Part shown: in pieces, positions 1 through 64,000 of the stretch | Position numbering within the stretch: position 1 is the stretch's first letter | How the letters are laid out: each line of letters begins with the position of its first letter | From: a virus | Virus record (IMG/VR): IMGVR_UViG_3300042317_000620 | Coordinates: 1 to 64,000 of that record | Length of the DNA stretch: 64,000 bases | Strand: one strand, 5' to 3' | The notes under the pieces: model-generated | Told to the model about the DNA's origin: nothing | Seen by the model: only the letters and a program-made list of their open reading frames with translations | The model's database searches: none | Program-made: the position numbers and the translations under genes

Positions 1-1
1 A

Positions 2-115
2 CAAGGTGAGATTTATATTGATGAAACATTTGATTTGTTTCTTACCATGTTAGGACTAAAAGATGAAGGATTTGATAGTCTTGATGAGTTGTTTGAAATT
101 TGGCGTAATCCATAA
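2..115 (+). CDS. 3' end of an unidentified gene cut by the left edge
   Basis: An open frame runs from the window edge to a TAA and gives 37 residues of C-terminus. The tail is acidic and rich in Phe, Leu, Asp and Glu, with motifs such as YIDETFDLF and DELFEIW, and it closes with IWRNP. It looks like the end of a globular helical protein, but I do not recognise the family. It is on the plus strand, opposite to the tail genes at the far end of the window. Codon use is AT-rich, like its neighbours. Confidence 0.6.
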   Translation, partial: QGEIYIDETFDLFLTMLGLKDEGFDSLDELFEIWRNP

Positions 116-280
116 ATAGATCGGCGCAAGTTTTTCCAATACTGTAGATGGTGTGTTGGAATTACTGGCAACTTTTTTCTTACATTCTCATCTTGATCTA
201 ACGCGGCCCAACGCAGCAGCGCATGGGCCTCGAGGGTACAAATCATATCAAATTGGACATATCAGACAAACCCTATTTCC

Positions 281-330
281 CCAAACCTTATTACGAAGAC
301 AATTATATTTTCCCAAACCCTTATTACGAA
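281..330 (+). repeat. Two direct copies of a CAAACCTTATTACGAA-like element
   Basis: Copies at 281-297 and 312-330 read CCAAACCTTATTACGAA and CCAAACCCTTATTACGAA. A looser version, CAAACCT followed by TTATTACGAAA, recurs at 730-755. The second copy sits just upstream of a TATAAT box, where an activator or repressor would bind. The element is visible; the regulatory role is inferred. Confidence 0.5.
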
Positions 331-361
331 ACATTTTAAAAAATCCCAGAAACTTTAGTGT

Positions 362-373
362 TATAATTGTTCT
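362..373 (+). promoter_or_regulatory. Leaderless promoter (-10 TATAAT, 6 nt before ATG)
   Basis: TATAAT at 362-367 is followed by exactly 6 nt and then the ATG of the next gene, so transcription should start at or next to the start codon. No Shine-Dalgarno sequence precedes the ATG. No clear -35 box is seen at 17-18 nt. Confidence 0.6.
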
Positions 374-670
374 ATGAGTCCAAGAAACCATTTTACTAAG
401 GCTATATATGGCCCTTATTACTTATCTTCTAAACATTACGATATACCTACAAACCCCCAAACAAGGTTTGAAGTATTTACCCATAGGGTGTTTAAGTATA
501 CTGGTATAAGTAAGGTTATAGATCTTATTAAATCCCCTGGAAAAATTACTCCTAACCATCCCCTGCCAGAAGTACCGCAGGTGCAGCCGAAGGTAGTAAA
601 GCCAGCCACCCAGGAAGAGATTGACGCCTACAATTTTCGGCGGGAACAACGTAAACAATCTAATCAATAA
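374..670 (+). CDS. Small basic protein of unknown function, leaderless
   Basis: A 98-residue protein that is basic and rich in Tyr, Pro and Lys, with a proline-rich stretch around residues 60-80 and a Glu/Arg/Gln-rich C-terminus. No cysteines, membrane segments or known motif are visible. Translation probably starts at the first ATG because a TATAAT box lies only 6 nt upstream. It is first in a set of small rightward genes with the same promoter design and is likely an early host-takeover or regulatory protein (inference from position and size). An overlapping antisense frame is treated as a shadow. Confidence 0.6.
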   Translation: MSPRNHFTKAIYGPYYLSSKHYDIPTNPQTRFEVFTHRVFKYTGISKVIDLIKSPGKITPNHPLPEVPQVQPKVVKPATQEEIDAYNFRREQRKQSNQ

Positions 671-1117
671 TACCCCTATATAGAACATTACGATACCAAA
701 CCTTTTTTCCTGGTTTTCTTTTATTTATCAAACCTTTATATAATTTTATTACGAAATACTTTAAAATATCCTGGAATTTGTTACCAAATTGTTATACATA
801 TTTGGCAACTTGACAAACCTTTATATCTATGATATGGGGGATATGGGGTTTGGGATATAAGGTTTGAAGGTTTGATGGTTTGAAGATATAAGGTTTGGAG
901 ATAAGAGGTTTGGCCCCTAGACATTACGGCCCCATCTGTATAAGCGCTCCATAACCCATTACTCTCCACTTTCCTCCACTATACACCAAACACTTATATC
1001 TCAGTAACATTTATTTCATCCAAACCTCCCTATTACAATAGCCTTTATAGGTCATATAAGCCTATTTGCGAGGGGATATCAAACACCCAAACCATACTTC
1101 TTGGCCATAAAGTAGTA
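671..1117. other. Gene-free AT-rich region with iterons; possible origin or control region
   Basis: About 450 bp without a credible gene. The left half holds clustered repeats of CAAACCTT(T)ATAT in both orientations and several ATTACGA motifs. The right half (about 930-1110) shows no further repeats beyond CAAAC-like words. Iterons plus AT-richness between coding blocks is typical of replication origins or multi-operator control regions; which one applies cannot be decided from sequence. Confidence 0.55.
729..913. repeat. Iteron cluster: CAAACCTTTATATC and inverted GATATAAGGTTTG
   Basis: Direct copies TCAAACCTTTATATA (729-743) and CAAACCTTTATATC (814-827). Inverted copies GATATAAGGTTTG at 854-866 and 885-897 are identical over 13 nt, and a variant GATAAGAGGTTTG sits at 900-912. 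Between the inverted copies GGTTTGAA-type 8-mers are tandem at 861, 869 and 877. Such mixed direct and inverted iterons commonly bind an initiator or repressor. Confidence 0.6.
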
Positions 1118-1130
1118 TATAATTGAGAGT
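1118..1130 (+). promoter_or_regulatory. Leaderless promoter (TATAAT, 7 nt before ATG)
   Basis: TATAAT at 1118-1123 precedes the ATG at 1131 by 7 nt. There is no Shine-Dalgarno sequence and no good -35 at the usual spacing. Confidence 0.55.
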
Positions 1131-1247
1131 ATGTCCGACTATATGTGTGATATCTGTGATCGCTCTTTGGCCAAATATGTAACATTAAAAAATGCATATT
1201 GTAGTACATGCTATAGAGATGAAGTCCTATTGGATCAAATAGACTAA
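1131..1247 (+). CDS. 38-residue zinc-ribbon micro-protein
   Basis: A short frame encodes MSDYMCDICDRSL, then a second Cys pair in YCSTCYRDE, and ends LLDQID. The two CxxC knuckles 15 residues apart would coordinate one zinc ion, as in zinc-ribbon or treble-clef folds. Small zinc proteins of this kind in phages often bind host RNA polymerase or nucleic acid, but nothing specific is recognised. The start is supported by the leaderless -10 box. Its TAA overlaps the ATG of the next gene (TAATG), which argues that both are translated. Confidence 0.55.
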   Translation: MSDYMCDICDRSLAKYVTLKNAYCSTCYRDEVLLDQID

Positions 1248-1330
1248 TGTTTGATTTTAGGTCATATGAGTTTATATGTGTATCTATAAGTATAGTTCTT
1301 ATTGGTATCCTAGTGATTATTGCTTCTTGA
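1247..1330 (+). CDS. 27-residue single-pass membrane peptide
   Basis: Starts inside the stop codon of the zinc-ribbon gene (TAATG). Seven polar residues are followed by a hydrophobic stretch of about 20 residues (ICVSISIVLIGILVIIAS) that reaches the C-terminus, so it should be a one-span inner-membrane peptide. The overlap suggests translational coupling. Function unknown; a small toxin-like or membrane-signalling role is possible. Very short, so confidence is limited. Confidence 0.4.
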   Translation: MFDFRSYEFICVSISIVLIGILVIIAS

Positions 1331-1361
1331 CTTCCCCCGCAAAATTTGATACACTTTAGTT
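1327..1361 (+). promoter_or_regulatory. Near-consensus leaderless promoter (TTGACT-17-TACACT)
   Basis: TTGACT at 1327-1332, 17-nt spacer, TACACT at 1350-1355, then 6 nt to the ATG at 1362. Both boxes resemble the primary-sigma consensus and the geometry is that of a leaderless transcript. The -35 overlaps the end of the upstream peptide gene. Confidence 0.7.
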
Positions 1362-1484
1362 ATGAACAATCATAATTGTGATTTTAGATTTGACCTAGAT
1401 GGGCAGATAACCTGTTCTATCTGTGGTGCTATGGATGACGATATGAAACCAGATATTTTTGAGAGCCAGATAGATTTTGAATAA
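1362..1484 (+). CDS. 40-residue acidic Cys protein, leaderless
   Basis: Encodes MNNHNCDFRFDLDGQ followed by TCSICGAMDDDM and an acidic tail ending QIDFE. The H-x-C pair near residue 4-6 and the CxxC at about 18-21 could form a zinc knuckle. It has its own near-consensus promoter directly in front of the ATG. Family unknown. A short protein of this kind with a strong promoter is likely highly expressed early after infection (inference). Confidence 0.55.
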   Translation: MNNHNCDFRFDLDGQITCSICGAMDDDMKPDIFESQIDFE

Positions 1485-1494
1485 GAACGAATGT

Positions 1495-1590
1495 ATGAAG
1501 TGTGAGATGCATCACAAAGATCCTTTATTTTGGGATACTCATCAAACCATGACAGATGGTCATATTTGGTGTACTAAGAAAGGCAAGTGA
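1495..1590 (+). CDS. 31-residue His/Cys-rich peptide
   Basis: Starts MKCEMHHKDP and contains HIWCTKKGK at the end; the Cys and His spacing suggests a metal site. A TTG at 1477 in the same frame would add six residues with another Cys (MNKNEC) and overlap the previous gene; neither start has a strong ribosome-binding site. Its TGA overlaps the GTG start of the next gene (GTGA), the main reason to treat it as real. No known family. Confidence 0.4.
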   Translation: MKCEMHHKDPLFWDTHQTMTDGHIWCTKKGK

Positions 1591-1823
1591 TACTAGTGAC
1601 AAGACAAGAGATGGAAGCAAAGATAGAATCATTAAAGAGTTCTAAAGGTGGATGGACTAAGGCTTCCCTTGCATCCCTTGGAGTTCCTTGGCCTCCTCCT
1701 GCTGGTTGGAAAGCAAAACTTTTAAACGATACAGGATGTAGCCATACTTGGTATATGAGAGAACCAGGTATCCAGTGTACAAAATGTGGAGATATTTGGC
1801 AATCTGAGGATACTAACACATAG
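1587..1823 (+). CDS. Small phage protein with C-terminal zinc ribbon
   Basis: 78 residues from a GTG that overlaps the preceding stop; an internal ATG at residue 9 is an alternative start. The first half has a helix, then GGWTKASLASLGVPWPPP, a pattern I associate with small actinophage proteins of unknown function. The second half has CSHTW...CTKCGDIW, a zinc-binding CxxC plus Cys/His arrangement. Probably a nucleic-acid- or protein-binding accessory protein. It is the last of the first rightward gene cluster and faces the PstS gene. Confidence 0.65.
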   Translation: MILVTRQEMEAKIESLKSSKGGWTKASLASLGVPWPPPAGWKAKLLNDTGCSHTWYMREPGIQCTKCGDIWQSEDTNT

Positions 1824-1841
1824 TGCTCGTGTAGAGCATAA

Positions 1842-1877
1842 GGGTGTTTACTGTTCTATTTACCGCCGAACTTTAAG
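1842..1877. repeat. 36-bp repeat, copy 1 (end of pstS)
   Basis: Matches 2981-3016 at 30 of 36 positions in the same orientation. Read leftward it spans the stop codon of the PstS gene and continues into the 3' flank. In the +1 frame both copies encode KVRR followed by a stop (see findings). It does not form a clear hairpin, so it is not an obvious intrinsic terminator. Confidence 0.65.
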
Positions 1878-2916
1878 ACTTAGATCCAATTAGTGCAATT
1901 TGCGCTTTTGCTATAGTTAGCGCCGAGCCTGTAAGTGGAGAGTATTCCAATTTTTTGGCTGAAAGAGTAGCGCATGAAGTGGCAGTATACTTAAAGAATC
2001 CTTTGATTATATTTGCCTTATCGCTTGCTTGTGTTGGTGCTAGGCCATAAGAGAACGAGGATATGTTGTAAGCCTTCTTATCCTTGTTGTTATAGTTTGG
2101 AACAATGATGCCATTTCCTTCAGGCTCAAAATCACTTAGGAATGCAGAGGCTGCTTCAGATGTAGGTTGCATAAACACACCAGCACCATTTTCAATAAAT
2201 GCCTTAGCAAGATTTTGATTTGTAGCATAAGAAGATTCCATATATCCTATTGCGCCATTTGTACGTGCAACCTGAGATGCCATAAGATTAGTTCCAGCAA
2301 CAGAACTAAAAGTTCCTAAAGGTAATTGAGTTTTTGGAAATGCTTGTGTAAAAGACTTGTTTGGAGCCTTTGTCCAGATTGATGGAGCAATAGCACTAAG
2401 ATATTCTGTTACTACTTGAGTTGTTCCAGAACTATCTGCACGATAGAAAACCATTATTTGTAGGTTTGGTAGTTTTGGTTTTACTTTCTTTATAGTATTA
2501 TCTTTAACTATTTGAGGATCATTCCACTTTGTTATATCCCCTGCAAAAATTTTAGCCAATGTTTTTTTCTTTAATTGAATCTTGCCTTTGTACCCATCAA
2601 TTCTATATGCAATTGCAATAGGGCCTGCTACTAATGGAACATACACAAAATCTTTTTCTTTATTAATTTGTGAAGCAGCAACATCACTTGCTGCAAAATC
2701 AACAGTGCCTAGCATAAACATATTAATTCCAGCACCTGATCCTAGTGCTGTGTATTCTATGCTATGTCCAGAGGCTTTTCCATATTGAACACGGCATTCA
2801 TCAATAAAGTTAGCAATGAATGATGAACCAGAACCCGTAAGTTGATCTGCATGGGCTGGTTGGGCGATGAGTAAAGATGCAGCGATTGCTGCTACGATAA
2901 ATCTAGAAGATTTCAT
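1873..2916 (-). CDS. pstS: Phosphate-binding periplasmic-type protein PstS
   Basis: Substrate-binding protein of the high-affinity phosphate ABC transporter. A signal peptide (MKSSRFIVAAIAASLLIAQPAHA, cleaved before DQLTG) leads into a class II periplasmic-binding fold. Phosphate-contact motifs typical of PstS are visible: GSGSSF near residues 28-33, ALGSGAGI, FAASD, and ADSSGTTQ around 160. Length (347) is normal for the family. No pstA, pstB or pstC is nearby, so it would have to work with the host transporter or act alone; cyanophages carry pstS in the same solitary way. The -10 box TATCAT lies 6 nt before the ATG, indicating a leaderless mRNA. The stop codon lies in a repeat shared with the next leftward gene. 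Confidence 0.9.
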   Translation of the reverse strand: MKSSRFIVAAIAASLLIAQPAHADQLTGSGSSFIANFIDECRVQYGKASGHSIEYTALGSGAGINMFMLGTVDFAASDVAASQINKEKDFVYVPLVAGPIAIAYRIDGYKGKIQLKKKTLAKIFAGDITKWNDPQIVKDNTIKKVKPKLPNLQIMVFYRADSSGTTQVVTEYLSAIAPSIWTKAPNKSFTQAFPKTQLPLGTFSSVAGTNLMASQVARTNGAIGYMESSYATNQNLAKAFIENGAGVFMQPTSEAASAFLSDFEPEGNGIIVPNYNNKDKKAYNISSFSYGLAPTQASDKANIIKGFFKYTATSCATLSAKKLEYSPLTGSALTIAKAQIALIGSKS

Positions 2917-2928
2917 AATTTAATGATA
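2917..2928 (-). promoter_or_regulatory. Leaderless -10 box of pstS
   Basis: On the minus strand TATCAT (2923-2928) is followed by 6 nt and the pstS ATG. No good -35 box and no recognisable Pho box can be seen. Confidence 0.5.
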
Positions 2929-2980
2929 CCAGGAGTATTTTAATTTAGGGTAAATAGAAAAAGAACATCTAATTAACAGT

Positions 2981-3016
2981 AGGTGTTTGATGATCTATTT
3001 ACCTCCGAACTTTAAA
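2981..3016. repeat. 36-bp repeat, copy 2 (end of the Ig-like secreted gene)
   Basis: Second copy of the element at 1842-1877, again spanning a stop codon on the minus strand. The in-frame end is CTT TAA; skipping one base gives AAA GTT CGG AGG TAA, i.e. KVRR and a stop, as in copy 1. It also contains GGAGG, which here is not followed by a start codon on the minus strand. Confidence 0.65.
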
Positions 3017-4049
3017 GCCCATCGCCATTAATAATGGTTTCCTCGCCTGAATTTATATCTCGGATTACCATCTTAACTGTGTAGTTTCCAGTTGCTAATA
3101 GGTCAGATACATTTACTGTACCGCCGTTTCCATCAATTCCAATAGATGTAGTAGATCCATTCGGACCAACCACCATGATTGATGCTAAAGTAGTTGATGA
3201 ATTAAAATTTGCAATTGGGGCAAAAGATATGATGCCAGACTTTATATCTCCATTGACTACTGATTGAACTACTGGTGCAGAAATTGTAGCCTTATCTTGA
3301 ACTGAATCTCTAGAATTAACTAATACTGGAATATTTGCATCTGCAGTAATGATTGGAACATCTTGATGTGTAACTGATTGATCAGTTGTCGTATCTCTAA
3401 TCACGGTTTGAACCGTTACATATTCATTAGAAGGCAAATTGTTTATTGTAATAGGATTAGAAGTGTTGTCTGTTGCCACACTTGTAAACGAAATGCCGTT
3501 GGTAATAACCTGAACCTCAACTGTTTGATTAGGGTTGGTATTTACAGGGGGTGCAAGGGTGATTGATGTTGAATAATCAGAATTAACAGATGTGGATACA
3601 ACCTGTGTAGTTACAGGAATAGAAATGTCTTGATTAGCCAGTGGATTTGGATCAAGTGATTGAACTACTGTAACAGCGTCACCTTGATTAATTGCCTCTG
3701 CTTTTACATCGCCAGTCACAGATGTATAGTTTACCTTTAATCCTTCAGGCATTTTAGCCAAAAATGTTACATTTTTGATAGTCGCAAGGTTCAAAGAAGA
3801 TGCTGGAATGTATGCAGTAATATAAGAATTGCCTGAGTTTGCATTCCAATATACTATTTTTGCAATAACTCCGTACTCAATATACGCATAGGTTTTATTA
3901 TCTTGTGGAACTTCAACTGCTTCGTCAATAGAGATTACGAAATCTGGATTTTGTACTTGGCGTTCTGCGACATGCCAATACGCTTGGGATGGAATAGCAG
4001 AAAAAAGAGTGATAAGGGCTGATGCCACAATAGACTTAAATTTAAACAT
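3012..4049 (-). CDS. Secreted protein with Ig/FN3-like repeats
   Basis: 345 residues. A signal peptide (MFKFKSIVASALITLFSAIPSQA) precedes a beta-rich, Thr/Ser/Asn-rich extracellular region. Two related modules can be seen near residues 185-245 and 275-340: each has a hydrophobic VEVQVITNG or ASIMVVGPNG strand, a loop, and a closing V(Q/K)xVIRDxxxxxx strand, which is fibronectin-III or Ig-like in character. No catalytic motif. It is probably displayed on the infected cell or incorporated in the virion; I cannot tell which. It has a consensus promoter with an ordinary leader and an AAAGGAT site before the ATG. The gene ends in the same repeat as pstS. Confidence 0.7.
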   Translation of the reverse strand: MFKFKSIVASALITLFSAIPSQAYWHVAERQVQNPDFVISIDEAVEVPQDNKTYAYIEYGVIAKIVYWNANSGNSYITAYIPASSLNLATIKNVTFLAKMPEGLKVNYTSVTGDVKAEAINQGDAVTVVQSLDPNPLANQDISIPVTTQVVSTSVNSDYSTSITLAPPVNTNPNQTVEVQVITNGISFTSVATDNTSNPITINNLPSNEYVTVQTVIRDTTTDQSVTHQDVPIITADANIPVLVNSRDSVQDKATISAPVVQSVVNGDIKSGIISFAPIANFNSSTTLASIMVVGPNGSTTSIGIDGNGGTVNVSDLLATGNYTVKMVIRDINSGEETIINGDGL

Positions 4050-4078
4050 TTATATCCTTTGATAGTAGTTATGTATAA

Positions 4079-4107
4079 AGTATATCAAGTTTGGGTGTAC
4101 TTGTCAA
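4079..4107 (-). promoter_or_regulatory. Consensus sigma-70-type promoter (TTGACA-17-TATACT)
   Basis: On the minus strand TTGACA (4102-4107), a 17-nt spacer and TATACT (4079-4084) drive the secreted Ig-like gene. The transcript would carry a leader of about 25 nt with a ribosome-binding site. Confidence 0.85.
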
Positions 4108-4179
4108 CGCTGCATATAAGCAAGGTAGTTTAATATTACAAAAACAAACAAATAAATAAAGAAAATATACTTCATAGTG

Positions 4180-4191
4180 TATAATTGTAGC
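4180..4191 (+). promoter_or_regulatory. Leaderless promoter (TATAAT, 6 nt before ATG)
   Basis: TATAAT at 4180-4185 then 6 nt to the ATG at 4192. Only a weak TAAAGA sits at the -35 position. Confidence 0.6.
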
Positions 4192-4329
4192 ATGGACACT
4201 ATAGAGAAAAAGGACGCTTGTGCTTATTGTAATCACCCTGCCTTCTATAATGATATAGGATTAAATGATAAAGGTATGTTTGCAGTATTAAGTGTATGTA
4301 AGTGCCACCTTGAAAAGTATGCTCCATAA
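4192..4329 (+). CDS. 45-residue zinc-finger micro-protein, leaderless
   Basis: Begins MDTIEKKDACAYCNHPAF and ends VCKCHLEKYAP. The pattern CxxCxH ... CxCH gives four cysteines and two histidines, suitable for a compact zinc finger. It is followed directly by the -35 box of the next promoter. Like the other small rightward genes it has a leaderless promoter. No family is recognised. Confidence 0.55.
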   Translation: MDTIEKKDACAYCNHPAFYNDIGLNDKGMFAVLSVCKCHLEKYAP

Positions 4330-4364
4330 TTGACAGACTGACTTCTGTAAGATATACTTAATAC
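4330..4364 (+). promoter_or_regulatory. Consensus leaderless promoter (TTGACA-17-TATACT)
   Basis: Perfect TTGACA (4330-4335), 17-nt spacer, TATACT (4353-4358), 6 nt, then ATG. This is the clearest leaderless promoter in the window and validates the weaker examples. Confidence 0.85.
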
Positions 4365-4706
4365 ATGGAATCATTACTATTAGCAATTGCATTATTTTTG
4401 TCATCCCCCGCTGGACAAGATCCAAATAGGGAACTAATGTGGTTTGATGGATGTCAAAATATTACAGAACAACAATTAGACAACTCAACCTGGCAATATT
4501 CTTGCGGGGATAATGATATGATAGAACCACAAACTATAGAAGAATGGGTGGAACCAAATGCGGCAATCGAACACTTTAGCCTCACAAAACAAACAAAAGC
4601 GTTACCTAAAAAACAAAAAGCGTCTACAATCAAAGCCAAGCCTGTCAAGGCAGCAAAGACGGGAACAGGCAATAAGAGAAATCATGCTTCTAAACTACTT
4701 AAGTAA
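4365..4706 (+). CDS. Small exported or membrane-anchored protein with Lys-rich tail
   Basis: 113 residues. The N-terminus MESLLLAIALFLSSPAGQ is hydrophobic and could be a signal peptide or anchor. A short acidic domain follows with two Cys about 21 residues apart (DGCQN and YSCGDN) that could form a disulfide outside the cell. The C-terminal third is Lys/Ala-rich and strongly basic. Start fixed by the leaderless consensus promoter. A second frame (4558-4752) overlaps its tail and is not annotated. Function unknown. Confidence 0.6.
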   Translation: MESLLLAIALFLSSPAGQDPNRELMWFDGCQNITEQQLDNSTWQYSCGDNDMIEPQTIEEWVEPNAAIEHFSLTKQTKALPKKQKASTIKAKPVKAAKTGTGNKRNHASKLLK

Positions 4707-4741
4707 AACAGCAAAGCCAAGTCAAGAATCAGTTTCTAATA

Positions 4742-4906
4742 ATGATAAATAAAGTGAGTGGTCCTGATGATGATGGCTATATGCTTTATGCTAATTCAAA
4801 CAGACTGCTAGGATTTTGGGGCAATTTGTGTGGACTAGTGGCTACATTTTTTATTAATCAATCAATAAAACATGGAGATTATTTTGAAATATTAGACCAA
4901 GATTAG
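4742..4906 (+). CDS. 54-residue protein of unknown function
   Basis: Begins MINKVSGPDDDGYMLYANSN, has a hydrophobic middle (LLGFWGNLCGLVATFFI) that could cross the membrane once, and ends YFEILDQD. No strong ribosome-binding site is visible. Its end overlaps the end of the convergent nuclease gene by 15 bp. Real but uncertain; it fills an otherwise empty gap between genes. Confidence 0.4.
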   Translation: MINKVSGPDDDGYMLYANSNRLLGFWGNLCGLVATFFINQSIKHGDYFEILDQD

Positions 4907-5278
4907 GTCTATTGTAGTTTTTTTAAGTTCTTCTTCTGTCCAAAGTCCAACTTTAGAATCTCCGCCATATGATTTTGCCAAACCAGAATTTATAAGTTGA
5001 TCATTAACACTTACCTCTGACTTTAAATATATTTTGCCAAGATATCTTCCATACTTATCAGGTTTAGATACTTCTAGTTTTACAAGTTTGCCTTCTAGGT
5101 TCTTAACTAAAAACTCTTTAAGGGCTTTTCCAAGTGGTGTATTTTTTTCTGCAGTATCAATACCAGATAATCTAATTCTTTCTTTGTGCCATACACTAAA
5201 TCCAAGATCAATAAATACATCACAGGTATCACCATCAACTACCTTGTCAATTTTTGTATAATATGTATACATAGCCAT
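4892..5278 (-). CDS. Thermonuclease-like (staphylococcal nuclease fold) DNase
   Basis: 128 residues of an SNase domain: IDKVVDGDT (metal-binding Asp), RIRLSGIDTAE (catalytic Arg and Glu) and DKYGRYLGKIY (second catalytic Arg), the three signature blocks in order. It hydrolyses DNA or RNA in a Ca2+-dependent way in known members. No signal peptide, so it probably acts in the cytoplasm, for example in host DNA breakdown. A -10 box TATAAT (5286-5291) lies 7 nt before the start, so the mRNA may be leaderless. Confidence 0.85.
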   Translation of the reverse strand: MAMYTYYTKIDKVVDGDTCDVFIDLGFSVWHKERIRLSGIDTAEKNTPLGKALKEFLVKNLEGKLVKLEVSKPDKYGRYLGKIYLKSEVSVNDQLINSGLAKSYGGDSKVGLWTEEELKKTTIDLILV

Positions 5279-5279
5279 G

Positions 5280-5308
5280 TTGACAATTATAACATCGTTT
5301 GGTACAAT
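5280..5308 (+). promoter_or_regulatory. Consensus promoter (TTGACA-17-TACAAT) overlapping a divergent -10 box
   Basis: On the plus strand TTGACA (5280-5285), 17 nt, TACAAT (5303-5308); it would drive the thioredoxin gene and probably the tRNA array. The minus-strand TATAAT for the nuclease (5286-5291) lies inside its spacer, so the two polymerases must compete for the site. Confidence 0.75.
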
Positions 5309-5354
5309 TGAACTATAGAAACAGCCTATTTAACACTTTAGAAAGGTCTTGGTT

Positions 5355-5606
5355 ATGAAAGAACTTATTCACTTTACAGCAGATTGGTGTCAACCATGCA
5401 AGGCTATGGCGCCAATTGTTTATCAATTTAAAGATAAACATCCAGAAATTATATACACAAAGATAGATGTAGATGAAAATCCAGATGCTGCTCAATTTTT
5501 TAATGTAAAAGGAGTTCCAACTTTTATATCTCAAATAGAGGGACTTAATCATGATCGAAGAACTGGTAAGTCTACTTTGTTTCAATTAGAATCACTGTTC
5601 GGATAA
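5355..5606 (+). CDS. Thioredoxin
   Basis: 83-residue thioredoxin fold with the active site WCQPCK near residues 9-14, the conserved TKIDVDENPDAAQFFNV segment and the cis-proline motif GVPTF. It is shorter than bacterial TrxA (about 108) because it lacks the first strand and helix, like phage minimal thioredoxins and glutaredoxins. The ATG chosen has AGAAAGG 8 nt upstream; a TTG two codons earlier is too close to that site. Likely supplies electrons to ribonucleotide reductase or other reductases. Just upstream of the tRNAs. Confidence 0.9.
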   Translation: MKELIHFTADWCQPCKAMAPIVYQFKDKHPEIIYTKIDVDENPDAAQFFNVKGVPTFISQIEGLNHDRRTGKSTLFQLESLFG

Positions 5607-5612
5607 AACTTA

Positions 5613-5686
5613 GCACCAGTAGCCAAGTTGGTTAAGGCCCCGAACTCATAATTCGGTTATCGTAGGTTCAAGTCCTACCTGGTGTA
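5613..5686 (+). tRNA. tRNA with CAT anticodon (Met, or Ile2)
   Basis: Acceptor stem GCACCAG/CTGGTGT (one G-T pair), anticodon stem CCGAA/TTCGG with loop CTCATAA, T-arm TAGG-TTCAAGT-CCTA. No encoded CCA. Whether it is elongator Met or a lysidine-modified Ile tRNA cannot be settled by eye. Confidence 0.9.
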
Positions 5687-5690
5687 CTAA

Positions 5691-5764
5691 TGGTCTGTAG
5701 CACAATTGGCAGTTGCACTCGGCTGTTAACCGAGATGTTGTAGGTTCGAGTCCTACCAGACCAG
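5691..5764 (+). tRNA. tRNA-Asn (GTT)
   Basis: Acceptor TGGTCTG/CAGACCA, anticodon stem CTCGG/CCGAG with loop CTGTTAA, T-arm GTAGG-TTCGAGT-CCTAC. Four nucleotides after the previous tRNA, suggesting one precursor. No encoded CCA. Confidence 0.93.
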
Positions 5765-5767
5765 CAA

Positions 5768-5839
5768 GGCACCATCGTCTATCGGTTAGGACATCGCCCT
5801 TTCACGGCGAAAAGACGGGTTCGACTCCCGTTGGCGCTA
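5768..5839 (+). tRNA. tRNA-Glu (TTC)
   Basis: Anticodon stem TCGCC/GGCGA with loop CTTTCAC and a T-arm built on GACGGGTTCGACTCCCGT. The acceptor GGCACCA/TGGCGCT has one A-C mismatch and one G-T pair, unusual but tolerable. Confidence 0.9.
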
Positions 5840-5840
5840 C

Positions 5841-5913
5841 GCCCTCATAACTCAGGGGATAGAGTCACGGACTTCTAATCCGTTGGTCGCAGGTTCGAAT
5901 CCTGCTGAGGGCG
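5841..5913 (+). tRNA. tRNA-Arg (TCT)
   Basis: Acceptor GCCCTCA/TGAGGGC, anticodon stem ACGGA/TCCGT with loop CTTCTAA, T-arm GCAGG-TTCGAAT-CCTGC. It would read AGA/AGG, Arg codons favoured in AT-rich genomes. Antisense to the end of the neighbouring SGNH gene. Confidence 0.93.
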
Positions 5914-6784
5914 CATATGTTTTATATGCAAAGTTAGCCCAAGCAAAATGAAACGCATATCCAAAATGAGCATCTTGGTCATCTCTTCTATCGTATGCAT
6001 CAATTATTATTTCTAAATCTTTATTTTTTTCAAAACAATACACAACATCATTAAAAAAATCTTTTTCATTTATTTTATAAAATGTTTTAAAAGAATTATA
6101 AAATTGATTTCCAGTTTTATTTTTATATAATGATAACCAATTTTTATTTTTTATTAAGTCATATCTATTAAACATTGATTGGATCCAAGAAAATGATATT
6201 AGTTCTATGTTATTAGAAAAACAATATTGTTCTAACATATTATATATGTTGTGTGTTAAGATTACTGATAAATAACTTGTTTCTTCCGTTTGATTTCCTT
6301 GTTTTTCTAAATAAATTATATCTCTATAAACATCTGGGAAATTAATAAAAATACAATCTGGCTTTCCAAACTTTTTTATATATTTAAAGATGTTAGATAT
6401 AATTTCAAAATAAGATCCTGCTGGAATTCCTAAATTATAAAAACCAGAAACTTTTTCTTTTAATTTAATTTGATCATATAGTTGTTTTGCCCATATAAAA
6501 TCTTGTGGTAATCCAACACCAAAAGTATTTGAACATCCAGCAAAAAGTAAATGTTTTCCTTCATGTTGATCTTTAAAGTCATCACACCTAAATCCATAGT
6601 TATTTAAATAATAAGTACTAGGATCATCACATAAATAATTTATTATATTTTCTTTTTGAAAATCATATGTCGGTCTTTGAACTGTAGAATTTGTTATAAT
6701 TTTTTTATTTTTTATTGACCAATATGGAACAAAAAAATCATTAGGATTTACAGTTTCTGGATTAAACTTAAAATTATTTAACAT
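5852..6784 (-). CDS. SGNH/GDSL-like esterase, C-terminus running through tRNA-Arg
   Basis: 310 residues. The core shows a GDS-like nucleophile block in LLFAGCSNTFGVG, preceded by GFRCDDFKDQHE, and a C-terminal DDQDAHFGYAFHFAWA that could supply the Asp-His pair. The same blocks occur in the paralogue at 14858-15742. SGNH proteins de-esterify sugars or lipids. Located next to decoration genes, a role in removing or placing acyl groups on glycans is plausible. The last about 20 residues (APSAGFEPATNG...) are the reverse complement of tRNA-Arg, so the native C-terminus may be read-through or degenerate. An AAAGGA site precedes the ATG. Confidence 0.65.
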   Translation of the reverse strand: MLNNFKFNPETVNPNDFFVPYWSIKNKKIITNSTVQRPTYDFQKENIINYLCDDPSTYYLNNYGFRCDDFKDQHEGKHLLFAGCSNTFGVGLPQDFIWAKQLYDQIKLKEKVSGFYNLGIPAGSYFEIISNIFKYIKKFGKPDCIFINFPDVYRDIIYLEKQGNQTEETSYLSVILTHNIYNMLEQYCFSNNIELISFSWIQSMFNRYDLIKNKNWLSLYKNKTGNQFYNSFKTFYKINEKDFFNDVVYCFEKNKDLEIIIDAYDRRDDQDAHFGYAFHFAWANFAYKTYAPSAGFEPATNGLEVRDSIP

Positions 6785-6811
6785 TAAAATCCTTTATTTA
6801 CAATTATAAAA

Positions 6812-7333
6812 TTATTTTTCTGGACAACAGTTAAATGAATCTAATTGTACTGCAGTAGATCTATCTGTTCCAAATGAAAGCATTGCAGACTTAGTTGCTG
6901 GAACACAATTGGGTACTGGTTTTCCATCTTTACCTGGTTTCATACCACGTTGCACATAGCCTTCCCAACATGGGGCAGCCTTTTCAATTCCAAATACATC
7001 AGCAAACAAAGCCTTGTTTTTTTCACGTTCTGCAATTCTGCGAGACCAAGAAAATCCTGCATCTCCGCCCCAAGCATCCCACATAATACGACCATTAGAT
7101 GGATTTGACGTGTTATAAAAATCTTTACCTTTTTTATCTACTTCATGACGAGAAAAAAAAGAATACATACGCTTTACCGTATCTAAAGATAATGCTCTTC
7201 CAGCAACAATGTCAGTTGCTCTACCCCAGCCTACAGGTGTACCAGCACCAGTTGCTTTTCCTTCTTCTTTCCATTTAAGCGCTCTACGAGCAGCAGCCTT
7301 CATGCCAGACGTTGGGCTATAAGTATCAGCCAT
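6812..7333 (-). CDS. Conserved phage protein, possible virion or prohead-protease-associated domain
   Basis: 173 residues. The core MKAAARRALKWKEEGKATGAGTPVGWGRATDIVAG, with residues LSLDTVKRMYSFFSRHEVDKKG and RIMWDAWGGDAGFSW, is a pattern I associate with phage proteins encoded near or fused to capsid-maturation proteins. No catalytic residues can be assigned. The C-terminal part has KPGKDGKPVPNCVP and a Cys pair. Overlaps the small gene upstream by 8 bp. Function is an inference from family resemblance only. Confidence 0.55.
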   Translation of the reverse strand: MADTYSPTSGMKAAARRALKWKEEGKATGAGTPVGWGRATDIVAGRALSLDTVKRMYSFFSRHEVDKKGKDFYNTSNPSNGRIMWDAWGGDAGFSWSRRIAEREKNKALFADVFGIEKAAPCWEGYVQRGMKPGKDGKPVPNCVPATKSAMLSFGTDRSTAVQLDSFNCCPEK

Positions 7334-7463
7334 TTTTCTTTTCCTTTGGCTTACCAGGCGTATATGGCTCTATACGAGACTTTATGCGACCATCTTTAGT
7401 CATGCGAACAATCCATCCATCTTTTATCTGCATTGGATTAAATGCATTCTTTGCTTTTTTCAT
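7326..7463 (-). CDS. 45-residue basic protein
   Basis: Encodes MKKAKNAFNPMQIKDGWIV and ends PGKPKEKKNG; very rich in Lys and Arg, with a short beta-like stretch GWIVRMTKDGRIKSRIEPY. Its ATG overlaps the stop of the preceding gene (TAATG) and its end overlaps the next start, so it lies in a coupled three-gene unit. Unknown function. Confidence 0.6.
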   Translation of the reverse strand: MKKAKNAFNPMQIKDGWIVRMTKDGRIKSRIEPYTPGKPKEKKNG

Positions 7464-8008
7464 TATTTAGCAAAGCCCCTAGGATCAAGGATGCTATTAT
7501 CCCAAATAGACTTTGTAACTTTCTCTGAACTATATGTTCCACCTCTACGCTTATATTCTTGAACTACCCAAGAATTAGCGACAGCGCTTGGATACACATC
7601 AAATTTATCTTTTGCTGCTTGCACAACTCTAGCATAAAGTTGTGGATTTGATGGTCTTGATCCACCACTTCTTGGTTTAATAAAATCACCATAATTTGGT
7701 TTTTCTGCCTTGTCAACTGATTCGTAATCTTCTTCCATATTAGAGTTCTCCATTTCAGTATCTTTCATATCGGCAATTGTAGCATCCTTATACATCATTC
7801 CAATGCTATATGCTGTTGGTTTCCAGGTACCGTTTTCTTTTTTATAAATTCTAACAGACATTGCTGGATTTTCTGGTGGCATAGATTCTAAAGCATATTC
7901 TGATCCAGGTGTGCCTAGTGTTCCGCCTTCATTCATAATGTGTTCTACAACGCCATGTACCATGCCTTCAGTTGTTTGACCCATTACAAAACTTCCTTCG
8001 TATACCAT
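7463..8008 (-). CDS. Conserved phage protein, probably virion-associated
   Basis: 181 residues. The N-terminal half is a beta-rich domain (GMVHGVVEHIMNEGG, MSVRIYKKENGTWKPTAYSIG), the middle is acidic and disordered, and the C-terminal DKFDVYPSAVANSWVVQEYKRRGG resembles a small domain found in phage structural or prohead-related proteins. The -10 TATAAT lies 6 nt before the ATG, so the mRNA is probably leaderless. It heads the operon with the two following genes. Specific role not known. Confidence 0.55.
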   Translation of the reverse strand: MVYEGSFVMGQTTEGMVHGVVEHIMNEGGTLGTPGSEYALESMPPENPAMSVRIYKKENGTWKPTAYSIGMMYKDATIADMKDTEMENSNMEEDYESVDKAEKPNYGDFIKPRSGGSRPSNPQLYARVVQAAKDKFDVYPSAVANSWVVQEYKRRGGTYSSEKVTKSIWDNSILDPRGFAK

Positions 8009-8020
8009 CCTTTAATTATA
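8009..8020 (-). promoter_or_regulatory. Leaderless -10 box, divergent to the glycan operon
   Basis: Minus-strand TATAAT (8015-8020), 6 nt to ATG. On the other strand TATACT (8034-8039) with an AAAGG site before the ATG at 8060 probably starts the rightward glycosyltransferase operon. Confidence 0.55.
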
Positions 8021-8059
8021 ACAGATATTCTGGTATACTATTATAGTTGAAAGGTAATA

Positions 8060-9016
8060 ATGGCAAACATAGTCTTTTTAGGCAATTTTGAAGTACCATA
8101 TAGTAGCGAAAATCATCACGCTAACTCTTTAGAATCTTTAGGTCATACTGTTTGTAGATTGCAGGAAAGAACAATTAAGGATAGTTTTGTTCTTGAACAA
8201 GCAATAAACAGTGATCTCTTTATATGGGTGCATACACATGGCTGGAACACTCCAGGAAGAATTGGTATGGGTTACGTGCTAGAAGAGTTAAAGAAGGCCA
8301 ACATCCCCACAATGACATATCATTTAGACCTATGGCTTGGTTTAGAAAGACAGAAAGACTTAGAAGAGGATGACTTCTATAAAACAATTGGACACTTCTT
8401 TGCAACAGATAAATTAATGACTGATTGGTTTAATGAGAACACTAATGTAAAAGGACACTTCCTTCCTGCTGGAGTATATGATAAAGAGTGCTACATTCAT
8501 CCAGACTATGATGTTCAAGACTTTGATTACGATGTGATATTTGTTGGTAGTAAAAGATATCACCATGAATATCCATACAGACCGCAACTAATAGATCACT
8601 TAAGAAATGTTTATGGTAAAAGATTTTTACATGTAGGTGGAGATGGTGATACTGGAACTGTCCGTGGAGATAAGTTAAATAGAATTTATGCTAAAAGTAA
8701 GATAGCAATTGGAGATAGTTTAAATATAGGATTTAACTATCCTTACTATACAAGCGATAGATTGTTTGAAAGTACTGGTCGTGGTGGGTTTACTATCTAC
8801 CCTCGTATTAAAGGTCTTGAAGAATATTTTGAAGATGAAAGTGAAATTGTTTTCTATGAACATGGAAACTTAAAAGATTTAACAGATAAGATAGATGAAT
8901 ATCTTGAAGACAACCTTAGCAGGGAAGATATAAGATTAAATGGTCATGAAAGAACTAAACAAGAACATACATATATACATAGATGGGCAACTATACTAAA
9001 GGAGTTAAACATATGA
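8060..9016 (+). CDS. CgeB-like glycosyltransferase
   Basis: 318 residues, GT-B fold of the CgeB/Glyco_trans_1_2 type. An N-terminal Rossmann half opens with NIVFLGNFEVPYSSENHH; the C-terminal half has DYDVIFVGSKRYHHEYPYR, then YAKSKIAIGDS and a family-typical block SDRLFESTGRGGFTIYP ahead of the final helix. It should transfer a sugar from a nucleotide donor to an unknown acceptor in the cytoplasm. First gene of a five-gene rightward operon; its TGA overlaps the next ATG (ATGA). Confidence 0.8.
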   Translation: MANIVFLGNFEVPYSSENHHANSLESLGHTVCRLQERTIKDSFVLEQAINSDLFIWVHTHGWNTPGRIGMGYVLEELKKANIPTMTYHLDLWLGLERQKDLEEDDFYKTIGHFFATDKLMTDWFNENTNVKGHFLPAGVYDKECYIHPDYDVQDFDYDVIFVGSKRYHHEYPYRPQLIDHLRNVYGKRFLHVGGDGDTGTVRGDKLNRIYAKSKIAIGDSLNIGFNYPYYTSDRLFESTGRGGFTIYPRIKGLEEYFEDESEIVFYEHGNLKDLTDKIDEYLEDNLSREDIRLNGHERTKQEHTYIHRWATILKELNI

Positions 9017-9765
9017 ACTTTATAGAAAGATCTGATATCGTATGGAAAACAGTTCCATATATCCGTCAAGGTGAAACTAAAAACTATGATTACAATCTTG
9101 AATTAAATGAGCCATTGGCAAGTTGGGATGTTTGGGATTATTGGGAAAAAGAAAGAATACATAGCATGAAGACTCACCTTAAGAAGGGTGATGTATTTTT
9201 TGATATTGGCACAGAATCTGGATGGTGTAATTTAGTTTATGCTGATATAGTTGGACCAGAAAACATGGTGCTTATTGAACCAACACCAGAGTTTTGGCCA
9301 AACATTCATGCTCTTTGGTATAAAAATTATTCAGTAGATCCGTTAGGAATGTATGCTGGATTGATTAGCGACAACACAACTGATACTCGCAAAGGTAGTG
9401 ATCTTAATGCGTGGGGAGAAAATTATCTTGGTGCAATTATTGATCGCAATAAGTATGTCTATATTCATGACAATTCTGCAAACATACCTATGATTAAATT
9501 AGATGACTATGTTTCTGAAGTTGGCATTGTTCCAGATGTTTTAAATATTGATGTAGAAGGTGCAGAACTTCTTGTATTTAAAGGTGCAGAAAACACGTTA
9601 AGAAATAATAATTTAAAAATATTTGTATCAATTCATGATGATTTAGGTCTGCGTGATTACAATACATCACCTGAAGATACTATATCTTATCTAGAATCTC
9701 TTGGATATGTTGGAGAATTTCTAGCAAAAAATCATGAAGCACATTGGTATTTTGAAAAGAAATAA
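9013..9765 (+). CDS. FkbM-family SAM methyltransferase
   Basis: 250 residues. SAM-binding motif I is VFFDIGTESGWCNLVYA, an acidic EP follows in MVLIEPTPEFWP, and the family-typical LNIDVEGAELLVFKGAE block is near residue 180. FkbM enzymes O-methylate sugars or polyketides. The ATG used here has AAGGAG 8 nt upstream and overlaps the previous stop, so it is preferred to an earlier in-frame ATG. Between glycosyltransferases, it probably methylates a glycan. Confidence 0.85.
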   Translation: MNFIERSDIVWKTVPYIRQGETKNYDYNLELNEPLASWDVWDYWEKERIHSMKTHLKKGDVFFDIGTESGWCNLVYADIVGPENMVLIEPTPEFWPNIHALWYKNYSVDPLGMYAGLISDNTTDTRKGSDLNAWGENYLGAIIDRNKYVYIHDNSANIPMIKLDDYVSEVGIVPDVLNIDVEGAELLVFKGAENTLRNNNLKIFVSIHDDLGLRDYNTSPEDTISYLESLGYVGEFLAKNHEAHWYFEKK

Positions 9766-9767
9766 AA

Positions 9768-10616
9768 ATGTTAACTGCCTATATTTATTCTAAAGATCCA
9801 CTTGATTCTGCTAATGATAAATGGGATTACGGTCTATTAAAGCAAACATTTGAAAGAAATAAAATAGAAGAAGTTGTTGTTGATACATTGCCACAAGAAG
9901 AAAGAGCCTTTGTTGTTATTCCTGGACAAGGTAATGCTGGTAAAGAAGATAGTATAAATGATGAATTAAAAAATATAGGCAGAGTAGTTTTATTTATAAC
10001 TGGAGATGAAGGAAATTTATTTGATATTGATAAAATAACGCATGAAAATATATCTATTTGGGTTCAATGCCCGACAAGAAAACATCAAAAATATAATAAA
10101 CTTCCTATAGGTGCACCAAATCACATTAAAGACAACATTCCTGAATATACAGAAAAAACACATACTGCATGCTTTGCTGGGCAAATTACACACAATAGAA
10201 GACAGCAATTAGCAGACATAATGCCAAGTATTAAAGACTCTATTTATAAACCTACTGATGGTTTTGCCAAAGGCGATGAACCAAAAGAATATTATAAAAA
10301 TTTGTTTAGTGCTAAAATTGCTCCCGCTCCTGCAGGCGCTGTAAGTATGGATTCATTTAGATTTTTTGAAGCAATTGAAATGCTTTGTCTGCCTATTGCA
10401 GACTTAAGAAACTCTAAAGGGCATAAAGATAATTTTTATCATTATATTTTTGATGAAACATTGCCATTTCCATCAACTAGTAATTGGTCAGAATTGCCAG
10501 AGATTATTAAATCAATATTAAAGGATTATCCAAACAATATGCATCGTGTAGTTTCTTGGTGGATTAAATATAAAAGAGATTTTGCAATTAAACTTATGAA
10601 GGAGATATATGCATAA
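9768..10616 (+). CDS. Exostosin-like glycosyltransferase
   Basis: 282 residues. The C-terminal half has CFAGQITHNRRQQL and the signature SMDSFRFFEAIEMLCLPIA, which matches the donor-binding region of exostosin-type (GT47-like) glycosyltransferases. The N-terminal half is weakly conserved. Two nucleotides after the methyltransferase and overlapping the next gene by 8 bp, so it is co-translated with them. Sugar and acceptor unknown. Confidence 0.7.
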   Translation: MLTAYIYSKDPLDSANDKWDYGLLKQTFERNKIEEVVVDTLPQEERAFVVIPGQGNAGKEDSINDELKNIGRVVLFITGDEGNLFDIDKITHENISIWVQCPTRKHQKYNKLPIGAPNHIKDNIPEYTEKTHTACFAGQITHNRRQQLADIMPSIKDSIYKPTDGFAKGDEPKEYYKNLFSAKIAPAPAGAVSMDSFRFFEAIEMLCLPIADLRNSKGHKDNFYHYIFDETLPFPSTSNWSELPEIIKSILKDYPNNMHRVVSWWIKYKRDFAIKLMKEIYA

Positions 10617-11370
10617 GAATGACGTAACAATTATTGTTGTAACATCAGTTCTTCCAGATCACCCAGACACTTCTATCCTTGATGAAACAATTAACTCCGT
10701 AAGATATCATTTTCCTGATAACGAAATCATATTGCAGATAGATGGCTTGCGTGAAGAAAGACTAAATAGAAAAAATGATTATGATGAATTTAAAAACAGA
10801 GTGCTATGGAAATGTTTGCATGAATGGAAAAATGTTTTACCAATAATTTTTGACAAACATAGTCATCAAACAACAATGATGAAAGAAACAATTGGTTTAA
10901 TAACTACATCAATATTATTGTATGTTGAGGGAGATGCTCCACTTGTTACTGAAGAGCCTATAGATTGGCAAAAATGTTTAGATATGCTTGAGTATAATGA
11001 AGCAAAAACAATTAGATTTCACTTTGAAGCATCTATTCCAAGATCACATGAGCATTTAATGTTTGGTCTTAGTGATGATTTTATGAAAACAGCACAATGG
11101 AGCCAAAGACCACACCTATCTTTAGTGTCTTATTATAGAAATGAGATTATGCCAAGAGTAAGGGATTATTCGTTTATAGAAGACATTATTCATGGTTCTA
11201 TACAAGATGACATTTTGCCTTATGACGTATTTGATAAAGAAGGATGGGAAAAACATAAACTTTGGATCTACCATCCAAAAAATAATATTAAAAGATCTTA
11301 CCACTTAGACGGACGCAGAGGTACAAGAAAATTTACATCAGATGATGAAGTATGGGGATATACTGAATGA
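10609..11370 (+). CDS. GT-A-fold glycosyltransferase-like protein
   Basis: 253 residues. It opens with the strand TIIVVTSVLPDHPDTSILDETI typical of family 2-like GT-A enzymes, and LLYVEGDAPLV provides an acidic E-x-D site in place of the usual DxD for metal and nucleotide-sugar. A later histidine-rich region (SYHLDGRR) may complete the site. Overlaps both neighbours (8 and 4 bp). Likely adds one sugar in the pathway encoded by this operon. Confidence 0.7.
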   Translation: MHKNDVTIIVVTSVLPDHPDTSILDETINSVRYHFPDNEIILQIDGLREERLNRKNDYDEFKNRVLWKCLHEWKNVLPIIFDKHSHQTTMMKETIGLITTSILLYVEGDAPLVTEEPIDWQKCLDMLEYNEAKTIRFHFEASIPRSHEHLMFGLSDDFMKTAQWSQRPHLSLVSYYRNEIMPRVRDYSFIEDIIHGSIQDDILPYDVFDKEGWEKHKLWIYHPKNNIKRSYHLDGRRGTRKFTSDDEVWGYTE

Positions 11371-12410
11371 GACTTGGAATTATTGCTAGATCAGATAATA
11401 CTGGACTTGGATACCAAACAAAACAATTAACAGATATGTTAAATCCTAGCAAAGTAATGTTAATTGATTTTTCTCAACATAACAATAATATACAACATCC
11501 TGAGTGGTATAACGGATATGAAGTAATAAATGTTGTTGGTATACCAGACAGTAGAGATATCGACAGATTTTTAAAAGATATAGACGTTGTATTAAGTTGT
11601 GAAACATTTTACAACAATGACGAACTTATATTAAAGGCTAGAGATAAAGGAATTAAAACAATTCTTCAGTATAATTACGAACTCTTTGGAAACCTTTCAA
11701 AAAAAAATATGGCGTTACCAGATGTTTTAGTATCTCCTAGTTTATGGAAAATAGATGATATTGAGTTTCAATTTGGCAGAAAAGCAAAAGTAATTCATTT
11801 ACCACCGCCAACAAACATAGGCCTATTTGACGGGGCTAGTAAAATTAATAGATCAAAAACTCATAATCGCATACTGCACATTGGTGGAAAACGTGCTGCA
11901 CAAGATAGAAATGGAACTAACACAATAGTTGACATGTTAAGATATTCTAAAGCAGATTATGAACTAGTAATAAGGACGCAAACCAAACTTGATCTAAACT
12001 TTAATGATGATCGTATTGTATTAGATTATAATGATAGTGTAGATAGAGAGTCAATGTACGTTGGCTTTGATGCTATGGTCTTACCTAGAAGATATGCTGG
12101 ACTATGCTTACCTATGAATGAGTCTTTGCTTAGTGCCCTGCCAGTTTTTATGACAAACATATCTCCAAATAACAAAGTTCTTCCAGAAAAATGGTTGGTA
12201 GAATCACATTTAATTGATAAGTTTAAAGCAAAAACTATGGTAAATGTTTATGAAGCAGATTTAAGAAAACTAGCAGAAATGATTGATAATTATGTTGCAC
12301 TTAGTGATGAACAAAAAAATATTGAAAAAGAAAAAGCCTTATCTATAGGATATGAAAACTTCTCTCCAGAAGCACTACTGCCACAATACAATAAATTAGT
12401 CAATGAATAA
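11367..12410 (+). CDS. GT-B glycosyltransferase (GT4-like)
   Basis: 347 residues. The N-terminal GLGYQTKQL motif matches the acceptor loop of family 4 enzymes; the C-terminal half has RILHIGGKRAAQDRNG and the donor-binding stretch DAMVLPRRYAGLCLPMNESLLSALPVF. Last gene of the rightward operon, ending 1 nt before the end of a convergent Stealth-like gene, with no visible terminator between them. Confidence 0.8.
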   Translation: MRLGIIARSDNTGLGYQTKQLTDMLNPSKVMLIDFSQHNNNIQHPEWYNGYEVINVVGIPDSRDIDRFLKDIDVVLSCETFYNNDELILKARDKGIKTILQYNYELFGNLSKKNMALPDVLVSPSLWKIDDIEFQFGRKAKVIHLPPPTNIGLFDGASKINRSKTHNRILHIGGKRAAQDRNGTNTIVDMLRYSKADYELVIRTQTKLDLNFNDDRIVLDYNDSVDRESMYVGFDAMVLPRRYAGLCLPMNESLLSALPVFMTNISPNNKVLPEKWLVESHLIDKFKAKTMVNVYEADLRKLAEMIDNYVALSDEQKNIEKEKALSIGYENFSPEALLPQYNKLVNE

Positions 12411-13103
12411 CTATTTTTCATAAATTGTTTTATTTTTAAACTGTTTAGATAAAAATAAATCTTTTAATTCTAAGAATGATCCACTTTCCGTTGATAGAAA
12501 TGGATATTTTTTTTCCTCGTAGTTATAAGATAATGATGCAAAATTTTCTGATTTATAAACTTTAACATCTGACATTTCTTTTGACTCATCATTAGATATA
12601 TTGCCATAAATAGATCGATATAACAAGTTATGATTCATTCTTAAAATATTATCAAATTTTTCTTTTGACATCTTCATTGGCACATGTATTTCATAGTTTA
12701 AGGGATTATCAATACCCATCTGTAAAAGTTTGTCATGTGTTGTTTTTAATCTATTTATATAAGAACTTCTTCCAAGCACAGTTTCATAAGCATCAATTTT
12801 ATTTTCTAGTGTGCCACTATAATATGAAACTATTGTATCAATTGGTTTAATAATAAAAAAATCATCATTCATTAAAACAAAATCATCTGGAATATCAGAT
12901 GTATTGCATATTGCTTTAAAGTTATTAAAAGCATTTTTATATTTAGAATATTTTTGATTTACTGGTGCATACTGCCCAACATACCAATCTGGTTTACCAC
13001 CAATTATCCATAAACTATCTACATTGCAATTTTTAACAACAGATCTTATAGAATAACGAAGTTCTTCGTTATCTCCATCTTTGCATATATATACAAAATT
13101 CAT
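12411..13103 (-). CDS. Stealth-like sugar-phosphate transferase
   Basis: 230 residues. FVLMNDDFFIIKP and YEIHVPMKMSKEKF resemble conserved regions of Stealth proteins (capsule and teichoic-type hexose-1-phosphate transferases), and the N-terminus FVYICKDGDNEELRYSIRSV fits their first region. The shape is also compatible with a general GT-A enzyme. It converges on the rightward operon and probably feeds the same glycan. Two bases separate it from the methyltransferase gene upstream. Confidence 0.65.
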   Translation of the reverse strand: MNFVYICKDGDNEELRYSIRSVVKNCNVDSLWIIGGKPDWYVGQYAPVNQKYSKYKNAFNNFKAICNTSDIPDDFVLMNDDFFIIKPIDTIVSYYSGTLENKIDAYETVLGRSSYINRLKTTHDKLLQMGIDNPLNYEIHVPMKMSKEKFDNILRMNHNLLYRSIYGNISNDESKEMSDVKVYKSENFASLSYNYEEKKYPFLSTESGSFLELKDLFLSKQFKNKTIYEK

Positions 13104-13105
13104 AA

Positions 13106-13684
13106 TTACCTTTCAAAGACTAAAACTACTCTATCTCCAAAAATTAACTTTGAATTAATTTTTTGATCTAATTCATTTAGTTTAATATTTTTTTCATACT
13201 TTAATTGCCAATCATTTTTAATAAAAATATTTTTAATTTCATCTATTTTATTTAATTTAATAGAATGATTATCTATTTTGACAACTCTATCTTTTAGTTC
13301 ATTATAATTTACTGTTTCTAAAACAAACATATTTAATGTTTTTATTTTTGTAATCATATTTAAAAAACTTAATGGATCTTTTAACAAATACAAAAGTCCA
13401 AAACAAGAAACAGAATCTATTTGATTCAAATAACATAATTCATCTATATCAATTGTCTCAATATCTTTACAAAGAAAGGTTATGTCTACATATGAATTAT
13501 TTGCAAACATAACCTTTTCTAAGGATATATCTATACCAAAAACATTTTTTGCACCATGCTTTAATAATAAATTTGAGTAATATCCGTCTGAGCACCCAAT
13601 ATCTATTATATTTTTATTAATAAAAAATTTTGTAATATTTTTATTAAATAAAAATGCATGTCTTTTTTTGATAAGACTAGTAAT
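13106..13684 (-). CDS. Class I SAM methyltransferase without a canonical start codon
   Basis: About 192 residues if translation begins at an ATT. Motif I, IIDIGCSDGYYSNLLL, motif II, NVFGIDIS, and a later SCFGLLYLLKDPL block define a Methyltransf_23-like enzyme. The frame upstream of motif I has no ATG, GTG or TTG before the stop of the preceding gene; the first canonical ATG lies after motif II and would destroy the enzyme. AAGAGGA sits 5 nt before the ATT. The frame is identical to that of the upstream oxygenase gene, so stop-codon read-through is the alternative. Confidence 0.6.
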   Translation of the reverse strand: MTSLIKKRHAFLFNKNITKFFINKNIIDIGCSDGYYSNLLLKHGAKNVFGIDISLEKVMFANNSYVDITFLCKDIETIDIDELCYLNQIDSVSCFGLLYLLKDPLSFLNMITKIKTLNMFVLETVNYNELKDRVVKIDNHSIKLNKIDEIKNIFIKNDWQLKYEKNIKLNELDQKINSKLIFGDRVVLVFER

Positions 13685-13693
13685 TGTTTCCTC

Positions 13694-14401
13694 TTACTTA
13701 AGCCAGTTAACCATAGAATATCTTGTGCCATTTGTGACAGCATTAACATTATGGTTATATACATATGTTGATGGGAAAAGCAATAACTGGCTTGCTTTTG
13801 GTTTAATTGTTACACCAAACTTTGGAAAAACAATTTCTCCACCATCGTAATCATCATTAAAATAATAAACTAAAGAAATTTTTCTGGTATAAAAAAGACC
13901 ATCATCAACATGATCAATAAAATAGTTGCCTTCTCCATATTTCATAATTTCATAGTCTTCTTTTTGAGACCAGGTTGGATGCCATTCTTCAGTATATCTA
14001 TCAATATAAGACTTAAAATCTCTTTCAAGTCTTTGAAAAATTCTATCATGCGTTATTACTTCTAATGAAGGAGATACTTTGTCAAAATCTCCATGTCGCC
14101 TTACATTTCTAATGTACATGGTATCCATTGCTTTTCTACCATAGTCTTCAGCAATCTTTTTTTGATCTTTTGGCTGCCAATGCAGTGTTTTTTTAGAAAC
14201 TAACTCTTCAACATCTCTAATATATCTTGGTCCATCTCCAACATTTTGATAAGACACAATTCCTGGAGCATGAACAATAGCATTGTTTTCTTGCGAGTAG
14301 TTTACAACTTTATTTACATCAATAACTGCATCTAGATTTTTTGGCAAAGCCTTGTCTACGTCAATAACCTCTTTAAGATCTGGAGGAATAATTTTTTCCA
14401 T
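13694..14401 (-). CDS. 2OG-Fe(II) oxygenase (prolyl-4-hydroxylase type)
   Basis: 235 residues. The double-stranded beta-helix is marked by FIDHVDDG (first His and Asp iron ligands), the strand YDGGEIVFPKFGVTIKPKA, then YVYNHNV (distal His) and GTRYSMVNW (2-oxoglutarate-binding Arg). This is the P4Hc arrangement; such enzymes hydroxylate proteins, peptides or nucleobases. The ATG is chosen because AAAGGAAAC precedes it; an upstream ATG would read through a hairpin. Ends in frame with the methyltransferase downstream. Confidence 0.85.
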   Translation of the reverse strand: MEKIIPPDLKEVIDVDKALPKNLDAVIDVNKVVNYSQENNAIVHAPGIVSYQNVGDGPRYIRDVEELVSKKTLHWQPKDQKKIAEDYGRKAMDTMYIRNVRRHGDFDKVSPSLEVITHDRIFQRLERDFKSYIDRYTEEWHPTWSQKEDYEIMKYGEGNYFIDHVDDGLFYTRKISLVYYFNDDYDGGEIVFPKFGVTIKPKASQLLLFPSTYVYNHNVNAVTNGTRYSMVNWLK

Positions 14402-14423
14402 TTTGTTTCCTTTCTTTTTATAT

Positions 14424-14450
14424 GGGGTGCTACATATATTATAGCACCCC
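14424..14450 (-). terminator. Strong hairpin (GGGGTGCTA stem), possible attenuator or processing site
   Basis: A perfect 9-bp stem GGGGTGCTA/TAGCACCCC with a 9-nt loop lies between the holin-like gene and the oxygenase gene. No T-run follows on either strand, so it is not a textbook intrinsic terminator; it may attenuate, protect or process the mRNA. The loop on the minus strand reads TAATATATG and contains part of a possible -10 box. Confidence 0.6.
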
Positions 14451-14463
14451 ACTTAAAACATAA

Positions 14464-14748
14464 TTACTTTACTACCTTCTTTGCAGGTGTAGCCTTCTTT
14501 GCAGCCTTCTTTTTTACTGGCTTAACATTCTTCATTGCATTATCAACATCCTTTGCGATTGCATCGAACTTGCCAAATGCTGGATCTTTTGGATTTACTG
14601 CACGAAGAACTACTGGAACTAGAGCAGCCACTAGAGCAGCCCACATGTCCTTTGGATCGGTAATCCCTGCGGTATATAGTGCAACTATACCAGCAAGAAC
14701 TGAACGTCCGTATGAGGCTGCTATAGCCTTTAGTTGTGCTTGATTCAT
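14464..14748 (-). CDS. Putative holin with Lys/Ala tail
   Basis: 94 residues. Two hydrophobic helices, SVLAGIVALYTAG (about 16-28) and MWAALVAALVPVVLRAV (about 35-51), separated by a short polar loop, then a very basic tail (KKKAAKKATPAKKVVK). Small size, two helices and charged C-terminus fit a class II holin. A strong AAAGGAGGG site precedes the ATG. The tail resembles that of the endolysin at 22035-22631. Lysis function is inferred. Confidence 0.55.
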   Translation of the reverse strand: MNQAQLKAIAASYGRSVLAGIVALYTAGITDPKDMWAALVAALVPVVLRAVNPKDPAFGKFDAIAKDVDNAMKNVKPVKKKAAKKATPAKKVVK

Positions 14749-14857
14749 TTATTCCCTCCTTTCTTATATCATATAAGTATACTATATATAATTTTAATAT
14801 GTGTACTTATGTCGTTTTTTTAATTCTTTTTTAAATTTTATCAAATAATATTTTTTT

Positions 14858-15742
14858 TTAAGATATAGCCAAATTTTCATATTTTTTTTCTCCTATTGTA
14901 TTTAAAAATGCATCTTTCCACATAAAATGTTTACCATAGCCTTGATGACCGTCTCTTTTGCTAAAGAAGATTTCTTTTTTGTTATCATTTTTAAATAATT
15001 TTTTATCTATTAAATCTTCTATTGCTTCATTTGAGTATTCAATTTCTATAAAATTGTTAAAATTGCAATGATTTATATATGGAACATTCAGTTGCTGCCA
15101 AGTAGCAAATAATAACTCAATATTTTTTTCTTTACAAAACTTTACAAATAATTTCCAAGATACAATAAAATCAATCATTTTTTGTTGATGAATTTCAAAG
15201 TCTAAATCATAGTTTTGTATGTATGTCCAAGATTGTATTTCTTTTTCCCATCTAAAAAATCTGTTTACATCTGGCAACATTACAAATAAATAATCTGGAA
15301 TACCAACTTGATCAAAATAAATTAAACAATTGCTAATTATTTTTTGCCATCCAAAGCCAGACTTTGCAATATTAAAATACCCACTTAATTTATTGTGTTT
15401 GCTTAAATCCTCATATAGCATGTGTGCCCAACATGAGTCTAAATTACCACCAACACCTTCTGTTTCTGAACATCCAGCAAATAAAATATGCGTGTCTTCA
15501 TGATTTGTTTTGAAATCGTCACACCTAAAACCATTTTGATTAAGATGATACAAGACTGATGTATCATTTTCGTCAATATCTATTTTCATCGCCACTTCTG
15601 CAGGATGAACTCTCATTGTTGTAGGATATGTACAAAAGTCAGTTGCATCATTAAAACTAAACTTGTTATAAAATACATCATGCACTGCAAGGCTATTAAC
15701 AAAAGTTTCTCCATCTAAGTATAAATACTGACTAGATCTCAT
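14858..15742 (-). CDS. SGNH/GDSL-like esterase (paralogue)
   Basis: 294 residues. Shares with the protein at 5852-6784 the block GFRCDDF-K-x(2)-HE followed by ILFAGCSETEGVG, the FNIAKSGFGWQKIISN region and a terminal KRDGHQGYGKHF that would supply the catalytic Asp and His. The ATG used has GGAGG 8 nt upstream; it overlaps the end of the previous gene by 11 bp. Probably a carbohydrate or lipid esterase acting with the glycan genes (inference). Confidence 0.65.
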   Translation of the reverse strand: MRSSQYLYLDGETFVNSLAVHDVFYNKFSFNDATDFCTYPTTMRVHPAEVAMKIDIDENDTSVLYHLNQNGFRCDDFKTNHEDTHILFAGCSETEGVGGNLDSCWAHMLYEDLSKHNKLSGYFNIAKSGFGWQKIISNCLIYFDQVGIPDYLFVMLPDVNRFFRWEKEIQSWTYIQNYDLDFEIHQQKMIDFIVSWKLFVKFCKEKNIELLFATWQQLNVPYINHCNFNNFIEIEYSNEAIEDLIDKKLFKNDNKKEIFFSKRDGHQGYGKHFMWKDAFLNTIGEKKYENLAIS

Positions 15743-16127
15743 TATTTTCCTCCACATTTTTTGGAACTGTTACTAATAACATATTTATAATATTATTCAA
15801 TATATCTTTTTGTTCTTCATCTATTTTTTTATTTTCTATTTCATTATTGCAAAAATCAATTGTTTTGTTTACAACCTCTATAGTATTTTCAATATAATTA
15901 AAAGCCCATTCCCTTGAGTCTGATAAAAATTTAACAAATCCTTCGTTAGTTTCATCTTTTAACATTGACGAATTTTCTATTTCATTTTTCATTGCTGACA
16001 TCATAGCAACAGCAATTTGATTATCTGATAAACTTTGATTGAGAGCACCTTGTATTTGATATGCTCTATAAATCATATAAATATTAAATGCTGATAGCCC
16101 AATAATTACCCAGTTATACCAATGCAT
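15732..16127 (-). CDS. Membrane-anchored protein with coiled-coil C-terminus
   Basis: 131 residues. MHWYNWVIIGLSAFNIYMIYRAYQ is one transmembrane helix at the N-terminus; the remainder is an Asn/Glu/Lys-rich helical region, probably cytoplasmic. The start is set by AGGAG immediately upstream; a longer frame would overlap the upstream gene excessively. Unknown function; could be a spanin-like or membrane scaffold component. Confidence 0.55.
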   Translation of the reverse strand: MHWYNWVIIGLSAFNIYMIYRAYQIQGALNQSLSDNQIAVAMMSAMKNEIENSSMLKDETNEGFVKFLSDSREWAFNYIENTIEVVNKTIDFCNNEIENKKIDEEQKDILNNIINMLLVTVPKNVEENNEI

Positions 16128-16605
16128 TTCGCTCCTCATGTGTTGGCCAATAGTAATTGCATTTTTCACAACATGGTTCATTGTATGGACTAATTGTTGC
16201 ATACTGATACTTGTTATAAAAAATAGGATCCTTTTTAAATAGATTAGCCTTGTGAGTTGTTGTAATACGCATTACCTTATTGTCATTGGACCAGAACATT
16301 GGTGGGGTCTTTCCCCATCTACCCGAACATTTTTCTTTAAGATCATTAAGGTTGTTTTCATTGTTTATTGTCTTAATCCCACGAACCTTAGCCTCTTCTA
16401 TCATGTGCTGTATATAAGACCACAGACCAGCCTCATAGCCCTTCCACATAAGCACTGCAGGGTGATTACGCCATGCCCCAGACGGTGACTCTCCTGACAA
16501 CACCTTGAGTATTTGATACCCCTCAAGGATTTGTTTATTAAGTCTTTTATTGTCTAAGGATTTTGCGGTATATGAAATATTACTAGATGGAAGAAATGTT
16601 TGCAT
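16114..16605 (-). CDS. Pyrimidine-dimer DNA glycosylase/AP lyase (DenV-like)
   Basis: 163 residues of the Pyr_excise family (T4 endonuclease V). Recognisable: MQTFLPSSNISYTAKSLDNK, RLNKQILEGYQIL, and SGAWRNHPAVLMWKGYEAGL with conserved Arg, His and Glu. It incises DNA at cyclobutane dimers, giving UV resistance, which suits a phage of sunlit water. C-terminal part contains CCEKCNYYWPTHEE, a small metal-binding extension. Overlaps the membrane protein downstream by 14 bp. Confidence 0.85.
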   Translation of the reverse strand: MQTFLPSSNISYTAKSLDNKRLNKQILEGYQILKVLSGESPSGAWRNHPAVLMWKGYEAGLWSYIQHMIEEAKVRGIKTINNENNLNDLKEKCSGRWGKTPPMFWSNDNKVMRITTTHKANLFKKDPIFYNKYQYATISPYNEPCCEKCNYYWPTHEERNALV

Positions 16606-16721
16606 TAAACAACCTTAAGGGTATTGCAACGAGTACAGCCAACATATGTATTACCAGTAAATGGACATGCTCCAGCATCTACAAGAACATGACCTTTAAA
16701 TTTGCAGACTAATCTTTGCAT
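16605..16721 (-). CDS. 38-residue Cys-rich protein (DUF1660-like)
   Basis: Encodes MQRLVCKFKGHVLVDAGACP and GCTRCNTLKVV: Cys-x(4)-His, a Cys pair and a final CxxC, typical of small phage zinc proteins related to DUF1660. A GGTGGA site lies 9 nt upstream of the ATG; another ATG two codons earlier overlaps the previous stop. Its TAA overlaps the start of the DenV-like gene (TAATG). Confidence 0.6.
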   Translation of the reverse strand: MQRLVCKFKGHVLVDAGACPFTGNTYVGCTRCNTLKVV

Positions 16722-16723
16722 AA

Positions 16724-16954
16724 TCATTTTCCACCAGTCCTAACTAACATGACTATAGCGCCATTTTCTTCTAAGGCTTTTTTAACCCTTACCATATATT
16801 CTACAGCAAGTCTCTTATCTCTGTCAAATAACTTCATAAAACTTGTTTCGTCTGCTCTTACTGTAATAAAATGCTCATTATCAATAATATCTACACCAAA
16901 TCCTTTTGGTGGGGCAATAGATCTAACGGCTCGCCTCATTGCGTCTGTATACAC
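16724..16954 (-). CDS. 76-residue protein of unknown function
   Basis: Starts at a GTG (an ATG 5 codons in is an alternative). A compact alpha/beta pattern is visible: FGVDIIDNEHFITVRADE, a helix, and GAIVMLVRTGGK at the end. No catalytic motif. It lies immediately after the GDPD-like gene and overlaps the next small gene. Function unknown. Confidence 0.5.
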   Translation of the reverse strand: MYTDAMRRAVRSIAPPKGFGVDIIDNEHFITVRADETSFMKLFDRDKRLAVEYMVRVKKALEENGAIVMLVRTGGK

Positions 16955-16958
16955 TATT

Positions 16959-17384
16959 CTATTCTACCAGACCTGGATAATCTGTGCAAATGCCATAAAC
17001 ATTATTATATTTATAATCTAAATTTAAATCAACTATAATTGATTTTTCTGTAACATTTTTTCCTGGATATGTCCATATATATCCGTTACTTGTTAATGTA
17101 AAATCATCTTCTTGATGCCAAAAAAACATATGCTTGTTTTTATCTAATGCATTTAAAGCATTAATATTTTTGCAATGAAACCAGGCTACATCTTTAATAT
17201 TATCTACAAATATATCTCCTACTGGATATTGTGAAAAATCATGACCCAAATACCAAGTAGAGTTTATCAATCTAATATCAACCTCTACATTAAATCCTTT
17301 TTGTATTGCATGATAAATAAGCCCAGGACTATTCTCTAATGGACCTGGACCATCAACATTTCCTCTATGTGCTATCTTAATCAT
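16959..17384 (-). CDS. GDPD-like phosphodiesterase
   Basis: 141 residues. AHRGNVDGPGPLENSP gives the catalytic His-Arg and Glu-Asn of glycerophosphodiester phosphodiesterases, FNVEVDIR the metal-binding E-x-D, and YLGHDFSQYP the second His. It is much shorter than cellular GDPD (about 250), lacking the last strands, but similar short forms occur beside sugar nucleotidyltransferases. Could cleave a glycerophospho-sugar or teichoic-acid-like linkage. Overlaps the nucleotidyltransferase gene by 8 bp. Confidence 0.75.
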   Translation of the reverse strand: MIKIAHRGNVDGPGPLENSPGLIYHAIQKGFNVEVDIRLINSTWYLGHDFSQYPVGDIFVDNIKDVAWFHCKNINALNALDKNKHMFFWHQEDDFTLTSNGYIWTYPGKNVTEKSIIVDLNLDYKYNNVYGICTDYPGLVE

Positions 17385-18744
17385 TTTTATTCCTATTATA
17401 TAAATAATAATTTAAATCTTCTGGAGTTCCAACTCCCCACATTTCTTCAACTAATAAAGCATAAATCTTTTTTTCATCCTGAATTGCTTCATTAAATATT
17501 GGACAAACATAAAATTCATTGTTTGTGCGAATATTTTTATCAATCATTTGGTTTGCATATTTTACAAAGTCTGAGCCATGTTTCCAGTAATATATTCCTA
17601 CCGTTGCATTATCACTTATAGGTTTTTTTTCAGCAACTTCTGAAACTAATCCGTCATCATTTGTTTTTGCATAAGACCATTTTGGATGTGAAGATTTAAA
17701 TATTGCTATTGCTCCATCAGCATTTTTAGTATATAAATCATATAAAAAATTTTTACTATTCCATTTTATTATTTGATCAGAATTGGCAATAATTAACGGA
17801 TTGTCATTATTAATATAATCTTTTGCCAATAAACATGTTATTGCTGCACCTTCTGTAATCTCAGAAATTTGTATAATATTACAATTAGGCGTTATAGCAT
17901 TTAATAAATATTCTAAATTGTATTTTTCAAAATGTTCTTGCTGAACTATATACGTATATGTTGCATTAATGCCTAAACTTTTTACAACTGCCTGAATCAT
18001 TGGCATACCACCAATATCAACTAATGGCTTAGGAAAAGCATATCCAGCATCCAAAAATCTACTTCCTGCTCCAGCCATCGGAATAAGTATATTAAGACTG
18101 TAGTCTGTCCAAACATCATTATTGTTACTTAAATATTCAATTGCTTGATTAATTTTTTCTAAAGATAGGTCTAATCTATTGGTAACTTGAATAAGTTTTG
18201 AGTTACTATCAGTTGCAGCAAGTTTACCCACAAAACTATCTTCAAAAATTACTGTGTTTTGTGGTAAGGTTCCAAAATATGACATTGCCTTCCAATACAT
18301 TTCTGGATGTGGTTTGCAAAACTGAACATCTTCATTAGAAATAATGTAGTCTACTAAACTTATTATTCCTAAAGATGTTAAGCATTGATCAACGGTTGCT
18401 CTTATACTATTGCTTGCAACTGCAATTTTTATTCCTTGTTTTTTGATATGTTGAAAAAAATAAAATAATTCTGTATCTAGACTTAAATTTTTAAAATAAA
18501 GGCTAGTGGCAAACTGTTTGTCTTTCCATATTTGATCATAGTATTTTTCTTCTAAACCCTTATACTTAGATAATAATTTTAATTTTTCTTTTGTTGGCAA
18601 CCCTTCATATATTTGTTCTTGCTCTTTATTAGAAATAACATATTCACTATTAACATTTTTTAATGCATGGTTTAAAGATGAAAAATGTATAGTTTTGCTA
18701 TCAACCAATACTCCATCTAAATCAAAAACAATCAATTTATTCAT
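17377..18744 (-). CDS. Bifunctional HAD phosphatase / sugar nucleotidyltransferase
   Basis: 455 residues with two domains. Residues about 1-210: HAD hydrolase with FDLDGVLVDS (nucleophile Asp), SNSIRATVD, and KPHPEMYW plus IFEDS (distal Lys and Asp), beta-phosphoglucomutase-like. Residues about 220-455: NTP-transferase with LIPMAGAGSRF, FPKPLVDIGGMPMIQ and IIANSDQII. It could dephosphorylate or isomerise a sugar phosphate and make an NDP-sugar or CDP-alditol. ATG set by AAAGGGT and an 8-bp overlap with the upstream gene. With GDPD and GT61 it looks like a donor-supply unit. Confidence 0.85.
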   Translation of the reverse strand: MNKLIVFDLDGVLVDSKTIHFSSLNHALKNVNSEYVISNKEQEQIYEGLPTKEKLKLLSKYKGLEEKYYDQIWKDKQFATSLYFKNLSLDTELFYFFQHIKKQGIKIAVASNSIRATVDQCLTSLGIISLVDYIISNEDVQFCKPHPEMYWKAMSYFGTLPQNTVIFEDSFVGKLAATDSNSKLIQVTNRLDLSLEKINQAIEYLSNNNDVWTDYSLNILIPMAGAGSRFLDAGYAFPKPLVDIGGMPMIQAVVKSLGINATYTYIVQQEHFEKYNLEYLLNAITPNCNIIQISEITEGAAITCLLAKDYINNDNPLIIANSDQIIKWNSKNFLYDLYTKNADGAIAIFKSSHPKWSYAKTNDDGLVSEVAEKKPISDNATVGIYYWKHGSDFVKYANQMIDKNIRTNNEFYVCPIFNEAIQDEKKIYALLVEEMWGVGTPEDLNYYLYNRNKND

Positions 18745-19777
18745 GATAAACCCTTTTAAAAAATTGATTAATCCATTCATTATTTTTTAATAATTCTACT
18801 AAATCTGACCCATTTGATTTATAAAGATTTTTTATTGAAATATGCGTATGACCTTTAACCCATGAAAAGTCTCTATAAAAACTGTGTAAAGATAATTCAT
18901 GTGTAACTGTTAATGTGTTTGGGTTAAATGGATTTCCACCTATAGGGGTATATAATTCTATTACATTTCCCTCATCTTGCATCATTAACATATTAATGAG
19001 CCCACTGCCAGTAAGCCCTATTAAAGTTTTTACAGAATTAAAATATTCAATTTGTTCTTCAAAAGTTTTAAAGTTTTCTGCTGCAACAATCTCACATCCA
19101 AAATTTTGAAAAAAGTCAACTAAACTCTCTTCGCCTTCAGTTCTAGCATTTGCAACCCAGTTTGCTGAGTTAGAAACTGCTGACCTACTTAAATAAACTG
19201 TTTTATTTGAAATAATTGTTTTATCTTTGGGTAAGTATTTTTTAAAAAGTTTTGATAGAACTGCTAATTGTTGTTCTTGCATCATTTGCGGATTCCATAG
19301 AGCATAATTATTAATTTGAAGTATTAAGTCTTTATTAGGATATGCTTCATCACTTTGAACTTGTTTATTATTACTTTCTATAGATCTACTTCTAATAAAA
19401 ATATAATTAATTTCTAAATCAGTTAATACTTTAAGAAAAAATGTAAAATAGGTTGGACCATCTCCATCAAACCAAGACGGGGGTATGTCTGATGTTTCTA
19501 AGACAAAACTAAACTTTCTTCTTTGTTTTTTATAATATGCATCCATAATAATTATTAAAGAAAGATTATCTATAAAAAGATGAAACATGCGTGGATGTAA
19601 GGCAAAAAGTATTTTAAAATCATCATCAATTATTTTTATAATATTCTTTTTATTAACAACTTCTTCTTTATTTAAAGTTCTAAAAGATTGAAATGGTTTT
19701 CTATACTCTAAATATCCTTCTTCTGGATTCAATAGAAGTAAACGGTACATTCCTATTTGATTAATTGATAGTGCCAT
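18737..19777 (-). CDS. GT61 (DUF563) glycosyltransferase
   Basis: 346 residues. The C-terminal half shows the family pattern: KTVYLSRSAVSNSANWVANA, then EESLVDFFQNFGCEIVAAE, FEEQIEYFNSVKTLIGLTGSG and EGNVIELYTP. GT61 enzymes transfer xylose, GlcNAc or other sugars. GGAGG lies just upstream of the ATG. Coupled to the HAD-nucleotidyltransferase, it is a candidate user of that NDP-sugar. Confidence 0.8.
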   Translation of the reverse strand: MALSINQIGMYRLLLLNPEEGYLEYRKPFQSFRTLNKEEVVNKKNIIKIIDDDFKILFALHPRMFHLFIDNLSLIIIMDAYYKKQRRKFSFVLETSDIPPSWFDGDGPTYFTFFLKVLTDLEINYIFIRSRSIESNNKQVQSDEAYPNKDLILQINNYALWNPQMMQEQQLAVLSKLFKKYLPKDKTIISNKTVYLSRSAVSNSANWVANARTEGEESLVDFFQNFGCEIVAAENFKTFEEQIEYFNSVKTLIGLTGSGLINMLMMQDEGNVIELYTPIGGNPFNPNTLTVTHELSLHSFYRDFSWVKGHTHISIKNLYKSNGSDLVELLKNNEWINQFFKRVYHE

Positions 19778-19795
19778 TTTTCCTCCAAACTAATT

Positions 19796-20080
19796 TTACC
19801 CCTCAATTGTTAAATTTTCCCAAATTTCAGCCCATCTAGGCTTCGTCTTATGGTTGTTAAACTCTCTAGAAATGTTTCCCTTGTCTAAGTATACTCCGCC
19901 CCATACTCCATACTCTTTTTCAGATATACCGACAGCAAAGCAGGTTCTTGCTACAGGGCATGCCATACAAACATTGTCTACTCCATGCCTAATGTTTGGA
20001 TTATCTTCATATTTATCAAAGAATAAATTTGTATCATAGTCAAGACAAGCAGCATCTTCTTTCCATAAATGCTTATTCAT
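19796..20080 (-). CDS. WhiB-like Fe-S transcriptional regulator
   Basis: 94 residues. Four cysteines in the WhiB pattern: AACLD near residue 12, then CMACPVARTC (CxxC plus a fourth Cys), followed by the GVWGGVYL turn and a basic C-terminus. It binds a [4Fe-4S] cluster and the SigA subunit, and is exclusive to Actinobacteria and their phages, strong evidence for the host. Mycobacteriophage WhiB proteins repress host whiB genes and septation. The ATG overlaps the previous stop (TAATG) and has GGAG upstream. Confidence 0.9.
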   Translation of the reverse strand: MNKHLWKEDAACLDYDTNLFFDKYEDNPNIRHGVDNVCMACPVARTCFAVGISEKEYGVWGGVYLDKGNISREFNNHKTKPRWAEIWENLTIEG

Positions 20081-20292
20081 TATGACTCCAAGTGTTTTTG
20101 GCTTATCTTCCACCCGTTTTGACCTGGAGCATAAACTGTTTTAACATACCAATTGCCATCAACAAATGCACCATTTGTTTGGTATATTGCTGTTTTAGAC
20201 TTTGATAGATGAATTACATTCCACCCATCCCACCTTAAACTTGAATTAGCAGAAACGATTTTTTCCATTTGATCTAATGCTGTGATATTCAT
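20080..20292 (-). CDS. 70-residue protein of unknown function
   Basis: Starts MNITALDQMEKIVSANSSL, then a beta-rich segment with WDGWNVIHLSKSKTAIYQTN and GNWYVKTVYAPGQNGWKI, rich in Trp and Tyr. Translationally coupled to WhiB through TAATG. It may be a phage-specific partner; no family recognised. Confidence 0.55.
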   Translation of the reverse strand: MNITALDQMEKIVSANSSLRWDGWNVIHLSKSKTAIYQTNGAFVDGNWYVKTVYAPGQNGWKISQKHLES

Positions 20293-20299
20293 GATTTCC

Positions 20300-20650
20300 T
20301 TAGTATGAGAACACGTTTAATTCAACATTGTTAGATTGTGCAAGTGAAGCCAACTTCGATATATATTGATTAGGCTTACTAAAATACGCAAAATAATTAA
20401 TGTCGTTTATATTTTCTTCAATCCATTGAGGATTTGCTTTATAGAACTTTACCCTAATGCCTCTTGCCTTTAGTCCTTTTTCAGAAACATTGCAAAACTC
20501 AGAAACAAAAGAATGAACTTGTTGTGGACCAACTGAATAGACTATGTACTCTTCATTATCTTGTTTGATAGATGAAAGAGCAATTCCCATAGCACGAAGA
20601 AATACCTGGTAGTCATTGAACTCATTTGTCCCCTGCACCACGACCTTCAT
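20300..20650 (-). CDS. SLOG/Rossmann-like phage protein
   Basis: 116 residues. Opens MKVVVQGTNEFNDYQVFLRAM, a strand-Gly-x-Asn-D-Y pattern seen in SLOG-superfamily (YspA/DprA-like) nucleotide-binding proteins, with a second strand YIVYSVGPQQVHSFV. It lacks clear catalytic residues. Overlaps the upstream membrane-anchored gene by 29 bp. Function unknown; nucleotide binding is a guess from fold resemblance. Confidence 0.5.
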   Translation of the reverse strand: MKVVVQGTNEFNDYQVFLRAMGIALSSIKQDNEEYIVYSVGPQQVHSFVSEFCNVSEKGLKARGIRVKFYKANPQWIEENINDINYFAYFSKPNQYISKLASLAQSNNVELNVFSY

Positions 20651-21032
20651 TCTTACTCCTATCAGTTAGTTTATCTAGTATATTAAGCATTTTTTTTAAT
20701 TCTTCTTTTGACATACCTTCTGTATTTACAGGAGATGTTGTTGATCGATCCACATTACCATCTTCAACATCGGCTTTATAAAAAATATTTTTATGAACCC
20801 AGTATGCATAATCTTCAGTTATTAAAACATCTATAATACTTTCTCTATTACGTTTTCTTGACTGAGTATCTTTTACATCAATTGGAACCAAGTCTGGCAA
20901 AAATGGACCAATAATCTGATGTATACTACTTTGTCGATATTTAATTTTAGACCTTTTTTCTTTAGGCTTTCTTATATAAATTATAGCAAGAATAGCGACC
21001 GTTGTCAAGAACGATACAAGAAAATCATTCAT
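20622..21032 (-). CDS. Membrane-anchored protein of unknown function
   Basis: 136 residues. One N-terminal transmembrane helix (DFLVSFLTTVAILAIIYI) is followed by a basic linker and a mixed domain around IIDVLITEDYAYWVHKNIFYKADVED, ending in an acidic-basic helix MSKEELKKMLNILDKL. Could sit on the inner face of the membrane. No homologous family recognised. Confidence 0.5.
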   Translation of the reverse strand: MNDFLVSFLTTVAILAIIYIRKPKEKRSKIKYRQSSIHQIIGPFLPDLVPIDVKDTQSRKRNRESIIDVLITEDYAYWVHKNIFYKADVEDGNVDRSTTSPVNTEGMSKEELKKMLNILDKLTDRSKNEGRGAGDK

Positions 21033-21051
21033 GTATCTATTGTAGCACTAC

Positions 21052-21390
21052 TTATCTTTTTTCATGGTAAACACGTTTAAGTTCTTTTAAAAAGTTTTGT
21101 AGTGTTTCATTTAAGTCATTAATTTCATTTTTATCAAATGCTTTTTTTGTTAACTTTACCGTTGGACTTTGTTCAAATAAATCCATGTCAACAAAACCCT
21201 TTTCCCATAATGCCATAACCTCTGTATTCAACATTGACATGTGCATTTTATAAAGATCAGGGTCAACATCTTCTAGTTTTTCTGTAAAACGATAAAGTGG
21301 TTCGCCATCTTCGGCAAATCCTTCAAATGAAACAGCACCTTTATCAATTAAATTAATTAGTGCAAATTCTGCAGCCTCGTCTGGTGTCAT
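21052..21390 (-). CDS. 112-residue helical protein of unknown function
   Basis: Mostly helical and acidic: TPDEAAEFALINLIDKGAVSF, a short beta hairpin (GEPLYRFTEKL), then helices ending KELKRVYHEKR. The pattern of an N-terminal helical unit followed by a two-strand wing looks like a winged-helix domain. It overlaps the next gene by 1 nt. A regulatory role is possible but not shown. Confidence 0.5.
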   Translation of the reverse strand: MTPDEAAEFALINLIDKGAVSFEGFAEDGEPLYRFTEKLEDVDPDLYKMHMSMLNTEVMALWEKGFVDMDLFEQSPTVKLTKKAFDKNEINDLNETLQNFLKELKRVYHEKR

Positions 21391-21647
21391 TAATGTGACT
21401 CTCCTTTGCTGCGATTTTCGATAAGTCTTTCTCTTTCATCAAGTACTGAATATGCATAAGCCATCATCTTTCTGGATCCTTCAATGTCATTCATGATTTT
21501 CCCATAATGATGTCCACAAAACATTAACTCTCCATTAACGCCAGTTACAGATACATAAGCCTGTGAAGAACAACCATCGCATCTATCTTGTGCAGTCAAC
21601 AGCCATTTACGCTCTTCTACTTTTTCTTCAGTGCCCATCTTAAACAT
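21390..21647 (-). CDS. DUF7455-like zinc protein
   Basis: 85 residues from the ATG at the end of the previous gene, with AGAGG upstream. The core LLTAQDRCDGCSSQAYVSVTG and ELMFCGHHYGK has the CxxC and CxHH metal ligands of the DUF7455 family, common in Actinobacteria and their phages. The role of this family is unknown. An earlier in-frame start would overlap the FmdB-like gene and is less likely. Confidence 0.7.
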   Translation of the reverse strand: MFKMGTEEKVEERKWLLTAQDRCDGCSSQAYVSVTGVNGELMFCGHHYGKIMNDIEGSRKMMAYAYSVLDERERLIENRSKGESH

Positions 21648-21648
21648 A

Positions 21649-21834
21649 TTATACCCTCTTATTGTCGGTGGAATAAAAACCCTTACCATTAAATTGTACA
21701 CCAAAAGGAGTATATTGTCTAGTCAGAACCACACCACATTTTTCACAGTTGTACTGTGGCTCTGACTCTACTATTGACCTAGTTTTAATTATTTCTGTAT
21801 CACATTCAAGACACTTGTAAACATAGTCTGGCAT
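21649..21834 (-). CDS. FmdB-type zinc ribbon protein
   Basis: 61 residues. MPDYVYKCLECDTEI, with a CxxC, then YNCEKCGVVLTR, with the second CxxC, reproduces the FmdB/CxxC_CXXC_SSSS zinc ribbon at normal length. The family is linked to regulation in some bacteria but is poorly characterised. One-base overlap with the DUF2061 gene. Confidence 0.75.
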   Translation of the reverse strand: MPDYVYKCLECDTEIIKTRSIVESEPQYNCEKCGVVLTRQYTPFGVQFNGKGFYSTDNKRV

Positions 21835-22034
21835 TATTGTATTTTCTTGCTAAACCTTGCCCACACACGTTCGTGAATGTAGTATGCACAGAATTCCCAA
21901 GCAATATACACAAGAGATCCTAAACTGGCATATTCCCATTCACGAGTAAATGCGTAAATAAGACCATATACAAAACCAATATGGACAAACTGCCAACTAA
22001 TTGTTTTTAACAAACTTCTCTTACTTGATTCCAT
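21834..22034 (-). CDS. DUF2061 membrane protein
   Basis: 66 residues. KRSLLKTISWQFVHIGFVYGLIYAFT is followed by a second hydrophobic segment SLGSLVYIAWEFCAYYIHERVW; the KTISW start and the YYIHERVW end are signatures of DUF2061. Two membrane helices. Its place directly after the endolysin would also suit a holin or lysis accessory role. Confidence 0.75.
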   Translation of the reverse strand: MESSKRSLLKTISWQFVHIGFVYGLIYAFTREWEYASLGSLVYIAWEFCAYYIHERVWARFSKKIQ

Positions 22035-22631
22035 TTATTTTGCTGCCTTCTTCGCTGCCTTTTTTACAGGCTTTGCTGCTGGCTTTGCAAGTTTTACCTC
22101 TAATGGCTGTCCTTCTTCACCTTTATAAACTGGACGACCCCAGGCAACAACTCCATTGATTAACTTTTTGCCATTGTTCTTAACGTATGCACGAGTTTTT
22201 TCTACGCACATTCCGCCGTTTCTTTGGTCTCCCTTTGCAGTTCCTGAAGTGTTTCCTTCAATAACTTGGATGGTTCCATCTCCATTATTCTTAATGCAAA
22301 TTCCAACATGTGAAATACGATTTACACCATCTTCTGGGAAATCAAAATAAATCCAGTCTCCTGGAGTTGGATCATCATTACGAGCATCTGACCAGCGATT
22401 ATTTTTCTTAAACCAATCTGATGCTGCTACTGTTGATGCTGACTTTGGATACTTCTTTGGATCTAGCCCAGAAGTAAATGCACACCAAGAAACAAATGAT
22501 TGGCACCATGGCTGAAAATTCATACCAGTCCATTTTCCGTACTTTGTTTCATTATCTTTTGGACCCTCAATAGTTCCAATTTCTTTCTTAGCGATCTCAA
22601 TGATTGCCTCTACTGTACCTTTTTCTGCCAT
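22035..22631 (-). CDS. CHAP-domain endolysin
   Basis: 198 residues. The CHAP fold is marked by PWCQSFVSWC (catalytic Cys), RISHVGICIK (catalytic His) and TIQVIEGNTS (third polar residue). It cuts peptidoglycan as an amidase or endopeptidase. No signal peptide, so it needs a holin. The C-terminus ends in a Lys/Ala-rich tail (PVKKAAKKAAK) that may bind cell-wall polymers. The DUF2061 gene follows at once. Confidence 0.85.
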   Translation of the reverse strand: MAEKGTVEAIIEIAKKEIGTIEGPKDNETKYGKWTGMNFQPWCQSFVSWCAFTSGLDPKKYPKSASTVAASDWFKKNNRWSDARNDDPTPGDWIYFDFPEDGVNRISHVGICIKNNGDGTIQVIEGNTSGTAKGDQRNGGMCVEKTRAYVKNNGKKLINGVVAWGRPVYKGEEGQPLEVKLAKPAAKPVKKAAKKAAK

Positions 22632-22643
22632 TTTATTCTCCTT

Positions 22644-24068
22644 TTATTTGCAAATAGGAAAGTTATATGCTTTTTCCCATTCAATTATATCATGTTCGTC
22701 ATTAAGCAACGGTTGTCCCTTAATGTTTAAACTTGTATTTAATAATACTGGAACCCCAGTTTCTAAATAAAACTTATTAAGAACTCTATATAACCCTGGA
22801 TGTTGCTTTTCATTAACAGTTTGAACCCTGGATGTTCCATCAACATGTACTACAGATGGGATTTCTTTTGATTTTTTACATTTAACTGCATACTGCATAT
22901 ATGGAATAGATTTTGTTGGCATATCAAACCATTTATCTGCTAGATGTTCTAGTACGACTGGAGCAAATGGTCTAAACTCTTGCCTTTGTTTTATTTTATT
23001 TACCCTGTTTTTAATATCAGGATCTCTTGGGTCTGCCAAGATACTTCTATTTCCAAATGCTCTTGGTCCATATTCTGCTCTTCCATTTGCTACTGCAACT
23101 ATTTTATCTTTTTTTAATCCATCAAGTATGTCTTGTACTGGATACTTATCTCCAATTTTATGACCTAAATAAGGTCCTTGCCAATCAAGATGTTTACCAT
23201 ATAACGCTGCTGCTGCCCCCAAAGACGAACCAGCATCTCCAGGATTAGGCATAATCCAAACATCTTCAAATATATCCCATAATTTTGTATTAGCAGAACA
23301 GTTTAATGCACAACCACCCATAAAAACTAATTTGGTTTTTTTTGTTTTTTGTTTTGCATATCTCATAAATTCCATAAGCCTATTTTCATAAACTTTTTGA
23401 ACTGCTGCTGCAATATCAAATTTATCTTGTTCTAAAATTATATTTCGCCAATCATGTATTCCTTTATGAAGGTTATACTTTTGTCTATTAAACACAGGGA
23501 AATATTCATCCACTTCTTTTAAATATTTTGATGGATCGCCATAACCAGCCATGCCCATAAAAATATACTCTTCCTCATTGGGCTTTAATCCGACAAGTTT
23601 TGTAAATGCTGAATAAAATAATCCAAAACTTATTGGATAATTAATTGATTCAATATGATTTATTTTATTTCCTTCACCAGTCCAAATTGTAGACGTGTTC
23701 CACTCACCAATAGCATCAACAACAACTATCAATGCATTATCAAACTTGCTTGTATAGTATCCTGCTGATGCATGTGAATAATGATGTTTAAAGTTTACCC
23801 TTGGTACTTCCAAAAGATCAAATTTAGGTTTCCAATCTGATGACCCACCGAACAACAACCTAGATTTTTTTAAATATGGTTTTTCATAATATGCGATCTT
23901 ATCTGGTTTACCATAGTTAAATGCATCATTAATTAGTTGTTGATTAACATACCAATCATTTTTAACCTTACTATATCTTTCTGCATGCCCTGCAAAAAGT
24001 ATTTCTCCATCTTTAATTAAAGATACAGATGCATCATGAGAGGTTTCATTAATACCTAAAATTATCAT
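22644..24068 (-). CDS. NodU/CmcH-family carbamoyltransferase
   Basis: 474 residues. The N-terminal actin-like domain shows ILGINETSHDASVSLI, FKHHYSHASAGYYTS with metal-binding His, and VVVDAIGEWNTS; the C-terminal TsaC-like part has GRAEYGPRAFGNRSILADPRDP and ETGVPVLLNTSLNIKGQP. Such enzymes place a carbamoyl group from carbamoyl phosphate on sugars or antibiotics. Slightly shorter than the usual 550-600, with both domains present. In this island it most likely carbamoylates a glycan. Confidence 0.85.
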   Translation of the reverse strand: MIILGINETSHDASVSLIKDGEILFAGHAERYSKVKNDWYVNQQLINDAFNYGKPDKIAYYEKPYLKKSRLLFGGSSDWKPKFDLLEVPRVNFKHHYSHASAGYYTSKFDNALIVVVDAIGEWNTSTIWTGEGNKINHIESINYPISFGLFYSAFTKLVGLKPNEEEYIFMGMAGYGDPSKYLKEVDEYFPVFNRQKYNLHKGIHDWRNIILEQDKFDIAAAVQKVYENRLMEFMRYAKQKTKKTKLVFMGGCALNCSANTKLWDIFEDVWIMPNPGDAGSSLGAAAALYGKHLDWQGPYLGHKIGDKYPVQDILDGLKKDKIVAVANGRAEYGPRAFGNRSILADPRDPDIKNRVNKIKQRQEFRPFAPVVLEHLADKWFDMPTKSIPYMQYAVKCKKSKEIPSVVHVDGTSRVQTVNEKQHPGLYRVLNKFYLETGVPVLLNTSLNIKGQPLLNDEHDIIEWEKAYNFPICK

Positions 24069-24706
24069 TATTCTTCTCCAGTTGAGTCATATTTTCTATG
24101 ACTAGGGACATTGTGGTACCAATTTGGCAAAGAATACTTTATACCACTAGTAATTTCTTGAACTTCATGCACATATAAAAAATTGGATGGAAAAAATAAA
24201 ATGCTGCCAGCCTCTGGCTTTAACGAAATATTTGAATGTTTAAAGACAATATTTCCACCTTCATAGTCATCATTTAAATACATAAGAACAGATAGTGTTC
24301 TTGTGCTGACTCCATGATCTTGGTGTGGTGGCAAATGACCACTTTTTTCATATTTTAATAAATGCATACTATCATCTCTAGACTTTATATTTAAAAATGG
24401 ATATATTTCTTTATATTCCAATAAGTATTTATCTAAAGGATTAAAAAGTTTGTTAGATAAATCCAAAAGTTCTTTGTAATAATAATCATTTTTATCAATG
24501 AAGTCTGGTGGTAAAAAAAACTTTTGCCAGCAAAAATGTATATCTCCATAGGACCAAGAAGACCAATCATCTACTAAAGTGTTTTTATTGTTATGCTCAT
24601 TATCTAAAAATCTTTTGTTTAAACTTTCTACATCTTTTATAATTTGTTCTGGACTAGTGATTGCATTTTTAAAATAAACCAGTCCTAAATCTAAAATCTC
24701 TGCCAT
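24068..24706 (-). CDS. 2OG-Fe(II) oxygenase (P4Hc-like)
   Basis: 212 residues. Iron and cofactor ligands: HLPPHQDHGVSTRT (His-x-Asp), then YEGGNIVFKHSNISLKPEAG, FLYVHEV (distal His) and GIKYSLPNW, where Lys takes the place of the usual Arg. One base of overlap with the carbamoyltransferase. It might hydroxylate a peptide or a sugar moiety modified by neighbours. Confidence 0.8.
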   Translation of the reverse strand: MAEILDLGLVYFKNAITSPEQIIKDVESLNKRFLDNEHNNKNTLVDDWSSWSYGDIHFCWQKFFLPPDFIDKNDYYYKELLDLSNKLFNPLDKYLLEYKEIYPFLNIKSRDDSMHLLKYEKSGHLPPHQDHGVSTRTLSVLMYLNDDYEGGNIVFKHSNISLKPEAGSILFFPSNFLYVHEVQEITSGIKYSLPNWYHNVPSHRKYDSTGEE

Positions 24707-24708
24707 AA

Positions 24709-25269
24709 TCAAACCAAAAATTCTGGATCTGCATGATCCTTAAAAGATGTATGCATATATAATAATGTATGTCTGTTTCCTGATATAACTTCTGATATTC
24801 CATGAATATATTCTGTCCCAGCGCTTGGGAAAAATACTGCTGAATATTTTTTAGGTTGGTACTGAAAATTTTGTCTTGGAAAAAAAATTTTACCTCCAAC
24901 AAACTCATCATTTAGATATATTACAGTGCTCCATTCAATCCACGGTTCTGGATCTTGTGCGTCTGCATGAACCCCACCAGACATTCCAGATGTCCACCAA
25001 GAACCAAACGCTTTAAATGTATATATTGGATCATGAAATCCATTAATTTCTTTTTGAACACTGTTAGACTTATCAGAATATTTTTTTAAAATAGACTGAA
25101 CATTTTCATTATATGGAAATGCAGTTCCTCCAAATCTTTCTTTATAGTATTCTGGATATGGATTTTGTGAAGAAGGGCTCTTCATTTCAGAAATTAAAAT
25201 ATCAGCATCTTGTTCTTCTATAAAATTATCTTTAATAATTATCCTGTGTTTTGTAGAAAAATCTGTCAT
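24709..25269 (-). CDS. 2OG-Fe(II) oxygenase-like protein
   Basis: 186 residues. SGGVHADAQDPEPWIEW supplies His-x-Asp, the central VGGKIFFPRQNFQYQPKK strand pair follows, and TEYIHGISEVISGNRHTLL gives the distal His and an Arg. Same layout as its neighbour but diverged, so a second substrate is likely rather than a redundant copy. Two bases separate the genes. Confidence 0.8.
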   Translation of the reverse strand: MTDFSTKHRIIIKDNFIEEQDADILISEMKSPSSQNPYPEYYKERFGGTAFPYNENVQSILKKYSDKSNSVQKEINGFHDPIYTFKAFGSWWTSGMSGGVHADAQDPEPWIEWSTVIYLNDEFVGGKIFFPRQNFQYQPKKYSAVFFPSAGTEYIHGISEVISGNRHTLLYMHTSFKDHADPEFLV

Positions 25270-25281
25270 GATTATAGTATA

Positions 25282-26094
25282 TCAGTTAATTGCCTGAACG
25301 GAAGTATAAAATTTTTCTCCGCCAACAAGATTATAAATAGATTTATTTGTATCATACATAACATCGTTTTGCTCAAACGGAAGTGACAATAGATTATCTA
25401 TAGATATATTATTATATTTAATAAAGTTATTGCTTTCTGAAATAATTGTTTTTAAATAATCATATCCATGATTTAAAGAAAATGGAACATATGGATGTGT
25501 ATTGAGATCTTGTGTATTATCAATATAAAAATCATTACTTAAAGAATATATGCTAATATTTTTGTTAAAGGCATTACATGAAAAATCTTCTTCGTCTCCA
25601 TTATATTTCATAATATTAGAAAATCCAATCTGTTTTAATATTTTTGTTTTAGAAAAAATAAAATTTCTATCTATTAATCCAATTTTATTATTTTTTAATG
25701 ATTGTGTTTTTTCTTTTATTATTTTAAACCTATCAATTAAAATTTTTGGAATATAGTTTGATGATAAAATAGAGTCTGGAAAAACAGATTCTTGTTTCAT
25801 TAAATCAACATCCCAGTTTTTATTTAATAAAACACCATCTCCTATATATAAAAAAAATAATTCTTGACACGATTTTAACACTTCGTTTTTATATAAATTT
25901 GGACTTTTAACACTATCCCAAAAAATATGTTTATAAAAACAACCACCAAATCTATCTTTACGATTTAAAGGATGTTGATCAAAAATATAAACATTAACCA
26001 TATTTAAATTAGATTTATTTTTAATTAATGTATTTACAGTTTCTTGTAAAGTTTTTGACTTATAGCCATAAATACATACAGCAATAGAACTCAT
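25282..26094 (-). CDS. GlcNAc-transferase-like (GT-A) protein
   Basis: 270 residues. SSIAVCIYGYKSKTLQETV opens a GT-A fold; VYIFDQHPLNRKDRFGG and FFLYIGDGVLLNKNWD resemble the substrate loop and the acidic metal site of GlcNAc-transferase (PF11397-like) proteins, with IGDG replacing DxD. Overlaps the DUF6065 gene by 4 bp. Moderate certainty; could be an inactive relative. Confidence 0.6.
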   Translation of the reverse strand: MSSIAVCIYGYKSKTLQETVNTLIKNKSNLNMVNVYIFDQHPLNRKDRFGGCFYKHIFWDSVKSPNLYKNEVLKSCQELFFLYIGDGVLLNKNWDVDLMKQESVFPDSILSSNYIPKILIDRFKIIKEKTQSLKNNKIGLIDRNFIFSKTKILKQIGFSNIMKYNGDEEDFSCNAFNKNISIYSLSNDFYIDNTQDLNTHPYVPFSLNHGYDYLKTIISESNNFIKYNNISIDNLLSLPFEQNDVMYDTNKSIYNLVGGEKFYTSVQAIN

Positions 26095-26816
26095 TGCTTA
26101 TCATACTCTTTTTTTTGCCATACATTTTTTTTATAATATCCATAGACACGAGATCTTCTTTTTTCTGCATCAAAATCGTGTTGCTCATATGTAGATTCAG
26201 AATTATCTATCTCAAGATTCCAAGAATTTCTTTTAATTGGAACCAACTGCATTATTGGAGTTCCTTTTGGTATTACGCCTTCAAATCCAGTTTTTAAGAA
26301 AAATGCAATAAAAACTGGGAGTCCCCATATATCTGAATCAACTATTCCAGACATAGTGGTAAATGGTAAATCAAACCTATTCATAGGATGAGTCATAAGC
26401 AAAGAATAATTTTCTGGTGTTTTATAATAAAAATTCATTCTCCATCCAAAATGCAGTGGATGATGTTTGTATGGAACAGCAACTTCTATCGTAGGCCTCT
26501 TATCAATTAAAAGACCTCCACTTTTCCATGACATTGTTGGAAATCCTTCTTCATCTAATTTTACAATTAAGTCATCATTTAGTAATGCCATATATCCTGA
26601 TGTAATGGCATCATAGAATGGCAAACACATTTTTGTTGCAACCAGCGCACCGTCAGCCCCATGCTGGTTTACTGGATTTAAATTTTTTTGATCATTAGTA
26701 TCTCCATGCTTTGCTAATGATTTATACCATTCTGGAACAAATTTTACTGCAGGCTCAGGCATTAGATCATTACTATTAATATTTGATGGAGTTATAATAA
26801 TTTTTTTATCACTCAT
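26091..26816 (-). CDS. DUF6065 family protein
   Basis: 241 residues with the family features PAVKFVPEWYKSL, CLPFYDAITSGYM, a YSLLMTHPMNRFDLPF centre, GIVDSDIWGLP, and PKGTPIMQLVPIKRNSW. The function of DUF6065 is unknown; members occur in phages and in natural-product-like clusters, often beside oxygenases. The beta-rich build resembles a cupin or jelly roll, but I see no certain metal ligands. Overlaps both neighbours. Confidence 0.75.
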   Translation of the reverse strand: MSDKKIIITPSNINSNDLMPEPAVKFVPEWYKSLAKHGDTNDQKNLNPVNQHGADGALVATKMCLPFYDAITSGYMALLNDDLIVKLDEEGFPTMSWKSGGLLIDKRPTIEVAVPYKHHPLHFGWRMNFYYKTPENYSLLMTHPMNRFDLPFTTMSGIVDSDIWGLPVFIAFFLKTGFEGVIPKGTPIMQLVPIKRNSWNLEIDNSESTYEQHDFDAEKRRSRVYGYYKKNVWQKKEYDKQ

Positions 26817-27453
26817 AAATTTTTACTATTTCCTTTATAACATTTCTATCTTTTATAATTATATCATACATGGCAGTTCCAAATTTTATTATCCCATAAT
26901 CACTATCTATTTTATAATTTGATTGTTTATATATAAAAAATGAAATAAAATCTGTATTTATTTCTTGTAAGTTATGATCAATACAATCATAAGTAATATT
27001 TTTTTCAAATATTAAAAATGGAGTATCTTCATCTTGAACATTTTTGTATTCTATATTACACGGATAATCAAAAATCCATGGGACATAAAATCTAAATTGT
27101 TCGGGATAGACATGCTCATTTGGTAAAAAATTTTTTATTTTTGATGGATAGAACTGTCTTTGATGAGGTCTATCTAGAACATATCTGTAATCTTTATAAT
27201 CATAAAACCAAATATCCGCATGAGTTCTTTGTCTTAAAATAATCTCATCTTCTTTGTACGATATCAATTCTGGTTTTGGATACAAATATAAGACATAGTT
27301 ATTTACTGGTTTTAATATTAAATTTTTATATTTATCGTTGCTTAAAACTTTTTGAAAACTTTTCCAGTTTGACTTTACCATTGCTATATTTTGTATTTCA
27401 ATAAAAGAGTTAGAGTGACAATCAAGCCAAGATTTTGCTGGATATGGACTCAT
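26809..27453 (-). CDS. Beta-rich protein of unknown function next to DUF6065
   Basis: 214 residues rich in Tyr, Phe and Ile. Segments YVLYLYPKPELISYKEDE, RFYVPWIFDYPCNIEYKN and TPFLIFEKN suggest a beta-sandwich and recall the strand order of DUF6065, so it may be a diverged relative. GAAAGGAG precedes its ATG. Overlaps the DUF6065 gene by 8 bp. Confidence 0.5.
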   Translation of the reverse strand: MSPYPAKSWLDCHSNSFIEIQNIAMVKSNWKSFQKVLSNDKYKNLILKPVNNYVLYLYPKPELISYKEDEIILRQRTHADIWFYDYKDYRYVLDRPHQRQFYPSKIKNFLPNEHVYPEQFRFYVPWIFDYPCNIEYKNVQDEDTPFLIFEKNITYDCIDHNLQEINTDFISFFIYKQSNYKIDSDYGIIKFGTAMYDIIIKDRNVIKEIVKIYE

Positions 27454-27466
27454 GTTTCTCCTTTCG

Positions 27467-27537
27467 AGCCTCTTGTAAGAATCGAACTTACGCCATCCGC
27501 TTACAAGGCGGAGGCACTACCACTATGCTAAAGAGGC
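27467..27537 (-). tRNA. tRNA-Thr (TGT)
   Basis: Minus-strand acceptor GCCTCTT/AAGAGGC, anticodon stem TCCGC/GCGGA with loop CTTGTAA, T-arm GTAAG-TTCGATT-CTTAC. It lies alone between protein genes, unlike the four clustered tRNAs. No encoded CCA. Confidence 0.93.
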
Positions 27538-27543
27538 AATTTT

Positions 27544-27744
27544 TTAATGTTCCCATTTGTCTTCAATTATTTTAAATACAACTTGACAAGGATCTCCACC
27601 ATCATTCCATTCTTTGGCTTCTTCTTCTGTCATATAAGGATCTCCATCATGGGTATTACAAAATGGTTCTGTTATCCATCCCCGATCAATTCCATTATTA
27701 ATCCATATTTCAAACTCTAATTCTTCTGCTTTATCTATAGACAT
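27544..27744 (-). CDS. Conserved small actinophage protein
   Basis: 66 residues, acidic: FEIWINNGIDRGWITEPFC, THDGDPYMTEEEAKEW and GGDPCQVVFKI. This arrangement, with two Cys and a TEEE segment, recurs in small proteins of actinobacteriophages with no assigned function. AAGGA lies about 7 nt upstream of the ATG. Sits between tRNA-Thr and the proteasome-like gene. Confidence 0.6.
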   Translation of the reverse strand: MSIDKAEELEFEIWINNGIDRGWITEPFCNTHDGDPYMTEEEAKEWNDGGDPCQVVFKIIEDKWEH

Positions 27745-27753
27745 ATTATATCC

Positions 27754-28278
27754 TTAAATACTAACTGTATCAATTGGGCCCATACATGATGTTGAGAATT
27801 TAATTGCAGATGCAACTGCACCAATAGATCTTTTACGTGCGTCCTTTTGATTTTCTGTAGCAAACAAATATCCCATTGCATACGATGAGCCAGAACCCAT
27901 TGTAAGATATTCATTGTTATATTGAGTTAATGACATGTCTGCTGCACTATGTTCAAAGATTTCACCTTTAACGCAAATGATCATTCCAAAATCAGAATCT
28001 TTTGAAACGTCTACCCACCAATCATTATAAAAATCTCTAAGTTCTTTGATAAACTTTGTATACATAAATTTTTGTATATTGTTTCCAGTTGGAATAGATG
28101 GTTTAAAATTATGTCGAATGCGTTCGCCATCCATACTGCCTGCATAACCGATAATATACGGACCTAATTGCCAAACTTTTGGCGTGGAAGATGCAAGCAT
28201 CATATCATCATCAGATACACCACGTTCACCAGACATATAAATTTTATCTTCTTTACGAACAGCAACAATACAAGTCAC
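27754..28278 (-). CDS. HslV/proteasome beta-like Ntn peptidase
   Basis: 174 residues, the size of HslV. Starting at a GTG preceded by AAAGGGG, the protein reads MTCIVAVRKEDKIYMSG: Met removal would expose Thr1, the catalytic nucleophile of HslV and 20S beta subunits. The conserved Lys33 is in STPKVWQL and the GSGxxYA turn in MGSGSSYAMGYL. The usual Asp17 appears as Glu (SGERG). An upstream ATG would add 19 residues and bury the Thr. No HslU, Mpa or alpha subunit is nearby, so partner and substrates are unknown. It lies beside the holin-like genes. Confidence 0.8.
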   Translation of the reverse strand: MTCIVAVRKEDKIYMSGERGVSDDDMMLASSTPKVWQLGPYIIGYAGSMDGERIRHNFKPSIPTGNNIQKFMYTKFIKELRDFYNDWWVDVSKDSDFGMIICVKGEIFEHSAADMSLTQYNNEYLTMGSGSSYAMGYLFATENQKDARKRSIGAVASAIKFSTSCMGPIDTVSI

Positions 28279-28364
28279 AAATACCCCTTTGATAGCACCT
28301 AAATCAATTGTACCATCAGAGGGGTGTCGTGTCAAACAACCCAGATTAGGATGTCCTATTTGTC

Positions 28365-28655
28365 CTATTTGCCCTTTTTATCTACCGCAGAAAATGCATT
28401 ATTGATCTCTTGAATGGTAAGTTTTCCGTCATCCAGAAAGCCCCTAGCGAGTCTCTCAACTACTGTTGCAACTCCTAATGTACCAGCCAAAATAACTGCT
28501 TCTACTGTGCTAATTCCTACTACTGCTCCAGCACCTATTACGGATAGTCCTGATGCTGCGAAAACTGCAATAATACGCATAAGAATATTATTAATACTTG
28601 CAATTGCGCCAGATCCAACTTGGGTAGGCTCTTCAATTTGTTTTGCTCTTGCCAT
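28365..28655 (-). CDS. Putative holin
   Basis: 96 residues. Two hydrophobic helices, NILMRIIAVFAASGLSVIGAGAVV and STVEAVILAGTLGVATVV, then an amphipathic GKLTIQEINNAFSAVDKKGK tail. The form matches small actinophage holin or lysis membrane proteins. Two bases separate it from the next membrane gene upstream. Confidence 0.55.
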   Translation of the reverse strand: MARAKQIEEPTQVGSGAIASINNILMRIIAVFAASGLSVIGAGAVVGISTVEAVILAGTLGVATVVERLARGFLDDGKLTIQEINNAFSAVDKKGK

Positions 28656-28657
28656 AT

Positions 28658-28840
28658 TTAGCCCTCCTCTCTATTTCTTATTGGACTTGTGATTATCCAA
28701 AGAGTTGTAGTCGCTATGATTCCATAACCAACTATTGTTTTTGCACTACCATCTAATACTACCCAGGCAATAAACATTCCAAGAAGGGTCCATGCCTGAT
28801 CTATTAGATCTTTTATTATATTTTTTATTATTCTTACCAT
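28658..28840 (-). CDS. 60-residue membrane protein, possible second holin
   Basis: Two hydrophobic segments, AWTLLGMFIAWVVLD and TIVGYGIIATTTLWIIT, with charged ends (MVRIIKNIIKD and SPIRNREEG). It overlaps the end of the surface-protein gene upstream by 7 bp. Pairs of small membrane proteins next to each other often act as holin and antiholin; unproven here. Confidence 0.5.
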   Translation of the reverse strand: MVRIIKNIIKDLIDQAWTLLGMFIAWVVLDGSAKTIVGYGIIATTTLWIITSPIRNREEG

Positions 28841-30978
28841 TTTCTTCCTCCTCTTGAACCTGGTGAATTTGCTCCTGAAGAGCCTCCCCCAGAACTTCCT
28901 CCGCTACCTGAACCTCCTGTAGCGCCACCTGCTGCTACTGCTGCTGCGTTAATTGCTGCACCTGTTGCAACAACTGTTGCCACAACCATATCTGTTGCTT
29001 CTTCTCGTTCTTCCTCAGTCATATCTGCACCAATACTTCCAAGGGCTGCTAATGCTGCTCCTGGGTCAGTAAATGCTGCTTCTAATAATGCTCCTGGGTC
29101 TTGAACTAATTCTATGTTTGCAGCAACTTCAGCAGTAATAATAAGTGCGTTTCCATTTTCGTCAGTGCGTAGTTCTACTGGTGTTTCTGGTGGAAGATCT
29201 GCGTATGAAACTCCAGATGCCTGTACTTCTGCTGCTGAAATTGATTCTCCTGGCTTAAGATCTTCTATTAGTGCTGCTACTACAACATCTTTTTGTTCTT
29301 CAGTTAATTCTTTACCATCTTTTGCATCTTCAAGTATTTCGTTTAATTCTTCTTCTTCTGCTTTTGCTTCTTCTTCAGCAGCCTTTTCTTCTTCTAATTC
29401 TTTTGCTTCGGCTTCTTCAGCAATTCTTTTTTCTTCTGCAAGTGCTTCAGCCTCTGCTTCTGCCTTTGCTTTTGCAATTGCTTCTTCTTCTGCTGCTATA
29501 CGCTCAGCCTCTGCCTTTGCTTCTTCTGCAAGTCTTTCTTCTTCCGCTATGCGCTCTGCTTCTATGCGTTCAGCCTCTGCTTTTGCTTCTGCTTCTGCTT
29601 TTTCTTCTGCTTCTTTAAGTTCTGCTGCAATGCGATCTGCTTCTTCTTGGGCTTCTATCTCTGCTTGAATTCTTGCTGCTTCAATCTCTGCTGCTTCACG
29701 GTCAGCCTTTTCTTTTAGTTCCAATTCTGCTTTAATTCTTTCTGCTTCTTGTGCTGCTTGAAGTGCTGCAATTCTTTCAGCCTCCGCTTGGGCTGCTGCT
29801 GCCTGGGCTGCAATCAATGCTGCTGTTTCTGCCTGTATCCTTGCTGCTTCTGCTTGTTGTGCTGCTGCTTGGGCTGCTACCTGTGCTGCAATTTCTGCTT
29901 CAGTTGGTCCAGTTGGTATTGTTACAGTTGCTGTTTCGCTAGGTGTAGGCGTTGTTACTGTTGTTGTTTCAGGTGTAGGTGTTGTTACAGTCGTTGTTTC
30001 AGGTGTTGGCGTTGTGACTGTTATTGTTTCAGGTGTAGGTATTGTTACTGTTGCTGTTTGAGAAGGGCTAGGGGTTGGAGTAGGGGTAGGCTCTGGAGCA
30101 GGGGCTACATATGTAGAACCAGTAACAACATTTGAATTTGCAGAGTAAAGGGAGAAGGTATCGTTATCTGATCTAATATGAAATGACCAGATTGTTCCTG
30201 CTGGCATAAGTCCATTTAGCAAGGAATGGTCAATTGTAATTGTTGTATTTAAAGAGTTTGGTCCGCCAACATTTCCAGTAGCAATTCCCCAACCATTACA
30301 TCCAGTACAATTAAAACTAATTGCATATCTTTCTGGTTGAGTGTTTCCAGTGTCTGGTGCTTCCCAACTTAAAACTGTTGATGTTTCTCCACTACTTATT
30401 GTTAAATTTCTTGGAGGTCCTATTGTTTTTACTACTGGGGCTGCCTGCGAAGTAAATGCTGATGCTGGAATAATATCCATAGATCCAGATTGATCCCAAT
30501 GAAGGAATACATTTGCTCCCCCGCCATTTTCATAATACATTAATTCTATTGTTTTGGGGACTCCTGCTGTGAAAGATATTGGATCAGTTGTAGTTCCTCC
30601 GCCACCTTTGTCAACCCAGTCATCTGCCACTAAAATTCCATCAATATACAGTCTTGTTCCATCATCTGCTGTTGCTAAAAATGATATATTCTGAGTCGCA
30701 TTACTAAGGATTGAACCAGTAAAACGTACGATAACATCCTCTGAGGGCCCACCTAAGACGCTACCACCACCCCACTGGAAGTCAATGTTGGGTACAGTGG
30801 TAGTCACGACTGGAGAGGCTCCCTGGGGTATGTAGGGAGAGCCATTTTGTCCCAGCACATTATAGACCTCAGCAGTTATGCCGTTAGTGTTTGTGGCACC
30901 TGCTTCTTCTGAAAATACAAAGAAGGAAGTGGCTAAAACTATACACAATACTACAAGGATTCGGGCAATCCGTTTCAA
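28834..30978 (-). CDS. Secreted PA14 / FN3 / coiled-coil surface protein
   Basis: 714 residues. Signal peptide (about 1-28), PA14 domain (about 35-180; ATADDGTRLYIDG is diagnostic), an FN3 domain (about 190-285), a Thr/Pro-repeat stalk with 10-residue TVTTPTPETT units, a 200-residue Ala/Glu-rich coiled coil, then a conserved-looking domain (ETPVELRTDENGNALIITAE) and a Gly/Ser tail ending GGRKW. PA14 binds carbohydrate. Multidomain stalked architecture suggests an adhesin or surface spike. A signal peptide is unusual for a virion protein, so export during infection is likely. Confidence 0.8.
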   Translation of the reverse strand: MKRIARILVVLCIVLATSFFVFSEEAGATNTNGITAEVYNVLGQNGSPYIPQGASPVVTTTVPNIDFQWGGGSVLGGPSEDVIVRFTGSILSNATQNISFLATADDGTRLYIDGILVADDWVDKGGGGTTTDPISFTAGVPKTIELMYYENGGGANVFLHWDQSGSMDIIPASAFTSQAAPVVKTIGPPRNLTISSGETSTVLSWEAPDTGNTQPERYAISFNCTGCNGWGIATGNVGGPNSLNTTITIDHSLLNGLMPAGTIWSFHIRSDNDTFSLYSANSNVVTGSTYVAPAPEPTPTPTPSPSQTATVTIPTPETITVTTPTPETTTVTTPTPETTTVTTPTPSETATVTIPTGPTEAEIAAQVAAQAAAQQAEAARIQAETAALIAAQAAAAQAEAERIAALQAAQEAERIKAELELKEKADREAAEIEAARIQAEIEAQEEADRIAAELKEAEEKAEAEAKAEAERIEAERIAEEERLAEEAKAEAERIAAEEEAIAKAKAEAEAEALAEEKRIAEEAEAKELEEEKAAEEEAKAEEEELNEILEDAKDGKELTEEQKDVVVAALIEDLKPGESISAAEVQASGVSYADLPPETPVELRTDENGNALIITAEVAANIELVQDPGALLEAAFTDPGAALAALGSIGADMTEEEREEATDMVVATVVATGAAINAAAVAAGGATGGSGSGGSSGGGSSGANSPGSRGGRKW
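29941..30060 (-). repeat. Four tandem 30-bp units in the stalk of the PA14 protein
   Basis: Units at 29941, 29971, 30001 and 30031 differ by a few bases and encode TVTTPTPETT-type decapeptides. Copy number may vary by slippage. Confidence 0.8.
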
Positions 30979-31150
30979 TTATCTCTCCTAATCAAACTGG
31001 GTAGTCTGATAGGATTATTATAACATTAAATTAAAAAATGAGCAGTTTTTTACAGTCATACTCAGGACTATACCAGTTATTTAATGTCGCTGTCTCCCCC
31101 GACAAACCTGCGACTCCCCGATGAAGAGGTGCAGAATTACATTGTACCGA
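30979..31150. promoter_or_regulatory. Intergenic leader of the PA14 gene with RNA-like secondary structure
   Basis: No gene. On the minus strand a GTCGC/GCGAC stem encloses TGTC/GACA with a GGGGGA loop (about 31083-31115). Farther on, a TATAAT (31018-31023) could be the -10 of the PA14 gene, followed by a GGAGAGA site before its ATG. The G-rich structured part may be a regulatory RNA or the end of the hsp20 transcript. Confidence 0.4.
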
Positions 31151-31567
31151 TTATTTGATTTTAATTGATTTTGGTTTCTTTTCTTCTGGAATATTACGTG
31201 TAACTTTAACACTCAACATCCCATCAATTAGATCAGCGGTTGTTACTTCCATGTATTCACCAAGAGCAAATGAGCGAGTAAACTTTCTTGCAGCGATTCC
31301 TTTATGTAATACTTCTGCATCTGTTACTGTTACTTGTTCTCCCTTGATAATTAATGTTCCCTGATCTACTGAAATATCAAGGCTTTCTTTACTAAACCCT
31401 GCTACTGCTAGAGTAATAATATAGTTATCATTATCTAATTTAAGTAGATCATATGGTGGGAATCCACCTGCATTAATTGAATGTGCTTGGTTTAATCTGT
31501 CTAATTCCCGATTAAATCCAATAAAAAAGGGATCTTTAAAAAGATCCATAGCGAACGTTGTTACCAT
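31151..31567 (-). CDS. Small heat-shock protein Hsp20 (IbpA-like)
   Basis: 138 residues. The alpha-crystallin domain runs from YDLLKLDNDNYIITLAVAGF to DGMLSVKVTRNIPEEKKPKSIKI, with the ARKFTRSFALGEYMEV strand typical of class A sHSPs. It binds unfolding proteins without ATP. Cyanophages and other aquatic phages carry close relatives, thought to stabilise virion or host proteins. GGAG precedes the ATG. It lies alone between two surface-protein genes. Confidence 0.9.
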   Translation of the reverse strand: MVTTFAMDLFKDPFFIGFNRELDRLNQAHSINAGGFPPYDLLKLDNDNYIITLAVAGFSKESLDISVDQGTLIIKGEQVTVTDAEVLHKGIAARKFTRSFALGEYMEVTTADLIDGMLSVKVTRNIPEEKKPKSIKIK

Positions 31568-31632
31568 TTCTTTCTCCTTTTCAGCGAGTTAATTTATATC
31601 CCCGTTAGGCGGATACTATATTATTATAACAC

Positions 31633-31661
31633 AAAAGGCAGGGAACTTATGTTACCCTGCC
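31633..31661 (-). terminator. Intrinsic terminator of the S-layer-like gene
   Basis: Minus-strand hairpin GGCAGGG/CCCTGCC with an 11-nt loop followed by TTTTGTG. It is 17 bp after the stop codon of the surface protein and upstream of hsp20, separating the two transcripts. Confidence 0.75.
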
Positions 31662-31677
31662 CTAAGTGTTGGATTAT

Positions 31678-33441
31678 TTACTTCTTTAGTGCAACCTTAG
31701 CCTTTGGATTAGCCTTGTTCCACTTTGTAGCCAACTTGTTATAGTCAGCCTTTGCTTTTGCTGCTGCTGCGTCTGCAAGAGTCTTAGCAGTTAGCGCTTC
31801 TGCTGAAGCAGTAGCCTTAGCAAGCAAAGCCTCTGAAAGAGCCTTATCTGACAGGACTTTATCAGCCTTAAGTGTTGCAACTTCTGCCTTAAGACTATCA
31901 AAAATTCCTTGCATTGCATTGATCTGTGCAGCAAGTGCTGCAAGTGTAGCGTTTGTGCTAGAAGAAGAGTTTGACACTCTTGCTTGAGCAGTTACTAGAA
32001 CTTGACCAGTAAGTGGCAATGATGTTCCACCTGCTGCTGAAATAGTTACAGTGTTTTCTGTCAAAGGCATAAATACCTTGTATGACTTAACTGTTTCTGT
32101 ATCAGTTGTAATTGATGTTGCTGTAAGAACATCTGAACCTGAACCAAATGCATAGGTTGAAGTAATTCCACCTGTAGCAAATAGATTAGCATGAGTCTTT
32201 CCAGATACTGGAAGACCTGCTGCATCAAGAACCTGTACCTTAATAGTTGCTGCTTCTCCTGGAAGGTATACTTCCTTATCAAATGACAACTTAACTGTTG
32301 ATACTGCTGATTCTACACGAGCAGCAACTGGAACAGAAACAATAGTTCCTGCTGAGTTCTTGACTGTAATATTTGCTGATCCTGCCTTGATGCCAGTAAC
32401 TGTGAATAGTGCTTCACCGTTTACGATTGTTGCTGCTGTACCTGAATCAGATACTGTTGTAATATCGCTTGAATAAGCGTAAAGTGTTCCAGCACCGACT
32501 GTTACGCCTGATGCATCCTTTGCAACTGCCTTTACAGTAGTTGTATTTGCTCCAACTGCGATAACAGACTTAACTGGAGTTGCTACTATTGTAGCAATAT
32601 CTCCGTAGAATGTTACTTGCTCTGTTGCAATTACTGTTCCTGTAAGTGTTGAAAGAGTGATTGTTCCAACTCCTGCTGTACCGTCAGCAAATACACCAAT
32701 GTAGTTTCCTGTAGGAATTACCAGTGAACGACCAAGAGCAGAGATGGTTGTAGCGTTTGTGCCATATCCAATCAAACCTGTTCCTGAAACTGTTGCAAGA
32801 ATTGATTCAGTTGCTGGACCGCCTACTGCATTCCTAGGAGTAACAACAATAACTGCTGCTGCATCTGTAGATGTTGCCTTTGCTGCATAAACTGAAGCAT
32901 CTGTTGTCGCACTTGTGACTTCTCCTGCATTTAGGATTGATGTTGTATTTGAAGGAAATGGAGTTATATCCGCTGCCTTCACTGTTACTGTCCAAGATGC
33001 TGTTGGTCCATTGACTGGGCTAGTTGTTAAAATCTTAGCCTCATATGTTCCTGCTACTGTTGGAGCGCTCAAAGTTACCAAAAACTTTGCTGTTACATAT
33101 GTTGGAGCGTTAACTGTTGAGTTAATATTTGCTAAAACATTGCTGCCTGCAATTACTACTGAGGCTGTTGATGTTTCTAGAAGTGATAGGGTTGCAGACT
33201 TTGCTGATCCCGCTGGTTGTGAAAACATAGCAGAGATCACTGTTGCAGTATCTGCTGATGTTTCTGAAATAAATGACAATGTTACCACTGCTGTTGCGGT
33301 ATCTCCAGATGTCACAACGTCAGTCGCTGAGTCAATTGTAAGAGTTGGTGCATTAACAGCAGCACTTGTCGGAAGTGCTGTTAGTACGCCAAAAGACATT
33401 GCTGCAGCGATGCCTAGGGCGATTTTCTTAAATGAATTCAT
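31678..33441 (-). CDS. S-layer-like secreted Ig-repeat protein
   Basis: 587 residues. Signal peptide ending PTSAA (about 1-27), several Ig-like or bacterial-Ig modules rich in Thr, Ala and Val (VIAVGANTTTVKAVAKDASG, then LSFDKEVYLPGEAATIKVQV), then a C-terminal coiled coil (about 500-575: LAALAAQINAMQGIFDSLKA) and a basic end WNKANPKAKVALKK. This layout is that of abundant surface proteins of aquatic Actinobacteria, so the gene is probably host-derived. It may coat the infected cell and block other phages, or be a virion decoration. Promoter and terminator are its own. Confidence 0.7.
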   Translation of the reverse strand: MNSFKKIALGIAAAMSFGVLTALPTSAAVNAPTLTIDSATDVVTSGDTATAVVTLSFISETSADTATVISAMFSQPAGSAKSATLSLLETSTASVVIAGSNVLANINSTVNAPTYVTAKFLVTLSAPTVAGTYEAKILTTSPVNGPTASWTVTVKAADITPFPSNTTSILNAGEVTSATTDASVYAAKATSTDAAAVIVVTPRNAVGGPATESILATVSGTGLIGYGTNATTISALGRSLVIPTGNYIGVFADGTAGVGTITLSTLTGTVIATEQVTFYGDIATIVATPVKSVIAVGANTTTVKAVAKDASGVTVGAGTLYAYSSDITTVSDSGTAATIVNGEALFTVTGIKAGSANITVKNSAGTIVSVPVAARVESAVSTVKLSFDKEVYLPGEAATIKVQVLDAAGLPVSGKTHANLFATGGITSTYAFGSGSDVLTATSITTDTETVKSYKVFMPLTENTVTISAAGGTSLPLTGQVLVTAQARVSNSSSSTNATLAALAAQINAMQGIFDSLKAEVATLKADKVLSDKALSEALLAKATASAEALTAKTLADAAAAKAKADYNKLATKWNKANPKAKVALKK

Positions 33442-33487
33442 TTTTCTCCTTGGTTTTATGTTATATCTGACATTTCGCCAGAATTCT

Positions 33488-33517
33488 ATTATAGCAGATG
33501 TGTGAAGTCTGTGTCAA
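33488..33517 (-). promoter_or_regulatory. Consensus promoter (TTGACA-18-TATAAT) of the S-layer-like gene
   Basis: On the minus strand TTGACA (33512-33517) and TATAAT (33488-33493) are separated by 18 nt. The -35 overlaps the stop codon of the upstream gene. The leader carries AAGGAG before the ATG, so strong, conventional translation is expected. Confidence 0.85.
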
Positions 33518-34251
33518 ACTAGACTTTGTTTTATTAACCTTAAAGTTCTTTTATTAAGACCACCCCGTACAAATTTATCATATAGGTATGACAAAGATCT
33601 GTTTGGGTCATGCCTTTTATATGTAGTAGTAGCATAAACAACATCTTCTAATTCCTGTGTCATATAAAATCTTTTAAGTTTAACATTATCGTGTGTTCTA
33701 AAATTAATATACATCAATGGGTCGCCTTTTTCAGATTTAATGTTTTTATCTAAATTATCATAAAATTGTAAGGCTGGATTGACTGGTCTAAACCATTTAG
33801 AAATATCATAACTTCCAGGAACTATGTACCCGTTATTACAAAAATTACTTTTGTGCATAAAAGGACTTAGTATTTCTATTTCAACAGGTTCTTCTGAAAA
33901 AAAGATATACCCTGGCATATAATTTAAATTATAAGTATCTTTGACTTGTAACACTCTATTCAGATATAAATCATCAAACGCCCTGTTACCTAAATTTAAA
34001 ACTCTAGATTTTTCAACCCTTACATTTAGATCTACTGGATTGGTCATCATATATAAATTTTTTGTATATTCTAAAAATGATCTACAGGAAAACATTGAAG
34101 CAATGTTTGGTATATCTTTATTACTTGTTTTCTTTAAATCTTTATAAACAGAAACAAGATTATCTTCTAATAAATCAATTGCTGCATTAGTGTTAAAGGT
34201 GTTTTCAACTTTTTCAAATGTTGGCTTGGATGCATAGTAAACAGTAATCAT
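33514..34251 (-). CDS. Beta-rich protein of unknown function next to the terminase
   Basis: 245 residues. Segments GYIFFSEEPVEIEILSPFM, GSYDISKWFRPVNPALQF and GDPLMYINFRTHDNVKLKRF follow the strand order of the DUF6065 protein (compare PKGTPIMQLVPIKRNSW), so I suspect the same fold. Overlaps the terminase gene by 4 bp, hence co-translated with it. The role is unknown; packaging is not implied by the sequence. Confidence 0.5.
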   Translation of the reverse strand: MITVYYASKPTFEKVENTFNTNAAIDLLEDNLVSVYKDLKKTSNKDIPNIASMFSCRSFLEYTKNLYMMTNPVDLNVRVEKSRVLNLGNRAFDDLYLNRVLQVKDTYNLNYMPGYIFFSEEPVEIEILSPFMHKSNFCNNGYIVPGSYDISKWFRPVNPALQFYDNLDKNIKSEKGDPLMYINFRTHDNVKLKRFYMTQELEDVVYATTTYKRHDPNRSLSYLYDKFVRGGLNKRTLRLIKQSLV

Positions 34252-36035
34252 AATAAATTTAACTTTCCTAAAAATTCTTTAACATCATCTGGCATCTCAT
34301 TGTTTCTTTCATTTTCCAATTCTTGCCTTTTTTGCCTTTGCATTTCTTTGTGTGCGCTTGACCAAGTTCTAACCTCTACTTCAAGATTATTTTCTTTACT
34401 AGTATATGATATCGCACCAAAGGCTGCACCGCAAACTGCGTCAGCCAAATCTTTAGAAGATTTACGTGGATGGTCTACACGATTATTTTTCATAATTTTA
34501 AGTTCTGATAATTCTTCTAATAAAAGTGGAATGCTTGGCATAACAATTCTATCCTCATAAATAAGCATAGCCAAATCTTCATAATGTTTTTTAGCAACTG
34601 AGACTGTGTCTGTATCAATATTTACAGCCTTAAGTTCTTGCTGAATATCATATGATTGCCATCTATCGAATGTTACCTTGCCAATATTAAATCCTAATCT
34701 TCTAAGATTAATAATCCAGTTCTTTACCTCACTTAGGTTGACTGCTCCTTCTTTTTTAGGCTCCCACCATGCAACAGCATCTACTACAACAATTGGCGCT
34801 ACTTGCTCATAGTCTTTAATAACCTGCAAGTTAACCCATTTTTCAACGTGTGCAATTGCTACAGCACACTTATCATGTCTTTGTGCTAAGTCTGCGTGAA
34901 TGTAATATGTTTTATTTGGATCTGGAACAAACCCTTGATCAAATCTTCTAAATTCATCTACTGGATTACGAATGGTCATACATTTTTCTAACTTATCCTT
35001 TTGTTTAAAGAAAGCATCAGAAGAATATGTTGGCATACATAGGAACCGCATCATTGCATCTCCTAAGTCTGTATAAAAAGCAATTTTAAAATCATCAATA
35101 CTTCTAGTTGGATTTACTTCCCATGTTGGTCTTTTAAGTGCCCATACTCCAGGAAATTTGTAAGAAATAATATGGTCTTCTTCCCACTCAATTTGTAATG
35201 TATTGTCTGGTGTTTCGTCTAGCAGTGGATTAATTATAAACTTATGTGATTTATGAACAATATCTTTGTCTGCTATAACACTCTCGTACTTTTCAGAAAT
35301 GAAGTCTCCTTGATATCTTGGAAACGATAGCAATACAACCTTTCCTAAATCAGGAAAACGAGAATCTACAGTTCCTCTAAATGCCTTATATATATTGTCT
35401 GCTGTTTTACCTTGTTCATTTCCAGTGCCAACCTCACTAGCAAACCCAGAAATTTCATCAAGAACTGCAAGCAATAAGTTTAAACCTTCATGGGATTCTC
35501 TTTCTGAATGTCCAGAATAAACTGTGATAGTTTTATCAAACTCAATAGAATCTACTTTAGCATTATATCTTCCTGCAAACCAAGGAGATCTTTCTATTTT
35601 TGTTTTAAATCCTTTGAAGAAGACGTTTTTTGCTTGTTGGGCGTTGATAGCAACGTTAATAAGGTCAATTGCATCACCAGGCGGTTTGCCAAAATACCTC
35701 GCGGGATCTTTAAGACATAGCAACTTATAAACAATATAGGCACAAGCAACAGTTGAAGTGAAGTCCTTGCCACTACCCTTCCCAAGTTGTAAAATAATTT
35801 CGTTCTTAGTGTACTTGTCATAATATCTTGCTCCTTCGACATTCCCCATTAATAATTCAAGATCTGCCTTTTTATATATTTGACTCATTGCCTCTACAAT
35901 TTCATATTGTGTATCTGACAATGGTGGTTGTCCAAGATAGTCTGATGACTCGACAAATGTTTTTGCATCTACTGGAGTTTCTTCAAAAGGATTATCCTGT
36001 AGCGCTTCTAAAAAATCATTGAACATCGTGGACAA
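34248..36035 (-). CDS. terL: Terminase large subunit
   Basis: 595 residues. Packaging ATPase: Walker A LQLGKGSGKDF near residue 80 (with D after the Lys, a known variant in phage terminases), Walker B LLLAVLDEIS near 190, then an RNase-H-like nuclease starting YYIHADLAQRHDKCAVAI (first acidic residue) with later acidic residues in VVDAVAWWEP and SKDLADAV. It translocates DNA into the prohead and cuts concatemers. Overlaps the small subunit gene by 20 bp. Confidence 0.9.
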   Translation of the reverse strand: MSTMFNDFLEALQDNPFEETPVDAKTFVESSDYLGQPPLSDTQYEIVEAMSQIYKKADLELLMGNVEGARYYDKYTKNEIILQLGKGSGKDFTSTVACAYIVYKLLCLKDPARYFGKPPGDAIDLINVAINAQQAKNVFFKGFKTKIERSPWFAGRYNAKVDSIEFDKTITVYSGHSERESHEGLNLLLAVLDEISGFASEVGTGNEQGKTADNIYKAFRGTVDSRFPDLGKVVLLSFPRYQGDFISEKYESVIADKDIVHKSHKFIINPLLDETPDNTLQIEWEEDHIISYKFPGVWALKRPTWEVNPTRSIDDFKIAFYTDLGDAMMRFLCMPTYSSDAFFKQKDKLEKCMTIRNPVDEFRRFDQGFVPDPNKTYYIHADLAQRHDKCAVAIAHVEKWVNLQVIKDYEQVAPIVVVDAVAWWEPKKEGAVNLSEVKNWIINLRRLGFNIGKVTFDRWQSYDIQQELKAVNIDTDTVSVAKKHYEDLAMLIYEDRIVMPSIPLLLEELSELKIMKNNRVDHPRKSSKDLADAVCGAAFGAISYTSKENNLEVEVRTWSSAHKEMQRQKRQELENERNNEMPDDVKEFLGKLNLL

Positions 36036-36552
36036 TTGTAATCACCTCGTCTGATCTTGATATATCAGACAACCTTTGCATAATTAAATCACGAACCTGT
36101 GGATGATCTTTTGCAATATCTTTTAATATATTAACAAGAACTTCTTGTCTTCTTTCAATTTCAACCACTTCTTCTGCAAGTTCTTTGTTTTCAAGCAATC
36201 CTGCTTTTTGCAACATCTCAATTCTTTTTGCTTCAATATCTAGGACTAGTTTAATTCCAGCAGTTTTTGCTCCTAAGTTATTGTTCATTGTTGCTTCATC
36301 AATAACTTCATATGCTTTTGCAATAAGTTTTCCATAATGTGTATCTGCAGCAGCAAGTGCTTCTTTAGCCCTAGAACGAATGGCATCATTTGCAGATACC
36401 ATAACTTTCCATTCATTTAAATGTGCAACAACACGAGTTCTTGGAATACTCAAATCTTTAGAAATTTTTGTTGGATCGCTACCCTTTAAGTATTCTTCAA
36501 CAACCTTATTAATTTCATCTAGATGTTCTACTATCTCAATATCCTTAGACAT
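36016..36552 (-). CDS. Terminase small subunit-like DNA-binding protein
   Basis: 178 residues. An N-terminal helix-turn-helix (SDPTKISKDLSIPRTRVVAHL) would bind the packaging site; the rest is helical (LVLDIEAKRIEMLQKAGLL and an acidic coiled region) for oligomerisation. Position directly upstream of terL supports the call. The ATG with GAAGGA upstream is used rather than an earlier one inside the previous gene. Confidence 0.75.
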   Translation of the reverse strand: MSKDIEIVEHLDEINKVVEEYLKGSDPTKISKDLSIPRTRVVAHLNEWKVMVSANDAIRSRAKEALAAADTHYGKLIAKAYEVIDEATMNNNLGAKTAGIKLVLDIEAKRIEMLQKAGLLENKELAEEVVEIERRQEVLVNILKDIAKDHPQVRDLIMQRLSDISRSDEVITIVHDVQ

Positions 36553-36784
36553 TTTTTCCTTCAATTCTATTAATTTCATCTTGTATATAAAAGATAGCCT
36601 TCTTTAAATCTTCAACATGTCTATACTCATCTTTTAATCCTGCTCTCCATAAATATTTAAATGCATTTCCAATATTAAAATTTCTATGACGGGTAATCTG
36701 AATACACTCAACACCAGATGGATCTGACGTGTAATGCTCAGGGTGATTTACTTGGTCTACTGTGATTTTAAGACTATCGCTCAT
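36545..36784 (-). CDS. DUF3310 protein
   Basis: 79 residues. VNHPEHYTSDPSGVECIQI followed by NFNIGNAFKYLWRAGLKDE and a helix HVEDLKKAIFYIQDEI is the DUF3310 signature. Often annotated nucleotide kinase in phages without proof. Start chosen for AAGGAAG upstream and the ATGA overlap with the HTH gene. Confidence 0.85.
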   Translation of the reverse strand: MSDSLKITVDQVNHPEHYTSDPSGVECIQITRHRNFNIGNAFKYLWRAGLKDEYRHVEDLKKAIFYIQDEINRIEGKNV

Positions 36785-36936
36785 CTTTTTGACTTCCTTA
36801 ATCCAAATTTTGCAAGATAAACATAGATTGTTTCTATGCTTGCCCCACACTCTTTTGCAATTTCTTCTGGAGACTTCTTGTCAATAACAAATCTTTTCTT
36901 TAGCCATACCTCTGAAGTATAAAGTTTAGCAGACAT
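36781..36936 (-). CDS. 51-residue helix-turn-helix protein
   Basis: Reads MSAKLYTSEVWLKKRFVIDK and then KSPEEIAKECGASIETIYVYLAKFGLRK, a compact HTH resembling resolvase or Trp-repressor-type domains. An ATG one codon earlier overlaps the previous stop. It probably binds phage DNA, perhaps as a small regulator near the packaging region. Confidence 0.65.
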   Translation of the reverse strand: MSAKLYTSEVWLKKRFVIDKKSPEEIAKECGASIETIYVYLAKFGLRKSKR

Positions 36937-37118
36937 CATGCCTCTTTGTCAACCTTAATAACGGGATCAAGCCTATTCCAATATCCGTGAGGGCTACCTT
37001 GATACATCTGTCCAGTTTCACGATCCATCAATATCCACTTTGTTGGAGCAAGAGTTCTTACAGTTAAGATTACGTCAGAATCTTCCTCTTTAAATAAAAA
37101 CATGTCTCTATCGCTCAT
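36936..37118 (-). CDS. 60-residue beta-rich phage protein
   Basis: VILTVRTLAPTKWILMDRETG and YQGSPHGYWNRLDPVIKVD describe a short beta barrel seen in small phage proteins of unknown function. It is coupled to neighbours through overlaps at both ends. Confidence 0.55.
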   Translation of the reverse strand: MSDRDMFLFKEEDSDVILTVRTLAPTKWILMDRETGQMYQGSPHGYWNRLDPVIKVDKEA

Positions 37119-37759
37119 ACTTCACCATCAGATTCAAGAACATCATAGTTATAGGCATTGGAATCCTCAAGTATCCACTTGTCGTAACTTTCAACATCCC
37201 ACTTATTTGTATTAATTAGCCTATTTATTACTAGATCTTTTTTAGTAACAAATGATGGCTCTTTAATTCTTACCCTGTTGTTTGGCTGTACGGCAAAATT
37301 TCCATCATCTCTTTGAATAACATGTCCACATTTATGTTGCCCTGGATTTTCAGAATACCCATCATCCAAAATATTAGTTTCTGGGCTATGCCAATCTAAA
37401 GTAAATAGATAAGTTCCAGGAACATTAGTTTTATTTCTATCAATATAAGACATTCTCATATTGCTTAATGCCTGAAACTTTGTAACAGAAACGTGTGAAC
37501 TAAAAGAATTCCATAAAACAAGATTATGTATCGGTTCTTCTGGAACTCCTGGCTTAGTGCAGAATGCATTAATTGGCATTCTCCACCAAATCCCACCATC
37601 TTCCATCATAAAATGAAACAGTGGGCTTCTTGCTTTAATACTTGAAACACCAAATATTACACATGGAAAATACTGATCATGACTATCCAATTGATCTCTT
37701 AAAAAATTTCCACGAACATAACATTCAATTGGTGGTATGTTTGCATTTAACTCTGGCAT
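37115..37759 (-). CDS. Conserved phage protein of unknown function
   Basis: 214 residues. NIPPIECYVRGNFLRDQLD, FPCVIFGVSSIKARSPLFHF and GGIWWRMPINAFCTKP are distinctive aromatic-rich blocks; a His-rich stretch QHKCGHVIQRDD follows. I recognise the type as a phage hypothetical but not its role. Start at TAATG overlapping the RuvC-like gene. Confidence 0.55.
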   Translation of the reverse strand: MPELNANIPPIECYVRGNFLRDQLDSHDQYFPCVIFGVSSIKARSPLFHFMMEDGGIWWRMPINAFCTKPGVPEEPIHNLVLWNSFSSHVSVTKFQALSNMRMSYIDRNKTNVPGTYLFTLDWHSPETNILDDGYSENPGQHKCGHVIQRDDGNFAVQPNNRVRIKEPSFVTKKDLVINRLINTNKWDVESYDKWILEDSNAYNYDVLESDGEV

Positions 37760-38328
37760 TAACCAACCCCTTTTTCCCAATTATTTAAACCCCAATGTCC
37801 TATGCCACAAGCATCTGCCACATCATTGTCATCTATAATCTTATCATAGTTGATTTCAATAAACTTTATAGTTCTTTCTTTTCTTATGTTACGCTCATAA
37901 GATTTATACCACGCATCTGACTTACCTGGATTTTTTGATCTAATAACAAGTTTTTCTTCTTTAGATAATGCTTTATTTCCAATATAATTTTGCCAAGTTA
38001 TTGGTGATACCTTTGCTACATTAAGCACCCCAGAAACTCCTGCTGCTCCAATAATAGCGCCTTGAACCAACGCAAGATCTGCTGCAGTTTTTGGACTATT
38101 CATAAATACGGTATGTTCAATAATTATAGAATCAGTATTAATAAATGATTTATCTTTTAAAAACGACTGCACTTTTTTTGATGCATCAATACATTTTTGA
38201 TAAATATCTTTTCCTTCAAAATTAATCTTTCCAATCATTTTTAAATTGCCAAACTCAAAAAGGGCAAATGCTAAACTATTAGTGCTTGCATCAATAGCAA
38301 CAAATTTTTCTGGTCTAACGTATGTCAT
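37759..38328 (-). CDS. RuvC-like Holliday-junction resolvase
   Basis: 189 residues with an RNase-H fold: FVAIDASTNSLAFALF (first Asp), SIIIEHTVFM (Glu), and DDNDVADACGIGHW (final Asp pair), the RuvC-type catalytic set. A basic helix region (KNPGKSDAWYKSYERN) may contact the junction. It resolves branched DNA before packaging. Between replication and packaging genes, which fits. Confidence 0.75.
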   Translation of the reverse strand: MTYVRPEKFVAIDASTNSLAFALFEFGNLKMIGKINFEGKDIYQKCIDASKKVQSFLKDKSFINTDSIIIEHTVFMNSPKTAADLALVQGAIIGAAGVSGVLNVAKVSPITWQNYIGNKALSKEEKLVIRSKNPGKSDAWYKSYERNIRKERTIKFIEINYDKIIDDNDVADACGIGHWGLNNWEKGVG

Positions 38329-38608
38329 AATAGTCTATTAGTCCTTTCAAATCTTTTAATGCTTTATTAACCTTTTTATTATCTACAGAACAGTTTTCAC
38401 AATAGTTAGAGTCGTTATATGCTGAAAGAACAGTTCCACATCCTCTTGCACATTTACGATCTTTGCCATGTCTTTTTTTTCGTTTATTAATTGCTTGCTT
38501 TTCTGCAATTTTAATCTTTGTCGCCTCTACTCGACATTCTGGACTACAATAAATTTGATAACTTACAGTAGGAGAAAATTCATTCTCGCACCACTCACAT
38601 GGCTTCAC
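38315..38608 (-). CDS. Double zinc-finger protein
   Basis: 97 residues. N-terminal CEWCENEF and YCSPECRVEA form one CxxC-CxxC finger; ARGCGTVLSAYNDSNYCENCS forms another after a Lys/Arg-rich helix. The basic linker implies nucleic-acid binding. Overlaps both neighbours by 14 bp. Confidence 0.7.
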   Translation of the reverse strand: MKPCEWCENEFSPTVSYQIYCSPECRVEATKIKIAEKQAINKRKKRHGKDRKCARGCGTVLSAYNDSNYCENCSVDNKKVNKALKDLKGLIDYYDIR

Positions 38609-39407
38609 TCAATTGCTCCAGCGAACCAATTTTAATTACCCCTGGTTCCGATTGGGCGCATGCCTTTTGTATTGGACATGCTTTGCAAATTTTAGAGTTT
38701 GATCTATAATTTTTTTGTGGTAACTGCTTATCTTGCCATGCTTGCCTTACGGTTTTCATCCAATCAAATGTAGTATCAATCCATTTTCTATAGTGGTCAT
38801 TAACACTAATTGGAACTATAAACAACTCATAATTATTTTTATTCTCATAGATCATTAAGCCATTAGACATCTTCAATATCTTCATATAAATCAACAACTG
38901 TGCAATATGATATGTCTTTGCTTTGTTTGTTTTTTTAATATATTCAAAACCTTCATTGCTTACAGTTTTAATTTCAATAACAAACTCTTCGTTATTCCAC
39001 TCAATCATTCCATCTGCCCAGCCATAAATAGGAGGGTCGTTGCTAAGAATTTTAAACTCTGTTGTGTCCTTACCATCTTCATCTACAAACTTTTTGGCAA
39101 TCCCAGACTTTAGTAGTGCATCTTGAATTCTACCGTGAGAAAGAGATCCATTAGACATATTTGCTACTGAAAACGGAGTGTTTGTGCTTTCAAAAACAAC
39201 ACCATCAAATGCATGATACCAATATCTAGGACATTCTCCATGTCCATAAATTAAGCCTGATGGCGCAAATGTTTTTTTCTTTTGATGTTTTGGATCTTGT
39301 CCGACCATATAGCCAGACTGTATTTTTTCAATAACTGCATTCACATCTATATCATTTTCTGATTTTGCTGGTCTAACCATTACTTGCTGTAGTAAACTTT
39401 TAGTCAT
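38595..39407 (-). CDS. Cas4-like PD-(D/E)XK exonuclease with Fe-S cysteines
   Basis: 270 residues. The nuclease core has IYGWADGMIEW (Asp), EFVIEIKTVS (E-x-K) and YHIAQLLIYM (Gln helix), the RecB/Cas4 arrangement. Cysteines in GHGECPRYWYH near residue 58 and ICKACPIQKAC near the end would bind a [4Fe-4S] cluster. Likely resects DNA for recombination. The ATG with AAAGGA is preferred to an earlier one. No CRISPR array is nearby, so it is not part of a Cas system. Confidence 0.85.
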   Translation of the reverse strand: MTKSLLQQVMVRPAKSENDIDVNAVIEKIQSGYMVGQDPKHQKKKTFAPSGLIYGHGECPRYWYHAFDGVVFESTNTPFSVANMSNGSLSHGRIQDALLKSGIAKKFVDEDGKDTTEFKILSNDPPIYGWADGMIEWNNEEFVIEIKTVSNEGFEYIKKTNKAKTYHIAQLLIYMKILKMSNGLMIYENKNNYELFIVPISVNDHYRKWIDTTFDWMKTVRQAWQDKQLPQKNYRSNSKICKACPIQKACAQSEPGVIKIGSLEQLSEAM

Positions 39408-39435
39408 TATATTCCTTTGTTTATACAAGTATACA

Positions 39436-39735
39436 CTATTTCGTAATATATTTTAGTGCTGATACTAAATTGTTTACTGATTCTGCTGCAGTGTAGTAAA
39501 TATTTTTCTTTGCCCTGTTGTTTTTGTCAACATTTGCCATCCAAGTTGCCTTTAATGATAATTTAGCAGCAATAGCCTGAAGCCTGACAATCTCTAGTGT
39601 TGCCACTTGAATTGGGATATCTGGCTTAATGATAAGTTTAGCAATCATAGTAAGTGCAGTTGTAAGATCTTCATCTTCCATATATTCTGATATTTCTGAA
39701 AGACCATTAATCATTTCTAGTGTTGTTTTTTCCAT
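39436..39735 (-). CDS. Conserved helical phage protein
   Basis: 99 residues, all helical: LEMINGLSEISEYMEDED, VATLEIVRLQAIAAKLSLKATWM and a final ESVNNLVSALKYITK. This type occurs in the replication region of actinophages without known function. The ATG overlaps the stop of the dioxygenase-like gene (TAATG). Confidence 0.6.
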   Translation of the reverse strand: MEKTTLEMINGLSEISEYMEDEDLTTALTMIAKLIIKPDIPIQVATLEIVRLQAIAAKLSLKATWMANVDKNNRAKKNIYYTAAESVNNLVSALKYITK

Positions 39736-40367
39736 TATATTATCCCTTTGTCATATTTTAACTTTATTGTTTTTTGTCTTATATCTCTTTCTTTGATAAA
39801 CTCTGGTGATATTTCATTGATATAGGTTGTTTTTTCAGAAAATTGACACAACAACATATCTAAATATTCATCATCATTAAAAACTTTTTTTTCTCTCCAA
39901 TGTACTTCATTGGTTCCAGAAAATATTAATGCCTCATTATTTTTTAAAATACTGCTTTCTCCTTCAACCACAATAGCCCAATCCAGGTTACTATCTAATT
40001 GAATATCAAAAGTTAATCTAGGAGTTTTAAATTTTGTATCAACATGTGGATGTAAATTTGGACTTCCATATTGTTTTGAATATCTAGTAAAAGAAATACT
40101 TTCTAATTCTAATTGTTTGTTTAATTTTTTTTCTGCTATATCAATAATTTTATCAAATATTTTTTTATTAATTTTTAAATTTATCGATCCATTATTTTCT
40201 TCCTTGTATTCTTTCCAATATAAAATTGAATACAAACGCCCTAATACTTCTTGAACAACATAATCTTCTTTTATAATATTATTAATTTCACTATAAAGAA
40301 AAGTCAATTCTTCTTCTGTAAAAATATTTTTTATAATTTTAGTATTAGTTATAGTATTTATATCCAT
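39735..40367 (-). CDS. 2OG-Fe(II) oxygenase-like, tandem copy 3
   Basis: 210 residues. LHPHVDT provides His-x-Asp; the strand DWAIVVEGESSILKNNEALIF and NEVHWREKKVF give the distal His and an Arg two residues later. Related to the next two genes by the same order of blocks. The cofactor Arg position is atypical, so classic 2OG use is not certain. Overlaps the middle copy by 23 bp. Confidence 0.7.
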   Translation of the reverse strand: MDINTITNTKIIKNIFTEEELTFLYSEINNIIKEDYVVQEVLGRLYSILYWKEYKEENNGSINLKINKKIFDKIIDIAEKKLNKQLELESISFTRYSKQYGSPNLHPHVDTKFKTPRLTFDIQLDSNLDWAIVVEGESSILKNNEALIFSGTNEVHWREKKVFNDDEYLDMLLCQFSEKTTYINEISPEFIKERDIRQKTIKLKYDKGII

Positions 40368-40986
40368 TTTTCAATTCTTTATCTAGCCAAACTTTACTTT
40401 TTACTTCACTCATTTTAACATTTGGAGGATTTTTTAAATCTTTAGAATCTAAAAAATGAAAGAAAACCATTTGTAAAAAATCATCTTCTTTAAAATCATA
40501 TGGTCTTCTCCAGTGAACTTGATCTTTTACATTAATCCAAAATCCTTGTCCGTCCAATAACTCAACCTCTTTGCCCTCTACCATGCTACGCCAATTAATA
40601 TTTGATTTTAATTGATAATTAAAAGTTATAAAAGAAGATGTTTGGTCTAGATGTGGTGGCAAAAATGGCGTCCCATATTTTTTATTGTATTCTACAAAAA
40701 ATGCTGGACCTAAATATAAAGATGGAGAGTATTGTTTAATATAGTTATTGAAAAATTTAACAATTTCTAAATCTGGTGTTAAATTAATCCTAATTCTTCC
40801 CAACTCTTTATTTAACAATACTGACGGTTCTTCAAAGCGCATACTTTCATTATTATTTGTTTCTGCTAATGGCATAAACTTTCTTGTATCATCTAAAAAT
40901 TTTTCAAAACTTTCTAAAACATCTGTTGGAAATATTTTGTCAATAATAACATTGTTATTTGTTAAAAAATCAACAGTTTCATTCAT
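40345..40986 (-). CDS. 2OG-Fe(II) oxygenase-like, tandem copy 2
   Basis: 213 residues. FLPPHLDQTSSFITFNYQL, then NWRSMVEGKEVELLDGQGFW and DQVHWRRPYDF reproduce the His-x-Asp and distal His-Trp-Arg blocks of its neighbours. Sequence outside these is much diverged, indicating old duplication. Overlaps copies on both sides. Confidence 0.7.
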   Translation of the reverse strand: MNETVDFLTNNNVIIDKIFPTDVLESFEKFLDDTRKFMPLAETNNNESMRFEEPSVLLNKELGRIRINLTPDLEIVKFFNNYIKQYSPSLYLGPAFFVEYNKKYGTPFLPPHLDQTSSFITFNYQLKSNINWRSMVEGKEVELLDGQGFWINVKDQVHWRRPYDFKEDDFLQMVFFHFLDSKDLKNPPNVKMSEVKSKVWLDKELKNGYKYYN

Positions 40987-41569
40987 TTATTTTTTCTTCC
41001 TCTCTGCTCATATTTAATTCACTTTGCCAAAAGTCACACTCAGACTCAAGATATTCTCTATATTCAGGATCAAACTCAGCATATTGATCTGAAGAAAAAT
41101 GAAAAAATATCATATCTAATTGTTGACCATCTAAAATTTTTTGATCTTTTCTCCAATGAATTTGATTTGTTCCAGAAAAAACAAGCGCTTCGTTATTATT
41201 TAAAACAAACTCTTTTCCTTTTACAAATAATGGCCATTCAAAATTGCCACCCAACTGAACATCTAACGTAATTCTTGGTTTAGGAAAAACTTCATCAAAA
41301 TGAGGAAACAGTTTTGGTACGTATCCAGTTTCATTGGTATAACTGACAAAACTGTGCTCTGTCAAATAAACAGAATAATCCAAAACATCATTCATTGTTT
41401 TGGTTACTTTATCTAAAATATTTGATGGCAAACCTGCATGATAAATTTTTTGACCTAGCAGTGTGGATAAATGGGTGCTGTCTACTGTTTTTATAAATTC
41501 ATATATTTGATTTATTTCATTTGCTGTAAATATATCATTTATGATAAAGTTTTTATGGTTATTATACAT
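40979..41569 (-). CDS. 2OG-Fe(II) oxygenase-like, tandem copy 1
   Basis: 196 residues. LFPHFDEVFPKPRITLDVQL, FEWPLFVKGKEFVLNNNEAL and NQIHWRKDQKI are the iron-site blocks. The ATG chosen lies 6 nt after a TATAAT, so this gene may be the leaderless head of the trio; a longer frame begins inside the previous gene. Confidence 0.7.
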   Translation of the reverse strand: MYNNHKNFIINDIFTANEINQIYEFIKTVDSTHLSTLLGQKIYHAGLPSNILDKVTKTMNDVLDYSVYLTEHSFVSYTNETGYVPKLFPHFDEVFPKPRITLDVQLGGNFEWPLFVKGKEFVLNNNEALVFSGTNQIHWRKDQKILDGQQLDMIFFHFSSDQYAEFDPEYREYLESECDFWQSELNMSREEEKINE

Positions 41570-41581
41570 AATACTATTATA
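41570..41581 (-). promoter_or_regulatory. Leaderless -10 box of the dioxygenase trio
   Basis: Minus-strand TATAAT (41576-41581), 6 nt, then ATG; it lies across the end of the nuclease-like gene. Confidence 0.5.
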
Positions 41582-41861
41582 CACCATCCATATATTGTTC
41601 TAAAACGTCTACTTCTATTATAGCAAGTCTTATTTTTTTATTGCCTTCACCCAAAACAATAACAAGTGCTGGATCGCTATTATTCTTAATTGCATCTGTT
41701 ACTACTTTTGCCCAAACAGCAGCATTAAGAGTAAATGATTTTGCACTTTCCTTAAAATCTACAGTAAAACCATTCCAAGAAGCATCTCCCTTTTTAGTAT
41801 TTCTACCAGAGTTTTTATGCTGTATAGCCCCTAACCTTTTAGACTCAGAACGCTCACTCAT
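41577..41861 (-). CDS. PD-(D/E)XK-like nuclease or resolvase
   Basis: 94 residues. KNSGRNTKKGDASW, FTVDFKESAKSFTL (D-x-K core) and a central VWAKVVTDAI helix match a small phage nuclease family often labelled Holliday-junction resolvase or PDDEXK endonuclease. The last strand RLAIIEVDVLEQY completes the fold. Because a RuvC-like gene is also present, one of the two may act on other substrates. Confidence 0.65.
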   Translation of the reverse strand: MSERSESKRLGAIQHKNSGRNTKKGDASWNGFTVDFKESAKSFTLNAAVWAKVVTDAIKNNSDPALVIVLGEGNKKIRLAIIEVDVLEQYMDGV

Positions 41862-42030
41862 TTTGATAATCCCTTTTTGATTTAGGAAGTAGGTTTACTT
41901 TAGATATATGTTTTTTCGTACACATCCAAGTTACGTCTTTTGTTTCAAGCCAAAACCTACAGACATCTATAACTTCACTACATTTTTGACATGCAAATTT
42001 ACCAGTAAAAGTTTTAAACTTTTCAGACAT
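41854..42030 (-). CDS. 58-residue zinc-ribbon protein
   Basis: KFACQKCSEVIDVCRFW and VTWMCTKKHISK give Cys-x2-Cys, a third Cys and a C-x3-H pair. The remainder is basic. Nested overlaps with recA (8 bp) and the nuclease-like gene (8 bp) support translation. Confidence 0.6.
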   Translation of the reverse strand: MSEKFKTFTGKFACQKCSEVIDVCRFWLETKDVTWMCTKKHISKVNLLPKSKRDYQNE

Positions 42031-43039
42031 TATTAACTTTATTCTTTATCATATCTTGTAAGTCTAAATCTTCTCTTACTCTGCTTACAAATGTATCTCT
42101 ACCCTGGATCTTTGTGCCATCGTCAAGTTGATACCAAGCACCAGTCCTATTGATTATCCCCAGACTTTCTGCTGTATCAACCAAATCAGCGATGGAATCA
42201 ATACCAAGATCATCACCTCTAAAATAAAAATCGTACTCACCAGATTGGAAGGATGGAGAAGTTTTTGAAAACTGTAACTCCCACCTAACTTTACGACCAA
42301 CTTTTTCTTCAATGAGTTTGTCTCCGACATGTATCTTCCCCTTCAATGCTTGATTGTCTGATTCTGATGAAAATAGTTTAACAACAGTTGATGAGTAAAA
42401 CTTTGTTGCCTGACCACCAGTTGGTTGTTGGCTGGTATACATTGCACTAATATTATTTCTTGATTGTGAAATAAGAATAAACAAAGTTGGCTTAACCTTA
42501 TTGTTTGCATAATTAATCATCTTCCATGCATTACTAAAGTCACGAGATTCTGCACCAATTTGTTTAGTATTTTCTAATTGTTTTAGTTCATCCGTATCTT
42601 TTTCAAAATATATTGCTGGTAACAATGAAGTAATTGAGTCAACTACAATTAAATCAACTCCAGCCTCCATTAGTTGCACACCTACATCAACCATTTCATT
42701 AATTGTTCTAGCCTTTGAAACAATTAATTTAGATGTATCTACACCAAGTTTTTGTGACCATTCTTTATCATATGACATTTCAGCATCAATCCAAGCACAA
42801 ATCTTTCCTTCTTGTTGTGCTAAAGCAACTGTCTGAAGGCATAAAGAGGACTTAGCAGAAGACTTAGATCCCCACATAAGGACTTGTCTACCATACGGCA
42901 AACCACCGTTTAAAGCCCTATTAAGACCAGTGCTAGGTGTTGCTGCATATTCTGTTGCTGGAACTGAATCTCCAGACATTATGCTTTTACGTAATTTAGG
43001 ATTAAGTTGTGCTAAAACTTCTTCTATACTAACTGACAT
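42023..43039 (-). CDS. recA: RecA recombinase
   Basis: 338 residues. The RecA core has TPSTGLNRALNGGLPYGRQVL, the P-loop GSKSSAKSS, a Walker B DLIVVDSITSLLPA and an L2-like GGQATKFYSS. In the P-loop the Gly just before the Lys is Ala. It pairs homologous DNA for phage recombination and repair. GGAGG sits 6 nt from the ATG used. It overlaps the polymerase gene by 11 bp and lacks the long basic C-terminus of cellular RecA. Confidence 0.9.
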   Translation of the reverse strand: MSVSIEEVLAQLNPKLRKSIMSGDSVPATEYAATPSTGLNRALNGGLPYGRQVLMWGSKSSAKSSLCLQTVALAQQEGKICAWIDAEMSYDKEWSQKLGVDTSKLIVSKARTINEMVDVGVQLMEAGVDLIVVDSITSLLPAIYFEKDTDELKQLENTKQIGAESRDFSNAWKMINYANNKVKPTLFILISQSRNNISAMYTSQQPTGGQATKFYSSTVVKLFSSESDNQALKGKIHVGDKLIEEKVGRKVRWELQFSKTSPSFQSGEYDFYFRGDDLGIDSIADLVDTAESLGIINRTGAWYQLDDGTKIQGRDTFVSRVREDLDLQDMIKNKVNNV

Positions 43040-46000
43040 GTACATCCTCCAATGTTACTGTTCCGTCTTTTGTCTTTCCAAAATCAAACTTATAGGACTT
43101 TCCTTCTTCAATATGCATATATGCTTTTGCAAATGCCGTAGGAAATACTGTGACAGAATGAAGATCTCTAGATGTATCTGCAAGTGTTAGAGAAGCCATC
43201 TTTTTACCTGTCTTTGTAGTTCTTGACTTAAGAGATATTACAAACATTTGATCGTCCTTGTATGGTAACTGCTTGTATCCAAGGAACTTAACAAGTGCGT
43301 TAGATGATTCTTTTATTTCTTCAGAAGGTATGGAAGATACAATCCTATTATCATTACAAAGAACCAAGTAAGAACGACCAGTCTCAATAGTCGTATTTTC
43401 ATCATCAAATATACCCACAGACCCAGTTTTGTCCAAAATTTCAACTCGTGACCATCCTGTTCCTCTTTTAATTGATTTTACCATACCCATAAAAATGTAT
43501 GATCCCTTTTCTTCAAAGTCAACAATATCCTGAATAAATGCATAGTAGTGAGAAGGTATTGCAATATTAAACTCTGGAAGGTTTAAGTATTCATACAAGT
43601 TCTCTTTAATCTCTTTATCATTTCTAGGGTTGTCATTAAATGTTGCAGCACCAATTACCCTTAATGCTTGTAGAGCACGACTATTTACTCCGTTCCCCTT
43701 GGTAAATGTGAACTGTTCAAGTTCTTTGTACGAACTAAAAGGTCGTGCTGAAATATATCTTTCTGCAATTTTATCAGATATGTACTTGATAGCAGTGAGC
43801 CCAAACCTAATGCCCTTACCCTCAATTTTAAAATCGATATCCGAATCGTTAATGTGAGGTAACTTAACGCTAATGCCCATTCTTTTTGCTTCAATAAGAT
43901 ATTCAGTTCTCGCATCTTTATCCTTTTCATTTTTTAATAGTGCGAACATAAACTCTAGGGGGTAGTAGTATTTGAGCCACGCTGTCCAATACGAGAGAGT
44001 ACTGTAAGCAACGGCATGCGATTTGTTGAACGAATACCCAGCATGCGCTTCAAAATCATGCCAAAGATCCAAAGCACTATTAGGGGAGATATACTTACTA
44101 GCACCACTAACGAAACGATCTTGGAACTCCTTAAACTCTTTAGCATCTTTTTTCTTGCCAATGATCTTTCTAACTTTATCTGCTTCCGACATGGACATAC
44201 CGCCAAGGTGTACGCATGCTTGCATAACTTGCTCCTGGTAAAGAATGCACCCATAAGTATCCTCCGTAAATGGTTTTAGAATTTGGTGAAGATAATTAAT
44301 ATTCTGACGACCGTGCTTACGGTCAATATAATCTTTACCAATTGTGTTAGCAGCACCTGGACGCACCAAAGCATTTGATGCTGCTAGTTCGTTGAGGTTC
44401 TTAACGCCCATCTTGACAAGAAGGTTGGTGTATGGTGCTGCTTCGCACTGAAACACTCCCTTTGTATATCCATCTGATATCATCTGATATACATTCGCAT
44501 CGTCCATCTTAATCTTAAGAAGGTCAATCTTTTTGCCATCTCGTTCTTTGATTATGTTAATTGTATCCTTAAGAACAGATAAAGTCTTAAGACCCAATGC
44601 ATCAATCTTAATCAAACCAATTCTTTCAGCCTCTTCCATATCAACACCAACGACAGGAATTCTTTCATCAGATCCTGTAGATGATCTTGTTTCAAGTGGT
44701 GCGTATCTAAAAATTGGTTCCTTACTTGTTACTACACCTGCTGCGTGGATTCCTGTACCACGAATGCGACCACGAAGTTGTTCTCCATAGACTTCTACTT
44801 CTGGATACTTCTCACGAAACTCTCTTGTTGATTTTGAACTACAGAAATCATCCCAAGAGTCTACAGTCTTCAAAACCTTATTGACATCTGATAGCGGAAT
44901 GTTCAACACTCGTGCAATATCTCTAACAATTCCTTTACCAGTGAACTCAAGGAATGTAGCAATAGATGCAACATGTCGATACTGTCTAACTAGATAGTCT
45001 TTTACTTCTTCACGGCGAGTATCTTGAATATCTGTATCGATATCTGGAAAATCGTTACGCTCTGGGTTAATAAAACGGAAAAACAAAAGGTTGTGCTCAA
45101 TAGGATCAATGTCTGTAATCTTTAGTGCATAACAAACAAGAGAACCAGCAGATGATCCACGACCAGGCCCAACCATAATCTCTTCTTTCTTTGCCCAGTT
45201 AATCATATTGCTTACAACAAGGAAGTACGGAGCAAACTTTTTATCTTTAATAATCTGCAACTCTTCTTCAAGTCTATCAAGATACTCCTGATTTTCTGAC
45301 AAACCTCGTTCTACCAAACCTTCTAATGCAACCTTTGCAAGTTCCTTATCAGGACTCTTATACTGTACTGGTAGTAAGTCTAATCCTTCTTGGATTCCAT
45401 AGTCTTCTACTGTCTCTGCTAACAGAATTGTGTTTGAATAGATGTCAGGTCTATCTATCCCCTGCGATTCCATCGCTGCTTTAATCTCTTCGTATGAGAG
45501 CAGGTGAATATCAAACTTATTAAATGTAATCTGACGGTCTTCGCCATATAGATAATCTAGGCGTTCCATCATGCTGCCTTTTTTCTTTGACTTCTCATAC
45601 GTTGCATCTTTTACAAACTTGCCATGTGTATTCATTAACAACTTAAACTCTTGTACTTCTTTTTGTGATGTATCAACATGGTGACAGTCTGGCGTAACAA
45701 TAACTTTAATGCCAAACTCGTCTGCAAGATCTATTAAATGTTTATTAATATGCGCTTCGTTATGAGGCATTACTTCAATATAATAGTCATCTCCAAAGCG
45801 TTCTTTAAACCAAGATATGTACTTCTTGGCAAGAGCGAACTCTTCTTCTTCTAATGCTTTTACAAGCACACTACTTGGACAAGCAGAGGTAACAATAATA
45901 CCTTCTTTATACTTTTCCAAAATAGTAAAATCAAATCTTGGTTTCTTAAAAAAACCATCTGTCCAAGATAGTTCACTAATCTTGTTTAGATTTTCCAAAC

Positions 46001-46304
46001 CAATTTGATTCTTGGCTAGAAGGATAATGTGATTATAGACAAGATCTTGTTGACCTTCTCTTTCAGACTTATCTCGTGTATCAGATATGTCTGCACACAT
46101 GTATCCTTCTAGACCCAGAATTGGCTTAATGCCCTTTGCTTTTGCAATACGGTGCAGTTCCCTATGCCCAGATAAAGTACCGTGGTCAGTGATTGCTATT
46201 GCTGGCATCCCTAACTCAACTGCACGGTCAACGTATTCTTCTGGAGTAGCAATCCCATCAAATAAACTAAAATGGGTGTGGACATGTAAGCCTACGTAAT
46301 TCAT
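43029..46304 (-). CDS. dnaE: DNA polymerase III alpha subunit (DnaE type)
   Basis: 1091 residues, close to full-length DnaE. PHP domain at the start with HVHTHFSLFDGIATPEEYV, ITDHGTLSG and VTPDCHHVD, so its metal ligands look intact; a palm domain with GPGRGSSAGSLVCYAL, FPDIDTDIQDTRREEV (two catalytic Asp) and LIKIDALGLKTL (third Asp); fingers with YGCILYQEQVMQ; then helix-hairpin-helix and OB domains. It is the replicative polymerase; no clamp or clamp loader is visible in this window. The intact PHP site suggests proofreading. Confidence 0.95.
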   Translation of the reverse strand: MNYVGLHVHTHFSLFDGIATPEEYVDRAVELGMPAIAITDHGTLSGHRELHRIAKAKGIKPILGLEGYMCADISDTRDKSEREGQQDLVYNHIILLAKNQIGLENLNKISELSWTDGFFKKPRFDFTILEKYKEGIIVTSACPSSVLVKALEEEEFALAKKYISWFKERFGDDYYIEVMPHNEAHINKHLIDLADEFGIKVIVTPDCHHVDTSQKEVQEFKLLMNTHGKFVKDATYEKSKKKGSMMERLDYLYGEDRQITFNKFDIHLLSYEEIKAAMESQGIDRPDIYSNTILLAETVEDYGIQEGLDLLPVQYKSPDKELAKVALEGLVERGLSENQEYLDRLEEELQIIKDKKFAPYFLVVSNMINWAKKEEIMVGPGRGSSAGSLVCYALKITDIDPIEHNLLFFRFINPERNDFPDIDTDIQDTRREEVKDYLVRQYRHVASIATFLEFTGKGIVRDIARVLNIPLSDVNKVLKTVDSWDDFCSSKSTREFREKYPEVEVYGEQLRGRIRGTGIHAAGVVTSKEPIFRYAPLETRSSTGSDERIPVVGVDMEEAERIGLIKIDALGLKTLSVLKDTINIIKERDGKKIDLLKIKMDDANVYQMISDGYTKGVFQCEAAPYTNLLVKMGVKNLNELAASNALVRPGAANTIGKDYIDRKHGRQNINYLHQILKPFTEDTYGCILYQEQVMQACVHLGGMSMSEADKVRKIIGKKKDAKEFKEFQDRFVSGASKYISPNSALDLWHDFEAHAGYSFNKSHAVAYSTLSYWTAWLKYYYPLEFMFALLKNEKDKDARTEYLIEAKRMGISVKLPHINDSDIDFKIEGKGIRFGLTAIKYISDKIAERYISARPFSSYKELEQFTFTKGNGVNSRALQALRVIGAATFNDNPRNDKEIKENLYEYLNLPEFNIAIPSHYYAFIQDIVDFEEKGSYIFMGMVKSIKRGTGWSRVEILDKTGSVGIFDDENTTIETGRSYLVLCNDNRIVSSIPSEEIKESSNALVKFLGYKQLPYKDDQMFVISLKSRTTKTGKKMASLTLADTSRDLHSVTVFPTAFAKAYMHIEEGKSYKFDFGKTKDGTVTLEDVHVS

Positions 46305-46307
46305 CTC

Positions 46308-46955
46308 CTACCAGTCAGTATTTGTGCTGGTAATTGATGGGCTGTCAAAGCCAAGGTAGAACGCTTCTTGTTCTGCATAAGGAATCTTACGAAGAGCAGA
46401 CTCTAGTGGATATGGCTCTGTGCCTGTCCAATCAAATGGCTCCTTATCTGGTGCAGATGGAATAAGTGTGTAGTTGGTTTCAGTTCCCTGACCATTACGT
46501 CTCAACTTCCAGACAACATTTGAAATGCTTCCAGTCTCCATTGCATATTCCTTGATTGTATTAAATGATGATTGCTTGCTGATACCCATTGACCAGATAG
46601 CAACATATGGTGGCTCTAGGCCATCGTCTACAAGAACATTGCAGTAGAAACGAAGACGGGCTCTCCAGCCAGCCTTTGGATCCTTGCGATGCATCTCTTC
46701 TGCCCAATCACGACCTTCTGACTCCATTGTATCTAGAGCCTTACGCTTGTAGTCCTTTGGGTTGGTGTGTTCCTTGACAACTAGTGCAAGTCCACGACCT
46801 TCGTTATAGTTTGCAGAGTCTTCGTCAAGTTCTTCAATAAAACGAATCTTTGCTGATTGTCCGTCTGCTAACTTTAGCCAACGAACTTTTGGTCCATCTG
46901 ATTTTGGTTTGTCGAGCAGGGCATTGATGTTTTTTAGTCCCTTTACTACGCTCAT
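46308..46955 (-). CDS. Phage single-stranded DNA-binding protein
   Basis: 215 residues. KVRWLKLADGQSAKIRFIEEL, then RARLRFYCNVLVDDG and YVAIWSMGISKQSSFNTI, followed by LRRNGQGTETNYTLIP, form the OB-fold blocks of actinophage SSBs. The C-terminus is not strongly acidic. It has a dedicated promoter and a GGAG site, consistent with high expression, and lies just upstream of the polymerase gene. Confidence 0.75.
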   Translation of the reverse strand: MSVVKGLKNINALLDKPKSDGPKVRWLKLADGQSAKIRFIEELDEDSANYNEGRGLALVVKEHTNPKDYKRKALDTMESEGRDWAEEMHRKDPKAGWRARLRFYCNVLVDDGLEPPYVAIWSMGISKQSSFNTIKEYAMETGSISNVVWKLRRNGQGTETNYTLIPSAPDKEPFDWTGTEPYPLESALRKIPYAEQEAFYLGFDSPSITSTNTDW

Positions 46956-46984
46956 ATTATTCTCCTTTTTGTTTGTTTATTTAT

Positions 46985-47013
46985 TTAGTTTATCATAGAT
47001 GGTTGTTTTGTGC
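46985..47013 (-). promoter_or_regulatory. Promoter of the SSB-polymerase-RecA operon (TTGCAC-17-TAAACT)
   Basis: Minus-strand TTGCAC (47008-47013), 17-nt spacer, TAAACT (46985-46990). It starts the operon running through SSB, DnaE and RecA. Confidence 0.7.
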
Positions 47014-47020
47014 AACTATG

Positions 47021-48454
47021 CTATAACAATTCTAGCATATCTTGGTGTTTAATCCATTGAATATCTTTTTTATTTATAATATCAATATATTGATAATATA
47101 ATTTTTCATTATATTGATCAATTACAGAATAATTTTTTATACCATTTCCATAGTATATTTTTATAAAATAATCATTGAGGTAAGACCCAGTCTTGTTAAC
47201 AAAATCAGATTTACTTGGAACTGGAATGTTTGTTTTCATTTGTTCTAAAAAGTTTGATATCTTATCTGGCATTTTATTGTTTTTAGTAAAATCTTGCCAA
47301 AAACTATTATTTTTTTTGTTAGTTACGTAATGTATATAAATTGCAGCAATTATGTCATCTTCTAGATTTTTTATATAGTTATTAATTTTATCTCTAAAAT
47401 TGATTTTATCAACAAGATATTCCTCAAAAGAATCTGCAAACTCTTCCATAACTGAAATAACATTCATTAATGCGCTTGCTTCTAGTGGTTCAAAAAAACT
47501 AGCAGATAATCCTACTGCTAAACAGTTACCAATAAATTGCTTTTCATAAAATCCAGCATCATACTTTATACATCTTGCTGGTTCCCAGTTTTTATTTATT
47601 TTAGTTTTCATTTCTAGCACTGCATCTTCTTCGGAAATAAAGTTACTATCAAAATTATATCCCATGCCATATCGTGATCTAGTTGGAATTTCAAACGTCC
47701 ATCCATAGTCTAGTGCAGTTATTTTACTATAAGGTGGAATAGAATCTCCCATTGGAACTTGACCAACAATAGAACTATTTATTGGTAAGGTTTTGTTAGC
47801 GCTTATCCATTTTTCTTTATAAAAGTTTCCAACAATAACTCTATTAAATCCAGAACAATCAAAAACAAAATCTACATCCATAGAACTGTTTGATAATTGA
47901 ATAGAATTAATTTCATCGCCCTCTGTTTTAAAACCTACTACTAAATCATCAACTATTGTTATTCCCATATCAATGGCTACTTTTTTTAAAAACTTTGAAC
48001 ATAAAAATGTATCAAAATGTATTGCTGTTTGTAATCCATTTTTTTTATTAAAAGAAACAGGAACTTTATTTTGCAATGAATATTTTGTACTTTCATCTAT
48101 GTTTATTAAACTACCATCTTGTTTTATGGCTGTAGATATTAAAGACAAATACTTATCATTATAAATTTTATTTTGTAATATTAATGGAACAAAGAAATCA
48201 ATATCTTCATCATTCCAGTTGCAAAATAAAGACCCCATCTTGATCGTGGCATTAGTCTCTTTCATAAAAGTACCAATATCAATACCAAATTCTTTTAACA
48301 TTGGTAAAAAATTTCCAGAGGTTGCCTCTCCCACACCAACAATGCCTATTGAAGAGTTTTCAATAACTGTAACATTATGATGTGGGAATTTTTTTTGCAT
48401 CTTTAGAGCAACAATATAACCAGATGTTCCTCCTCCGACTACAACTATTTTCAA
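47021..48454 (-). CDS. Flavin-dependent tryptophan-halogenase-like enzyme
   Basis: 477 residues. FAD site IVVVGGGTSGYIVALKM; a catalytic-Lys block ATIKMGSLFCNW equivalent to the K-x-G of tryptophan halogenases; GWTFEIPTRSRYGMGYNF in place of the WxWxIP motif (second Trp is Phe); and GLSASFFEPLEASALMNV. These enzymes chlorinate, brominate or iodinate aromatic substrates using FADH2 and O2. A viral halogenase is known from a cyanophage. Coupled to an AhpD-like gene upstream by ATGA. No flavin reductase is visible here. Confidence 0.85.
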   Translation of the reverse strand: MKIVVVGGGTSGYIVALKMQKKFPHHNVTVIENSSIGIVGVGEATSGNFLPMLKEFGIDIGTFMKETNATIKMGSLFCNWNDEDIDFFVPLILQNKIYNDKYLSLISTAIKQDGSLINIDESTKYSLQNKVPVSFNKKNGLQTAIHFDTFLCSKFLKKVAIDMGITIVDDLVVGFKTEGDEINSIQLSNSSMDVDFVFDCSGFNRVIVGNFYKEKWISANKTLPINSSIVGQVPMGDSIPPYSKITALDYGWTFEIPTRSRYGMGYNFDSNFISEEDAVLEMKTKINKNWEPARCIKYDAGFYEKQFIGNCLAVGLSASFFEPLEASALMNVISVMEEFADSFEEYLVDKINFRDKINNYIKNLEDDIIAAIYIHYVTNKKNNSFWQDFTKNNKMPDKISNFLEQMKTNIPVPSKSDFVNKTGSYLNDYFIKIYYGNGIKNYSVIDQYNEKLYYQYIDIINKKDIQWIKHQDMLELL

Positions 48455-48990
48455 ACCGAATATCTCCTATCGTATCCAGCCTTATTAATTTGTTCTGCTG
48501 CAAATTCCCACTCAGCATAATTTTCTTGAACAATTCCATGCCCTTCAACGATTCTGTTATAGAAATTAAAAATTGCACAAACTGAAATTGCATCCTTGAG
48601 TTCTGCTTCAGAAAATCCAGCATCAAAAACATTTTGATAATCAGATTTTGTTAGTTGTGAAGGAGTCAAAGTTAACTTTTTAACCAAGTCTAAAATTGTT
48701 TTTAGTTTGTGACTTTCATAATCTTGATCAACAATATTTTTTAATTCTTCTTCATCTGCATTTAAAGATTTTGCAAATACAAGATGAGATCCAGTGCAGT
48801 ATTTACATCCATTCAAAGATGATGTAAACATAGCAACAATCTCTCTATCTTTTGATGAAAGGGCGCTATCCTCTCTTAAAATTTCCTGAGCCAAAACTAA
48901 TGCTGTTCCATACTTTTTTGGATTTTCCATAAATACATCTACAATTGTAGAATTGTTATTAAAACTAGAAAATACGTTTTCAATTGCCAT
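48451..48990 (-). CDS. AhpD/carboxymuconolactone-decarboxylase-like peroxidase
   Basis: 179 residues. The helical AhpD fold has SSLNGCKYCTGSHLVFA with the redox CxxC and nearby His, and KTILDLVKKLTLTPSQLT. AhpD-type proteins reduce peroxides with a CxxC couple. Directly coupled to the halogenase (ATGA), so it may protect against or supply oxidant for that enzyme; it also overlaps the primase gene by 1 bp. The pairing is visible; the joint function is inferred. Confidence 0.8.
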   Translation of the reverse strand: MAIENVFSSFNNNSTIVDVFMENPKKYGTALVLAQEILREDSALSSKDREIVAMFTSSLNGCKYCTGSHLVFAKSLNADEEELKNIVDQDYESHKLKTILDLVKKLTLTPSQLTKSDYQNVFDAGFSEAELKDAISVCAIFNFYNRIVEGHGIVQENYAEWEFAAEQINKAGYDRRYSV

Positions 48991-49934
48991 TATTGTAACC
49001 TTCCTATTATGTCTGATTTAAAATCACTTTCTAACTCTATTATATCAGAATCTAGCATATCTCCAATATCTTTGTACTTTTTATCAAGTCTAATGATTTG
49101 TGATCTGCTGCCTATTTTTTCAACTATTTTACTTCCCATGGAGTTTCCAGCATCATCATTGTCAACAATCACACACACTTCATTAAAATATTTTTTAAGC
49201 AATTCTATCTGAGAACTTGATACATTTGCACCTAATGTTGCTACTGCTGAAAATCCAACCTGGTCTAATCTAATAGCATCAAATGAGGACTCTACGACAT
49301 AAACTTTATTTGACTGTTTTACTCTATGCAAATTAAAAAGTATTTTACTTTTTGGAAGTCCTGGAGTATTCTTAAACTCTTTATTTTCAATAGTTCGTGC
49401 AACAAAACCAATGGTCATTCCTTCTGGGGATTGAACTGGTATTGTAACCATATCTTGTTTTTCAGAATAGCCAAGGCTAAACTTCTCTATAGATTTTTTT
49501 GTTATTTGTCTACCTTCAAAATATCGCATTGCTCTAGGAGACTCTAGCGTTTGATTGTTCAATCTTTTGATTAATACCTCATCATATTGAATAAACTCTT
49601 TTGGTTTATATAACTTTTTATTAATAAGATTTTCAATGTTAGTTTCTTTTTCTTTACTCTTAATAAATCTGATAGACTCAAAATAAGACCTACCAGTCAT
49701 CTTCATAATAAGTTCTTGAAGTTCTGCTGTTTGCTGACAACTAAAACAAAAGAACAATCCACTTTCTTTAGACACTTCTCCTGCTGGTGTTCTTGTGTTA
49801 TTGTGATATGGACAAAATATAATAAAGTCTGAACCAACTTCTGATTCTAATGTTATGCCTGATCCAACAAGGACTCTTTTAATCTGTTCTTCTGTATATG
49901 TATTGGTCTGTACCCGTCTACCGCGATTATCCAC
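48990..49934 (-). CDS. DnaG-like primase
   Basis: 314 residues. A CHC2-type zinc finger (CPYH near 41, CFSC near 62) precedes a helical region and a TOPRIM domain with VYVVESSFDAIRL (Glu) and VCVIVDNDDAGN (Asp pair). Shorter than bacterial DnaG (about 580), lacking the helicase-binding domain. The GTG start lies inside the previous gene (82-bp overlap), which is unusually long. Confidence 0.85.
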   Translation of the reverse strand: MDNRGRRVQTNTYTEEQIKRVLVGSGITLESEVGSDFIIFCPYHNNTRTPAGEVSKESGLFFCFSCQQTAELQELIMKMTGRSYFESIRFIKSKEKETNIENLINKKLYKPKEFIQYDEVLIKRLNNQTLESPRAMRYFEGRQITKKSIEKFSLGYSEKQDMVTIPVQSPEGMTIGFVARTIENKEFKNTPGLPKSKILFNLHRVKQSNKVYVVESSFDAIRLDQVGFSAVATLGANVSSSQIELLKKYFNEVCVIVDNDDAGNSMGSKIVEKIGSRSQIIRLDKKYKDIGDMLDSDIIELESDFKSDIIGRLQ

Positions 49935-50176
49935 TGTATCTTCTTTCTTCCAACGTGCATTCCATATGCTGTAAGGGCAAACTCAAAATAATTTTTGTCA
50001 CTATCATATTTTAGCGTAAAGTCTGGTTCAATGTCAATTCTTGGGGCATATCCAGTTTCACGCATCTGGATGACCAAAAGACGTAGATATTCTTCTTTAA
50101 GTCTAGGTATGTGAGATTCATCCTTGATGATGCCATCAAGATAGAAGTTTTTAATCGGTTTGTGATGAAGTGACAC
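49853..50176 (-). CDS. 107-residue replication-associated protein
   Basis: FYLDGIIKDESHIPRLKEEYLRLLVIQMRETGYAPRID followed by NYFEFALTAYGMHVGRKKI and a Tyr-rich GYRPIHIQK. It resembles an alpha/beta domain seen between helicase and primase genes in actinophages. Function unknown. The end overlaps the primase start by 82 bp. Confidence 0.6.
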   Translation of the reverse strand: MSLHHKPIKNFYLDGIIKDESHIPRLKEEYLRLLVIQMRETGYAPRIDIEPDFTLKYDSDKNYFEFALTAYGMHVGRKKIQWIIAVDGYRPIHIQKNRLKESLLDQA

Positions 50177-50182
50177 ATTATA

Positions 50183-51409
50183 TTATAACGCCTTATCTTC
50201 GTAGTCTTTGTATCGATAGTAACCTTTATCAAAGTCTACCTGCACTAAAAACTCACCCATAAAACCATTACGATTCTTTCTAAAGGCACACTCAATGATA
50301 TCTGAGTTAGTTGCCCTACCCAAAGCCATAACCCAGTCAGCATCGTACGCAATCTGTCTAGACCAGGCAGTCTGACCAAGCGTAGGGACACTGCTAAGAT
50401 CATTTACATCATCTGGGGTAGCAGAGGAGATAGCAATAATTGGAACCTCTTCTGAAATAGCCATAAGTTTAAGTTCACGAGACAAGTTCTTCATTCTTAC
50501 TGTTTCATTATCAGATTTTTGATTTGGTGTCATAAGTTGTAGATAATCCACAATAACAAAGTCTGGTTTATATTGGTCTATCTTGCCACGTAGAACAGAC
50601 GGACTAATCTCTCCACCCTGATCATTTGAGATAATATGAAATGGGTTCTTGCCTTCAAGGTGGCGCTTGTGCCATTCCTTTAATGTGTCTATCTCAATAT
50701 TACCTTGACTAATTTTACGATGCGACCAAAGTCCTTCACCCATAATTGTAAATACACGATTACGAACCTCTGTTTCAGACATCTCAAGACTAATAATTAG
50801 TGGTGTCTTGCCTTGCTTCCAAGCCTGTACCGCAAAATAAAGTGCAAGCCAAGACTTACCAATTCCTGGATATGCAAGGAATACTCCTAGTTGTCCACCA
50901 GTAATTCCAGATGGTAGATAGTTGTCAAATCCTGGTAGTCCAGTTTTAATTCCTACATTGCCCGCTGCTTCCATTTTTTTGAGATGATCAAAATAAGCAA
51001 TTGCAGAATCTAGATCAATAACATCAATATCACGAACGGCAGATGTATTCTTTTTTAACTCTGACGTTTTTGTAATTAAATTATTTAATGCTTCTACACC
51101 CTTGTCATTTTGAACATCTCCTGCTGCAGAACGCAGAATGTCTTTAAGGCTATCATTTAAATATTCATGCTGTAATTCTTCTAGATGGTGCTTAGTTGCT
51201 CCAATATCTTCAATTACCTCAAAGTCTCTAAACTTTTCAACGACAAGTGATGCTGGTGGAACAGAACTATTGTGCTCAAAATAATTTCTAATAAAATTCC
51301 AGATATCTGAGTGCGTTCTAAGAATGCCATCAACGTTAGCCTGTAATAGAACGTGTATCTGCTTATCTTTTAATACAGCATTAATTACTTTTGCTTCTGA
51401 GTTATTCAC
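50183..51409 (-). CDS. DnaB-like replicative helicase
   Basis: 408 residues. The C-terminal RecA-like ATPase has GIKTGLPGFDNYLP, Walker A AYPGIGKSWLAL, PLIISLEMSETEVRNR, Walker B DFVIVDYLQLM and an Arg-finger-like tail GYYRYKDYE. The N-terminal part is helical. It unwinds DNA ahead of the polymerase, with the adjacent primase. Overlaps the upstream gene by 8 bp. Confidence 0.9.
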   Translation of the reverse strand: MNNSEAKVINAVLKDKQIHVLLQANVDGILRTHSDIWNFIRNYFEHNSSVPPASLVVEKFRDFEVIEDIGATKHHLEELQHEYLNDSLKDILRSAAGDVQNDKGVEALNNLITKTSELKKNTSAVRDIDVIDLDSAIAYFDHLKKMEAAGNVGIKTGLPGFDNYLPSGITGGQLGVFLAYPGIGKSWLALYFAVQAWKQGKTPLIISLEMSETEVRNRVFTIMGEGLWSHRKISQGNIEIDTLKEWHKRHLEGKNPFHIISNDQGGEISPSVLRGKIDQYKPDFVIVDYLQLMTPNQKSDNETVRMKNLSRELKLMAISEEVPIIAISSATPDDVNDLSSVPTLGQTAWSRQIAYDADWVMALGRATNSDIIECAFRKNRNGFMGEFLVQVDFDKGYYRYKDYEDKAL

Positions 51410-51710
51410 TTAGCCACGCCCTTGCCTTCCTACGTCTTTCTAATCGATCTTTATCATCTTGCTCTTTATCAAGTTTAGCCTTTAAAATTTTTTCAGCATT
51501 ATATGCAAAATAATTCCAAGACGGATCTTGTGCCACTTTAAAATAGTATTGAAGTAAATCGTAACATGCTGGCAATCCATAGGACTCAATTAACGCATCT
51601 GAGGCCCACTGTTCTACATTTAAATTTAAAGTAGACTTTGCCTGATATCTTTCGTTATGATACTTAGAATATCTGCTTAGCAAAGCCATTCGGTCTTTGC
51701 GGTCTGCCAT
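51402..51710 (-). CDS. Replication-region protein, possible helicase-loader-like
   Basis: 102 residues, helical and charged: MALLSRYSKYHNERYQAKS, QWASDALIESYGLPACYDLLQYYFKVA and a basic ARAWLSE end with an Arg/Lys-rich segment. Coupled to the helicase by overlap, which suggests a helicase accessory role (inference). Confidence 0.55.
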   Translation of the reverse strand: MADRKDRMALLSRYSKYHNERYQAKSTLNLNVEQWASDALIESYGLPACYDLLQYYFKVAQDPSWNYFAYNAEKILKAKLDKEQDDKDRLERRRKARAWLSE

Positions 51711-51919
51711 TATTCTTCTATTTCTGCCTTAGCCTCATTGATCTTCTCAGTCAATTTAGCCTCTACAAAGCCATAGACGCGTTCCATAGCATCGTTGGTT
51801 GTCTCACCCTGCCTCTTTGCATCTACTACTCCCAAATCAAGCCGTAGCGATTGAAAATTGCCAAGATTTAATGTATATCCTAAAGTAACAGATACCTTAG
51901 TGTTTTCGTTTTGTTCCAT
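51710..51919 (-). CDS. Small conserved actinophage protein
   Basis: 69 residues. VSVTLGYTLNLGNFQSLRLDLGV followed by DAMERVYGFVEAKLTEKINEA is a frequent small phage protein with a beta sheet and a helix; unknown role. One-base overlap with the next gene. Confidence 0.6.
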   Translation of the reverse strand: MEQNENTKVSVTLGYTLNLGNFQSLRLDLGVVDAKRQGETTNDAMERVYGFVEAKLTEKINEAKAEIEE

Positions 51920-51934
51920 TAGTCCTCCAAAGGC

Positions 51935-52480
51935 CTAGTTAATGCTTTCATTCCAAACAGGGATAAATCTACCATCTTCAGTTCTTGTATATGTAAGTAT
52001 ACCATCGCCCATTCTGCGTGTCAACTCTTGTTTAGTGGGAGTATTATTGTTTGTAATTAGTCCATCTTTTCTTGGTTGCCCTTGATGAATTGATGCAAGA
52101 ATATCTCTCATCTCTCTAACCTGACTTTCAGAATAATATGATCTAATCTGAAAACCTACTTTTCCATATTTACTACATCCTTTAGGAGATGGAATAATAC
52201 CTTTTTTCATTAAACGTGGCATATATTTTCTATGTCTATTTAATAGTTGTGATGTTTCACTCACGGTATATGCTCGCTCTCTTTTCTTTTTAAACTCATG
52301 TAAAAAACAAATTTCATTTTGATCTTTATTAATGTTGTATAAAGTTATAGTACCAGTAGATCTGCTATTGTGATATATTCTTACAAGGTCTCCATTAAGA
52401 AACCATATTTTTTTGCTGCCAGAAATTACAGGGGCGCTATTGTAGTCTTTGCCCTTATCTTTTCCTGAGAAAGCAGCCAT
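51935..52480 (-). CDS. MerR-like HTH protein
   Basis: 181 residues. The central YTVSETSQLLNRHRKYMPRLMKKGIIPSPKG matches a MerR-type helix-turn-helix that begins a recognition domain. A flanking beta-rich N-terminal segment (WFLNGDLVRIYHNS) may be a KOW-like fold. Probably a phage transcription regulator or DNA-binding factor. Overlaps the zinc-ribbon gene upstream by 55 bp. Confidence 0.6.
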   Translation of the reverse strand: MAAFSGKDKGKDYNSAPVISGSKKIWFLNGDLVRIYHNSRSTGTITLYNINKDQNEICFLHEFKKKRERAYTVSETSQLLNRHRKYMPRLMKKGIIPSPKGCSKYGKVGFQIRSYYSESQVREMRDILASIHQGQPRKDGLITNNNTPTKQELTRRMGDGILTYTRTEDGRFIPVWNESIN

Positions 52481-52614
52481 GATCCCTCTTTAGAACTATC
52501 TGGTGGATGATAAAATTTTCTTTTACCACACATAATACAGTATACCTCAAGATGCTCAGATGTGCTAAATTGACGGTCTACTAGGATTTTGCCTTTACAT
52601 TTTGCACATTTCAA
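52426..52614 (-). CDS. 62-residue zinc-ribbon protein
   Basis: MKCAKCKGKILVDR and YCIMCGKRKF provide two CxxC pairs; the C-terminus is basic. Its last 18 codons overlap the HTH gene in another frame, a long overlap that suggests compaction. Confidence 0.6.
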   Translation of the reverse strand: MKCAKCKGKILVDRQFSTSEHLEVYCIMCGKRKFYHPPDSSKEGSWLLSQEKIRAKTTIAPL

Positions 52615-53054
52615 TTTGGAATTCCAATAACAAGAACATTAACATCTATTGTAGCAACACCATTAGAAGAAAACTTTGCAACAAGGTTGGCCTCTGATGT
52701 TGTAACATTTGTAAGAAACACAGAAACATTTTTACCAGCCTCTGTTCCACCCTTATTCCATGGTGTTGCAACTACAATTGGTGGATATTTAAAACTAAAG
52801 TTAACTTTAAATGGAACTTCTCCTCCAGCCGTAGTGGTAGCAGCATTAGTTACGTTTACAGTTTCGCCATATATAGAGGCTCCTGGTGTTGGAACCTCAT
52901 AACCTGTTCTTGGTGTGGTAGTCCCAACAATTTTAGTATTATTAGAAGATGTTGGAGAGGACTGTCTTAAAAGTTGATTAACTGTTGTAACAATGCTAGA
53001 GATGTATGAAACATCTAATGGCTGACCTCTTTGTGGTATTGGTAACTCAGGCAT
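52611..53054 (-). CDS. Small virion or tail protein
   Basis: 147 residues, Thr/Val/Asn-rich with SYISSIVTTVNQLLRQ at the start (helical) and a beta-rich end FKYPPIVVATPWNKGG and VSVFLTNVTTSEANLVA. A helix followed by a beta-sandwich resembles fibre-type or tail-tip proteins (H-type lectin-like). It ends the block of tail genes. Confidence 0.6.
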   Translation of the reverse strand: MPELPIPQRGQPLDVSYISSIVTTVNQLLRQSSPTSSNNTKIVGTTTPRTGYEVPTPGASIYGETVNVTNAATTTAGGEVPFKVNFSFKYPPIVVATPWNKGGTEAGKNVSVFLTNVTTSEANLVAKFSSNGVATIDVNVLVIGIPN

Positions 53055-53080
53055 GATATTTAATTATAGCACATTCCGAA

Positions 53081-53566
53081 TTAAAGATTTTCTTTAGTTG
53101 TTTTAACTAAAATCTGATTGGTATTTATTATCCTATCATATGTTGCATTTTGAACAATAACATTAAAATTGTCTACGTCATTTTGATCTAACAGAAATCT
53201 AACACTAAAAAATCCTTGTTCGGTCTTGCTATATGAATAGGTTGAAACTGCTGGTTCTCCAACCGCAGTATTTGTTTTTAAAAATATATCATAATTTCTC
53301 ATATATTGCAACTCTATTCCTGAAGGAGCCCACTGTAAGATTACTTCATAAATTGAAGTGCTTCCCTGTTGTTGTACAGATAAAGTATATGAATATGGAG
53401 AAGCAATTGTTGGCAACGCAACCTCTTGTATTTTTGACCAGTGCGATGCTCTGTTTCTATCTTCAGAAATAACTCTATATCTTAATCTAATTTTTCCAGT
53501 TTGCCCACTAAAAGGTGGAAGATCTTTGTTTTTAATAATAGATTTTTTAATATTTTTATCTGCCAT
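53081..53566 (-). CDS. Tail protein with FN3-like domain
   Basis: 161 residues. IRLRYRVISEDRNRASHWSKI and YEVILQWAPSGIELQYMRNYDIFLK are FN3-type strands, ending FSVRFLLDQNDVDNFNV. FN3 domains decorate phage tails and may touch cell-surface sugars. A single base overlaps the adjacent long tail gene. Confidence 0.6.
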   Translation of the reverse strand: MADKNIKKSIIKNKDLPPFSGQTGKIRLRYRVISEDRNRASHWSKIQEVALPTIASPYSYTLSVQQQGSTSIYEVILQWAPSGIELQYMRNYDIFLKTNTAVGEPAVSTYSYSKTEQGFFSVRFLLDQNDVDNFNVIVQNATYDRIINTNQILVKTTKENL

Positions 53567-54693
53567 TATTCAACACCAACAGACATCCTATACTCTATAT
53601 AATTATTTGTGTTTGATGCTTTTAGTATTGGTTGCTCATCAGCATTTTTTACTACTGTATATGCTGTTAATCCATATAGTGGATTTTGAGTTGTTACATT
53701 TTCAATTCTAATTGCATCAAGACCAATATAGTAATTATCGGTCAATGCATTACTTGTAACTGCACAAGCATATATTTTTAAAGATGTTACATCTGCCCAA
53801 GAAAATCCATCTTCTTGTACAACATCTGAAATATTTTTTTCAATAGTATAATATCTATTGCTTGAAAAATCAATGCTTGCGTTTCCTGCATCAACAACAT
53901 TAAAAATTAATCTTGCTTTTTTAGTAGATGTATTGATAAAATCAACAATAATTTTTACGCTATCTGGGCCAGTGTAGGGGGTTGAGAGTGTTAGGGCTGC
54001 AGACTTATTTATAACAGAAAAGGCAATTTTAATTTTATCAGATAGAGAGTTTTGAGATAAGTTAATTGATGTTCCAGTTTTTAAAATATGATATGCCGAT
54101 GATAAATTTGTAGAAGATGTAGCATCTTTAATACTAGAAAAATCTCCAGCCACAAGAATAACATTATTAAAAAACCTACATCTTTCATGATAGTCATTTC
54201 TATTATTTCTATAAAAAATTCTATTATCAGAATTTGCTTGAAAAACATCATAGGCAACATCAATAACATTATCATCACCAGGATCTAATGCAGTAGTTAC
54301 AACAGGTATATTTGCTGTTGATGCAGTTACTGATTGCCAAGCCTCTTCTTGTGAAAATAAAACAATATTTCTGCTATCAAATCCCGCAGCAGATGGATTG
54401 CTTCCAGCAGAATAAATTCCAATTTCAGTAATTTCATATTTTTCCTGGCTAGGAAGTTCTCCTGTAAACACTAACTTATTTACTCCATCTTCATATACAT
54501 AACCACGAGATGAAATCGGTACCCTAAACATTTCAAAGTCTAACGATTCTTTTTGTGCATATGTATTAAAACTGTGTGAGTCTGCAGACCCTAATGGTTG
54601 TGGTCCAGAACCAAAAGCCATGTAGGATGCGAATGCTGGGGCAGTGCCTAAAAGGTACTTTGCCACAATTTCTTTGCCAGTATTAGTTATCAA
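53566..54693 (-). CDS. Tail fibre or baseplate protein
   Basis: 375 residues. The N-terminal TGKEIVAKYLLGTAPAFASYMAFGSG and DGVNKLVFTGELPSQEKYEITEIGIYSAG are typical of tail or baseplate fibre proteins that trimerise. The later part is beta-rich (LSTPYTGPDSVKIIVDFIN) and could be a carbohydrate-binding jelly roll. Confidence 0.7.
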   Translation of the reverse strand: MITNTGKEIVAKYLLGTAPAFASYMAFGSGPQPLGSADSHSFNTYAQKESLDFEMFRVPISSRGYVYEDGVNKLVFTGELPSQEKYEITEIGIYSAGSNPSAAGFDSRNIVLFSQEEAWQSVTASTANIPVVTTALDPGDDNVIDVAYDVFQANSDNRIFYRNNRNDYHERCRFFNNVILVAGDFSSIKDATSSTNLSSAYHILKTGTSINLSQNSLSDKIKIAFSVINKSAALTLSTPYTGPDSVKIIVDFINTSTKKARLIFNVVDAGNASIDFSSNRYYTIEKNISDVVQEDGFSWADVTSLKIYACAVTSNALTDNYYIGLDAIRIENVTTQNPLYGLTAYTVVKNADEQPILKASNTNNYIEYRMSVGVE

Positions 54694-54695
54694 GA

Positions 54696-55244
54696 CTAAT
54701 CAACCCCTAATGTATCATTATATATTGTACCACCTGAAATGATTTCAATTTGAATTCTTTCATCAGAAGCATTGTCTTTTGTTTCTATAATTAAGTCTCC
54801 ATTTGCATCTATATATACATTAGTTCCATTTGTGCTAGAATCTGTTGGAACATCTGGTATTCTAGTGAGAAGGTTAATAGCAAAATTGAAAAAATACACA
54901 TCTGAAGTATCCTGAAGGGCTATAATCTTTTTTGGATCATAGGTGTTTTTAAAATTTGCAATATTTGCAATAGGCTGATAATCTATATTTTTAGTATTAA
55001 CAAAATTTTTATTACTTAATATTAAAAGTTCGTGTCCAGCAATTTGTTCAAACAACAAATTTACAATTTCTCCCTCTCCTATAGGATTTATAACGTTTTC
55101 ATCAAAACCAACATATTGGGGAGTTGCTATTTTAATAGAGGCTTTTGTCACTAAACTAGATGACTTTTGATCTATTTGTGGAACTGGTGGTGTTGCTGGT
55201 TTATCTTTGGTCATTTCTAACCATTCTTCTTCCCAAGTACCCAT
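54696..55244 (-). CDS. Tail-region protein of unknown function
   Basis: 182 residues. MGTWEEEWLEMTKDKPATPP is followed by a flexible linker, then beta strands INPIGEGEIVNLLFEQIAGHELLILSN and an acidic region ending SGGTIYNDTLGVD. The ATG chosen follows the previous stop within 2 nt with a GAGG site. Possibly an adaptor between tail tip and fibre. Confidence 0.55.
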   Translation of the reverse strand: MGTWEEEWLEMTKDKPATPPVPQIDQKSSSLVTKASIKIATPQYVGFDENVINPIGEGEIVNLLFEQIAGHELLILSNKNFVNTKNIDYQPIANIANFKNTYDPKKIIALQDTSDVYFFNFAINLLTRIPDVPTDSSTNGTNVYIDANGDLIIETKDNASDERIQIEIISGGTIYNDTLGVD

Positions 55245-55245
55245 A

Positions 55246-58200
55246 TTACACCTCACTCAAATAAACTGTCATAGATGGTCCACTATCATTTCTATCGTAT
55301 TGAATATTATAAACGATAAATCTTGTATTTGTTGTTGCTACCATATCAATATCATCATTGTTTTTATAATCAATAGTAACAATATCTCCTAACTGAACTA
55401 TTGGAGTTGCAAACATTTCAATCCCTACTGATTTTTTAGGTTGCATTAGTTTATTAATTATCCACCCCATTAAATTTTCAGCATCGTCAGATGTTTGAAT
55501 ATAATCACTTTCAATAGAAAAATCATTTTTTCCATAAATAATTCTGCTATTTTTAATGGTATTATATTTTTGTTCTTCAGTAACAGGTGAATATACAATA
55601 GCATTTCCTTTAAGTTCTTGATCTGAAAAACTTGAAGTTTTCTTAAAATAATCATCAACAGTTAATGTATTAGTATTATCTTGTGTAAATGCAATACCTA
55701 GAATATTTAAAAAATTAAAAGATGTAGTTCCTAGGTCTAATAAAGAATCTGTTGAATTAAAAATTAAAAACTCTGCGCCATAAGCATTTGATTGATAATT
55801 TGAAATAGTAAAATCTTTTACTCTGTCTTGTGGTTTTAATATCTGTGAAGATAGTGCTGGATATGCATTATCAAATCTAACATTTAAATATGCACACTCT
55901 CTCATAATAGTTCCAAACTCATCATAAAAAATTTTATAATTTGGATTATTCCCAGGGCCAACACCAGATAAATATGTATCTTGTAAAACACCGCTTAGTG
56001 CATATTTTCTTAATGAGTCCTTAATATTAATTGAGTTACCACTAAATACTTTACTAATTGGCTCAGTTATAGCAGTTGCTCCATTAGTAGAATAGTTTGG
56101 TCCCATGGCAAGTAGATGTTCAAACATACACTTTGATCCGCCACGAGTAAATAGTGCCGTATTATAATTTTTAGGAAGTGGGTCTTTGTCATCAACCGTA
56201 GCAATTAAAACATTGTTTATATACAAATAAAATCTTCTGCTATTTTGACCCAAAAGATTATCTACATACTCTACCGCTAAATCATAAACTGTTGTGTATT
56301 TGTCTTCAAACTTTTTAGAAATACCAACAAAGTTTCCAGAGTCAGATAAAATATCTCCGTTGCCACTCCACAAAAGTTCTGGTATTGCTTTAGTAGAATC
56401 TGAATCTTTTTTAATCTTATAAAATATAATATCTGGTTGCTCTTCAGTTCCACCATCTAAAGAAATAATTTCAAAATAATAACCATTGTTATTTGCTGCA
56501 TTAACCAATACACCAAGTCCTCCAGAATTACCAGATAGTTTAATTGGTTGGTTTGGAGAACTTGTTGGTATTTGATAATATATTGATCCATCTAGTGGTG
56601 TAAGTGTTTTATACGAATCATTATTTTCGTCTTGAATTTCTCCAACAGATGCACCAATAATTCTAATTCTTGTACCAAAATAATTATATCGATCTTGAAA
56701 ACTTTTAGTAATAAGCGTAATAAAATTTGTTGCATTTGGATCAGTACTTGTAAAGTTTGGACCTTTTAATACAAGTGCTGACGATTGTATAACTCCTTTA
56801 TGTTTTTGTGGATTAATAATATTAGTTGTTGATATTTCATTTTCTGTTAAATTAGATTTGCCCAAATACTTTTTAACAACACTGTTGGCTGTAGATTTTT
56901 TAGCCAAATCATTATCTACACCAGCAGGGCCAGTTGTTGTGCTTCCAGCAAAAGTACTTCCTCCAAAAAGATACTGTGATTCCATAACACAGCCTTTTCT
57001 GTTATCATAACTTAACCATTCTTGTAAAAGTCCAGCAGTGTGATAGGCAATTTGTGTTCCAAACTGAGCCCTTCCACTTGATATTACTGCACCTTCTTTC
57101 ATTCTACTAGTTCCAGCAATAAGTTCATAATATGGCTCAGAGTATATTCTTACCCTACCAGTATGATATATTTTTCCATTGAATGGCATATTTGATAAAT
57201 AATATTTATATTCAGCATCATTACTAATCCAAACATTTCCAATTCCTGCGACATTATACTCAACAGCATCATATTTTATAACTTCACCATTTGCATAAAA
57301 ATAACCTTGATATCTAACTAACAAATATGCACTTTCGCCAAAATCAACAACATTATTTTGAATAACTCCACCTTGAACGGTAGGTGGTAAATTGCTAAGA
57401 TCTTTATTTAAAACAAGCGCAGCAAGACTATATCCTCCAGAACTATTGCCAATCTTTGATTCTTGTGTATCTTGTATTTGCCATAACAAAGATGGTTTGT
57501 ATATCCAAGATTTGTCTTCAGAACTAATACTTGTTTCTTGTCCTAATTGACTATACATCTTATCGATGTATCTTGTTTTATAAGTAATCTTTCCATCATT
57601 ATATATTTTTTTATCTTGAGATGCCACACTAATAATATTGGCAAGTTTTTTTCCGTCAATAATTTTGTTTTGAATAATATTGACAGTGTCAGTTACTTTT
57701 GAACCTATTAGTTCATAATTAATAGGTCTTTGCGATGCGCTTGGCATTAAATATTCTTTGCTCATAACTATAAAATTATTATATTCATCAAAAAACATTG
57801 CCGTCTGTGTTGATATTGCTAAATCATTTAATATTTCCGCTAAATTTTTATCTGGACTAACAAAAAAATATGGAATAACTGGATCAATATCGTTAACATT
57901 TCTTTTATAAATATAATTGCTAAATCCAACATAATCAAGTAATAGTGCTACAGCATAACTTAGTGAAACATTTGTAATAAATAATTCTGGTGCTGGCATT
58001 GACTCAAAATAAAAATATAAATCTCTTAATTCAATAGAAATTGTTCCACCTGTTATGTCTGCTTGAGGAAAACCTTCTGAGTATAAAGTTTTTATTGGAA
58101 CTAAATAGTCATATCCAGAAACATTAATAACATTTTCATAAAAAGTAAATTTAACATTTTTTCTAATATAGTCTGAAATCAAACTATTTGAGTTTTCATT

Positions 58201-59592
58201 AAAAGACTGATCTTCATCAAAAATATTTATTGTTCCAGTTGATGCAAGCAATTGTCCAATAGGTAGTGCGCCTGAGCCAAGATCTCCTAAAGATTTTGTA
58301 ACATTATAAGAAACAACTCTGTCAGAAATGTCCACATTAAGTCGTGGAGAAAACTCAATAAGGTCAAATGTTGAATTAAATTTATTCATAGAGTCAACAA
58401 TAATTCTAACACCACGAATATAATCAAACTCTCTATATCTAGTTTGATTAGTTGTTGCTTCTAAATATGAAGATGGATTAACCAAGTTAGTTACAAAATG
58501 TTTTGTTTGATCTAATGATTCATCAGTCAAGAACCATGTATACTCTGGAACAAATTGACTGTACTCATTGTCTAAATTATTCCAAATGTAGTATGTACCT
58601 TTATCGGAACTACTAGTTATAACTAAATATGCATACCCATCTACTGCATCTTTTGGAAGCAAGGTTGTTGATGATAAAATTTCAGCATGAATAAAACGAG
58701 ATTTATATTGATCTGGAACTTTTAATCCGTAGGATAATTCTACGTACCCATCATCTGGAACAATTGGAGATCCGTCTGGTCTTGTTGATGAAAAGTTAAA
58801 ATCTTGAACAGTTACCCATTGATTTCCTTTTAATACTTGAATCTTCCATATAGTTGGAGTTGTTTTATTTACCATACCATAAAAAGGATCTGATAAAGTA
58901 CTAATTGTAGATTTATACGGACCTAAATCAACACCACCAACATTGGTCTGCATTTTAATAATAACTCTATTAGATGGAACATTATTTTTATAAACAACAA
59001 ATGGGGCTGCATCATCTAAATAATATGATTGTCCTATAAGTCTATTTGCTATACCTCGTTCTGTTGTATTAGCAGAAGAAGTAGATTCTTTTTCGGTTCT
59101 ATAAGAAGTCCAGTATTTAAATTCATCATTTCTATCTGGCATATAATATCTTGGCCTTTGTGTAAAAAAAGAACCTTGATCATTTAATGCATCAGTAGTA
59201 AGCGAAGGGACATATCTGCCTGGAATATAAGATGTTTTGTTGATTCCTGATCTTGGTCTAAATGGCTTAATACAATCTTCTAAAGAATAATATAGTTTAA
59301 GTTGTTCTTTTGTTGCGGTATAAAATATTGGGTTGTCATCATCATCTACCCCACCATCTACTACAACATCAGCATCTGTTGCACCAGTATAAAATTGTCC
59401 GACATCATTTGCATCAAATGTTGACTGAATTGTTAAATATCTAGTATCACTACTTTGTGGGCGATATCTATAGTTGCCTAACTTAAAAATATTATCTGGC
59501 ATATTCATATTCCACTCAGCAACTATTTTTGATTTTGACTGAATAGTTGGTGAATTTTGAAAATGATTTTTTAGCGCTGTATTATTAAACAT
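55246..59592 (-). CDS. Large minor tail protein (tail-tip or baseplate, with lectin-like region)
   Basis: 1448 residues. Beta-rich throughout with repeated Gly/Asp/Asn turns; N-terminal WNMNMPDNIFKLGNYRYRPQ, a middle VDISDRVVSYNVTKSLGDLG and IFDEDQSF segment typical of actinophage minor tail proteins. Around residues 940-1150 the fold looks like a concanavalin/LamG insert (ISKKFEDKYTTVYDLAVEYV, RRFYLYINNVLIATVDD). Probably the baseplate hub or receptor-binding platform. TAATG overlap with the next gene. Confidence 0.75.
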   Translation of the reverse strand: MFNNTALKNHFQNSPTIQSKSKIVAEWNMNMPDNIFKLGNYRYRPQSSDTRYLTIQSTFDANDVGQFYTGATDADVVVDGGVDDDDNPIFYTATKEQLKLYYSLEDCIKPFRPRSGINKTSYIPGRYVPSLTTDALNDQGSFFTQRPRYYMPDRNDEFKYWTSYRTEKESTSSANTTERGIANRLIGQSYYLDDAAPFVVYKNNVPSNRVIIKMQTNVGGVDLGPYKSTISTLSDPFYGMVNKTTPTIWKIQVLKGNQWVTVQDFNFSSTRPDGSPIVPDDGYVELSYGLKVPDQYKSRFIHAEILSSTTLLPKDAVDGYAYLVITSSSDKGTYYIWNNLDNEYSQFVPEYTWFLTDESLDQTKHFVTNLVNPSSYLEATTNQTRYREFDYIRGVRIIVDSMNKFNSTFDLIEFSPRLNVDISDRVVSYNVTKSLGDLGSGALPIGQLLASTGTINIFDEDQSFNENSNSLISDYIRKNVKFTFYENVINVSGYDYLVPIKTLYSEGFPQADITGGTISIELRDLYFYFESMPAPELFITNVSLSYAVALLLDYVGFSNYIYKRNVNDIDPVIPYFFVSPDKNLAEILNDLAISTQTAMFFDEYNNFIVMSKEYLMPSASQRPINYELIGSKVTDTVNIIQNKIIDGKKLANIISVASQDKKIYNDGKITYKTRYIDKMYSQLGQETSISSEDKSWIYKPSLLWQIQDTQESKIGNSSGGYSLAALVLNKDLSNLPPTVQGGVIQNNVVDFGESAYLLVRYQGYFYANGEVIKYDAVEYNVAGIGNVWISNDAEYKYYLSNMPFNGKIYHTGRVRIYSEPYYELIAGTSRMKEGAVISSGRAQFGTQIAYHTAGLLQEWLSYDNRKGCVMESQYLFGGSTFAGSTTTGPAGVDNDLAKKSTANSVVKKYLGKSNLTENEISTTNIINPQKHKGVIQSSALVLKGPNFTSTDPNATNFITLITKSFQDRYNYFGTRIRIIGASVGEIQDENNDSYKTLTPLDGSIYYQIPTSSPNQPIKLSGNSGGLGVLVNAANNNGYYFEIISLDGGTEEQPDIIFYKIKKDSDSTKAIPELLWSGNGDILSDSGNFVGISKKFEDKYTTVYDLAVEYVDNLLGQNSRRFYLYINNVLIATVDDKDPLPKNYNTALFTRGGSKCMFEHLLAMGPNYSTNGATAITEPISKVFSGNSINIKDSLRKYALSGVLQDTYLSGVGPGNNPNYKIFYDEFGTIMRECAYLNVRFDNAYPALSSQILKPQDRVKDFTISNYQSNAYGAEFLIFNSTDSLLDLGTTSFNFLNILGIAFTQDNTNTLTVDDYFKKTSSFSDQELKGNAIVYSPVTEEQKYNTIKNSRIIYGKNDFSIESDYIQTSDDAENLMGWIINKLMQPKKSVGIEMFATPIVQLGDIVTIDYKNNDDIDMVATTNTRFIVYNIQYDRNDSGPSMTVYLSEV

Positions 59593-60227
59593 TACACTTC
59601 TTCCAAAGTAACAGAAATGTTCCAGAGATCGTGGTTGGTCCTACCTCTTTTTACAACATCATAACTAAAGTCTGCAATATACACCTGCACAATTTCACTA
59701 TAACTTGTTAAGTGTAAGAATGCTGAATCATCTGATCCAAAATTTTTATAATTATCATATGATAAAAACATCCAAAATGGACCTTGGTGGTTTTCATACC
59801 AATCAAGAAGTTCAACTCCTCCTGCGCCACCGTCTGCTGTATACTCATTCTGTCCAGTAAGATCAGACTTACCCGTTGAATTAAAATCTGCAACCCTCAA
59901 ATATGCTCTTGATGGCAAATTGTCCCAAGACATAGATATAGTCATTTTGTCTGCAATATGATGAGATCTCATATTTCCATTAATCATTCTTTGTCGTTGT
60001 TCTATTCTTGTTGGCTTAAATTGTATTGATGATCTATTATGATCTGATAAAATTAAAAATTGATTTGCTGGTTGAGCAGTAGTTGCTAATGATGAATCAG
60101 CACCTATTTCTTGTCCGATAGGAATATAAATACCAGTTGTATCTAATGTGCCAGAATTTTCTGACCAAATTATAGCCTGTGGCCTAGCATGTCTTTTTCT
60201 ACCTAAAATATATGATGCTGTTGCCAT
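59592..60227 (-). CDS. Distal-tail-like minor tail protein
   Basis: 211 residues. QFKPTRIEQRQRMINGNMRSH, MTISMSWDNLPSRAYL and VQVYIADFSYDVVKRG fit a tail-tube-to-tip adaptor with a beta-sandwich. Directly downstream of the tape measure gene, where the distal tail protein is usually encoded; overlaps it by TAATG. Confidence 0.65.
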   Translation of the reverse strand: MATASYILGRKRHARPQAIIWSENSGTLDTTGIYIPIGQEIGADSSLATTAQPANQFLILSDHNRSSIQFKPTRIEQRQRMINGNMRSHHIADKMTISMSWDNLPSRAYLRVADFNSTGKSDLTGQNEYTADGGAGGVELLDWYENHQGPFWMFLSYDNYKNFGSDDSAFLHLTSYSEIVQVYIADFSYDVVKRGRTNHDLWNISVTLEEV

Positions 60228-63200
60228 TATCTATTACCCCTAATTCTTTGTGAATCAATTTGTTTAATTTGATTAATAACAGTTCTTGCAATATCATTTG
60301 GATTTGCATTGCTATTTGATACATTGACGCTTAGACTATAATTATACACTGAGTTACCTGGAAGTTCTCCATTATTAATATTATTCATTACCCCTGTGCC
60401 AAGCATATCAACTGCTCTTTTTTGTATTACAAATTCTCCAGGAGTTAGCATTGCTGGAATAGTGTCTGTTCCTTTACCATATCCCCCTGCTGCAAAATAT
60501 TTTGGAACAATTCCACCCATATTCATATATTTAGGAACCATACCGCCCGTAGACCTATACATTGCCGTCCATGCTCCCGTTGCTCTACTTGCTGCTAAAT
60601 TTAATGGAGATGTAATATTTGCTTTGGCAGTTGCTTTTGCAGACTCTGCTTTTTTATCTGCTGCTTGTGCATCTCTATTTAGCGTTGGGTTAGATACCCC
60701 TGCTCCCTCTATTGCTCTAATGCTTGGTTTATTAATTTGAGAAGCAATAGATATACTTGAAAACTTTTTATCTGCTGCTTGTGCATCTCTATTTAGCGTT
60801 GCTTGCTGTGCTGCAACTCCAGTATATATTTCAAACATTGTATTGCTTAACTTTTTATCATTTATTCTACTTTCATTATTTGCGTCTGCTACCTTTTTTG
60901 CAATAATTGCTGTTGATGCTACTCTATCCGCCAGTCTTCCTGCGTCATTTGCTGCAGCAATTGCTTGTGGTACCGTTAAAGATTTTTTATCTGCTATTGC
61001 ATTGTCTCTTGCTTCTATGGCTTTTGGCTCTGCAATTGCGTTCCGTTTTGCTTGTTCTATTGCTTCTGGAACAGTAAGAGCAGCCTTATCTTTTATTTGT
61101 TCTTCTCTAGCATTAGAGGCTGCTTTTTCATTTAATATTCTTTGTACATCTGCTACATCTTCTTTTTTGGCTTCAGCCCTTGCATTATTTCCAAGGAATT
61201 GCATTGTACTTGAATAAATACCCATCATTTCTGCTACCAGAGGACTCATCCTACCAACTGCATCAGATGCGTTTGCTGAAGATCGTTCAGCATTTTTAGA
61301 AGCAGTAAGTTGATCAATATTTCTTTGTCTTTGTTCTTCTGCTAATTGTTCTTGACGTTCTACCCAAGCAACTGTTTCCCTTACAACATCAGAAGATGGC
61401 CTTACGTTAATATCAATACCTGATCCACTTACCGTTGTTGGTTTTGTTGTATCTCCGTTTCTTACATTTATTCCTGTTGGCGTAGTTACAACCTTTTTTT
61501 CTCCTTGTCTTACAGTTTCTGGTTTTTTTGTAGTAGGTTTTTTTGTAGTAGGTTTTTTTGTAGTAGGTTTTTTACCATCTGTAATTTTTGAAGAATTAGA
61601 CGCTTTCTTTTTAGATGTTTTCTTTTTAGAAGGTTTAGATGAAGAACTTACTGGGGTAAAATTAAATCCAAGTCCTCTATTAAACATCCAGTCATCTGCA
61701 ATAGCACCAGACTCTGATGTGCTGTCGCTTTGTTCAGATTTAGCAGATATAGATCCTACTGTAATTTTTTCTGTTAATGTTTTTAATGCTGCGGTATTAT
61801 CAGTTGTAGCAGTCGTATTTATTCCTATTGGTGTTAGATCTGTTTCGTTTCCAGAAGGCTTTACTATTGGATTACCATTTTCATCATAGTTCATTGCAAC
61901 GCCTGCTACTTTAGCACCAAATAAATCTTTTATTCGTTCATTAATAACACCTGCTACAGATGACAAAAGTGCTTGAGGTTTTCCAGCAACGGCATCTTTA
62001 ATTGCTGATAGTAGACTTTGGCTGTCAAGTTTAAATCCACCAATTTCTTGAATTTTTGTAGCAATATCGTTATACGCCTTAAGTTCTTCTGGAGTTCTTT
62101 TAAGTGCTTTTGTAAACTCTTGAGCATATGCAATTTGTTTTTTAACAATATCTAAATTAATTTTAGCAAGGTCTGCAGCACTCTTAGCATTTTCTTCTTC
62201 AATTTGTTTTCTTGTTTTACCATCAGCAGTGATACTTTCAAGAGTTTTCTTTCTTGCCTCTTCAATACTCTTTCGTTTTGCTTCAAGTTGTGCCTGAATT
62301 TCTTGTTGTCTTACTGACTGAATTGCTCTTGCAGCAGCAGCCATATCTCCACGAGCAAGCGCTTCAGCAATGCTAAATCTTCCTTCTTGCAAGCGATTAA
62401 TCTCTTCATTGCGTTTTACAATTTCATCTAATGCTTGAATTTGTTTATCATAAACTTTATTGGCAAGTTCTTCTTCATAGTTTATAAGTTCTAATGCATA
62501 ACCATTTCTTTTAGCAGCAATTTCTATTTCTGTTTTTTGTACAATAAATTGATTTTCTGCAATTGCATTTTGTAATTCAAGAAATTCCAACATTTGTTCA
62601 TTTGCCGTTTGTTGACTTACAATTGCATCTTGTTGTTTAGTCAATACAACTTTATTATAATATTCTTCAAGATCGTTACGCTTTTGTTGTGATTCAACCA
62701 ATTCCTCAAGCGCTTTACCCTTTAGTCTGCCATTTCTAATTTCAAGAGCAATTGAGTCACTTTCTGTAATAGCCATTGCTGTAGCATAATCAATGCCTTG
62801 TTTCCTAAGTTTATTTACTGCAGCAGTTCTATTTTCTAGTTTTTGCATTTCTTTTGCATTGTTAGCAACTATTTCTCCTGCAGCAATTGAGGCAAGTGCT
62901 TTATTAATCTGTTCAGCACCTGCTTTAATACCATTTTTAAACTTAACAACACCTTTTTCAATTTCTAAACCAAATTTACCAAACTTCTTTTGTATTTCTT
63001 CTGGACTTAAGCCCTCTATCATATCTATAAATTCTGTACTAAGTTTTTTGGTAGCAACCAATTGATTTGTTATGCCATTAAATGTCATGTAGGCTCCGCC
63101 TTTTTTGCCACCTAAATCCATAACTCTTTTTAGTTCTTTAAATCCCTTTAATGAATTAACTGATGCTTGCTGAAAAAGTTTTAATTTTTTATTCATATCA

Positions 63201-64000
63201 TCAAATGTTGTATCTCTTCCATCGCCTTTTTTCTTTGGTGGTGGTGTACTACCGCTTGGTTTTGGAAGAATGCCAGTCTTACCATATATAGGCTTTACTT
63301 GACCAACAGTTGTTGCAACCTTGCCAACATCGCCTCTAATTTTTTGTTGAACAGATTCTGGAAGTATACTTCCTCCAGCCTTTGCAATTGCAGCATCTTC
63401 TGCTGCTTTCTCTTCTTCTGGCGTTATTGTTTTATAAATTTGAATGAATGACTGAATAGCAGTTTTTTGTTGTTCTTTTGGTAACTTACTTATATAGTCC
63501 CAAAAAGCCATTAATTCTTTTTGTTCTCCAGCCTGGATATCTAAGCCTTCTGTTAAAATATTCATTATGGCATTTTTTTCAATTGGGTCTGGTAAATTTT
63601 CAATTTTATTAGAAAGTTCAATTATTTGATCTAACTTCTCTAAACTTCCATTATCATCAATAATCATTGAGGCTTTGAGTTCTTTGCCCTGAAGTTTAAA
63701 TAATGCTGCAAGGGTTGCTGCTCTATCTTCAAATTTTCCAGAACCCTTTTTAGATGTAATTTCAGTAAATATTTTTGCGCCAATTTCAGGATTTTTTTCT
63801 CCAAATAATGTATACAATACGTTAGAAACTTCAGAAACTTGGCCTGCGTCATTAATTTCAAATGCTGTAGATACTGTCTTAAGCATTTTTTCTTTATCAC
63901 TACCAAACATTTCTAGTAAATTAGTTGCAGCACCTACTTCAAGTGCGCCACCTCCAACAAGTGTGTCAATTATTACCTCTAGCCTTTGTGCTTTTACTCT
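60227..64000 (-). CDS. Tape measure protein (5' part beyond the right edge)
   Basis: The frame is open to the window edge, so at least 1257 residues are present and the N-terminus is missing. Long helical and coiled regions rich in Ala, Lys and Gln dominate, with a C-terminal region of low complexity: a KPTTK triplet repeat, two copies of LNRDAQAADKK, a globular KYFAAGGYGKGTDTIPAMLTPGEFVI segment (typical tape-measure C-terminus) and an end in RIRGNR. It sets tail length and helps DNA injection. The internal ATG near 63910 is not the true start. Confidence 0.9.
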   Translation of the reverse strand, partial: RVKAQRLEVIIDTLVGGGALEVGAATNLLEMFGSDKEKMLKTVSTAFEINDAGQVSEVSNVLYTLFGEKNPEIGAKIFTEITSKKGSGKFEDRAATLAALFKLQGKELKASMIIDDNGSLEKLDQIIELSNKIENLPDPIEKNAIMNILTEGLDIQAGEQKELMAFWDYISKLPKEQQKTAIQSFIQIYKTITPEEEKAAEDAAIAKAGGSILPESVQQKIRGDVGKVATTVGQVKPIYGKTGILPKPSGSTPPPKKKGDGRDTTFDDMNKKLKLFQQASVNSLKGFKELKRVMDLGGKKGGAYMTFNGITNQLVATKKLSTEFIDMIEGLSPEEIQKKFGKFGLEIEKGVVKFKNGIKAGAEQINKALASIAAGEIVANNAKEMQKLENRTAAVNKLRKQGIDYATAMAITESDSIALEIRNGRLKGKALEELVESQQKRNDLEEYYNKVVLTKQQDAIVSQQTANEQMLEFLELQNAIAENQFIVQKTEIEIAAKRNGYALELINYEEELANKVYDKQIQALDEIVKRNEEINRLQEGRFSIAEALARGDMAAAARAIQSVRQQEIQAQLEAKRKSIEEARKKTLESITADGKTRKQIEEENAKSAADLAKINLDIVKKQIAYAQEFTKALKRTPEELKAYNDIATKIQEIGGFKLDSQSLLSAIKDAVAGKPQALLSSVAGVINERIKDLFGAKVAGVAMNYDENGNPIVKPSGNETDLTPIGINTTATTDNTAALKTLTEKITVGSISAKSEQSDSTSESGAIADDWMFNRGLGFNFTPVSSSSKPSKKKTSKKKASNSSKITDGKKPTTKKPTTKKPTTKKPETVRQGEKKVVTTPTGINVRNGDTTKPTTVSGSGIDINVRPSSDVVRETVAWVERQEQLAEEQRQRNIDQLTASKNAERSSANASDAVGRMSPLVAEMMGIYSSTMQFLGNNARAEAKKEDVADVQRILNEKAASNAREEQIKDKAALTVPEAIEQAKRNAIAEPKAIEARDNAIADKKSLTVPQAIAAANDAGRLADRVASTAIIAKKVADANNESRINDKKLSNTMFEIYTGVAAQQATLNRDAQAADKKFSSISIASQINKPSIRAIEGAGVSNPTLNRDAQAADKKAESAKATAKANITSPLNLAASRATGAWTAMYRSTGGMVPKYMNMGGIVPKYFAAGGYGKGTDTIPAMLTPGEFVIQKRAVDMLGTGVMNNINNGELPGNSVYNYSLSVNVSNSNANPNDIARTVINQIKQIDSQRIRGNR
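60651..60801 (-). repeat. Exact 37-bp direct repeat inside the tape measure gene
   Basis: Copies at 60651-60687 and 60765-60801 are identical and encode LNRDAQAADKK. Spacing of 114 nt keeps the frame (38 codons). Confidence 0.85.
61521..61565 (-). repeat. Three tandem 15-bp units in the tape measure gene
   Basis: Unit GGTTTTTTTGTAGTA repeats exactly three times and encodes KPTTK motifs; each unit has a T7 run prone to slippage. Confidence 0.85.

Follow-up and report, generated by a model that had tools for sequence, protein, structure and literature searches.

A phage methyltransferase frame without a canonical start codon, directly abutting an oxygenase gene

The stretch of DNA analyzed here, referred to as the window, comprises 64,000 nucleotides (positions 1 to 64,000) of IMG/VR virus record IMGVR_UViG_3300042317_000620, which is 73,169 bases in full and comes from a phage described as lake-type. 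Three consecutive coding regions on the minus strand, for an oxygenase, a methyltransferase (MT) and a putative sugar transferase, define the locus:

13694–14401, minus strand: 2OG-Fe(II) oxygenase gene (PF13640), with its ATG at 14401–14399 and its TAA at 13696–13694
13106–13693, minus strand: SAM-dependent MT frame of 195 codons, with Pfam Methyltransf_31, 25, 11 and 23 above cut-off
13691–13693, minus strand: GAG codon abutting the oxygenase TAA, placed by protein alignments at, or a few codons from, the start in relatives
13690–13693, minus strand: Shine-Dalgarno-like GAGG, read from the sequence, with a duplex energy of -6.3 at the ATT
13682–13684, minus strand: ATT, MT codon 4, candidate initiator; no other near-cognate codon upstream of the SAM motif has a Shine-Dalgarno-like site at usable spacing
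13508–13510, minus strand: ATG, MT codon 62, the first canonical start, downstream of the SAM-binding motif
12411–13103, minus strand: downstream gene (phrog_7999, weak Stealth_CR2), putative sugar transferase, with an ATG preceded by AAAGG

The oxygenase gene and the MT frame share one reading frame, as the initial annotation had recognized, with zero intergenic bases, and the TAA at 13696–13694 is all that separates them. Its observation that no canonical start lies between this stop and the SAM motif also holds: the stop-to-stop MT frame contains no ATG, GTG or TTG through codons 1–61, and the first one, the ATG at 13510–13508, falls past motif II, downstream of both DIGCSDGYYSN and GIDI. 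A protein started at codon 62 would exclude the SAM-binding motif, and gene callers limited to ATG, GTG and TTG would cut the MT protein past it. The coding potential and SAM motif are intact, as had been read, with all 195 codons open. Scores above the Pfam cut-offs (PF13847, 38.2 bits against a cut-off of 27; PF08241, 36.0 against 21.2) and SAM motif I, DIGCSDGYYS, identify the frame as a SAM-dependent methyltransferase of the Pfam methyltransferase clan.

Across this phage's genes, 3.3% of codons are canonical starts, and such codons are wholly missing from 17% of 61-codon stretches; thus, the absence of an internal start over 61 codons is unremarkable. The unusual feature is instead the lack of a start at the 5' end of MT. 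Among 73 long frames surveyed, MT is the only one supported by homology whose first 30% is free of canonical starts, and the remaining late-start frames look spurious, mostly being antisense to real genes.

Relatives, designated by L numbers, were found by searching with MT, the oxygenase and the downstream gene and with a growing alignment; their start codons were called here from sequence rather than by experiment. All seven divergent MT lineages have an ordinary start, ATG in six (L008, L023, L024, L032, L041 and L050) and TTG in L049; the MT genes of L009–L011 are identical copies of that in L008. The window MT is the sole lineage found without a canonical start. The ATG-started N-termini are MDTI (L008), MNSIETKHL (L023), MNNIKTKHL (L024), METKHL (L032), MNKDIETKHL (L041) and MNMETEHL (L050), and the relatives' starts lie 8–21 codons upstream of the first conserved Arg (R11 in the window), a position preceded in the window by 10 codons, none of them a start. 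In the N-terminal alignment M-D-T-I..L of L008 pairs with E-E-T-I..L of the window, placing the window GAG on the L008 start codon; this alignment is short and its register differs between alignments, so that the exact position of the ancestral start can only be approximate. Loss of a canonical start at the MT 5' end is well supported by these homologues. None of the relatives has the ATT as a conserved start. Ordinary starts in relatives were an outcome that the initial annotation had itself named as refuting. Because their starts are ordinary, neither an ATT start nor an in-frame TAA is a conserved regulatory device, and nothing supports the initial proposal that both are regulatory. The isolated-phage collection yielded no match to MT, and the bacterial genome collection only two remote ones (26–27% identity), which identified no host.

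The genomic setting of MT varies among these phages. The oxygenase-then-MT order recurs, among the relatives found, only in L008–L011, where the MT ATG lies 17 nt past the oxygenase TAA and in a different frame. MT directly follows a holin-like gene in L023, L024, L032, L041, L049 and L050, which have no oxygenase match by tblastn, and in L028–L030 the same neighbors are present without MT. Thus, MT is an accessory cassette gene. Comparison of the window (12411–14748, minus strand) with L008, L023, L024, L030, L032, L041, L049 and L050 shows that the slot between the holin-like and phrog_7999 genes may be empty, hold MT alone, or hold oxygenase plus MT. In motifs, neighbors and position the window MT matches the phage class I SAM-dependent MT cassette beside phrog_7999 in L008, L023, L024, L032, L041, L049 and L050, but the window lineage alone is without a canonical start. 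In L012 and L014, second matches on the opposite strand, of ~74–77% identity to the oxygenase 3' part, point to another oxygenase-like copy close by in inverted orientation. In some relatives, a terminator-like hairpin, GGGCATGTAAAAGTGCCCTGTTTT, directly precedes MT and no Shine-Dalgarno sequence is evident (L023 1500–1560 and the upstream regions of L024, L041 and L050); to judge from this arrangement, MT expression in these relatives may be weak or leaderless.

Of the near-cognate codons that precede the SAM motif in the MT frame, just the ATT at 13684–13682 has a Shine-Dalgarno-like site. It lies 9 nt past the oxygenase stop, with GAGG 5 nt upstream. The initial annotation had placed an AAGAGGA 5 nt before this ATT; the site is present, but the full heptamer ends 4 nt before the ATT and 5 nt is the spacing of its GAGG core. 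Such sites stand 5–9 nt upstream of start codons (PMC2268962). The duplex energy at this ATT is -6.3, compared with -10.3 at the oxygenase ATG. Of all in-frame ATTs in the window's long frames, 9.5% score as well or better, so that the match is only moderately unusual and no more than suggestive. Folding of the junction RNA revealed no unusual structure (fold z 0.64). Four clustered tRNA genes (CAT, Asn, Glu and Arg) lie at 5613–5914 on the plus strand. The tRNA with the CAT anticodon (5613–5687) was considered as a special initiator and rejected, as by eye its anticodon stem is without the GGG/CCC pairs of initiators; it could be an Ile2-type tRNA reading AUA, which is plausible in an AT-rich phage.

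The explanation that best accommodates these data, held tentatively and at somewhat less than even confidence, is that MT has lost its start codon and that any residual expression most likely comes from weak re-initiation at AUU, coupled to the oxygenase. The ancestor of the window MT would have been an ordinary ATG- or TTG-started gene. A small junction deletion in this phage lineage may then have removed the start codon and spacer, setting the oxygenase TAA against the next codons of MT; a deletion of length 2 modulo 3 would account for the missing start as well as for the shared frame, which would be accidental. The leader 5' of the oxygenase ATG (AAAGGAAACAAA) resembles the remnant at the MT junction (AAGAGGAAACAA), and a slip between short repeats is conceivable. 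Ribosomes ending the oxygenase would start again at AUU 13684, 9 nt past the stop, where GAGG would position them, to give a protein ~3 residues shorter than that of the closest relative. As neither the reading frame nor the catalytic motifs are damaged, MT is probably still made, at a low level.

Known systems offer partial parallels. In coupled, re-initiating genes, such as M13 gene V–VII, the downstream frame similarly lies within ~10 nt of the stop with GAGG between. In a coupled Escherichia coli reporter, an intercistronic GAGG raised re-initiation more than threefold and a 40-nt spacing abolished coupling (PMC2268962); however, that system re-initiates at a canonical codon, and the window junction offers only AUU. 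A documented case of initiation at AUU is infC (PMC5472188). The likeness to infC, and to the GUC start of Streptomyces sigR, is a non-canonical codon as candidate initiator, here preceded by a Shine-Dalgarno-like site. In those genes the codon is experimentally proven in IF3-dependent regulation (PMC5472188), whereas the window MT has relatives with ordinary starts and no IF3 link. Several points count against AUU use: IF3 rejects AUU-type starts (PMC5472188), ancestral AUG starts have switched to AUU extremely rarely (1 of 61,358 reconstructed in one study; PMC5622118), the Shine-Dalgarno match is modest and the ATT is not conserved. Of the initially proposed ATT initiation, a possible fallback after start loss survives, favored by the GAGG and adjacent stop, and a conserved start does not. 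A stronger version, in which an accessory phage MT that lost its AUG is maintained through AUU, with re-initiation coupled to the oxygenase and the non-canonical start setting dose, is rather unlikely; if true, it would show in nature how a start codon lost to a deletion can be replaced by a near-cognate one. If AUU is used, MT would join the very small number of natural genes known to start with AUU and would show, in a phage, how re-initiation can make good the loss of a start.

Nearly as likely as weak AUU re-initiation, and inseparable from it by sequence alone, is a recent null allele, in which start loss has ended useful production of MT and the frame is intact through recency. One sign of a pseudogene is present, as the start signal is lost relative to functional homologues, but no stop or frameshift occurs across the 195 AT-rich codons. 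Approximately 1 in 17 single random substitutions would create a stop in the MT frame and none is present; therefore, the frame has not been drifting long. Differences between the window and L008 by codon position are 0.41/0.27/0.50, and L008 shows the same pattern against the other intact homologues. Because the patterns are equal, the window frame has been under protein constraint for nearly all its history, and the start loss is thus either recent or tolerated. The SAM motif is retained save for isolated changes, and the same allele occurs in four records from different metagenomes, both of which, like the open frame and its constraint, argue against a null allele. Other evidence favors one. 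AUU starts are very rare (PMC5622118), and the cassette is dispensable, given that L028–L030 are without MT between the same neighbors. The sole polymorphism in MT, at position 13287 in L004, alters an amino acid (Arg to Lys). The window MT also has the longest end branch in the MT tree, which has poor branch support (1.52 against a median of 0.42), and it keeps the fewest conserved columns: 36 of 48 (75%) of those invariant in the other seven lineages, each of which keeps 86–100%. The long branch and lost columns may reflect relaxed selection, or the lineage may just be an outlier. If AUU is unused, the locus would show an accessory phage gene as its decay begins, within a cassette gained and lost among relatives.

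Read-through of the TAA, which the initial annotation had offered as a route to an oxygenase-methyltransferase fusion, is improbable. The shared frame, zero intergenic bases and missing MT start would fit it, but a shared frame is expected by chance one time in three and the junction structure is ordinary. The in-frame arrangement is not kept in L008–L011, the only other case of this gene order; because their MT starts at an ATG of its own, 17 nt past the TAA and out of frame, a fusion is not conserved. TAA is also the commonest stop of this phage, ending 43 of the 73 long frames, and for the same reason reassignment of TAA was rejected. To our knowledge, TAA followed by G is not a known leaky signal.

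Still less probable is translation that begins within the 3' end of the oxygenase, in the +1 frame, and then shifts by -1 into the MT frame at A_AAA_AAA, a heptamer just 5' of the first conserved Arg of MT. An open frame at 13764–13606 (..TCA AAA AAA GAC) would enter the MT frame upon a -1 slip. However, seven-A runs occur here at ~0.7 per kb per strand, the candidate ATGs have by eye no Shine-Dalgarno-like site upstream, the residues preceding the A run are already homologue-like in the MT frame (T-I...L), and the slip site is not conserved in relatives. This slippery-site route was rejected, since the heptamer, though present, is of a kind that chance makes common and has no support.

An assembly or sequencing error that conceals an ordinary start codon, similarly improbable, could be suspected in an AT-rich junction on a metagenome-derived contig, but is largely refuted by three contigs from other metagenomes (3300044858, 3300042556 and 3300042485) that match the window with 0, 0 and 1 mismatches over 1,501 nt. 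All three read the same junction, which leaves little place for the indel or ATG that the initial annotation had named as a refuting outcome and brings this allele to four records. Their SNPs relative to the window fall outside the junction, at 12670, at 13287 and in a group at 16522–16591. Within 16522–16606, seven clustered SNPs relative to L003 are followed by loss of the match, which suggests a recombination breakpoint or a contig-end artifact.
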